From positions 1 through 30,757 of the IMG/VR virus record IMGVR_UViG_3300027861_000138: DNA of 30,757 nt; one strand, 5' to 3'. Source of the DNA: a virus. The notes beneath the pieces are model-generated. The model was not told the DNA's origin and did no database searches. It saw nothing but the letters and a program-made list of their open reading frames with translations. The position numbers and the translations under genes were made by a program. This document shows, piece by piece, positions 1-30,757 of this stretch (positions are counted from its first letter, which is position 1; the number at the start of each line of letters is the position of its first letter).

Positions 1-11
1 ACGGAGGCTGC

Positions 12-26
12 CCAGGTTGAACCTGG
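12..26. repeat. Perfect inverted repeat, possible protein-binding site
   Basis: CCAGGTT and AACCTGG flank a single G, giving a perfect 7+1+7 palindrome. A second short palindrome, ACCTAGGT, follows at 38-45 and shares the AGGT core. The pair could be operator half-sites or host DNA just outside the phage; nothing in the window decides between these. Confidence 0.35.
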
Positions 27-65
27 CTCTGAAAGCTACCTAGGTTCTGCCTAAATTGCCGTTGC

Positions 66-95
66 TCGTAAGTCGTTATAGATTAAGAGGTTACG
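66..95 (+). repeat. Candidate transposase end-binding site, copy 1
   Basis: This 30-bp segment matches 175-204 at 25 of 30 positions. The shared parts are TCGTAAGTCGTT at the left and GGTTACG at the right. TTGCCG lies just upstream of both copies, 4 nt away here and 2 nt away in copy 2. Mu-type transposases bind several degenerate sites of about 22 bp near each phage end, with the outermost site a few bases from the terminus, and the spacing of 109 bp is compatible with that. The assignment is inferred from position and repetition only. Confidence 0.45.
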
Positions 96-174
96 GTCGA
101 AGTGGCATTTTTAGGTTTTGCACGTGACAAGATGAAATCGGGGGCCTGCTACCGTTACTGCCTTTTTTGCCGAT

Positions 175-204
175 TCGTAAGTCGTTGTGGAACAAGGGGT
201 TACG
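175..204 (+). repeat. Candidate transposase end-binding site, copy 2
   Basis: Second copy of the 30-bp imperfect direct repeat, in the same orientation as the copy at 66-95. A more degenerate related stretch rich in TTCGA and AGGGGTT lies around 319-349 and could be a third site. No counterpart from a right phage end is available in this window for comparison. Confidence 0.45.
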
Positions 205-392
205 CCATTCGTCCGAAAACGAGCATCGGCAAACGGCAAAGCAACGGCAAGGTTCGCGGCGCGCCTGAGTGTCCTCGCCTCAGAAATGGGGCGCCCTGGA
301 AGCGGTGCATTAGGTGCTGGTCGAAGGGGGTTCGAGAGGGGTTCGAATAGGCGATTATGGGTCATACTGGGAGCCTCGTGCTGAATGGTGGG

Positions 393-462
393 CGGGCCCG
401 GGCGGGTAGAGTGTAATCGACCCCCGACCGACACGTTCACGACGATCAGTTGCCCGGGCCCG
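393..462. terminator. GC-rich inverted repeat beyond the last leftward gene
   Basis: CGGGCCCGGGC at 393-403 and GCCCGGGCCCG at 452-462 are perfect inverted repeats of 11 bp separated by 48 nt, and each is also nearly self-complementary. The pair lies immediately downstream of the stop codon of the leftward gene at 469. It has no T-run, so it is not a classical intrinsic terminator; it could stall transcription or protect the 3' end of the message. Confidence 0.3.
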
Positions 463-468
463 GCCCGT

Positions 469-993
469 CTATTCGTCATAAAGCTCTCGCCACGACGTGG
501 CGTATGCCCGCAGGCGCCGGCCGGTGGAGGCCTGGACTTCCGCCCACTCCGCGTCATCGTCGATCCGATGAAGGTTTTTAGGCGCGTCGTTCGGATCGCC
601 GCAAAATAGCCCGAGCGTCGCAATATTGTGCCGCCGCCCCCACGCGCCATATTCTCGCTCCCACTTTATGTGCCAGCCGCGTACTGTGGGTCGGTCACCA
701 CGATTCCACGCTTGCATAGCCTCGAGCTGCTCAGTGGTCGGCTCCGCGTCAGCCTCAATCACGTAGGTTAGGCGCGTGCGACCCCGCCGGCCCGTCCCTG
801 TGTGGTGAGCTTCGGTGAGTGCCATGACCTCGACGGCGGCTCGAACGCTTACGCCATGACGCTTTGCCCAGCGTCCGATCGTGATTTTTCCTTCGACTTC
901 AGCCTGGATCATACGCCTGGATCGGCCCTCGCCATAGTCGTAACCGCCAACCGGTCGCGTGGGAATCATCGTTTCGTTACTTCCCGTCATCAT
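469..993 (-). CDS. Hypothetical protein with helix-turn-helix-like segment
   Basis: A 174-residue soluble protein of unknown function. Residues about 36-56 (ITIGRWAKRHGVSVRAAVEV) look like a helix-turn-helix, so DNA binding is possible. The C-terminal half is Trp-rich and highly charged and matches no family I know. The start is supported by GGAGGG five bases upstream of the first of two adjacent ATG codons. It is transcribed leftward from its own promoter (-10 at 1011-1016), which faces away from that of the ribbon-helix-helix gene and shares the inverted repeat with it. Joint control of the two genes is therefore likely. Function unassigned. Confidence 0.6.
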   Translation of the reverse strand: MMTGSNETMIPTRPVGGYDYGEGRSRRMIQAEVEGKITIGRWAKRHGVSVRAAVEVMALTEAHHTGTGRRGRTRLTYVIEADAEPTTEQLEAMQAWNRGDRPTVRGWHIKWEREYGAWGRRHNIATLGLFCGDPNDAPKNLHRIDDDAEWAEVQASTGRRLRAYATSWRELYDE

Positions 994-1010
994 CGTTTCC
1001 CTCCATAATA

Positions 1011-1039
1011 AGTGTACGACACAAATAAGCGGCAGTCAA
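1011..1039 (-). promoter_or_regulatory. Leftward sigma-70-type promoter
   Basis: On the minus strand TTGACT (1034-1039) and TACACT (1011-1016) are separated by exactly 17 nt. Transcription would start near 1004, giving a leader of about ten bases that is little more than the Shine-Dalgarno site of the gene starting at 993. The -10 element sits inside the left arm of the 17-bp inverted repeat. Confidence 0.6.
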
Positions 1040-1068
1040 ATAACAAAGCGGAAAAAAGGCGAAAAAAC

Positions 1069-1097
1069 TTGACCGTGTCCGTCCGATGTCGTACACT
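1069..1097 (+). promoter_or_regulatory. Rightward sigma-70-type promoter, leaderless output
   Basis: TTGACC (1069-1074) and TACACT (1092-1097) are separated by 17 nt. The expected transcription start, 6-8 bases beyond the -10 box, falls at 1103-1105, on the start codons of the next gene (ATG at 1102 and 1105). No Shine-Dalgarno site is present, so a leaderless message starting at ATG 1105 is likely. Confidence 0.6.
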
Positions 1098-1101
1098 AAT
1101 T

Positions 1102-1281
1102 ATGATGAGCGAGAAAAAACGGAGCAACGCTGGCCGCAAACCCATCCCGGACCCACGCAAACTACGCGTAGAGGCGCGCGTAACGGAGCGCGAAATGCGA
1201 GCGATCGACGCTCGCCGTAACGGGCTGACGCGGTCGGGGTGGGTGCGAGGGCTGATCCGGGCGGCGCTGGCGCTAGAGTAG
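1102..1281 (+). CDS. Small ribbon-helix-helix regulator
   Basis: A 59-residue basic protein. After a charged N-terminus, residues about 18-55 follow the pattern of a ribbon-helix-helix (MetJ/Arc class): a short strand (LRVEARVT), a helix (EREMRAIDARRNG), then TRSGWVRGLIRAAL. These proteins dimerise and bind inverted repeats, often repressing their own promoter. A 17-bp inverted repeat overlapping two divergent promoters lies just upstream, so autoregulation and control of the leftward 174-aa gene are likely. An in-frame ATG at 1012 exists but lies upstream of the promoter; the start at 1102 or 1105 fits the promoter better. The gene converges on the early operon. Confidence 0.65.
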   Translation: MMSEKKRSNAGRKPIPDPRKLRVEARVTEREMRAIDARRNGLTRSGWVRGLIRAALALE

Positions 1282-1303
1282 GCGGTTGGCGGTGAGGTTG
1301 ACG

Positions 1304-2587
1304 TCATGCGGGGAGCCTCGCAGCTACGGCGAGGCATTGAGCGCCGCAGCGATGGTCTCTTATGCAAGGTAACAGCATCTGGAGGCGGCGAGTGGCGGCC
1401 TGGTGGTCGGTCACGTGAGGGTGTTCACGCCGCCAAACATCGACCTTGAACGCGATGTTGTTGCGGATTCCTTGCGGCATCCGATCCCACCAGAGTGCCA
1501 TCGTGGTGACGGCCTGGCCGATCGCGACGCGATCAGCCTGGGCGGCTTCGATGAGCATGACGCGATAGGCGTCGTCGAGTGTAGCCAACGCCTGGGCGAC
1601 GGTTTGCGGCTCCCTGTCGGCAACCAGAGAGCTTAGAGGGGTGTCTGACGGGGCCGGGTGCGGCGGCGGTCGGTCGGTAGCAGCGGCGAGCTGCTGGGTG
1701 GGCAGCGGTTGAGCAGCAAGCTGATGGGCGGCATGGTTGTAGCCAAGGCGATTGACCCAGCGGGCGGCGGCGACCGTAGACGGAGGGTCACCGGTTGGAC
1801 ACTGTTCGGGGTTTGTTAGCTCCTTGATCGCGCGATGGGTGTGATGACAGTTAGCGCTGCGCTTGCGTTGACGCGCGGAGGCCATGGCACGCTTGTAATC
1901 GGCGTCGCCGGCGGCGCGTTGAATCCACTTGTGCAGATCGTGCCTGGCCCAACGTGAAAACGGCTTGAACGGGTACTTGCCCCGATCGCAGTTCCAGCCG
2001 TAGTAAGCGTCTATCGTGGCGATCAGGTCAGCAGGCTTGTAACCGGCGGCGATCAAGCCGACGGCCTGGATCATCATCTTGGTCTCAATCGCCTGGCAAT
2101 TGCCAATCCGATACGCCCACCAGGCGCACACGAGCAGCGCGCCCTTGGCGTGACGTGGATCGAATGCGGGGAGCTTGCGGGGTGCGGGCGTGTAACGATC
2201 GCAAAGGGCGCCCTTACCCTCGACGTCCAACCTGTTGGCCCAGACGCGCAGCGAGCTCGCACTGCAGCGCAAGCCCTCGGCGTGAGCCTCTTGTACGATC
2301 GCGGCGGCGTGGCTGGTCGCGGAAATCGAGGGCTGATCGGCACAGAGCTTTCGCCAACGCTCAACGAGGTACAAACGCAGGCGGGCGCGGCGGTCGGTGG
2401 GCGCGTGGAACTCAGTCTGGCCGGCGACAAGCTGGCGAGAACGGTAGTCGATCACACACTCGCAGCGACCGTCAGGCGAAGCGGGAAAGCGTGCAACGCC
2501 ACGCACGCGGTCGCCAGTGCGACGCACGGTAACGTGGAGGTCGGCGACGTCGATCGTGGCGGCGTTGTCAGGATCAGCCGTCAACAC
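1304..2587 (-). CDS. Transposase-like end-binding-domain protein without DDE domain
   Basis: A 427-residue protein starting at a GTG that overlaps the RecQ stop codon by 7 nt. Residues about 67-120 resemble residues about 105-160 of the transposase encoded at 7020-9380: both have a WR-x-LC motif, then AA-x-IV, then SLR-x-W in the same order and nearly the same spacing. In MuA this part of the protein lies in the end- and enhancer-binding region. The rest (a middle segment with several Trp and Tyr and a Pro/Gln-rich linker near residues 285-325) is unfamiliar. No DDE catalytic triad follows. It is the last gene of the leftward operon. It could compete with or assist the transposase at phage ends; this is inference. 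Confidence 0.6.
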   Translation of the reverse strand: MLTADPDNAATIDVADLHVTVRRTGDRVRGVARFPASPDGRCECVIDYRSRQLVAGQTEFHAPTDRRARLRLYLVERWRKLCADQPSISATSHAAAIVQEAHAEGLRCSASSLRVWANRLDVEGKGALCDRYTPAPRKLPAFDPRHAKGALLVCAWWAYRIGNCQAIETKMMIQAVGLIAAGYKPADLIATIDAYYGWNCDRGKYPFKPFSRWARHDLHKWIQRAAGDADYKRAMASARQRKRSANCHHTHRAIKELTNPEQCPTGDPPSTVAAARWVNRLGYNHAAHQLAAQPLPTQQLAAATDRPPPHPAPSDTPLSSLVADREPQTVAQALATLDDAYRVMLIEAAQADRVAIGQAVTTMALWWDRMPQGIRNNIAFKVDVWRREHPHVTDHQAATRRLQMLLPCIRDHRCGAQCLAVAARLPA

Positions 2588-3903
2588 GCGGCCTCCAATT
2601 GTCGGGCCTCACCTTGGAGTGACATACAGTTGTCACACGCCTGGCACGTTGTGGCGATCTGCTGGCCGAAGTGGTCGCATAGAGCCCAGTGACGACACGA
2701 AGTCCACGACGGGTCGGGCGGCAAGCTACAATAGAGCTCGATCAACTCGAGGGCCTCTTCGAGCGGGCCGATATTGGTGACGTCGTCGCGCGGGCCGTCG
2801 CGATTAGACAAGAGTGACAAGCAGGTATCGTAGTCGTTCGAATGGTAGAAGATGACGCATTCGGCGGGCTGGCCGTCGCGACCGGCGCGGCCGATCTCCT
2901 GATGATACTGCTCGAGCGAGCTGGGCATTTGGGCGTGCACAACGTAACGGACGTCGGGACGGTCGATGCCCATACCGAACGCGATCGTGGCGACGACGAC
3001 GTCGACGCGGAAGTGCATGAAATCCGATTGGACCTGACGCCGCTCGCGGGGATCCAGGCCGGCGTGATACGCCAGGGCGTTAATACCGTTGAGCTGCAAA
3101 AAGCCGGCCACCGCCTCGGTCTCGAGGCGACGCATGCAGTAGATGATGCCGGCCTGGTCTTGGTGGGCACGAATGGAATCGAGCAGTTGGCGGTCAAGGT
3201 CCATGCGCTGCTCGACGCGCAGGCAAAGATTGGGCCGGTCGAAGTCGCCGACGAGAACGTCGGGCTCGCGCAAAAAGAGGCTGCCGACAATCTCGTCACG
3301 CACACGCGGCGTGGCTGTAGCAGTGTACGCCTGTATAGGTATCGCAGGAAAACACTTGCGGAGGTCGCCAAGACGGGCGTAGTCGGGTCGAAAGTCGTGA
3401 CCCCACTGGGCGATGCAATGGGCCTCGTCGATGATGAACGCAGTGACCTTACAGGCGGCCAGCAACGTCATAAATGCCGGCGTCATGACGCGCTCGGGCG
3501 AGACGTAGACCAGATCGAAGTCGCCGCACTTGAACTGTTCCTCGAGCTCCTGCTGGTCGGCGACGCTGATGCTGCTGTTGATGTGAGCCGCAGAAAAGCC
3601 GCGCCGGTTCAACTTGTCGACCTGGTCCTCCATCAATGCGATCAGCGGCGAGACAACGACCGTGGTACCAAGCAAGTGGGTTGCGGGGCCTTGGTAGCAA
3701 AGGCTCTTGCCACCGCCGGTGGGCATGACGACCAGCGAGTCGTGACCGGCGAGGGCGGAGTCGATGGCCTCACGCTGTAACGGGCGAAAGGCCGCGATGT
3801 GGAAGCGGGTGGCGATCGCGGTGAGGCGTTCATCAAGGGTGGCGCGCAGGGCGCATGATTGACCAAGGTTTTCTAACTGGGCGAGGGGTTGATCGGGGTT
3901 CAT
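2581..3903 (-). CDS. recQ: RecQ-family DNA helicase, short form
   Basis: A 440-residue superfamily 2 helicase that should unwind DNA 3' to 5' using ATP. Visible motifs are FRPLQREAI (39-47), Walker A TGGGKS (62-67), DEAH box (159-162) followed by the RecQ aromatic loop AQWGHDFRPDY, TATATP in motif III, and QEIGRAGRDG in motif VI. The zinc site is complete: C403-x16-C420-x2-C423-x2-C426. The protein ends soon after it, so the winged-helix (RQC) and HRDC domains of E. coli RecQ are missing. It overlaps the gemA-like stop by ATGA and the next gene by 7 nt, so it is an integral early gene. Remodelling of the transpososome or of replication forks during replicative transposition is a plausible role. 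Confidence 0.9.
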   Translation of the reverse strand: MNPDQPLAQLENLGQSCALRATLDERLTAIATRFHIAAFRPLQREAIDSALAGHDSLVVMPTGGGKSLCYQGPATHLLGTTVVVSPLIALMEDQVDKLNRRGFSAAHINSSISVADQQELEEQFKCGDFDLVYVSPERVMTPAFMTLLAACKVTAFIIDEAHCIAQWGHDFRPDYARLGDLRKCFPAIPIQAYTATATPRVRDEIVGSLFLREPDVLVGDFDRPNLCLRVEQRMDLDRQLLDSIRAHQDQAGIIYCMRRLETEAVAGFLQLNGINALAYHAGLDPRERRQVQSDFMHFRVDVVVATIAFGMGIDRPDVRYVVHAQMPSSLEQYHQEIGRAGRDGQPAECVIFYHSNDYDTCLSLLSNRDGPRDDVTNIGPLEEALELIELYCSLPPDPSWTSCRHWALCDHFGQQIATTCQACDNCMSLQGEARQLEAAC

Positions 3904-4382
3904 TTGGGCTTCCTCCTTGCGATCATGGTTTTCAGGACGCGGATCACTTCGCCGGCCCGTTTGGACGTGGCGAGCTGACGGATGGCGGCACGCGTCTCGT
4001 CGAGGTTGGTGACCTGGACATGGGGGACTTTGAACGTCTTAGCAAGCCAGGTGATAAACGCGGTGCTGTCGGGAAAGTAGCCCCAGCTCAAGCGCTCGAT
4101 CTGGTCGACCTGATCGGCGGTGATCATGCGCGTCGCGCCAGGCGTCCGCTTCTTGCCCGCATAAGGACCGGGCTTTTGGCCGGGTGGGTTGGCGAGACCC
4201 CGGCCGCTGAAGCGCTCGATGAAATCCGAACACTGCTTGGCGGGCAGACGGCGGAGCGAGCCGCCGACGAACTTGCGAATCTCGCTCAACTCGAGGCCCT
4301 GACGACGGCCGGCGATAACCAGCGTCTGGTGTTGACGCTTGGAGCTACTGAACGGTTTGGTGTTCAACTCGGCCATGATCAT
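3900..4382 (-). CDS. Mu gp16/GemA-like early protein (DUF1018 type)
   Basis: A 160-residue protein. The C-terminal half, starting ITADQVDQIERLSWGYF and continuing through a Trp-containing helix to EVIRVLKTM, follows the ending typical of Mu gp16/GemA proteins, where a Gln-x-x-x-Ile helix is followed by a segment ending in x-Leu-Lys-x-Met. The N-terminal half is basic and begins SSSKRQHQTLVIAGRRQGL, comparable to the family's opening helix. GemA modulates host gene expression and DNA topology in Mu; the mechanism here is unknown. It overlaps its upstream neighbour (ATGA at 4379-4382) and RecQ downstream (ATGA at 3900-3903), so translation is probably coupled. The family call is moderate because the N-terminus is divergent. 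Confidence 0.65.
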   Translation of the reverse strand: MIMAELNTKPFSSSKRQHQTLVIAGRRQGLELSEIRKFVGGSLRRLPAKQCSDFIERFSGRGLANPPGQKPGPYAGKKRTPGATRMITADQVDQIERLSWGYFPDSTAFITWLAKTFKVPHVQVTNLDETRAAIRQLATSKRAGEVIRVLKTMIARRKPK

Positions 4383-4975
4383 CCGGCTTTGATTGCCATG
4401 TCGATTGTCTTTTCGGCACGCTTCAGAGCACGTTCGAGCTTGTCGATCCGGCGCAGGGCGATGGCCAGGTCCTTGCGGAGCTGCGTGTTGTCGCGCCGCA
4501 ACGTCTGCTTAATGGATCGCAAGTTCTCGACGACAGCCAGGGCGTGCGTGAGCTTCTGATCGAGCGGCGCATCCTCGCGGGGTGCCGACGGCTCGGCGAC
4601 GTCTTTGGGCTTCGACGTGACGTCGATACGCTTGCGGCATAGGACGATCTCACCTTCCGTAACGTATTCCCGCTCCGTTACGCCGGCGGCGATAGCCTGG
4701 AAGATTCGCTCGCGGGTATCGCCCATCGCTTCGATGAGCTCGAAGCGCTCGTTGAACCACTGGGTCACATTGGCGCCTTCGCCGGTGACCATGGCCAGAA
4801 ATTCGTTGTGGTGGTTTTCGGTCATCTCCTTGACGAGGACGGCGAAGCGGTACGTATAGCGGCGCACCTCCTTGACGTTCTTGCCGAGGCGGCGGGTGTA
4901 CTTTTGGAGCTGGCCGTAGGCCGCGACGGCGTCATGCCACAAATGATCGAAGCGGGGTGGATTCTTGGTTGCCAT
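4379..4975 (-). CDS. Hypothetical early protein with C-terminal coiled coil
   Basis: A 198-residue protein. The N-terminal 100 residues are mainly predicted helix with many aromatic and charged residues. A Pro-rich linker follows near residues 122-137, and the last 60 residues form a leucine-repeat coiled coil (LTHALAVVENLRSIKQTLRR and onward) that suggests oligomerisation. Its position between transposition and GemA-like genes is where Mu-like phages often keep host-modifying proteins such as Gam, but the sequence lacks a clear Gam signature, so I do not assign it. It overlaps the zinc-knuckle gene upstream by 44 nt in another frame and GemA downstream by 4 nt. Function unknown. Confidence 0.6.
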   Translation of the reverse strand: MATKNPPRFDHLWHDAVAAYGQLQKYTRRLGKNVKEVRRYTYRFAVLVKEMTENHHNEFLAMVTGEGANVTQWFNERFELIEAMGDTRERIFQAIAAGVTEREYVTEGEIVLCRKRIDVTSKPKDVAEPSAPREDAPLDQKLTHALAVVENLRSIKQTLRRDNTQLRKDLAIALRRIDKLERALKRAEKTIDMAIKAG

Positions 4976-5642
4976 GATTTTTCTCCGTGATCTTGGTGTG
5001 TTTGTGTAACCGGCAACGAAAGCCGGTTTTGTTTCTGTGAAAGTCGTTAGGGTTGCGCCAGCCGGCGTTGCGGCCGCAGATCGTGCAGTAGACGCGACGG
5101 CCGCCTCGCCAGGAGTGTGCCAGGTGGCCTCTTACTTTGTGTTTAGGAATGACGCCGCGTAGATGCTTCCAGACGGTGCGTGCACAAGGGTTGCACAAGC
5201 CGCGCGAGTGGTGCGGGCGATGTCTGCCGCAGTTACGGCAAACAATCATGGGGCGGGCGTGCTGACGCACGTAGCAGGCGTCACACAAGCCGAGGCCGGC
5301 GTGCGGTCGTTTTCTACCGCACGTGCGGCAGGTGATTATGGGCTGGGGATAGCACATCTTACACAATCCGCGGGCGTAGTGCGGGCGCTTTCTACCGCAC
5401 GTGCGGCAGGTGATTATGCGCCGGCGATAGCACGTCTCACACAATCCGCGGGCGTGGTGCGGGCGCTTTCGCTTACACTCACGGCAGGTGATCACGGGAG
5501 AGGGGTGGCGGTGATTGTAGCAGGTCTTGCACAAGCCGTGGGCACAGTGCGGGCGTTTTTTGCCGCACGCGCGGCACGTGATCATGCGCCGCGTGCCTCG
5601 CTTTCGGCTGGTGGATTCAGGTTTGGTCTCGACGTCAATCAT
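4932..5642 (-). CDS. Tandem zinc-knuckle protein (five CxxC-x11-CxxC repeats)
   Basis: A 236-residue, strongly basic protein built from five near-identical modules. Each reads roughly I-x-C-R-x-C-G-R-K-R-P-H-x-x-R-G-L-C-x-x-C-Y. Cysteine pairs are at 23/26+38/41, 53/56+68/71, 79/82+94/97, 105/108+120/123 and 135/138+150/153, with periods of 30, 26, 26 and 30 residues. A sixth, degenerate site uses C186, C189 and probably C210. Each module should bind one zinc ion, and the Arg/Lys/His-rich knuckles suggest nucleic-acid binding. Single RGLCxxCY knuckles occur in phage HNH and related proteins; I know of no five-fold array. The start at 5642 has a weak ribosome site; ATG at 5585 is an alternative. 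The last 15 codons overlap the next gene. Confidence 0.75.
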   Translation of the reverse strand: MIDVETKPESTSRKRGTRRMITCRACGKKRPHCAHGLCKTCYNHRHPSPVITCRECKRKRPHHARGLCETCYRRRIITCRTCGRKRPHYARGLCKMCYPQPIITCRTCGRKRPHAGLGLCDACYVRQHARPMIVCRNCGRHRPHHSRGLCNPCARTVWKHLRGVIPKHKVRGHLAHSWRGGRRVYCTICGRNAGWRNPNDFHRNKTGFRCRLHKHTKITEKNHGNQESTPLRSFVA

Positions 5643-5648
5643 CGGTTG

Positions 5649-5849
5649 TTAGTTCTCACACGGTGGCACGCCGTAACGGAAAGCACGGTTGACGGTCTGA
5701 ACCTCGAACAGCAAGGCGACGCTAAGTGGCGAAAACGCGCCGGGGCGGAGCTGAAACAAGGTGAACTTGCAGCCTTCGGTAACGGATCGCCAGTCGACGC
5801 CGGGAGGCCACGGGGCACGTAAAACGTTGAGCTGTCGTTTGATGCTCAT
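5649..5849 (-). CDS. Small hypothetical early protein
   Basis: A 66-residue protein beginning MSIKRQLNVLR, with no recognised domain. The ATG at 5849 has AGGGA at good spacing. An in-frame GTG at 5873 would overlap the MuB-like stop codon (GTGA) and add eight residues; coupling of that type is common in this operon, so both starts are possible. It lies between the ATPase and the zinc-knuckle gene and was probably transcribed with them. Its short length and lack of relatives leave the function open. Confidence 0.5.
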   Translation of the reverse strand: MSIKRQLNVLRAPWPPGVDWRSVTEGCKFTLFQLRPGAFSPLSVALLFEVQTVNRAFRYGVPPCEN

Positions 5850-5869
5850 GGTGACTTCCCTAGTCAGTG

Positions 5870-7033
5870 TCACGCAGACGCCGCGACGGCGACGGTACCA
5901 CGGGACGTTATGTCCTCGCGCATTGCGGGGTCGGCCTTGAGTTCCATCTCCGCCTTGCGCAACAGGGGTTCCGAGACGGTCAGCGCATCCTGTGGTCCGA
6001 GGTCCTTGACGCTACGTTCGATGTCGACAGCCAATGCCATGATGTCGTCGCAGAGACGTAGCGAGCCGTGACCGAGCATATTGGCCGCGTCCTGGAGGTA
6101 GCCACGGGCCTCGGGCAGGAGGCGGACCTTGTCGCTTTCGAAGATCTTGCGAATGTCGGCGACGGTAAAGAGCGGCTTCTTGCCGCCCGGGACCTTGTCG
6201 AAGCCGTACACCAGGTCGGCCACGTGAATGCGGCTGTAAAGCTGGCCGTGGTCCTCGTCGCTGTCGCGACGGACGCGATCGAGCAGGTCCTTGGTGCAGA
6301 GTAAGAGGATCGGCGTCCGACACTCGTCGTAAAGGTCGCGCAAGAAATCGAGGGCCGACTCGGCGACGCGGTGGGCTTCGTCGACGATGATCAGGCGATG
6401 GCTGTCGCGCAGGACGTCGAAGATGCGTTCGTCCAGTGTGAGGCCGGCGGCCTCGTCACGCTTCTGCGATCGCCGCCGGCCGAAGAGGCGCAAGTGGGTG
6501 GCGAGCATGCGGCGTAACGACGTGAAGGACGTATTGCCCGACGAGATGCGCAGGTAAATGGCACCGGGAAACTTGTCGGCCACGACGTGGGCGACCAGGG
6601 ACTTACCGATGCCGGTGGGGCCGTGGACCAAGACCATCTGCTTACGGTTCGACGCGTTGACGGCGCAGTTCATAATGCGCTTGGCGACGCGGGTCTCGAC
6701 GTACCTGGCGAACGGCTTGGTGCGCCGCCGGCGGGCGTCGACCTCCAGCCAGTCGTTGAGGCCCCGCAGGTAGCCGTCGAGCGGTGCATGGTCGTACGTG
6801 CCGCGCAGAATGCCACTGAGGGCCTGGGCGCCAACGCTGACCTGGCGGCAAACCTCCTGTTGCGTCAAACCGTGCTTTTGAATGTAGGCGTTAACCGCGC
6901 TTGTGACTTGATCGCGCTGCTCTTTAGAGAGCGGTCCTTTGTCTGGTAGCATCCGTGCCTCCAATAGCTGGCGACTGTCGCGCTCCCTGAGACAGTCTAG
7001 GTCGGCGTTGGCGTAGTCGTCAGGCAACGTCAT
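5870..7033 (-). CDS. MuB-like AAA+ ATPase, target-activation protein
   Basis: A 387-residue protein matching the MuB family. It should bind target DNA, form ATP-dependent filaments, deliver target DNA to the transposase and stimulate it. Residues about 42-90 contain a phage-repressor-like helix-turn-helix (LTQQEVCRQVSVGAQALSGI), as in the MuB N-terminus. The ATPase core has Walker A GPTGIGKS (138-145) and Walker B LIIVDEAHR (214-222; D218, E219). MuB of Mu is about 312 residues, so this form is longer, mainly at the C-terminus. The start at 7033 has GGAG seven bases upstream and overlaps the transposase stop by 14 nt; an upstream in-frame start at 7099 would overlap the transposase more and lacks support. 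Confidence 0.85.
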   Translation of the reverse strand: MTLPDDYANADLDCLRERDSRQLLEARMLPDKGPLSKEQRDQVTSAVNAYIQKHGLTQQEVCRQVSVGAQALSGILRGTYDHAPLDGYLRGLNDWLEVDARRRRTKPFARYVETRVAKRIMNCAVNASNRKQMVLVHGPTGIGKSLVAHVVADKFPGAIYLRISSGNTSFTSLRRMLATHLRLFGRRRSQKRDEAAGLTLDERIFDVLRDSHRLIIVDEAHRVAESALDFLRDLYDECRTPILLLCTKDLLDRVRRDSDEDHGQLYSRIHVADLVYGFDKVPGGKKPLFTVADIRKIFESDKVRLLPEARGYLQDAANMLGHGSLRLCDDIMALAVDIERSVKDLGPQDALTVSEPLLRKAEMELKADPAMREDITSRGTVAVAASA

Positions 7034-9380
7034 GTTGCGACTCCGTTGGGGTAGGTGTGAGATCGTGCACGTTAACGTGGGCGTATTCGTCGAGGACATC
7101 GGTCGGTGCGGAATCTACCGTGGAAGGGGTGAGGGCGTCGACGTCGAGGTCGGCGTATTGATCAACGGGATCGGCCGGTGCGGGGTCCGCCGTCGAAGGG
7201 GTGAGGGCGTCGACGTCGAGATCGGCGTATTCGTCGGTCGGCCCTTGGTCTGCGTTGCTGCGGTGGAGAGCGTTGAAATCCAAGTCGTCCAGGTTGACGG
7301 CGTCATACTCGCTGGGTGGCGGTTCGTAGACCGTTCGATCGGGGATCGAAACGGCCTCGAAGCCGGTTCGAACGGGGACGATATTGGCGGTCGGGGCGGC
7401 GTCGTCGGTGCCGGTGGCGCGGGCTGCGGCGAGCTGGTCGCTGCGCAAAGCGGCCACCTCGCGGGCGGCTGTACGCATGCGCTTGGGCGCCTCGCGGGCC
7501 GCCTGACCCAGCAGCTTGCGACGGCTGCGGACATTGCGAACGGCCTCGCGTAACTGGTCGACGGGCGTGCCAGCCGGGATCGGCACGTTGGCCGCCAGGT
7601 GATCAATTAAAACACGCGACGTGGGGTCGGGCGTGAACGCGTAACAGGAGCTGCAATCCGCAGGGTCGAGCGTGATGAATACGTCGCGGCCCACGAGACG
7701 ACGGAGCGGCGACGAGGTCGCACCGTACGTCAACGTAGTAGGGCCGACGCGGAAGGTGACGCCGTTGGCACCGACACGATAAACACCGCGCGCTTGCATG
7801 AGAGCCAATAACTCGGTTGAGCCGGCCTTACGCAGGCTGGTCGCGGTGCGCCAGACATCGCGGGGAGTCTGACCGTCGAGGCCGCCGTGGGAGCGGCGGT
7901 GATAAAGCTCGACGTAGTCGGTGAATCGATCGCGGACCAGGTCGAGCGAAGGGACGTCGACCTGGTCGATGAACTTGAGGACGGCGATACGCTTCCACGC
8001 TTTACCGTGCTTGGCGCGCAAGGCACGCTTTTGACTGTTGGTGTAGCCGCGCCGAATCTCGGCCAGACACTCCGGGCGGCTGACGGTGTCGCGCCCGCAA
8101 TACGTGGCGAACGTCTTGTCGAACTGATCGTGAACGGTACCGAAGAACCGCTCAATTTGACCCTTAGACCAAGGGCAATAGGGGTCGGCGTAGACGACGC
8201 CGACACCGAGCTCGCCTAAAACCCCATGCCAAAAGACGGTCTGCTGATGGCGTAGAACCTGTTGCCAGTCGGGACCGAGCTGGCGGCTGCAAACGTCACG
8301 CTCGCGCTTGGTGACGCCGGTCAAAAGTTCGCTACAGAAGTCCTTGCCCTGGTCGATGTGGAAGCGGTGGGGAACGGCCCACTGGGCGAACGCCATGCGC
8401 ATGGCACTTAGGATGGCGTCCTGGTTGGGTGAGACGCCGATATGCCAGCCGACAAGGCAGCGACTGCGGCAATCCTCGATTGCCGTCAGCCAGGGGCGCA
8501 ACTGCTCGCCGCTGTGATTACACCACAAATCGAGCCGGGCGTGGTCGGCGACGTACATCCAACCGGGTTCGATCGTCGTGTAGTCGATCTCTATATGAGG
8601 TAGATGCTTGTGAGCAAAGGCAGTCTGACCCTCGCGACGCAGACAGGTCTCGTCGAGCCGGTCATTGGCACGCAGCCAGCGGGTGGTTGCGGTGTAGCTG
8701 GACGGCCAGGACCAAGCGTTACGGGCCGCCTCGCGCAACGTGGCGTCGTGGCAGGTTTGGACCGAGTGCTTGGCCTGTGAGTGATACAGGGCGTAGAAGT
8801 AGTCGATGGCGTCGGCGGAGCGGCGCGTCGAACCCGCCGGGCCGTTGTAGGCGTCGATCAGGGCCTCGATGCCGCGTATGGAACCGTCGTCGCCCGCTGT
8901 GTTATACGCGCGCCGCCAGGCCCGGAGTGAGCGGGGGGAGATGCGGAATGCGTCACCCTCGCGGCGCCTGGCTTGGTTGACGATCCGGGCGGCGAGGGAT
9001 AACTCTGTGGCACGAGGCTCGGCGGTACACAGGTCACGCCAGCGAGCGAGCCAGAAATCCTTGCGGTAGGCGCGGTCGACCAGGTGCTCGGGATAGCGGG
9101 CCAAAAGTGACTCGCGATTGCGCCGGTCGCGGTCCGCGGAACCGGGGTCGAGGTTGGGATGGACCGAACGATGGACCCACCAGACGGGCTTGCCCCGGCC
9201 GTCGCGCGGCGGGCGGAGCTGAGCCAAGCCCCTAACAGACCACTGGGTGGCGGCGCGGTGACGCATGGTGCGCAACGGCTCGCCGGTGAGCCGGGCGGCC
9301 TCGTCGAGTGGGAGCCAGGCGTCTGATTGTGGATCAAGCGTAGGGGGTCGAGGATCGGTGATAGCAGGTAATGCACTCAT
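7020..9380 (-). CDS. MuA-like DDE transposase
   Basis: A 786-residue transposase, longer than MuA (663). Residues about 20-60 form a MuA-type N-terminal winged helix (LDEAARLTGEPLRTMRHRA). Residues about 105-160 hold an end-binding segment (RWRDLC, SLRAW). The RNase H fold catalytic triad is D279 (YVADH), D343 (HIDQGKDF) and E410 (KGQIERFF), close to MuA D269, D336 and E392. It should nick phage ends and join them to target DNA. The C-terminal 90 residues contain tandem acidic repeats built on DEYADLDVDALTPS; in MuA the C-terminus contacts MuB and ClpX. The ATG at 9380 follows AAAGG. It is followed directly by the MuB-like gene, as in all Mu relatives. Confidence 0.93.
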   Translation of the reverse strand: MSALPAITDPRPPTLDPQSDAWLPLDEAARLTGEPLRTMRHRAATQWSVRGLAQLRPPRDGRGKPVWWVHRSVHPNLDPGSADRDRRNRESLLARYPEHLVDRAYRKDFWLARWRDLCTAEPRATELSLAARIVNQARRREGDAFRISPRSLRAWRRAYNTAGDDGSIRGIEALIDAYNGPAGSTRRSADAIDYFYALYHSQAKHSVQTCHDATLREAARNAWSWPSSYTATTRWLRANDRLDETCLRREGQTAFAHKHLPHIEIDYTTIEPGWMYVADHARLDLWCNHSGEQLRPWLTAIEDCRSRCLVGWHIGVSPNQDAILSAMRMAFAQWAVPHRFHIDQGKDFCSELLTGVTKRERDVCSRQLGPDWQQVLRHQQTVFWHGVLGELGVGVVYADPYCPWSKGQIERFFGTVHDQFDKTFATYCGRDTVSRPECLAEIRRGYTNSQKRALRAKHGKAWKRIAVLKFIDQVDVPSLDLVRDRFTDYVELYHRRSHGGLDGQTPRDVWRTATSLRKAGSTELLALMQARGVYRVGANGVTFRVGPTTLTYGATSSPLRRLVGRDVFITLDPADCSSCYAFTPDPTSRVLIDHLAANVPIPAGTPVDQLREAVRNVRSRRKLLGQAAREAPKRMRTAAREVAALRSDQLAAARATGTDDAAPTANIVPVRTGFEAVSIPDRTVYEPPPSEYDAVNLDDLDFNALHRSNADQGPTDEYADLDVDALTPSTADPAPADPVDQYADLDVDALTPSTVDSAPTDVLDEYAHVNVHDLTPTPTESQHDVA
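7068..7320 (-). repeat. In-frame tandem repeats in transposase 3' end
   Basis: The DNA encoding the transposase C-terminus contains two near-identical blocks of about 70 bp, around 7125-7160 and 7190-7235, plus flanking degenerate copies. They encode repeats of the form EYADLDVDALTPSTADPAP. All copies stay in frame. Expansion and contraction by recombination would change only the length of the acidic tail, not the reading frame. Confidence 0.7.
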
Positions 9381-9388
9381 GGGCCTTT

Positions 9389-9640
9389 CTAAGCGGCGCG
9401 GGCGTCGTGGAGACGTTGAAGAAACTTGCCCAAGTCAACGGGGTCGCGCGTCGCCCGATGCTCGATGGTGAACTTTTCAACGAGACCCTCGGGTAACTTG
9501 TGCCACAGGGTCTCGAGGCCGAAGCCGCAGAAGTCACAGTAGAGGTACGTCACCTGGTCGGTGACCAGGTCCTCGATTGCGGCGTGCTCGCGACTGATGA
9601 AACCGTGGCACTTGGGGCACTGGTGTAAGGGTGCGAACAT
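9389..9640 (-). CDS. Small zinc-ribbon protein
   Basis: An 83-residue protein with two cysteine pairs, CPKC at 8-11 and CDFC at about 35-38, spaced as in a small zinc ribbon. The rest is helical and charged with no further motif. It sits between the transposase and a small membrane protein in the leftward operon, 8 nt from the transposase start. Zinc ribbons of this size usually bind nucleic acid or proteins; nothing narrows the role here. Confidence 0.6.
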   Translation of the reverse strand: MFAPLHQCPKCHGFISREHAAIEDLVTDQVTYLYCDFCGFGLETLWHKLPEGLVEKFTIEHRATRDPVDLGKFLQRLHDARAA

Positions 9641-9643
9641 GGT

Positions 9644-9889
9644 TTAAGTCTCCGGTGCCGGTTGGGCGGTTTTGGCCATCCGGCTATTTCGCGCGCAGGT
9701 TGGGCAGGAGTTGGTCAGATGCCGCTGCATGCTGTGGCGCTCGGCGTCGTCGAGTAAAACAACGCCGCGCATGGACGCACGACCGCACTGGCAGCGAACG
9801 GTCTGCCAGTGGATGCCGTCGAACAGATAGACCAGGCCGATGGTACAGAGGGCCAGTGACACGGCGAACAAGGCAACATCATGGATCAT
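9644..9889 (-). CDS. Small membrane protein with cysteine motifs
   Basis: An 81-residue protein. Residues 4-24 (DVALFAVSLALCTIGLVYLF) form a single membrane segment. The remainder carries CQCG near residue 33 and CPTC near residue 62, which could bind a metal once folded on one side of the membrane. It overlaps the upstream CII-like gene by ATGA, so it is translationally coupled to it, and is followed by the small zinc-ribbon gene after 3 nt. Function unknown. Confidence 0.55.
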   Translation of the reverse strand: MIHDVALFAVSLALCTIGLVYLFDGIHWQTVRCQCGRASMRGVVLLDDAERHSMQRHLTNSCPTCARNSRMAKTAQPAPET

Positions 9890-10407
9890 CGGGCGGGCTC
9901 CTTGGCGTGCATGGCGCGGTTGAACGTCTCGATGATGGCGCGGTGTAAGGCGGCGTCGGCCATCCGGTGATGAACGTAGGCGTCGGCGTAGGCCTGGACG
10001 GTGGAGGCGTCGAGCTCGTCGATGCGGCCGTCAGCCAACAGGTCGGCGATGTAGACCTGTTTTTGATGATGCAATCCACTTTCCTCGACCGCCCTGCGAA
10101 AGAAGTCGCGAGTGCTGGCGGGGGTGGCCTTGTCGTGAAAGAAGAGCTCGTAATCGGTGTGCATCAACACGAGGTCGGCGATGCGGGCGTCGTGGTAGTG
10201 CTCCAGAAGTCGCGCCCAAAACTCAATGGGGATGTTGTAACGGCCGCTGACGTAGTCGCTGATGGTCTGAATGGATCGGCCGGTCCAGCGGGCGACGCAC
10301 TTGCGAGTGACCATAACCGGCCGGCCGGTGACGTAATCAATGACGGTGGGCTCGTTGTCGACGAGGGTGAGTAAGAGCTCGACGTCGGTTCGCATCTCCC
10401 TATCCAT
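9886..10407 (-). CDS. CII-like phage regulatory protein
   Basis: A 173-residue protein with a helix-turn-helix-like segment at about residues 30-60 (CVARWTGRSIQTISDYVSGR, then IPIEFWARLLEHY). This arrangement and the overall length resemble the phage CII-type regulators found next to transposition genes in Mu-like and P2-like phages. It probably controls early transcription or replication. GGAGG lies six bases before the ATG at 10407; a longer frame to 10539 lacks a ribosome site. It is the first of a run of genes overlapping or nearly touching down to the transposase. The family assignment is tentative, DNA binding more likely than not. Confidence 0.55.
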   Translation of the reverse strand: MDREMRTDVELLLTLVDNEPTVIDYVTGRPVMVTRKCVARWTGRSIQTISDYVSGRYNIPIEFWARLLEHYHDARIADLVLMHTDYELFFHDKATPASTRDFFRRAVEESGLHHQKQVYIADLLADGRIDELDASTVQAYADAYVHHRMADAALHRAIIETFNRAMHAKEPAR

Positions 10408-10685
10408 TGAGGGCCTCCGTGCCTGGAAAAGCGACAGCGGAAATCCGGTTCCGTGCCGCTGAATTACGCTATCGTAGGGGTTGCCCCTGGCGGGCGGGGA
10501 GGGCAAAAGCTTGGAGTGGAGAGGATGGTGAGGGCGCACGTGCGCTTGAAACTCAACATCCGTCGCGGCGACACGAACTGCCGGTTACGACTGTTTCTCA
10601 CGGCTTTGCCTCCCCCGCCCGTGGCGGGGCTCGGTCCGGAAAACAATGCCGGCGGGACCGCCCCGCCGGCGTTACAGACGAAAAC
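10408..10685. other. Spacer with two strong hairpins
   Basis: This 278-bp gap upstream of the CII-like gene has no credible gene. Two perfect hairpins stand out: CCCCGCC-CGT-GGCGGGG at 10613-10629, and GCCGGCGGG-ACCGC-CCCGCCGGC at 10648-10670. Neither is followed by a T-run on either strand. They may attenuate leftward transcription from the promoter at 11039-11067 into the transposition genes, or be host-type interspersed repeats. No promoter was recognised for the downstream gene. Confidence 0.5.
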
Positions 10686-10871
10686 TCAGGGCCGCTTGTG
10701 GCGGCGACCGGATAAGCTGGTGGTTTCCCAGGCGCTGCTTACGGCGTAGTGAAGGCGGCGGACGACGGCGTCGAGGTTGTCGCAGTCGACGGTGAAGCTG
10801 ACGGTACGCGTCTTGTGGCGACGAAAATGGGTGGTCGGAATCGTGCACTTGACGGTGACTTTCTTGCGCAT
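10686..10871 (-). CDS. Small basic hypothetical protein
   Basis: A 61-residue basic protein, MRKKVTVKCTIPTTHFRRHK at the start, with no recognised domain. Its alternating strand pattern followed by a helix (DNLDAVVRRLHYAVSSAW) resembles the gene immediately upstream in general design. It lies one base after that gene's stop and would be the second gene on the leftward message starting near 11032. Small basic early proteins of this kind are often DNA-binding, but that is only a guess from charge. Confidence 0.5.
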   Translation of the reverse strand: MRKKVTVKCTIPTTHFRRHKTRTVSFTVDCDNLDAVVRRLHYAVSSAWETTSLSGRRHKRP

Positions 10872-10872
10872 G

Positions 10873-11031
10873 TCAGCCTGCCTTTCGTTTCTGGTCGCGG
10901 AGGTAATCGGCGACGACGCGGAGAAGCTGCTTAGGGGTGTAGCCGTCGACGGTGAGTGACTCGCTTTTGCGGCGCCGACGCTTGTCGCGGAACGTGACAT
11001 AAACGCCTTTATGTTGGCCGGTGAGTCTCAT
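10873..11031 (-). CDS. Small basic protein, first leftward early gene
   Basis: A 52-residue protein, very basic (RDKRRRRKSE near residue 16), with two strands and a C-terminal helix (TPKQLLRVVADYLRDQKRK). The ATG at 11031 lies at the predicted start of the leftward message, so it may be translated from a leaderless transcript; no Shine-Dalgarno site precedes it. An in-frame ATG at 11067 lies within the -35 box and is unlikely. By position it matches the Ner-type regulators that open early operons in Mu-like phages, but the sequence shows no clear Ner homology. Confidence 0.5.
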   Translation of the reverse strand: MRLTGQHKGVYVTFRDKRRRRKSESLTVDGYTPKQLLRVVADYLRDQKRKAG

Positions 11032-11038
11032 CGTACTT

Positions 11039-11067
11039 AGTGTAACATACGTAACGACGTTACGCAA
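11039..11067 (-). promoter_or_regulatory. Leftward early promoter
   Basis: On the minus strand TTGCGT (11062-11067) and TACACT (11039-11044) are 17 nt apart. The -10 box is identical to those of the two promoters near 1.0-1.1 kb. The start of transcription would fall near 11032, adjacent to the ATG at 11031, predicting a leaderless first gene. The spacer holds most of the palindrome at 11050-11064, so a bound repressor would occlude RNA polymerase. Confidence 0.6.
11050..11064. promoter_or_regulatory. Perfect palindromic operator
   Basis: CGTAACG-A-CGTTACG is a perfect 7+1+7 palindrome lying mostly between the -35 and -10 boxes of the leftward early promoter. A further GTAAC half-site lies just left at about 11042-11046. 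The divergent gene at 11103 encodes a plausible ribbon-helix-helix protein and is the best candidate ligand. The core CGTAA...CGTT is also similar to the left half of the end repeats at 66 and 175. Confidence 0.6.
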
Positions 11068-11102
11068 GTTGCATGTGGATTTTTTTTACAAAAGATGTAG
11101 GC

Positions 11103-11450
11103 ATGTCGGGTGGGTCAAAAGACAAGCCTGCTGCGAAGGTGCAGTTTAACTTCCGGATGACGCCAGAGGTGCGCCAGCATTTGACGAAGCTGTCGAGGGA
11201 TACGCTACTGGAGCCGCAGGTGTTGATGATGGCGGGTTTGGTTGCGTACGAGTGTCTCGCGCCGGGCCTACAGGAGCCGATACAGCGTTGGGCTCGGGCG
11301 ATCGGGAAGCGTGAAATCGAATGGGAGGACTTGATGCGTTCGCTTGAGAAGTGGAGAAAGGGGAACCTGGATCAGCGCACCTTACGAGCGGTGCTAGCAA
11401 CCCTGGGGGAAGTTGCGCGATCCAGCGAGAAAGAACGGCGTCAGGCATAG
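11103..11450 (+). CDS. Ribbon-helix-helix-like protein, candidate lysogeny repressor
   Basis: A 115-residue protein. Residues 11-45 (AKVQFNFRMTPEVRQHLTKL onward) follow the Arc/CopG pattern: a short strand, TPE-capped helix, a Ser/Thr turn, then a hydrophobic helix. The C-terminal half is helical and charged and may mediate oligomerisation. It is transcribed away from the early operon, with the palindrome at 11050-11064 between them. This is the position of the immunity repressor in many transposable phages, so a repressor role is likely by context, though it is unrelated in sequence to the Mu c repressor. The start at 11103 is preferred over an in-frame ATG at 11073 by position; its ribosome site (GTAGG) is weak. 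Confidence 0.6.
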   Translation: MSGGSKDKPAAKVQFNFRMTPEVRQHLTKLSRDTLLEPQVLMMAGLVAYECLAPGLQEPIQRWARAIGKREIEWEDLMRSLEKWRKGNLDQRTLRAVLATLGEVARSSEKERRQA

Positions 11451-11512
11451 CGTCGATGACGTAGTGTGCGATGTCGCGCGCCCGTTGGGGGCTTATTGTA
11501 GAAAGTGATGGA

Positions 11513-11609
11513 TGAGTCATGCGGGTCCTCCGAGTCGAACCCGGCACGCGTCATCCGTGACACGCGAGTCCGTGGCCACCGCCGGGTGAGCCAAAGCTGG
11601 CATGACTCA
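11513..11609 (-). other. Cloverleaf-like structured element, tRNA-like
   Basis: A 10-bp perfect inverted repeat (TGAGTCATGC at 11513-11522, GCATGACTCA at 11600-11609) encloses three further stem-loops. Read on the minus strand these are TGGC-T-CACC/GGTG-GCCA with loop CGGC, a stem closed by CGCGT/ACGCG, and CCGGG/CTCGG around TTCGA. The last resembles a tRNA T-arm. Some pairs on the minus strand are G-T wobbles that become A-C mismatches on the plus strand, which favours a minus-strand RNA. It is not a standard tRNA: no 7-bp acceptor joined to a normal T-arm, and no clean anticodon loop. Antisense to no gene; it lies between two rightward genes. Confidence 0.4.
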
Positions 11610-11671
11610 GTGAGCCATCGTGTGTAAGATACCGATTTTGTGGCGGGGAAGTCAAGGGGAAAATTCAGAAG

Positions 11672-12223
11672 GTGAACGTTTTTTGTCCGAACTGCGAGAA
11701 CGAGTGCTCGGAAGACGCGGCGGCATGTCCGAAGTGCGGGCATCCGCTGAAAGCGTCGGTGGTGCACGACGTTGAGCGATGGGCGCGCAAGCGTGGGCGA
11801 GGCTGGTGGGTTCGGTTTTCGTTGGCGTTGACGTTCGCAGTGGCCTCGGTTGCGGTGATGGTCGGAGTTTACAAGCACGAGAAGGCGTCGATCGTACGGT
11901 GCACGGAAGCGATGAGGGCATCGGGTGACGCGCATCGCAGGGCATTGGACCGGCAATGGGAGCGGGAGGAGTTGATCTTGAGGCTTGCAAATGCGCGAGG
12001 GTCGGGGTTTGAGGTGCTGAGCGCTGAGGAGCTGAGGGTGCTGGCGTGGCGGGCAGGTCGGATTGCCCGGGTCTATGGGATGGACGTGATTTCGGTATGT
12101 GAAGTATTAGCGGCGGTGGCAGGCGTGGGGGCAAGCGCTAAGGAGGAGTTGGACTTGTGCCTACTAGATTCGATGGGGGCTCTGGGTTCTTTTGACGTGA
12201 ATGTGATTCGGGTCGAAAGGTAG
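11672..12223 (+). CDS. Zinc-ribbon protein with one membrane segment
   Basis: A 183-residue protein with GTG start preceded at about ten bases by GGGGA. Residues 5-22 form a zinc ribbon, CPNC and CPKC, of the kind found at the N-termini of many bacterial membrane proteins. Residues about 48-67 (WVRFSLALTFAVASVAVMVGV) are one membrane span. The remaining 110 residues are helical and would face the other side of the membrane. It is not clearly a phage structural or replication protein; placed after the repressor candidate and before a rightward terminator, it may be expressed in the lysogen and change the host surface. That role is inferred from position alone. Confidence 0.6.
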   Translation: MNVFCPNCENECSEDAAACPKCGHPLKASVVHDVERWARKRGRGWWVRFSLALTFAVASVAVMVGVYKHEKASIVRCTEAMRASGDAHRRALDRQWEREELILRLANARGSGFEVLSAEELRVLAWRAGRIARVYGMDVISVCEVLAAVAGVGASAKEELDLCLLDSMGALGSFDVNVIRVER

Positions 12224-12457
12224 GGAAGATTTTTTTGATTTTGGGGTTGACAGGGCGTAGACGAGGCCGTAGGAGGGGTATCTGACAATCTGAAGGGTGA
12301 GTTACAGCGCCCTGAAACCGGAAAACAAATCGGGTCGATCGAAGATGATCGGCTGAAAATCTGAGCTGAAAACGGCGGAGACGCGGAGACGCGGAGACGG
12401 GTCCATGGGCTGACGCCCGTGGGTCCGAGCGCGAGAACGCGTAACCGATCGAGAAGG

Positions 12458-12508
12458 CCAGGTGCGATTGCCTCGTGATGGCGGGACAAACGCACCTGGT
12501 CTTTTTTT
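12458..12508 (+). terminator. Rightward intrinsic terminator
   Basis: CCAGGTGCG (12458-12466) pairs perfectly with CGCACCTGG (12491-12499), with a 24-nt loop, and is followed by TC and seven Ts. This would end transcription from the repressor candidate and zinc-ribbon membrane genes before the late operon. The minus strand has no T-run after the stem, so it should act only rightward. Confidence 0.7.
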
Positions 12509-12536
12509 GCGCCACCTGGCGGTGGGGCTACCTGAC

Positions 12537-12573
12537 GAATGGCGAATGGCGAATGGCAAATAGCGAATAGCGA
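12537..12573 (+). repeat. GAATGGC/GAATAGC heptamer array
   Basis: Five consecutive 7-bp units: three GAATGGC, then AAATAGC and GAATAGC. A related cluster of GCGAAT-N heptads, partly interrupted by a CCACC/GGTGG hairpin, lies at about 13190-13280, just before the first late gene. Confidence 0.8.
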
Positions 12574-12732
12574 CCACCCGGTGGAACGGCGGCCACGATG
12601 GCCGCATGGGCAGGGATGCACATGGCAAGGACGCCAGACAAAACGAGACCTCTTTCCCCTCCGATGAGAGGCCGGCCGGTTCGCCGTGTCCGGCCTCTTG
12701 TTGCGCACAGGGACGCGGATCCATTCCTGGCA

Positions 12733-12996
12733 GCCGGGGTCGGGGTGCGCTTGACACGCCTCGGCCCCGGGGCCCTTGCACGCAGGCTTGTCCGCTCCCT
12801 CACGGTCGCGGCTCTGATCAAGGCCGGGGCAACGAGATTCTTTCTCCATGCGACGGCCGGGGTCGAGGTGCGACCGCCGTGCCTCGGCCCCGGGAGCTTT
12901 GCACGCAGGCTTGTCCGCTCCCTCACGGTCGCGGCTCTGATCAAGGCGGGGAGGCTTGTCCGCTCCCTCACGGTCGCGGCTCTGATCAAGGCGGGG
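12733..12996 (+). repeat. 123-bp direct repeat with a 45-bp third partial copy
   Basis: Two copies of a block of about 95 bp lie 123 bp apart (starting at 12733 and 12856). A third partial copy starts 45 bp after the second core (12952 against 12907). The most conserved core is TTGTCCGCTCCCTCACGGTC followed by GCGGCTCTGATCAAGGC. One plus-strand frame reads LPHGRGSDQG in all copies. I judge it non-coding: no start site, no homologous domain, and all frames remain open only because spacings are multiples of three. Confidence 0.75.
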
Positions 12997-13095
12997 GTGA
13001 GGGCGATATCCTTCCTCCACTTACGGGCCGGGTTAGGCGCGCGCCAGGCGTGCGCCGAGCCCGGACCAGGCGGCGGAGGTACCTGGCGAAGGCGG

Positions 13096-13123
13096 AAGGA
13101 TGAGGGATGAAGGATGAAGGATG
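13096..13123 (+). repeat. AAGGATG heptamer array
   Basis: Four consecutive 7-bp units of AAGGATG or AGGGATG. Unlike the arrays at 16922, 22961 and 27294, this one does not run into the start codon of a gene; the next gene starts about 180 bp downstream. Confidence 0.8.
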
Positions 13124-13306
13124 AAGGGCAGCGGGCCGGCGGCGAGCCACGGATGGCAGGGGCATGGACGCCGCCGCCGGCCCTTAATTGAAAATTGCGA
13201 ATGGCGAATTGCGAATAGCGACCACCTGGCGGTGGGGCTGCCTCGGGAATTGCGAATAGCGAATTGCGAATAGCGAATGGGAATGTCAATCACAAAAGGA
13301 GACAGG

Positions 13307-13720
13307 ATGATGGCACAACGAGTTCGAGCTGTAGTTATAGGGGTTTTGGGATGTGTCACGCTGTGGCATACGGTGGGGTGCCTGCCTAGTGCGATGCCCA
13401 AGGAGTTCGCCCAGGTGGCGGAGCAGATGGTCAGCCAGGTCAGAGACCAGGGGGTACTGGACGACTTCAAGAGCAACCTGGACGCCAACGTGCAAAACCC
13501 GGGGCTGGAGAGCTATGTCAAGATCGTGACAGCAATGGGCATCCGGCTGGTGGGGGTCAACGGGGAAGTGGACCTGGCGACACGAGGGGCGGGAACGAAA
13601 CTGCCACGCGGCCTGCGCGAGAGTCTGATAAGCCAATTGGACGGGCCGATCAGCGATGAGCAGCGGAACGGAATCCTGCAGATCCTGGGCTGGAACCGGC
13701 AACAAGAAGGGCCGGACTGA
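13307..13720 (+). CDS. Predicted lipoprotein, first late gene
   Basis: A 137-residue protein. Residues 5-24 form a signal sequence with a basic start and hydrophobic core, ending in the lipobox-like TVGC with the lipidated cysteine at C25. The mature part is helical and amphipathic and has no known domain. GGAGA precedes the double ATG at 13307/13310 at good spacing; an upstream in-frame ATG at 13277 lies within repeats and is unlikely. As the first gene of the rightward operon it could take part in lysis, like an outer-membrane spanin, but it is larger than typical Rz1 and no partner or endolysin is adjacent. Function uncertain. Confidence 0.65.
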   Translation: MMAQRVRAVVIGVLGCVTLWHTVGCLPSAMPKEFAQVAEQMVSQVRDQGVLDDFKSNLDANVQNPGLESYVKIVTAMGIRLVGVNGEVDLATRGAGTKLPRGLRESLISQLDGPISDEQRNGILQILGWNRQQEGPD

Positions 13721-13723
13721 CAA

Positions 13724-14122
13724 ATGAACGGGACGGCACGCAGACCGCTGGCCGAACAGGCGCGGAGCCTGTGGAACACGCTGCGGCGGCTGTTTAACGA
13801 TCGGCCGGTGACGGCGATCGAGCTGGCGCGGGCCATGGGCTGGGACGTGCCGCATGAGACGGCCAGGCGGCGCGTGCGGCGAGTGGTCAAACACGCACGC
13901 AAGCCGCTGGGACTGCGAATCTGCGGGAACGACGGGCGGCCGGAAGCGTGCGGCTATTGGCCGGCACGAAGCGCAAACGAGTGGGACGAGTACACGAAGG
14001 TCCGACAGCGGCGCGGGCGATTCGAGTTCGCCAGCGTGCGAGATATGCGGGAGGCGGCGACGGATCGGATGAACGCGCAACAGATGCTGTTTGAGCCGGT
14101 TAGCGGTGGAGTTGAACGGTGA
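13724..14122 (+). CDS. Winged-helix-like hypothetical protein
   Basis: A 132-residue basic protein starting 3 nt after the lipoprotein stop. Residues about 28-60 (RPVTAIELARAMGWDVPHET, then ARRRVRRVV) look like a helix-turn-helix, so DNA binding is likely. The C-terminus has no familiar features. It overlaps the next gene by its TGA (GTGATG). A late-gene regulator such as Mu C is expected in this part of a Mu-like genome, but I see no specific match and do not assign that role. Confidence 0.6.
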   Translation: MNGTARRPLAEQARSLWNTLRRLFNDRPVTAIELARAMGWDVPHETARRRVRRVVKHARKPLGLRICGNDGRPEACGYWPARSANEWDEYTKVRQRRGRFEFASVRDMREAATDRMNAQQMLFEPVSGGVER

Positions 14123-14385
14123 TGGAGCCGACAGACGCGGGCCAACGAATGACGACGCTGCATACGCTGTTCGGCAAGCTGGGCGGTGCCGCAATGTTAG
14201 CAGCCGACGGGAATCGCGAGACGGTGATCGGGCCGATCAAGACCGAACACGTTGAAATGGTCAACGAACTGCTGGCGTCGCCGTTTGCAAGCAAGTGGCT
14301 GCAGGATTTTCGGGTGAAGATCGACCCGCATCTATGCGCCAAGGGCTCGCAGACGCTGGTGGTCAGGTACGCGGGCGGCACGTGA
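14122..14385 (+). CDS. Small hypothetical protein
   Basis: An 87-residue protein with no recognised domain. It starts at ATG 14122, which overlaps the previous stop codon; a GTG three bases earlier is also in frame. It contains mixed helix and strand and ends LVVRYAGGT. It is embedded in the late operon between a winged-helix-like protein and a gp25-like membrane protein. Confidence 0.55.
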   Translation: MEPTDAGQRMTTLHTLFGKLGGAAMLAADGNRETVIGPIKTEHVEMVNELLASPFASKWLQDFRVKIDPHLCAKGSQTLVVRYAGGT

Positions 14386-14398
14386 AAAAAGGTGAGAC

Positions 14399-14761
14399 GT
14401 GGATTCTATGGTTTCACTGCAGTTGGGCGATTTCATATTACTGATGTCGATCGTGGCACTGCCACTGGGACTGGTGGCAGTCTACTTGCGGGCCATACGG
14501 GCGGACAACGTGCGCTTCCAGGCGGCGATCGAGATACGCCTGGAACGACACGAAACCCGGATCCAAACCCTCGAGGGAACCAAGGTCGGCCACACGGACT
14601 GGGTGCGGGTGGTAGTGTCGCAAACCAACCGCCTGGACACGACGCGAGAGATGGTCCGGGAGATGAGCGGTAAATTAGACGCGTCGATCGGACTCACACG
14701 GCAGATGACGCGGGTCGCCCAGGCACTCGAACGACAAGGAGCGGTGACACATGGATCGTGA
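14399..14761 (+). CDS. Membrane-anchored coiled-coil protein, Mu gp25-like (DUF2730 type)
   Basis: A 120-residue protein with GTG start and GGTGA just upstream. Residues 9-30 (LGDFILLMSIVALPLGLVAV) are one membrane span, followed by a long coiled coil with repeated Leu/Ile spacing. This layout and the position just before gp26-, gp27- and gp28-like genes match the Mu gp25/DUF2730 family. Its function is not established in Mu. It overlaps the following gene by 11 nt. Confidence 0.6.
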   Translation: MDSMVSLQLGDFILLMSIVALPLGLVAVYLRAIRADNVRFQAAIEIRLERHETRIQTLEGTKVGHTDWVRVVVSQTNRLDTTREMVREMSGKLDASIGLTRQMTRVAQALERQGAVTHGS

Positions 14762-15056
14762 GGAAGCCAAGGCCGCCGGGATCAAACACGCAAGGCGAGA
14801 ATTACTCGCCGTGCTTAACGTCATGTACCACATCGGGCCGTTTGCGTTCTCGTCGATCTGCGAGGCACTCACGCACCTGGAACTACCCGACGACGAGTGC
14901 GTCAAGCGCGACCTGACGTACCTGTGCGAGAAGGGGTACGTCAGATGGACGAACGAGCAGGCGTATACGCCGTGGGCTAAACGCCTGTACAAGCTGACGG
15001 CGGCGGGTAACGAGATCGCCAGCCGGATCGACAAGGACCCGGCGCTGGAACCGTAA
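14751..15056 (+). CDS. Winged-helix phage protein, Mu gp26-like
   Basis: A 101-residue protein with a winged-helix layout: helices, then VKRDLTYLCEKGYVRW, a wing, and LYKLTAAGNEIASR. This matches the small phage family annotated as VpaChn25_0724, which lies between the gp25-like gene and the gp27-like small terminase gene in Mu-like phages. DNA binding is likely from the fold. The start at 14751 overlaps the previous gene and is preceded by AAGGAG at good spacing. Confidence 0.65.
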   Translation: MDREEAKAAGIKHARRELLAVLNVMYHIGPFAFSSICEALTHLELPDDECVKRDLTYLCEKGYVRWTNEQAYTPWAKRLYKLTAAGNEIASRIDKDPALEP

Positions 15057-15061
15057 GCATA

Positions 15062-15586
15062 ATGGCAGATTCGCGCGACAATCGAGGGGCACCAATGCCC
15101 CGCTGGGTGAAGCCGCTGGGAAAAGAAACCTGGGAGCGGATCAATGAACTGCTGTATGAGGGGTGGGATACGAATGACATCATGCGCGAACTTTCGATCC
15201 CTGCCAAAAAGCTCCACTCACTGCAGAACCTGGCTCAAAAGTTCGGGCCGCGTCGGCGACTGCGAATGTTCGCCACGTTCAAAGACGCAATGCTGGAAGG
15301 GGCGGTTTTGATGGGGCCGGACTTCGCCAAGGCGATGGGGCTGATCGCGGCGTGCGCGGTGTCGCCGGGTGTCAAGACGTCGACGCAACAGACCGCGTGC
15401 CGACTGATGGACCGGTTCGCACGCACGTTGGCGCGAGTGATGGTGGTCGATGAAGTGGCGGAAAAGGAACGGACGCGCGATGAGGACAGACGTGGACAGA
15501 CGATCGATGCCAACCAAGCGGTGCGCGACGTGCTGGCTAGCTATGGCGTGCAGTTTGACGGCGATGACAAGCATGGCAACGGCTAA
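15062..15586 (+). CDS. Small terminase subunit candidate, Mu gp27-like (DUF3486 type)
   Basis: A 174-residue protein. Residues 15-60 resemble the DUF3486 opening, WVKPLGKETWERINELLYEG then a helix-turn-helix (DTNDIMRELSIPAKKLHSLQ), and the rest is helical. In Mu-like phages this gene lies immediately before the large terminase and is the likely DNA-recognition subunit for packaging. The last five codons overlap the large terminase start. The call combines position with a moderate pattern match. Confidence 0.65.
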   Translation: MADSRDNRGAPMPRWVKPLGKETWERINELLYEGWDTNDIMRELSIPAKKLHSLQNLAQKFGPRRRLRMFATFKDAMLEGAVLMGPDFAKAMGLIAACAVSPGVKTSTQQTACRLMDRFARTLARVMVVDEVAEKERTRDEDRRGQTIDANQAVRDVLASYGVQFDGDDKHGNG

Positions 15587-16925
15587 CAGCGAATCGGCAA
15601 AAGTGATCGAGCCGTTCGGTGCGATCATGAACCAGGTCCTGCTGCCGTTCCAACGGGCGGACGTGGTTGCCAATGACCGGTTCAGATGGAACTGCTGGTC
15701 ACGACAAACCGGCAAAAGCTTCGGCAAATCGTTTCGACGGATCGTCCGGGGAATCGCACGTAAACGCAATCAACTGTTTCTCTCGGCGGGTGGGCGACAG
15801 AGCCGCGAACTGATGATGAAGGCGCGGCAACACTGCGAGACGCTGAAGATCGCGTTCACACCGCACGAAGAAGAGGCCGGCGTGTTCGACGGCGTCACGT
15901 ATAGACGGCTGGAGATCGATCTGCCACAGGCGGGAATTAGACTGATCGGACTGCCGGCGAATCCGGAGACGGCACGCGGATTTACGGGCGACGTGTTTCT
16001 GGATGAATTCGCCATGCACCGCGCCGATCGAGAAATATGGGGGGCGATGTTTCCATCCGTCATGCGGGGCGGCGGCGAATTGGACGTGGCCTCGACGCCG
16101 CACGGCATGCAGAACAAGTTCTATGAGCTGCGCGCCAACCCGCAGTTCGGCCACCAGACGGTCACGATCGAGGACGCCATCGCACAAGGACTGCAGGGCG
16201 TCGATACGGACACACTGCGGGCGGCGATGGGCGACGAAATGCTCTATCGCCAGGAGTTTTTGTGCGAGTTTCTGGATGAGGCTACGGCGTTTATCACGCT
16301 GGAAATGATCCGGGCGTGTGAGGACGAAACGCTACCCTACGAGCTGGACCTGGATGAACTGAACAACTGTAAGGGCGACGTGGCCGTGGGCATGGACATC
16401 GGGCGCTATCACGACCTGACGGTTATCTGGGCACTCGAAGCAGTGGGGCGAGAACTGGTCAGCCGGGGGCTGATCGAACTGCGTTCGACGCCGTTTCGAA
16501 CACAGTTCGAAACGCTGTGCAACGTGCTCAATTGTAAGTGCGTGCGCAAATGCTGCATCGACGCAACGGGCCTGGGGATGCAACTGGCGGAGCAGGCGAC
16601 CGAACGGTTCGGCAGACACCGCGTCGAAGGGCACGCGTTCACCGCGAATCTCAAAGAGGAGATGGGCGGCAAGCTGCGGGTGCGGATGGAGGACGGAACA
16701 GTGCGCATCCCGGCGCATGACCAGATCCGTAACGACCTACACTCCGTCGAAAAATCCGTGACGATCGACGGGAAAATCCGACTGCGGGCGACCACGCAAG
16801 CAGGGTCGCACGCGGACAGGTTCTGGGCAATCGCACTGGCGGTCTACGCGGCGGTGGAGCCGGCGGCACAATACGACTGGGTGGGGGCGGCGGAGCCGGT
16901 GGCGGCGGGGCTTAGGAAATTATGA
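15573..16925 (+). CDS. Terminase large subunit, Mu gp28-like
   Basis: A 450-residue packaging motor and nuclease. The ATPase part has SRQTGKS (43-49) as Walker A and VFLDEF (141-146, D144/E145) as Walker B. The nuclease part has an RNase H-type acidic residue in VAVGMDIGRYHDL and another in CIDATGLGMQL. It should translocate DNA into the procapsid and cut it; Mu packages by headful from the left end. An open frame extends upstream to 15450, but that part lies over the small-terminase gene and looks like a shadow, so the start at 15573 is chosen. Its stop codon is the first TGA of the heptamer array that leads into the portal gene. Confidence 0.88.
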   Translation: MATANSESAKVIEPFGAIMNQVLLPFQRADVVANDRFRWNCWSRQTGKSFGKSFRRIVRGIARKRNQLFLSAGGRQSRELMMKARQHCETLKIAFTPHEEEAGVFDGVTYRRLEIDLPQAGIRLIGLPANPETARGFTGDVFLDEFAMHRADREIWGAMFPSVMRGGGELDVASTPHGMQNKFYELRANPQFGHQTVTIEDAIAQGLQGVDTDTLRAAMGDEMLYRQEFLCEFLDEATAFITLEMIRACEDETLPYELDLDELNNCKGDVAVGMDIGRYHDLTVIWALEAVGRELVSRGLIELRSTPFRTQFETLCNVLNCKCVRKCCIDATGLGMQLAEQATERFGRHRVEGHAFTANLKEEMGGKLRVRMEDGTVRIPAHDQIRNDLHSVEKSVTIDGKIRLRATTQAGSHADRFWAIALAVYAAVEPAAQYDWVGAAEPVAAGLRKL

Positions 16926-16993
16926 AGGATGAAGGATGAAGGATGAAGGACGGATGGGAAGGATGAAGGATGAAGGATGAAGGATGAAGGATG
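16922..16993 (+). repeat. GGATGAA heptamer array ending at the portal start codon
   Basis: Two blocks of four heptads, 16922-16950 and 16959-16993, split by ACGGATGGG. Each unit carries AAGGA, a good Shine-Dalgarno core, and ATG. The AAGGA of one unit lies six bases before the ATG of the next. The terminase stop lies in the first unit and the portal start in the last. Confidence 0.85.
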
Positions 16994-18325
16994 AGTAGTT
17001 CGACTGAGATTCTGCAGCAGCGAGCGGACCTGGCGAAGCGGATCTATCGGTACGACGCCAGTATCGATCAGCCATCGCGAGTCTCCGATGCACTGACGTT
17101 CGTGCGCCTGGCCAGTCTGCTGCGCAGTGCCGACGACGGCGATGCGGAGGCCATGCTGCAGCTCAACGCCGAGATGGAGTCCAAGGACCTACACCTTCAG
17201 TCGGTAGCCCACACGCGGCGGCTGGCATTGACGGGGATCGAGTGGGAGATCGAGCCGGCCAGCCGGACCGACGAAGGGGTCGACGAAAAAGCCGCCACGG
17301 CGGCGGCCGACTTCGTGCGGGCTACGCTACGCAACATGATAGTGTACCGACAGGGGCGGCCGGTGCGGCCGTTCGACCACGCGCTGGACGTTATGAGCGG
17401 GGCGATCGGGCCGAATCTGGCGGTGCTCGAACTGGTGTGGAACGGGCCGCAGTTGGCGGACATCGTGCCCATCCCCCATACGCGCTTGACGTTTGATCTT
17501 ACGGCCTCGCAAACCGTGCGCATCGTCACCAAGGATCAAAAGGACGGCGCCGAGCCGCCGCGCAACAAGTGCCTCATCCATTCGCCGAACGACGTCGACG
17601 AGTACCCGTTCACCAATACGATCGCCAAGGCACAGGCCGTGGTCTACCTGATGAAAAGCCTGGCGATGGCGGACTGGCAGACGTTTATCGAGCTGTTCGG
17701 CCAGCCGATGCGGATCGGGAAATGGCACGCGGGGGCGAGCGACGATGATCGAAAGGTGCTTAAAACAGCACTGCAGAGTATGGGTACGAGCTTCTGGGGG
17801 ATGATGCCGGAGGGCATGGCGATCGAGATCATCGAGACGTCGAACCGGCAGGCGGAGCCGTATTCGGCGATCATCGAACTGTTGGAACGTAAGCAGACGA
17901 TCGGCTACCTGGGCCAGACGCTGACTACGGACACCACGGGTGCCACGGGAACGTACGCGGCGGCCAGCGTTCACGACAACGTGCGGCGCGACATTCTCAA
18001 AGAGGACATCAAAGCCGAGGCGCGGACCATCGAGGAGCAACTGTTCGTGCCCCTAGTGGCGTTCAGATGGCCGGGCGACGATATGCCGGTGCCGAAGTTC
18101 AGGCGGCACGTGCGCGATCCGGTGGACCGGGCACTTAACGCCCAGGTGATTAGCGCGGCAGTCAATCAACTCGGCCTGCCGGTCGAGCAGGCGGCGGCGT
18201 ATGAACTGCTCGAACTGCCCGAGCCGCAGCGCGACGAGGCGGGTAAGACGATCAATAAGCTGATCGAGCCGCTGGTTGTGGCGCCGCCGGCTGGCGGTAT
18301 GGGACCGATGGGGGGCGGGAGGTGA
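16991..18325 (+). CDS. Portal protein, Mu gp29-like (DUF935 type)
   Basis: A 444-residue portal protein, which forms the dodecameric ring through which DNA enters and leaves the head. Family features are the KDLHLQSVAHTRRLALTG segment near residue 65, the central FIELFGQPMRIGKW, and TLTTDT...GTYAAASVHDNV with the RRDI that follows, a hallmark of DUF935. The protein ends MGPMGGGR at a G-rich tract, and the next gene, overlapping by GTGA, resembles the usual C-terminal part of DUF935 portals, so this may be a naturally split or frameshifted gene. The start codon is the last ATG of a heptamer array, with AAGGA six bases upstream. Confidence 0.88.
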   Translation: MSSSTEILQQRADLAKRIYRYDASIDQPSRVSDALTFVRLASLLRSADDGDAEAMLQLNAEMESKDLHLQSVAHTRRLALTGIEWEIEPASRTDEGVDEKAATAAADFVRATLRNMIVYRQGRPVRPFDHALDVMSGAIGPNLAVLELVWNGPQLADIVPIPHTRLTFDLTASQTVRIVTKDQKDGAEPPRNKCLIHSPNDVDEYPFTNTIAKAQAVVYLMKSLAMADWQTFIELFGQPMRIGKWHAGASDDDRKVLKTALQSMGTSFWGMMPEGMAIEIIETSNRQAEPYSAIIELLERKQTIGYLGQTLTTDTTGATGTYAAASVHDNVRRDILKEDIKAEARTIEEQLFVPLVAFRWPGDDMPVPKFRRHVRDPVDRALNAQVISAAVNQLGLPVEQAAAYELLELPEPQRDEAGKTINKLIEPLVVAPPAGGMGPMGGGR

Positions 18326-18660
18326 TCCCGTTGGCTAAAGCGGCCAAAGCACTGCACGGACATTCGCAGGTAAGCGTGGCACTGGACTGGCTGTGTGACG
18401 CGACGGCGAAAAAGAACCTGGAGATGTATCGCACGGGGATGATCAAGCCGCTGGTCAGTGCGGTGCTCAAAGCAGAATCGACGGGAAACGACAAGGCGGA
18501 CTTAAGAGCACTGCGCGACGGATTGCCGGATGTGTTCGATAAAATGGACGGTGGGGGAATGGAAGACGTGGCGACGACGGCGCTGACGCATGCCGCACTG
18601 ACGGGTATGGCAGTGGCACTACCGGCTCGGATGCCGGTGACGGTCGACGGGGAAAAGTGA
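18322..18660 (+). CDS. Portal C-terminal-domain-like protein, separate frame
   Basis: A 112-residue helical protein with GTG start overlapping the portal stop (GTGA). Its central part, MIKPLVSAVLKAESTGNDKA followed by LRALRDGLPDVFDKMD and a helix ending ALTGMAVAL, looks like the C-terminal region of DUF935 portals in other Mu-like phages, where it is part of the same chain. The two frames differ by one base, next to GGGGGGCGGGAGG, so a sequencing or assembly indel or ribosomal slippage there would fuse them. Alternatively it is a separate coupled gene. The similarity is from pattern memory and needs alignment. Confidence 0.55.
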   Translation: MIPLAKAAKALHGHSQVSVALDWLCDATAKKNLEMYRTGMIKPLVSAVLKAESTGNDKADLRALRDGLPDVFDKMDGGGMEDVATTALTHAALTGMAVALPARMPVTVDGEK

Positions 18661-18667
18661 AACGTGA

Positions 18668-19402
18668 ATGCCTGTAAACCTGGTCAGCACGAGAGACTTT
18701 CGGCCTCGAGCGCTGGGCCAACTGGAGCGCACGTTCAAAGAAAAGGTGCCGCTCACGTCGGATGCGTTCGAGACGCTGACCCGCGAGCAGCGGGCGCGGG
18801 CGTTTCGACTGGTGGCCGTCAACAAGGCATCGCTGATCGAACGGGTGCAAGAGGAGATCGGAAGGGCACTCAAACATGGCAGCAGCCTGCGCGACATGCA
18901 AAACAAGATCCAGGAGCTGTTCGCGGAGGCGGGACTGGAATCGCCGGCGGGCAATTACCTGCGACTGATGCTGCGCCAAAACATGATGACCACGTACAAC
19001 GTCGCCAAGAAACGGATGGGCGAAAGCCCGCCGGTGAAGAACGCCTTCCCATACCGGATGTACGTGACGGTGGGCGACGCGAACGTGCGGGCGGAGCACG
19101 CGGCACTCAACGGCAAGGTGTTCCACAAGGACGATCCAGTGTGGAATCGAATCTTCCCGCCGTGGGGCTGGGGGTGCAGGTGCACGGTGCGCGACGTCAC
19201 GGAGCGAGAGGCGAAGCGATTGGGCGCAGCGGTGGAAAAGAGCGGGCAGCGGTTTCTAGGCAAGAAGCGGATCAAGGTACCAGAGGAGTTCGACTTTCCG
19301 CGGGATCAGACGTCGGACCGGATGATGCTCACCGGACTCAAAGGCAAGTTGCGGACGCTGGTTGAAAAGAGGTTTACAGATGCGAAACGTGAAATCAAAT
19401 AG
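18668..19402 (+). CDS. Head morphogenesis protein, Mu gpF/gp30-like
   Basis: A 244-residue minor head protein. The family signature lies near residues 140-175: RAEHAALNGKVF, then a dDP-x-W pair and FPPWGWGCRCTVRDVT. Mu gpF is present in few copies in the head and is needed for assembly and infectivity, probably near the portal. The N-terminal half is helical. It lies directly after the portal genes and overlaps the next gene by 23 nt, the standard order for Mu-type heads. Confidence 0.85.
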   Translation: MPVNLVSTRDFRPRALGQLERTFKEKVPLTSDAFETLTREQRARAFRLVAVNKASLIERVQEEIGRALKHGSSLRDMQNKIQELFAEAGLESPAGNYLRLMLRQNMMTTYNVAKKRMGESPPVKNAFPYRMYVTVGDANVRAEHAALNGKVFHKDDPVWNRIFPPWGWGCRCTVRDVTEREAKRLGAAVEKSGQRFLGKKRIKVPEEFDFPRDQTSDRMMLTGLKGKLRTLVEKRFTDAKREIK

Positions 19403-20645
19403 GGCGACTGAACGGGGCGTCAGTATGCCGCGCGCTATGAAGCTGATCGTGGGATCGACCAGCGACGATGGGCCGGACTTCACGTGGCATGACTTCGAGA
19501 TCATCCCCGATGGGACGGTCGAGATGTACGACGGGCAAAAGGTGGTTGTGGACGCCGAATCGGCACGGGCGGTAATCGACGACTTCGATCGGCGAGGCGT
19601 GCAAGTTCCCATCGACCACGACCATGCGACGCTGTTCAACCCGGATAAGGGACTGCCGGCACCCGCCGTGGGGTGGATCAAAGGGCTGCGCTACGAGGCG
19701 GGGCGGGGGATCCTGGCATCAGAGGTCGAGTGGACGGCCGAGGGGGCAAGAGACGTACACGAAAAACGGTATCAGTATCGCTCGCCGGTGTTCGTAGTGG
19801 ACAAAAAGACGAACCGGGTGACGCGATTGCACAGTGTGGCATTGACGAATAAGCCCCTCACGCTTCATGCCAGTGAGCTGAAGGCGGCTTCTGAACGGCT
19901 ACTGGCAGAGGAGCTTAGGACTATGGCTGATGAGCCGAATGAGCAGGAAGGGCAGACCGGTGGGAGCGCGGAAGCGTTGGCGATCAAACTCGGACAAGTG
20001 ATCGAGCGGTTCGGCCTGGATGTCGAGGCGTCGGCGGGCGCCGAGGCGGTGATCGACGCACTGCTGACCAAGGGCGGAGGCGGTGAGAAGGAAGGGGAAG
20101 CGAAGGGGGAGGAGGTGGCGGCGTCGATGCGGAAGATCTTCGAGCTGAGCGACGACGCCGGGCCGGAAAAGATCGTCGCCGCTGCAGAAAAGGCGGTGGC
20201 GAAGGCGGCGCAGTCGGGTGAGCTGAAGACCATGTCCGACCGGCTTGAGGTCTACGAAACGCGGGAACGACAGCGGAGTGTTGACGAAGCCATCGATCGC
20301 TGGTCGACGAGTAGTCCGCCGAAGATCAACCCCAACAACGAACCGCACGTCAAGTCGCTAAGATCGATGGCGGAGCGAGAGATCGCGAGCACCGGTAAGC
20401 TCGACAACTTCCATGCGTTCATGGGAACGATGCCGGCGGTTCTGCCACCGGGTGGCAGGATGAGCGAGCCGGACGAGACGAAAGGCACGCGGCGAGAGAA
20501 GGTTATCGCGGCGGCGGAACGGGAATACGGGGGGAGAGAAGGGGCGATTTACGCCAGTCTGACAGGCTGGGTTAACGGGGCGCTTCGCGAGGCGGGTCAC
20601 GGGCCGCTGAGCAAGGACGAACAGGAAAAGCTGGTCGCGGTCTGA
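19380..20645 (+). CDS. Head maturation protease with scaffold, Mu gpI-like
   Basis: A 421-residue protein. The N-terminal 180 residues match the Mu gpI protease family: VPIDHDH (about residues 76-82), GWIKGL, then YQYRSPVFVVD and SVALTNKPL. These contain the expected catalytic His and Ser positions. The C-terminal 240 residues are Glu/Lys/Ala-rich and predicted helical, as in phage scaffolds. It should cleave scaffold and perhaps head proteins during procapsid maturation. The start at 19380 has GAGG at good spacing within the end of gpF; ATG 19425 is a possible later start. A nested scaffold start lies at 19923. Confidence 0.85.
   Translation: MRNVKSNRATERGVSMPRAMKLIVGSTSDDGPDFTWHDFEIIPDGTVEMYDGQKVVVDAESARAVIDDFDRRGVQVPIDHDHATLFNPDKGLPAPAVGWIKGLRYEAGRGILASEVEWTAEGARDVHEKRYQYRSPVFVVDKKTNRVTRLHSVALTNKPLTLHASELKAASERLLAEELRTMADEPNEQEGQTGGSAEALAIKLGQVIERFGLDVEASAGAEAVIDALLTKGGGGEKEGEAKGEEVAASMRKIFELSDDAGPEKIVAAAEKAVAKAAQSGELKTMSDRLEVYETRERQRSVDEAIDRWSTSSPPKINPNNEPHVKSLRSMAEREIASTGKLDNFHAFMGTMPAVLPPGGRMSEPDETKGTRREKVIAAAEREYGGREGAIYASLTGWVNGALREAGHGPLSKDEQEKLVAV
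19923..20645 (+). CDS. Nested scaffold protein candidate, Mu gpZ-like
   Basis: An in-frame internal start in the gpI-like gene. ATG 19923 (MADEPNEQEGQTGG) is preceded by GAGGAG at about nine bases, and lies exactly where the protease domain ends and the low-complexity helical scaffold begins. Mu makes its scaffold gpZ from an internal start in gene I, so the same arrangement is likely. The product would be 240 residues. The internal ribosome site and domain boundary are seen; use of the start is inferred. Confidence 0.6.
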   Translation: MADEPNEQEGQTGGSAEALAIKLGQVIERFGLDVEASAGAEAVIDALLTKGGGGEKEGEAKGEEVAASMRKIFELSDDAGPEKIVAAAEKAVAKAAQSGELKTMSDRLEVYETRERQRSVDEAIDRWSTSSPPKINPNNEPHVKSLRSMAEREIASTGKLDNFHAFMGTMPAVLPPGGRMSEPDETKGTRREKVIAAAEREYGGREGAIYASLTGWVNGALREAGHGPLSKDEQEKLVAV

Positions 20646-20696
20646 CGGTTGAACCGGGCAGAGGGCGACGGGTTGCAACAAAAAAGGAGATAAGGA

Positions 20697-21551
20697 ATGG
20701 CAGTACTTACCAAAAGTAGACTGCTGGAGTTCAAGCCGCAGACCGACCCGCGAGGGGACGTCGTCGAACTGCCGGTGGCGGCGGCGACTACGATCTACGC
20801 GGGGGCGTTTGTCGGCATGCTGGCGACGGGGTACGTGCAGCCGTACGTCAACTCGACGGTGGCAACGACGCTGACGGGATTCGATCGGCTCATCGGGATC
20901 GCACTCGAGGAAGTGGCTAACAGTGGCGCAGCGGGTGCCAAGACGATCAAGGTCCTGGCCAGCGGATGCTTTAAACACGCGGTCTCGGGACTGGCGATTA
21001 CCGACGTAGGCGCGCCGGTCTACGCGTCGGACGACAACACGCTGACCAAGGTGGCGCTGGGCAATGCGTTCGCCGGTTGGGTGGAACGGTTCGAGGCCAG
21101 CGGGTACGGAATGATCCGACTGCCGGGGCCCAGCACGGGGGGCATCGGGCCGATCTTCAATCGCTGGACACCGTCGATTGAGACGGTGGCGGCGAACAAG
21201 GCACTGCTTATCCATCCCACCGAAAACCAGAACGGACTGCTGGTGCTGTGGGCCGGTGGGCTGGTGACCGAAACGTTCGGCGGGGATACCGAAGACCAGG
21301 GGGTTGTCACGATCGAGGGAACGGACGGGACGGACATCACCACGCTGACGGCGTCGGACGCCGGGGCGGATGCGGTCAACGACATCATCGCGTCAGCGGC
21401 GAACAAGGTGGCTATCGGCGCGGCGACGGGGAGCGCCTTGGCGATCGTAGCGGCCGGGAAGGGGATCCAGGCCCTGGTGTCACAGTTGACGTCGGGAACG
21501 AGCGAGCAGGGCGCGATGAAGGCCGGTGTGATCGCCATACCGATCGCGTAA
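20697..21551 (+). CDS. Capsid cement/decoration protein (DUF2190 type)
   Basis: A 284-residue protein beginning MAVLTKSRLLEFKPQTDPRG. Residues 10-150 follow the pattern of DUF2190 capsid cement proteins: a beta-rich domain with VAAATTIYAGAFVGM, then GIALEEV, then GAPVYASDDN and GWVERF. A C-terminal half with Gly/Ala/Thr-rich beta sequence is extra. Such proteins trim the outside of the capsid lattice. AAGGAG lies eight bases before the ATG. Its place between protease/scaffold and the major capsid gene fits this role. The C-terminal extension could be exposed at the capsid surface. Confidence 0.7.
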   Translation: MAVLTKSRLLEFKPQTDPRGDVVELPVAAATTIYAGAFVGMLATGYVQPYVNSTVATTLTGFDRLIGIALEEVANSGAAGAKTIKVLASGCFKHAVSGLAITDVGAPVYASDDNTLTKVALGNAFAGWVERFEASGYGMIRLPGPSTGGIGPIFNRWTPSIETVAANKALLIHPTENQNGLLVLWAGGLVTETFGGDTEDQGVVTIEGTDGTDITTLTASDAGADAVNDIIASAANKVAIGAATGSALAIVAAGKGIQALVSQLTSGTSEQGAMKAGVIAIPIA

Positions 21552-21636
21552 GAGAACAGGTAACGGCGGGCGTGGGGTATGCCCGCCGTGACGGTTCGAT
21601 GGAGCGAACCGAATAAAACGATAAGGAGATCGTTTG

Positions 21637-22572
21637 ATGGCAGAGGGAACTTTACAAAAGTTGACAACGGCGGGGATCCGGCGCGGGTTGCAGGAGCAGA
21701 TCGACGCGGCTCCCCAAATCTGGCAGGAGCACTGCCAAGAAGAGGAGGCGACGACGAAGGTAACGCCGTTCGCGTGGGCGGGTGCGATGCCGCAACCGCG
21801 AGAGATGGTCGACGGGCGGCGCATCAAGGGCATAAGGGCGTTTTCGTACGACATCACGAACAAGACGTACGAGCTGAGCGTGCTGTTTCCCCGCGAATGG
21901 TTCGAGGACGATCAGACGGGGGCCATTAAGATGCGCATCGCAGAGATGGCCACCGCCTGGGCGGCGTATAAGCCGTACCTGTTCACACAGATGCTGGAGA
22001 ACGGGGGGAGCGCGGGGTACATCGCGTATGACGGGAACACGTTCTTCCACGACACCCGCACGGAGGGTGCCAGCGGGGCGATCGACAACAACCTGACCAG
22101 CGTGGCGGCGGCGGATAATGCCATCCCCACGGCAACGGAGTTCCTGGCTCAGATGGCAATTATCAAGGCCAAGATGGCACGGTTCCTGGACGACCAGGGG
22201 CGGCCGGGGAACCGGGGGGCGATGGGCAAAATCCGTGTACTGATTCCGCCGGAAGCGGAAAAGGACATTCGGGAGGCGCTCAACTCGACGCTGATCGGGA
22301 ATACGGACAACGTGTTCGGCCGGGGACTGGCGGAGATGGAAATCAACGAGTTCTTCACGCACAGCGCGACGACGTGCACGATTTTCGTGCATGCGGTGGG
22401 CAGTCCACAGAAGGGGATCATCCATCAGCAGCGGACGCCGCTGGAAATCGTGACGTACGATCAGCCGGAATGGATGGACCGCAACGACGGCCTGCTGGTG
22501 ACGCTGCGCGAGCGGTTCGTATTCGCGTACGGGCAGTTCCGGCGGATGGTCAAGCACGTGTTCACGACGTAA
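21637..22572 (+). CDS. Major capsid protein, Mu gpT-like
   Basis: A 311-residue protein, the usual length for Mu gpT. Recognisable features are AWAGAMPQPREMVDGRRI, then YDITNKTYELSVLFPREWFE with DDQTG, a YDGNTFFHD segment, and IRVLIPPEAE. It should form the HK97-fold head lattice. AAGGAG precedes ATG 21637 at good spacing; the TTG three bases upstream is not needed. It is the last of the head-shell genes in the Mu order. Confidence 0.85.
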   Translation: MAEGTLQKLTTAGIRRGLQEQIDAAPQIWQEHCQEEEATTKVTPFAWAGAMPQPREMVDGRRIKGIRAFSYDITNKTYELSVLFPREWFEDDQTGAIKMRIAEMATAWAAYKPYLFTQMLENGGSAGYIAYDGNTFFHDTRTEGASGAIDNNLTSVAAADNAIPTATEFLAQMAIIKAKMARFLDDQGRPGNRGAMGKIRVLIPPEAEKDIREALNSTLIGNTDNVFGRGLAEMEINEFFTHSATTCTIFVHAVGSPQKGIIHQQRTPLEIVTYDQPEWMDRNDGLLVTLRERFVFAYGQFRRMVKHVFTT

Positions 22573-22597
22573 TCGTCGTCGGTTGTGGTGATAGTCT

Positions 22598-22614
22598 GGC
22601 GGGCGAAGCCCGCC
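22598..22614 (+). repeat. GGCGGGC-GAA-GCCCGCC hairpin (REP-like)
   Basis: A perfect 7-bp stem with GAA loop followed by CTACGAAAGGA. The AAAGGA then serves the next gene as ribosome binding site. Elements with this stem followed by CTACG are, from memory, widespread intergenic repeats in planctomycetes, which would make this host-derived sequence inside a phage operon. It lacks a T-run and is unlikely to terminate transcription. Confidence 0.6.
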
Positions 22615-22631
22615 CTACGAAAGGATTTGTG

Positions 22632-22943
22632 ATGTCGAAAAACAACAACCGCTCGCGAGCCGACGCGGGCGGAATGGGTGAAAGCGGCCGGTACGCAAAC
22701 GTGGTTGCCAAGGTCAAGGCGACGTTCGCCGAGCTCGATCGGCCGTATGCCGGCGATGAGGTGACGCACGAGATCGCCAAACGATGGGCCAAAGAGCAAG
22801 GCCGAACGTTCGACGAGCCGGCGCCGGAAACCGCCGATGCGGTGCCGGTGACCACAACGGCGCCGACGGCGATTGGTATGCCCGAGGAGGTGAAGGATCC
22901 GGCGGCGGGCAAGTTCGCGCTGCCGGATGATCCGGAAGGATGA
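22632..22943 (+). CDS. Small hypothetical protein after the capsid gene
   Basis: A 103-residue protein starting MSKNNNRSRADAGG. Residues 20-55 form a short helical domain (VVAKVKATFAELDRP, HEIAKRWAKEQGRTF). The remainder is Pro/Ala/Thr-rich and ends PDDPEG. A gene of this size after the major capsid gene often encodes a head-tail adaptor or capsid accessory protein, but there is no recognisable match. AAAGGA lies six bases before ATG 22632; the longer open frame upstream overlaps the capsid gene and is a shadow. The 3' end merges into GATGATCCGGAAG repeats. Confidence 0.6.
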   Translation: MSKNNNRSRADAGGMGESGRYANVVAKVKATFAELDRPYAGDEVTHEIAKRWAKEQGRTFDEPAPETADAVPVTTTAPTAIGMPEEVKDPAAGKFALPDDPEG

Positions 22944-22960
22944 TCCGGAAGGATCACCGG

Positions 22961-23008
22961 AAGGATGAAGGATGAAGGATGAAGGCTGAATGGATGAAGG
23001 CTGAATGG
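22961..23008 (+). repeat. AAGGATG heptads followed by 15-bp coding repeats
   Basis: Three AAGGATG heptads (22961-22981), the last providing the start codon at 22979. They are followed by ATGAAGGCTGAATGG twice and a degenerate third copy (GTGAAGCATGCATGG), so the protein starts MKAEW-MKAEW-VKHAW. The upstream stretch also holds two GATGATCCGGAAG copies. Confidence 0.8.
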
Positions 23009-23476
23009 GTGAAGCATGCATGGCTGCCCGTGTTCCTTGTCGTCGCCATAGCCGGATCGCTCTGGGAGGCGCAGGCGGGTGAGCGGCGAGCAACCGTGCG
23101 GGACGATGCGGAGGCGACGCTGGAAGTGTCGATCGGTGTCACGTGTACGTGCGAACGCGCCGCCCGGCGGGACGACTACCCGTTCGATCTGCGCATCGTG
23201 CGCTGCCTCTACGGGCCGGTGGCGGGGTGTCTGGAATGGCAATACGACCTCGCAACGGGCTGGCGGACCAAGCCGCAGCCGAGACGCGGCGATACGACCG
23301 AGTGGTACGAGTACGCGACGGACGAGGGAGTGCGGAGGGGGTGGGGGTGCGGAATCGACCCGGCGTGCACGTGGTTCGATTTCGACGACGACGGCGACGT
23401 GGACCTGGCCGACCTGGCCCGTTGGCAAAACGGCAGAAAACCGGGTGCGAGGTTGAACGTGCTGAACGATGGGTAA
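22979..23476 (+). CDS. Predicted secreted protein with calcium-loop (dockerin-like) motif
   Basis: A 165-residue protein. After the MKAEW repeats, residues 14-33 (AWLPVFLVVAIAGSLWEAQA) form a signal peptide. The mature part is Cys/Trp-rich (CTCER, CGIDPACTW) and ends with DFDDDGDVDLADLARWQNGR, a dockerin or EF-hand-like calcium loop that is common at the C-termini of secreted planctomycete proteins. It does not resemble a virion protein, yet it lies between capsid and neck genes and overlaps the gp36-like gene by 8 nt. It may be a host gene captured as a moron. Start alternatives are ATG 22994 and GTG 23009. Confidence 0.65.
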   Translation: MKAEWMKAEWVKHAWLPVFLVVAIAGSLWEAQAGERRATVRDDAEATLEVSIGVTCTCERAARRDDYPFDLRIVRCLYGPVAGCLEWQYDLATGWRTKPQPRRGDTTEWYEYATDEGVRRGWGCGIDPACTWFDFDDDGDVDLADLARWQNGRKPGARLNVLNDG

Positions 23477-23888
23477 CTACGCTTCGACAGATGAACTGAT
23501 CGCACGGGTCGGGACGCAGAAGGCGGCGGAGCTTACGTCCGATTCGGGATCAGGGCCGGATGCGACCAAGCTTACGGCGGTGATCGCAGCAGCGGAAGGC
23601 GACGTCGATCAGTACCTCTCGCGGCGGCGGGCTACGCCGGTGGAAGTGACGGGTGGCACGACCAAGGCCGCCTGGCTCAAGGCGCTGACGCTCGATCTGG
23701 CAGTGGTGCGACTGTGGCTGCTGCGCGATACGGTGCCGCCAAATATAGAAGAGCAGCGCAAGCTGGCGATCGAGGCGCTGGCGAAGTACGCCGAGGCAAA
23801 GACGAACATGCCGGGTGAGCCGACTGGCAGCCCGGAGTTCGGCTACGAAGAACGCGTGACGGGACGCGATAAACGGGAAGGGCTGTAA
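23469..23888 (+). CDS. Neck/head-tail connector protein, Mu gp36-like (DUF1320)
   Basis: A 139-residue protein. The N-terminal pattern YASTDELIARVG, followed by AVIAAAEGDVDQYLSRR and a helical C-terminal region (ALTLDLAVVRLWLL), matches DUF1320/Mu gp36. Proteins of this family sit at the head-tail interface. It starts inside the end of the secreted-protein gene and is followed 3 nt later by the gpG-like gene, as in Mu. Confidence 0.8.
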   Translation: MGNYASTDELIARVGTQKAAELTSDSGSGPDATKLTAVIAAAEGDVDQYLSRRRATPVEVTGGTTKAAWLKALTLDLAVVRLWLLRDTVPPNIEEQRKLAIEALAKYAEAKTNMPGEPTGSPEFGYEERVTGRDKREGL

Positions 23889-23891
23889 TGG

Positions 23892-24527
23892 ATGGCCGTG
23901 ACGGTGACTGTAACAATCGATCCACCCGAGCTGGTGAGCCATCTGGCCGCCAAGCATCGCAATCCACGCGCCCTCATGAAAGTGATCGGCGTACTGGGCA
24001 TGACGACGATGTCGCGCCGACTGCAAGCTTCGTACGAGAGCGGCGACAACGCATATCGAACCGGCCGGCTGAACGCCAGCTTCGCAGTTGGTCATCCGGA
24101 CGGGCATTACAGCCTGGAACGAATGGCCGTCGAAGTGGGTTCGAACGTGCCCTACGCGGCCCAAATGAACGAAGGGGGAACGATCCGCCCCAAGCCGCCC
24201 AACAAAGCGTTGGCTATTCCGCTGCCTCCGTCGCTCAAACGGCGGGCGGCGGGCGGGGCGGGCTGGCCGCGAGATCTGGACCCGGCACGGGAACACCTGA
24301 CGTTCGTGCCCATCCTGCGGGGAACGGTCCTGGGACTTTTGGTCGATCCGAAAAACGAGTTCGGGTTCGGCAAAGATGCGGCGCTCTACCTGCTGATGCG
24401 CAGTGTCACGCACAAGCCCAAACACTTCGCCAAGTGGGACGCGAAAGCACTGGACGAGGCGGCGGAACTGTACGGGGAGTGGATACTAAGAGCAGGATGG
24501 GCGACGGAGGATGAGGCGGAAGGATGA
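23892..24527 (+). CDS. Virion morphogenesis/tail completion protein, Mu gpG-like
   Basis: A 211-residue protein with the family pattern: YRTGRLNASF, then VEVGSNVPYAAQMNEGGTI followed by RPKPPNKALAIPL. Mu gpG and its relatives finish the neck so that tails can join heads. It is longer than many relatives owing to an insert around residues 120-170. The ATG at 23892 is used; the overlapping ATG at 23888 is in another frame. Confidence 0.75.
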   Translation: MAVTVTVTIDPPELVSHLAAKHRNPRALMKVIGVLGMTTMSRRLQASYESGDNAYRTGRLNASFAVGHPDGHYSLERMAVEVGSNVPYAAQMNEGGTIRPKPPNKALAIPLPPSLKRRAAGGAGWPRDLDPAREHLTFVPILRGTVLGLLVDPKNEFGFGKDAALYLLMRSVTHKPKHFAKWDAKALDEAAELYGEWILRAGWATEDEAEG

Positions 24528-24530
24528 GTG

Positions 24531-25034
24531 ATGGCTTACGACGGATCATTAGCGAGTAACGCGGAGGCCTGGCTGGTCAGTACGATCGGGGCGCTGAGCG
24601 AGATCCCGGCGGCCAACGTGGTGCCGTTCGAGGGGATCCACTCGTTTACGGGCGGCATGCAGATCATCGATCAACTGCGCGGCGAACGCACGCCGTGGGT
24701 GGCCGTCATGCTGCAAGGGTTCGATCCGCGTTTGACGACAGAGGGAGATCAGGACTACGCCCTGGTCTTTGTGCTGTGGCTGGCAGTACAAAACGCGCGG
24801 GACGCGGGGGGGGCACGGGTAGGTGAGACGGGAACGCCGGTGACGCCGGGAACGAACCTGCTGACCGAGCTGATCGTCAACGCGCTGGATAACGCATCGA
24901 TCCTGCCCGCAAGCTCGAGCGTGCTGGCAGCGGACCACGTGCAAGTGCAGCCCGGGACGACGCTGTCGTTCAAAAAGGGCGTGTCGATCGTCGAGATCAA
25001 GGTCAACATTTTGGCGAGTAAGAAAGCCTCGTGA
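24531..25034 (+). CDS. Tail terminator/connector protein, Mu gp37-like (DUF1834 type)
   Basis: A 167-residue protein in the position of Mu gp37. Its layout (N-terminal helix, VVPFEGIHSFTG, central strands such as PWVAVMLQGF and DYALVFVLWLAV) fits the small tail-terminator fold. AAGGA lies six bases upstream of ATG 24531 and a GTG at 24528 is directly in front. In Mu the next genes are gp38 and the sheath gpL; here a tube-like gene follows. The family call is from position and pattern. Confidence 0.65.
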   Translation: MAYDGSLASNAEAWLVSTIGALSEIPAANVVPFEGIHSFTGGMQIIDQLRGERTPWVAVMLQGFDPRLTTEGDQDYALVFVLWLAVQNARDAGGARVGETGTPVTPGTNLLTELIVNALDNASILPASSSVLAADHVQVQPGTTLSFKKGVSIVEIKVNILASKKAS

Positions 25035-25044
25035 GGGATAGGCA

Positions 25045-25953
25045 ATGGCAAACGAACGGATTTTCCAGGTACGGGCGCTGACTACGAACACGGTGGGCGT
25101 GGGGGGTGTGCAAACACTGGGGTTCGACGCCCAACCGGAGGAGGTACTGAGCTCGCCGGACGGGGGGATCGGCGTCGAAGACCTGGACGTGGCACTCCTT
25201 CGGGTGATGGCGACGTTGAGCTGTACGGACGTGGGCCAGGTGAACGCGATACTGGCGTCGACGCCGGGTGATACGGTGTTTAGCGCCCAACAGAGCGGCC
25301 AACCGGCGAAGTGGAGCACGTATACCGTGCCGGGGATCGTGTGGACGGGGTTTAACATGAGCCTGCCACGTAACCCGGTGGCGGATGCGGTGCTGAACCT
25401 CAGCGGGCAAGTGCGATTCGCGGACGGGACCAAGGACCTGGACGACATCTTTGTGCTCGACGACACGATCGAGGTCGAGCCCACGGCGATTGACCCGACG
25501 CGCTACTTCAAGCCGCATACCGCGTCGTTCGATCCGGACGGCGACGACCCGGCGATCGCGCCGGTGCACGTGGAATCGATCAGCCTGGGGATGGCGGCCA
25601 CGGTACTGAGCGCGGGGAGCGATAACGACATCGGGGCGACGGCGGTCGACCTGGCGGGCTGGGGCCCGCTCGAAGTGAGCATGACGCTGCAGGACGCGCA
25701 GGAGGTGGCGAGTGATAAGGACATCGCCACGTCACTGGTGCAAGCCGTGCGGGGGGTGCTGACGGTGACGCTGAAGGGGCGCGGCGGGGTGGACGACGGC
25801 GTACTGACGATCAACGGCCTGAAATTCACGGGGATTGCACCGGCACACGGAGCGGGGCACTCGGGGTACACGGTGCGAGGGAAGGCCACGTGGAGGAACG
25901 GGGAGACAAAGTACAAGCTGAACGCGGTGACGAAACTGTTCGAGATTGCGTGA
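25045..25953 (+). CDS. Major tail tube protein candidate
   Basis: A 302-residue, beta-rich, acidic protein with no close family in memory. It begins MANERIFQVRALTTNTVGVG and contains many alternating strands, with YTVRGKATWRNGETKYKLNA at the C-terminus. Position after the terminator-like gene and before the tape-measure candidate is that of the major tail or tube protein in siphophages. The N-terminal half and the region around residues 150-290 might be two similar beta domains. The role is inferred by synteny. Confidence 0.5.
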   Translation: MANERIFQVRALTTNTVGVGGVQTLGFDAQPEEVLSSPDGGIGVEDLDVALLRVMATLSCTDVGQVNAILASTPGDTVFSAQQSGQPAKWSTYTVPGIVWTGFNMSLPRNPVADAVLNLSGQVRFADGTKDLDDIFVLDDTIEVEPTAIDPTRYFKPHTASFDPDGDDPAIAPVHVESISLGMAATVLSAGSDNDIGATAVDLAGWGPLEVSMTLQDAQEVASDKDIATSLVQAVRGVLTVTLKGRGGVDDGVLTINGLKFTGIAPAHGAGHSGYTVRGKATWRNGETKYKLNAVTKLFEIA

Positions 25954-25959
25954 TCGAAA

Positions 25960-27285
25960 ATGCCTGATCAAGAACTGCGAATGGAGGCCAAGTTCAAGGG
26001 CGGTGAGGAGGTCGCCGGGGAACTGAAAAAGGTCGACGAGGCTCAAAAGCAAGTGGGCAAGGGAACGACCGCGCAGACCAAAGCGGTTAAACAGGGCACC
26101 GAAGCGCAACAAAAACTCAACGCCACGGAGGGCGACTACACGATGCTGCTGGGGCGGGTGCACCCGCTGCTGGGAGTAGTGGTCGAGGCGAGCGTCAAAG
26201 CAGCGAAAATCGCAGGTGACCTGGCCACACGACAGATCGTGCTGCGCGGGGCGATGACGAAAGTCACGGGAGCGGTGCGAGCGAACGCCAAGGCACTGCT
26301 GCTGGTGGGAGCGGGCGGGGCGGTTATCGCGGGGATCATGGGGATCATCGCAACGTATAACCGGCTCAAGGAATCGATCAAACGATCCACCGAAGCGCTG
26401 GCGGCGTCGGGTGAGGCGCACCGGGCGGCGGTTAAACGATACGACGAAATGGCGGCGGCGATTCGCGAGGTGGCGGATCAGCGGGAACGGCTCACCAAAA
26501 TGGACATCGCAGAAAGCGAAGCCATCCAACGGCAGGCACAACGCGATGAGGAACTGATGGGGGTGCCGGCGGCGGTCTCAGCCCGGGTGCGAGCGAAACT
26601 GCAGGGGATCGGAGCAAGCGAAGAACAGACACGACAGGCAGTCCTGCTGGCAACAGTGGGTGAGGAGATCGAGTTCGATCCGGGTGCACCGGCGTGGTCG
26701 CGCCTGGCGACACTGGAGAGTTTCGTGGAACAGCCGGGAGCGCCGGGCCAGGTCGCCAAGGCGGAGGGTCGGCAGAGAGATGTAGTGAGGGCCCGGCATC
26801 GGGATGTGATTGAGGACCTACAGGTGAAGGGCGGAACGGAGGATGTGCGAGAGCAACTGAAGGCGTTCGGAATTGCAGAGGAGCACCTGGACAAGGTCCT
26901 GGAGGCGTATCGGATTTCGGGGGCGACGGCGGGCGGATTGGAAGGGGAAGGCGTTGGACGGAATCTACGGGGTGACGTGATTGTCCGGAATCAAATTGGA
27001 GTAGGTGGTGAAGGACTGTTCGCGGGAACGCCCCTCGGGGCGGGGGCAGAAGCAATAGGGCTTGGTGGTGTGCGGTTAAGCGAAGACCTGGTGATGGAGA
27101 TGCTTCGCTTCCTGAAAGAGCTGAACGAAGGGCGTCGGCAGGCGTTGGAAAACCTACAACCAACCGGCGGCACAGTCATCCAAGCGGCGGAGGTCCACGT
27201 GCATCCGACGAGCGCGTCGGTCCAGCAGCAAGCAATCACGAACGGGCAGACGTGGGCGGACAGAACGGGCGTCGAGGGAAGGTGA
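25960..27285 (+). CDS. Tail tape-measure protein candidate, short
   Basis: A 441-residue protein. Residues 1-60 are a charged coiled coil (ELKKVDEAQKQVGKGTTAQT). Hydrophobic segments follow near residues 63-90 and 112-130 (LLLVGAGGAVIAGIMGIIAT), then long helices (RAAVKRYDEMAAAIREVADQ). This sequence of coiled coil and hydrophobic helices is typical of tape measures, which set tail length. At 441 residues the tail would be short compared with phages whose tape measures exceed 700 residues. The weak ribosome site before ATG 25960 and close spacing to the previous gene suggest coupling. Confidence 0.6.
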   Translation: MPDQELRMEAKFKGGEEVAGELKKVDEAQKQVGKGTTAQTKAVKQGTEAQQKLNATEGDYTMLLGRVHPLLGVVVEASVKAAKIAGDLATRQIVLRGAMTKVTGAVRANAKALLLVGAGGAVIAGIMGIIATYNRLKESIKRSTEALAASGEAHRAAVKRYDEMAAAIREVADQRERLTKMDIAESEAIQRQAQRDEELMGVPAAVSARVRAKLQGIGASEEQTRQAVLLATVGEEIEFDPGAPAWSRLATLESFVEQPGAPGQVAKAEGRQRDVVRARHRDVIEDLQVKGGTEDVREQLKAFGIAEEHLDKVLEAYRISGATAGGLEGEGVGRNLRGDVIVRNQIGVGGEGLFAGTPLGAGAEAIGLGGVRLSEDLVMEMLRFLKELNEGRRQALENLQPTGGTVIQAAEVHVHPTSASVQQQAITNGQTWADRTGVEGR

Positions 27286-27293
27286 CGCCGGAA

Positions 27294-27382
27294 GGATGGA
27301 GGATGGAGGATGAAGGATGGAGGATGGAGGATGAAGGATGAAGGATGAAGGATGAAGGATGAAGGATGAAGGATGAAGGATG
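27294..27382 (+). repeat. GGATGAA/GGATGGA heptamer array leading to a start codon
   Basis: Twelve perfect-length heptads (27294-27377), eight of them GGATGAA and four GGATGGA, followed by GGATGG which supplies the ATG at 27380. It fills nearly the whole gap between two tail genes. Each unit pairs an AGGA ribosome-binding core with an ATG seven bases later. Confidence 0.9.
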
Positions 27383-27877
27383 GCGAATAAGCCGCAATTC
27401 GGTGGTACGAACGGCGTAAGCGAGCTGGACGTCGGGCAGGAAGGGTCGACGCGGCGCTCCTCGAGTAAGGCGTGGGCTACGCTGAAGGTGGTAATGGGGC
27501 CGCCGCAGACGCGGGACGTAAAACATGCACTGCCACAACAGACGGCGACGTACGTCGAACGGATGGGCTGGGCCGGACAGGCGGTCACCTGGACGGGGTT
27601 CGTCAAGCTTAAAGATAAGGACGAACTGGCGGCGCTTATCAGCCACCTGAGCCAGTACCGGACGGGACAGACGATCAACGCGACGACGGGGGCGCGGAGT
27701 GCAGTGGACGTGGGCAAGATGGCACCTACGAAACTGGCCGACATACTGGGCGTGGTCCTGTCGGACAACGCGGTAATGACGAACGTCCGATTCGGCGAGC
27801 TGCGAAAGCTGACGAGTGGCAGCAGCCCGTACACGATCGGGATGGATATGACGATTGCGTTTGGGATCTTGAAGTGA
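27380..27877 (+). CDS. Hypothetical tail protein
   Basis: A 165-residue protein starting MANKPQFGGTNGVSELDVGQ. The middle (TYVERMGWAGQAVTWTGFVK, then LAALISHLSQYRTGQTINAT) resembles in general style the small beta-rich distal tail proteins of phages, but I cannot name a family. Its start codon is the last ATG of the heptamer array, with GAAGGA six bases upstream. It lies after the tape-measure candidate, where distal tail or baseplate genes are expected. Confidence 0.55.
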   Translation: MANKPQFGGTNGVSELDVGQEGSTRRSSSKAWATLKVVMGPPQTRDVKHALPQQTATYVERMGWAGQAVTWTGFVKLKDKDELAALISHLSQYRTGQTINATTGARSAVDVGKMAPTKLADILGVVLSDNAVMTNVRFGELRKLTSGSSPYTIGMDMTIAFGILK

Positions 27878-27892
27878 ACAAAGGAGCATGAC

Positions 27893-28084
27893 ATGACGGT
27901 AGATTTTGCATTCAGTGTGGGTGAGAACGTGGAGATACTCGGCTCGGGACTTCCGGGCGTTGTCAAGGCACTGTACATCGACGAGGGCGATGTCCAAGAA
28001 ATCAACGTGCGGTATTTCGACAGGAACGGTGCTTGTTTCGAGGAGTATTTTCGAGTGACGGAGCTAGCGCACGTCGCGGGGTGA
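27893..28084 (+). CDS. Small beta-rich hypothetical protein
   Basis: A 63-residue acidic protein with strands resembling an SH3-like barrel (FSVGENVEILGSGLPGVVKA, INVRYFDRNGACFEEYFRV). AAAGGAG lies eight bases before ATG 27893. It is part of the tail cluster; a role as accessory tail or host-takeover protein cannot be told apart. Its codon use resembles its neighbours. Confidence 0.55.
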   Translation: MTVDFAFSVGENVEILGSGLPGVVKALYIDEGDVQEINVRYFDRNGACFEEYFRVTELAHVAG

Positions 28085-28121
28085 GTGAAGGCGTTTCGGT
28101 TCACAAACAATGGAGACAGTA

Positions 28122-28250
28122 ATGGCGTTCAAAGCGTATCACAGACCGCACCTGGTCGGTTGGCTCGGGTGGTTCGAGGATCAGGACGGGAACACGGTCG
28201 GATTCTTGGCGCTCGATGGCAAGTTCGTGTTTCACGACATGACCCGGTGA
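28122..28250 (+). CDS. Small hypothetical protein (42 aa)
   Basis: A 42-residue peptide rich in aromatic residues (MAFKAYHRPHLVGWLGWFED, then GNTVGFLALDGKFVFHDMTR). GGAGA lies six bases before the ATG, and the gene sits 37 nt after the previous stop. The content is that of a small folded beta protein. No family is recognised. Confidence 0.5.
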   Translation: MAFKAYHRPHLVGWLGWFEDQDGNTVGFLALDGKFVFHDMTR

Positions 28251-28408
28251 CGGCACGAATGGCTGGGGCGTTCGTGAATGGCTAGCGGGATCCCCCCAAG
28301 AGCCGGGGGTAACGGATTGACGGGCAACCTGCGTGACAGCGCAGGCCGGGTAAGCAGCCCGCCAGTACGGCGCTTCGGTCAGTCGTAATTTGGAATTGGT
28401 GATTGGTC
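28251..28408 (+). other. Hairpin-rich segment, with a possible 36-aa frame
   Basis: Four stems are visible: CACGAA/TTCGTG (28254-28276), CCCCC/GGGGG (28293-28309), a perfect CCTGCG-TGACAG-CGCAGG hairpin (28328-28345), and TGACGGGC/GCCCGCCA (28318-28364, one mismatch) enclosing the third. Together they could form a branched RNA just before the large tail gene. One frame, 28278-28388, is open for 36 residues (MASGIPPRAGGNGLTG...) but has no ribosome site. The final 20 bases contain TTGGTGA and TTGGTCA heptads, of which GGTGA can act as the ribosome site of the next gene. Confidence 0.4.
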
Positions 28409-30757
28409 ATGGGTGAGCCGGCGATCACGACATTCGTGAATACTAAGCGGGTCAAAGCGCGCGATCCGCTGCTACCGCCGGTGCGCCCGCCGGCGTTTGT
28501 GGACGATGTGCCGCAGGCGGGATCATTTCGGCAGCAAGGGGCGCGGGTCTTTATCCAACGCGACGCGCATAAGCCGCGCTGGACGGCGTCGGACGTGATC
28601 GACTGGACGTCGATCGACGTGCCGATGGACGGCAATGACAACACGGCGACGCTGATCGTAAAGCTGGACGCGGAAAAGACGCATACCGAACACTTCGCCG
28701 AGATTATCGAGGCACTGTCGGCTGAGCGGCGGGTGCGGATCGCAACGCAGAGCGGTAGACAGATAGGGCAGGTCCTCTTTCAAGGCGTTCCGCAAGCCCA
28801 CACGCTGCAGTGGTCGCCGCAGTCGCAGTCGATGACGGTGACGTGCCTATCAGAAGGGCAGGTCAGACTGCGGCATGGAATACGACAGCAGGTCACGGGT
28901 CGCCACATGCGATTCACGCCGGGCGTGGCGTGGAACATACAAAGCCCGGACCATCTGCTGGTGACGTCGCTGGCGTGTGTGTTCAACGAAGGGGGACAGC
29001 CGAACCGGGCGGGGATCGGACCGTCCGGGTTTTTGCCGTTCTATTCAGCGGACGGGAACGTGGCACTGTACCTGTTTAGTACCAACAACCACCCGCTGGC
29101 CGGCCGGTGGACGTACGTCGATGCTCTGCGCTACGTGTGCTATCACTACATTCTGCGAGGGGGGGCACCGATTGACGTGTCGGATTTCATCGCCGACACA
29201 GACGAACTGGTGGGTGAGGCGCCGCAGCCACATGCCAGTGATCCGTTCATCCGTAAGATCACGGCAATCTGCGACGACAACGTGTCGATCCAATCGATGA
29301 ACGTCGACGAGGCCCTGCTGACGCTGTGCTCGCGGGCGGGTCTGCACTATCAAATCGAGACGGCGACCGAAGAAACGTCGCGCGGGGGGTTTACGGTCAC
29401 GTATAAGCTGCGAGTGTTCGCGTCGCTGGAGCGCGAGGAGGATGCGTTCAGCAGCGACCGGCTGATGAGAATGCCGAAACGCGGCGACCTGCCGCGCGGG
29501 CGGCCGTTCAGCGATTACAGTGCGGCGACCGCACAGGAAATCGCAGAGGCCAATAAGGTCAGCCAGGCACATGTCACAATCGATCGGCGGGTGATCACCC
29601 GGCCGAAATTCATCGCGGGATACGAGGAAATCGAGGCGACGTTCCTGATGCGCCCGGGCTGGAAGCCGGACAATGAACGGCTGGACAATATGACCACGGA
29701 CGCAGAGATCACCGCTGCACTGACACTGTGGCAGGACGACTTTGCAGACGTTGCGTATGAGATGGAGAGCGGTGCACCGAAGTCGCGCTATCACGCGGCG
29801 CATCCGCAACACCATGAAGTGGCGGACGTGTTTCGGCTGTGGTTCTTCCCTGACGGACTGTTCGACCTGTGGGAGTTCGCAGACGAGCCCGATCCGTCGA
29901 CGGACCGGATCGCGTGGTGGTTTTGGAGTCGCGCAAAGTACAGCCCGTACATCACGCCGGATGAGCCGGGGCCTAACGGGCAGTACGGCGGGCTGTGGTA
30001 CGGGGCGTCGTTCGCATTCGGTGGGGCGGAGATCGATCCGGGTCTGACGGTGCAATGGCTGCCTAGACGGAGGCCGTTCGGAGAGACCATCGGGCGGGCC
30101 AACGCGGCGACGACGGACACGGCGCCGAAGGTGCGGATCCACTTCGGCACCGCAGGCGTGCATACGCCGCCGCCGGCGAACGATCCAAAGTGGATCGAGT
30201 TTGCGGGGCACGTGCAGATCGACACCGAGCGGGCGGCGATCCGGTTCGTCGAGGATAACCCGTACGACTCGGCGCCGTTTCACAAAGCGGGCAACAGGTA
30301 CGAGACGGCGATCAAGGCGTACCTGGAGCGCAGGTTTTGGGTGTCGGTTACGGCCACGGTGCGCTCGGACCGCCGACTTACGTGTATGCCGACGGCGCGG
30401 GGAGCGAGCGGGGCGGTATCACGCTGCAAGATGATCGACCTGGGGTATGAGCGCTTCCGGCGGCGACTGAAGTCGGCGAGAAGTCACTTGCTGGGGTACG
30501 GCTACCTGGAGGCGGAGCCGGCGTTCATGGCGCGCGACGACACGGCAGTGTTCGAACGCTATTGCCAGCGGGCGGCGGATCAGATGGCGATCGAAAGCGT
30601 AGGGGGGTCGGCGAGCATCTTCTGGACGGATCGGACGTATGCATGCGGCGATACGTTCACCGGAATCTCGGGCTTGTCGATCGCGTTTGCACAGTACCCG
30701 GCGGTCGAACGGGTGCGCTACGTAAAGTCCGGTGCGGGGGGGGGGAAAAAGCGGGTA
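28409..30757 (+). CDS. Large Trp-rich tail protein, truncated by the window edge
   Basis: An open frame of 783 codons with no stop before the right edge. It starts MGEPAITTFVNTKRVKARDP, with GGTGA six bases upstream. Trp and Tyr are frequent, for example FRLWFFPDGLFDLWEFADEP and RIAWWFWSRAKYSPYI. Residues about 40-170 (a duplex of strands around DVIDWTSIDVPMDGNDNTA) and the middle resemble hub or tip proteins in style, but no family is certain. Position after tape-measure and distal tail genes suggests a tail-tip, hub or receptor-related protein. Near the edge the frame passes through ten Gs and five As. Confidence 0.7.
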   Translation, partial: MGEPAITTFVNTKRVKARDPLLPPVRPPAFVDDVPQAGSFRQQGARVFIQRDAHKPRWTASDVIDWTSIDVPMDGNDNTATLIVKLDAEKTHTEHFAEIIEALSAERRVRIATQSGRQIGQVLFQGVPQAHTLQWSPQSQSMTVTCLSEGQVRLRHGIRQQVTGRHMRFTPGVAWNIQSPDHLLVTSLACVFNEGGQPNRAGIGPSGFLPFYSADGNVALYLFSTNNHPLAGRWTYVDALRYVCYHYILRGGAPIDVSDFIADTDELVGEAPQPHASDPFIRKITAICDDNVSIQSMNVDEALLTLCSRAGLHYQIETATEETSRGGFTVTYKLRVFASLEREEDAFSSDRLMRMPKRGDLPRGRPFSDYSAATAQEIAEANKVSQAHVTIDRRVITRPKFIAGYEEIEATFLMRPGWKPDNERLDNMTTDAEITAALTLWQDDFADVAYEMESGAPKSRYHAAHPQHHEVADVFRLWFFPDGLFDLWEFADEPDPSTDRIAWWFWSRAKYSPYITPDEPGPNGQYGGLWYGASFAFGGAEIDPGLTVQWLPRRRPFGETIGRANAATTDTAPKVRIHFGTAGVHTPPPANDPKWIEFAGHVQIDTERAAIRFVEDNPYDSAPFHKAGNRYETAIKAYLERRFWVSVTATVRSDRRLTCMPTARGASGAVSRCKMIDLGYERFRRRLKSARSHLLGYGYLEAEPAFMARDDTAVFERYCQRAADQMAIESVGGSASIFWTDRTYACGDTFTGISGLSIAFAQYPAVERVRYVKSGAGGGKKRV

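Follow-up and report, generated by a model that had tools for sequence, protein, structure and literature searches.

The early operon and its array gene

The window, which is the whole stretch of 30,757 bases analysed here, is an IMG/VR virus record from a virus of Phycisphaerae-type bacteria, and all the early-operon genes described below lie on its minus strand. A MuA-like transposase (7020..9380; phrog_310, 7.4e-69) is followed by a MuB-like transposition ATPase (5870..7099; phrog_296, 1.2e-35) and a 74-aa gene (5649..5873) that has a partial match in the related operon L150. The stop codon of the latter is 6 nt before the ATG of the array gene (4932..5642), which in turn overlaps the gene for p198 (4379..4975). 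Further along are a GemA-like gene (3900..4382), 48% identical to an early-operon homologue in the related prophage L118 and with a match to PF06252 (E 0.0012) that is below the cut-off, a RecQ-type helicase (2581..3903; DEAD 3.8e-26, Helicase_C 1.3e-24), and p427, a 427-aa gene (1304-2587) without a Pfam or PHROG family. The neighbouring MuA, MuB, GemA-like, RecQ and p427 genes are all kept in L118. The initial annotation had assigned the array gene to an early transposition operon, and its position between the MuB and GemA-like genes agrees with this.

The array gene is a 236-aa ORF with an ATG start, encoding five C4, treble-clef-like knuckles, a linker and a sixth finger of another kind (type B). 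As first described, the product is strongly basic, with a pI of 10.8, a calculated charge of about +48, and 56 Lys+Arg against 9 Asp+Glu; it contains 24 Cys. The reading frame and its five modules are real, the frame aligning to its orthologue in L118 with an E of 1.4e-11. An antisense ORF of 219 aa on the plus strand (5163-5822) was considered as a gene but dropped, since it has no counterpart in L118 and its GC by codon position is the mirror image of that of the array frame.

Modules of the form CxxC-x11-CxxC, presumably zinc-binding, start at residues 23, 53, 79, 105 and 135, i.e. with periods of 30, 26, 26 and 30. All on the minus strand, they are module 1 (5520..5576; aa 23-41, CRACGKKRPHCAHGLCKTC), module 2 (5430..5486; aa 53-71, CRECKRKRPHHARGLCETC), module 3 (5352..5408; aa 79-97, CRTCGRKRPHYARGLCKMC), module 4 (5274..5330; aa 105-123, CRTCGRKRPHAGLGLCDAC) and module 5 (5184..5240; aa 135-153, CRNCGRHRPHHSRGLCNPC). 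The array is far beyond chance: the bare spacing pattern gives 7 overlapping matches, and none of 20,000 sequences shuffled from the same residues had more than 2. Scored separately, each module reaches 46-51 bits against a profile that the same five helped to build. The five-fold arrangement originally reported therefore stands, but the term zinc knuckle does not apply in its retroviral sense, as the modules are C4 (CX2CX11CX2C) rather than CCHC (CX2CX4HX4C). Nor do they form a C2H2 array (CX2-4C-X12-HX3-5H), since they end in CxxC and not HX3-5H, and Pfam zf-C2H2 has no match in the protein.

The DNA of modules 3 and 4 had been called nearly identical, which is true of the first half (37/39 nt) but not of the second (21/39). 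Module 3 is a mosaic, combining the first half of module 4 with the second half of module 2; modules 2 and 3 are identical at 33 of 39 nt in the second half and at 29 of 39 in the first. These half-wise identities are the mark of a tandem duplication whose 78-bp unit began in the middle of one module and ended in the middle of another. The trace of this last module duplication is a 78-bp tandem repeat (5281..5470, minus strand) of 2.4 copies with 87% matches, so that the recent tandem duplication proposed at the outset is borne out.

The type-B finger (4992..5132, minus strand; aa 171-217) was absent from the initial annotation. It differs from the other five in having CxxC-x20-CxxH inside a GG..C..C..AGWR..P..NK.GF.C..H motif, and it is the part kept in all seven related loci (see below). 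A profile built in part from the related proteins scores it at 79.5 bits in the window and at 58-81 bits in those proteins. Type B matched no family of known function, and a search of phages with this finger gave no matches.

Relatives and predicted fold of the module

Searches with the whole array protein found no relatives among viral contigs or phage records and no match among PDB sequences; among plasmids, only Streptomyces arrays were found (E 0.02). The single module gives a different picture. In viral contigs the pattern RPxxARGLCxxCY occurs in 46 stretches, representing 43 distinct ORFs with 1-3 GLCxxC units each, about half of which look nuclease-like by a rough count of motifs. Pfam recognises Endonuclease_7 in two module-bearing phage proteins (L033, 2.6e-25; L044, 6.1e-26), HNH_3 in a third (L018, 8e-17), and LAGLIDADG_3 with HTH in a protein from a bacterial genome (L109, 7e-11); no model for the module itself was among the matches. 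Seen on proteins of these three kinds and widespread on phage nucleases, the module is a finger that DNA-acting proteins commonly carry, and is not new. The initial view that it is of a type not described before is therefore not supported. In PHROGs, too, the array protein itself hits an 'HNH endonuclease' family, via profile residues 25-47 of 112 only, i.e. the finger segment.

The array protein has in common with these Endonuclease VII, HNH and LAGLIDADG proteins the accessory module, with its CxxC-x11/12-CxxC spacing, RP, and ARGLCxxCY end (the finger parts of phrog_20467 and phrog_5351). Unlike these DNA-acting proteins, which carry one to three copies, it has five, together with an extra type-B finger and a coupled p198 gene, and Pfam recognised no catalytic nuclease domain in it or in five relatives. 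The closest array among viral contigs is a phage protein (L006/L049) with three modules and likewise no recognised nuclease domain, but with a different C-terminal tail and no type B seen. A 762-aa Streptomyces plasmid protein (WP_223781390.1) has about nine CxxCG...CxxC modules and is encoded beside a tyrosine recombinase gene. It resembles the array protein in having short C4 modules in a long tandem array and in its location beside DNA-recombination genes, but is of another subtype (the type-A profile is clear in one module only), with a different C-terminal region and no p198 seen. A two-module DNA pattern with the spacing fixed at 26 found nothing in viral contigs, and the module alignment had no confirmed match in genome contigs. 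In scans of the class Phycisphaerae and of its phylum, modules were rare and mostly single-copy; one match (L107/L118) proved to be the orthologue.

In a single-sequence AlphaFold2 model of the array protein, each module is predicted as strand-turn-strand, most with a helix at the second CxxC. The pLDDT per ten-residue block is 57-84, and mostly 74-84 in modules 1-3. Whole-model structure searches mostly returned C2H2 arrays, alike in overall shape; the superposition was poor and these matches were rejected. A separate model of the module (mean pLDDT 69) has as structural neighbours mainly uS14/eS29 chains (6 of the 7 chains with Z >=2, with weak scores of up to 2.4), plus other treble clefs such as those of LIM, RecO and FYVE, none significant alone. 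A profile search aligned uS14 across the whole module (E about 2), and hhalign of the module profile against 27 uS14 sequences gave a weak 40% probability; the uS14 profile score was reached by 9 of 200 shuffles in which the cysteines were fixed. The module is predicted to fold as a minimal treble clef similar to that of ribosomal protein uS14. Its possible likeness to uS14 (type Z) lies in a C4 spacing within one residue (CxxC-x12-CxxC), GLC/GIC before the second pair, and the predicted hairpin-helix fold. The array differs from uS14 in its tandem modules and in that the C-terminal GEIPGVRKASW, present in uS14 of related genomes, is absent after every module. A common fold is plausible, while homology is unproven. 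A published survey places both uS14 and the HNH/EndoVII nucleases among the ancient treble clefs (PMC4999995).

The finger-p198 cassette in seven loci

The array gene and the p198 gene overlap by 44 nt (4932..4975, minus strand), and the p198 ATG has a GGAG ribosome site 7-8 nt upstream. The 198-aa p198 protein has a conserved N-terminal part and a C-terminal coiled coil. It matches no family of known function, its C-terminal half matching coiled coils only; p198 found nothing in phages, its alignment nothing in viral contigs, and the L118 array protein had no matches in phages. Related loci came from a MuB search of genome contigs, which pointed to Phycisphaerales, then from module scans, and then from MuB and p198 profiles; the latter gave further loci in Phycisphaerae, while the phylum sample returned only the genome of L118 again. 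Including the window there are seven (L118, L156, L183, L184, L185 and L186), L183 and L184 being from one genome.

In all seven, a type-B finger protein is directly upstream of p198, either overlapping it or fused in frame. The overlap is 29 nt in L118, at least some 50 nt in L186, and about 8 nt in L183 and L184, as read from the junction sequence. In L156 and L185 the finger and p198 coding regions form one open frame in which the internal ATG and ribosome site are kept, so a single fused protein is not proven there. The remainder of the first protein varies. In place of the five knuckles of the window, L118 has 2 modules (and one type-B finger), L156 has 2 fingers (and three type-B fingers), L183 and L184 have 15-residue basic repeats, L185 has similar repeats with one finger, and L186 has an HTH (HTH_23, above the Pfam cut-off) plus two fingers. 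Judged from these sequences, the N-terminal part is exchangeable and type B is kept.

Orthologues of the array protein thus lie in early operons of related Mu-like Phycisphaerae prophages and in one prophage that is not Mu-like, L186. The latter has Prim-Pol, an intein-bearing helicase and a ParB-N methylase, as well as GpA-like large terminase and portal genes named by reading the sequence. The cassette is therefore not tied to transposition as such, and a link of that kind was dropped. Two related operons, L150 (a 4-kb contig cut short) and L151, gave no array; in L151 other small genes lie between RecQ and p427. No description of the cassette was found in the libraries searched or in the openly licensed literature, and it appears to be undescribed in those libraries. 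The five-fold array without a recognised nuclease domain is a variant, and shows that copies of a finger known as an accessory of nucleases can make up an array that stands alone. The more interesting part is the type-B finger with p198, a so far unnamed pair common to transposable and non-transposable Phycisphaerae phages.

Possible roles of the array protein

The reading we favour, at about even odds (ca. 0.5), is a two-gene early cassette in which the array protein would do the binding of nucleic acid, multivalently and together with p198. It is probably not an enzyme of a new kind but a DNA gripper with several hands. Five treble-clef knuckles and a type-B finger would act as a hand, strongly basic and multivalent, that holds DNA (RNA being less likely), and the overlapping gene would supply a coiled-coil partner from the same message at the same time. 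The knuckles would contribute affinity via repetition, not through a fixed long recognition sequence, and because affinity would come from repetition, their number and kind could change. Type B and p198 would form the constant core, linking contact with DNA to the assembly of p198 at phage or host DNA during early replication. Counted in favour of such a gripper are the presence of the module on DNA-acting proteins, the HTH_23 of L186, the charge, the treble-clef-like model, the coupling to p198 in 7/7 loci, the C-terminal coiled coil, and the exchangeable N-terminus with type B kept. Counted against it are the weak uS14 matches, the fact that zinc arrays can also mediate protein contacts, the lack of a known-function match for type B and p198, and the small set of seven loci, of which L183 and L184 share a genome. 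The initial annotation had suggested either a multivalent nucleic-acid binder or a host-inhibition protein; nucleic-acid binding is by inference the likeliest role, while host inhibition is not directly supported.

The occurrence of the module on many phage nucleases, and a PHROG match confined to profile residues 25-47, would also fit a remnant of HNH/Endonuclease VII type, in which the nuclease was lost but its targeting fingers stayed and multiplied, with little function of their own or as an accessory to another nuclease. The 15-residue basic repeats of L183 point the same way, matching phrog_17714 and, weakly, an endonuclease PHROG. This is unlikely: the gene is kept intact within an operon, its overlapping partner is conserved in seven loci, as is the type-B finger, and Pfam recognises no nuclease domain in the window protein or five relatives. 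Binding of rRNA or mRNA by uS14-like knuckles, with an effect on translation, seems improbable: uS14/eS29 chains are the commonest PDB neighbours and the uS14 profile spans the whole module, but that score is not significant alone, is attained by some cysteine-fixed shuffles, and the same module sits on DNA nucleases.

A host-takeover or counter-defence pair, binding host nucleic acid or protein, redirecting host functions and changing fast in an arms race, would suit the early operon position and the presence of the pair in both Mu-like and non-Mu prophages. L183 and L184 are similar element fragments in the same genome, whose first (finger) proteins differ by 60 aa of 15-residue basic repeats. 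Between them, the finger-p198 pair has a pN/pS of 0.94, compared with 0.25 for the nearby p427 (Fisher p 5e-5), and a silent divergence of 0.05 compared with 0.29, which hints at recent exchange plus fast change. This is, however, one pair of copies on metagenome contigs, with 47 substitutions in the pair, and such a ratio could also result from recombination or from relaxed constraint; nor is there similarity to a known inhibitor, and we consider host takeover unlikely. Equally unlikely is a two-gene phage cassette in which the fixed type-B finger and its coiled-coil partner would display an interchangeable array of variable copy number (knuckles, basic 15-mers, HTH), and in which tandem duplication would adjust this array as part of an arms race with host nucleic-acid machinery or defences. 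With its variable N-terminus, the protein lends itself to testing directly how binding and function depend on the length and type of the array.

Some further features were noted. The RecQ-type helicase gene within the Mu-like early operon is kept in L118, L150, L151 and L156. Along one stretch, p427 resembles the N-terminal region of MuA-like transposases from related prophages (35% over 110 aa, E 6e-4; also L153, L162 and L168), suggesting a shared DNA-binding domain. In L151 an ASCH-domain gene (L151:8284-8679) lies between RecQ and p427, the site of the finger-p198 cassette in L118 and L156, and in the Prim-Pol prophage an intein, matched below cut-off by Hint_2 and Intein_splicing, interrupts a helicase gene (L186:11935-14478). 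The MuB matches in L121 and L123 cross in-frame stops (2 TAG and 2 TGA, respectively), which suggests decayed prophages. Between the early and late genes of the window, the region 12073-13300 is repetitive; in translation, its ORFs contain recurring peptides, among them DQSRDREGADKP and HPSSF.
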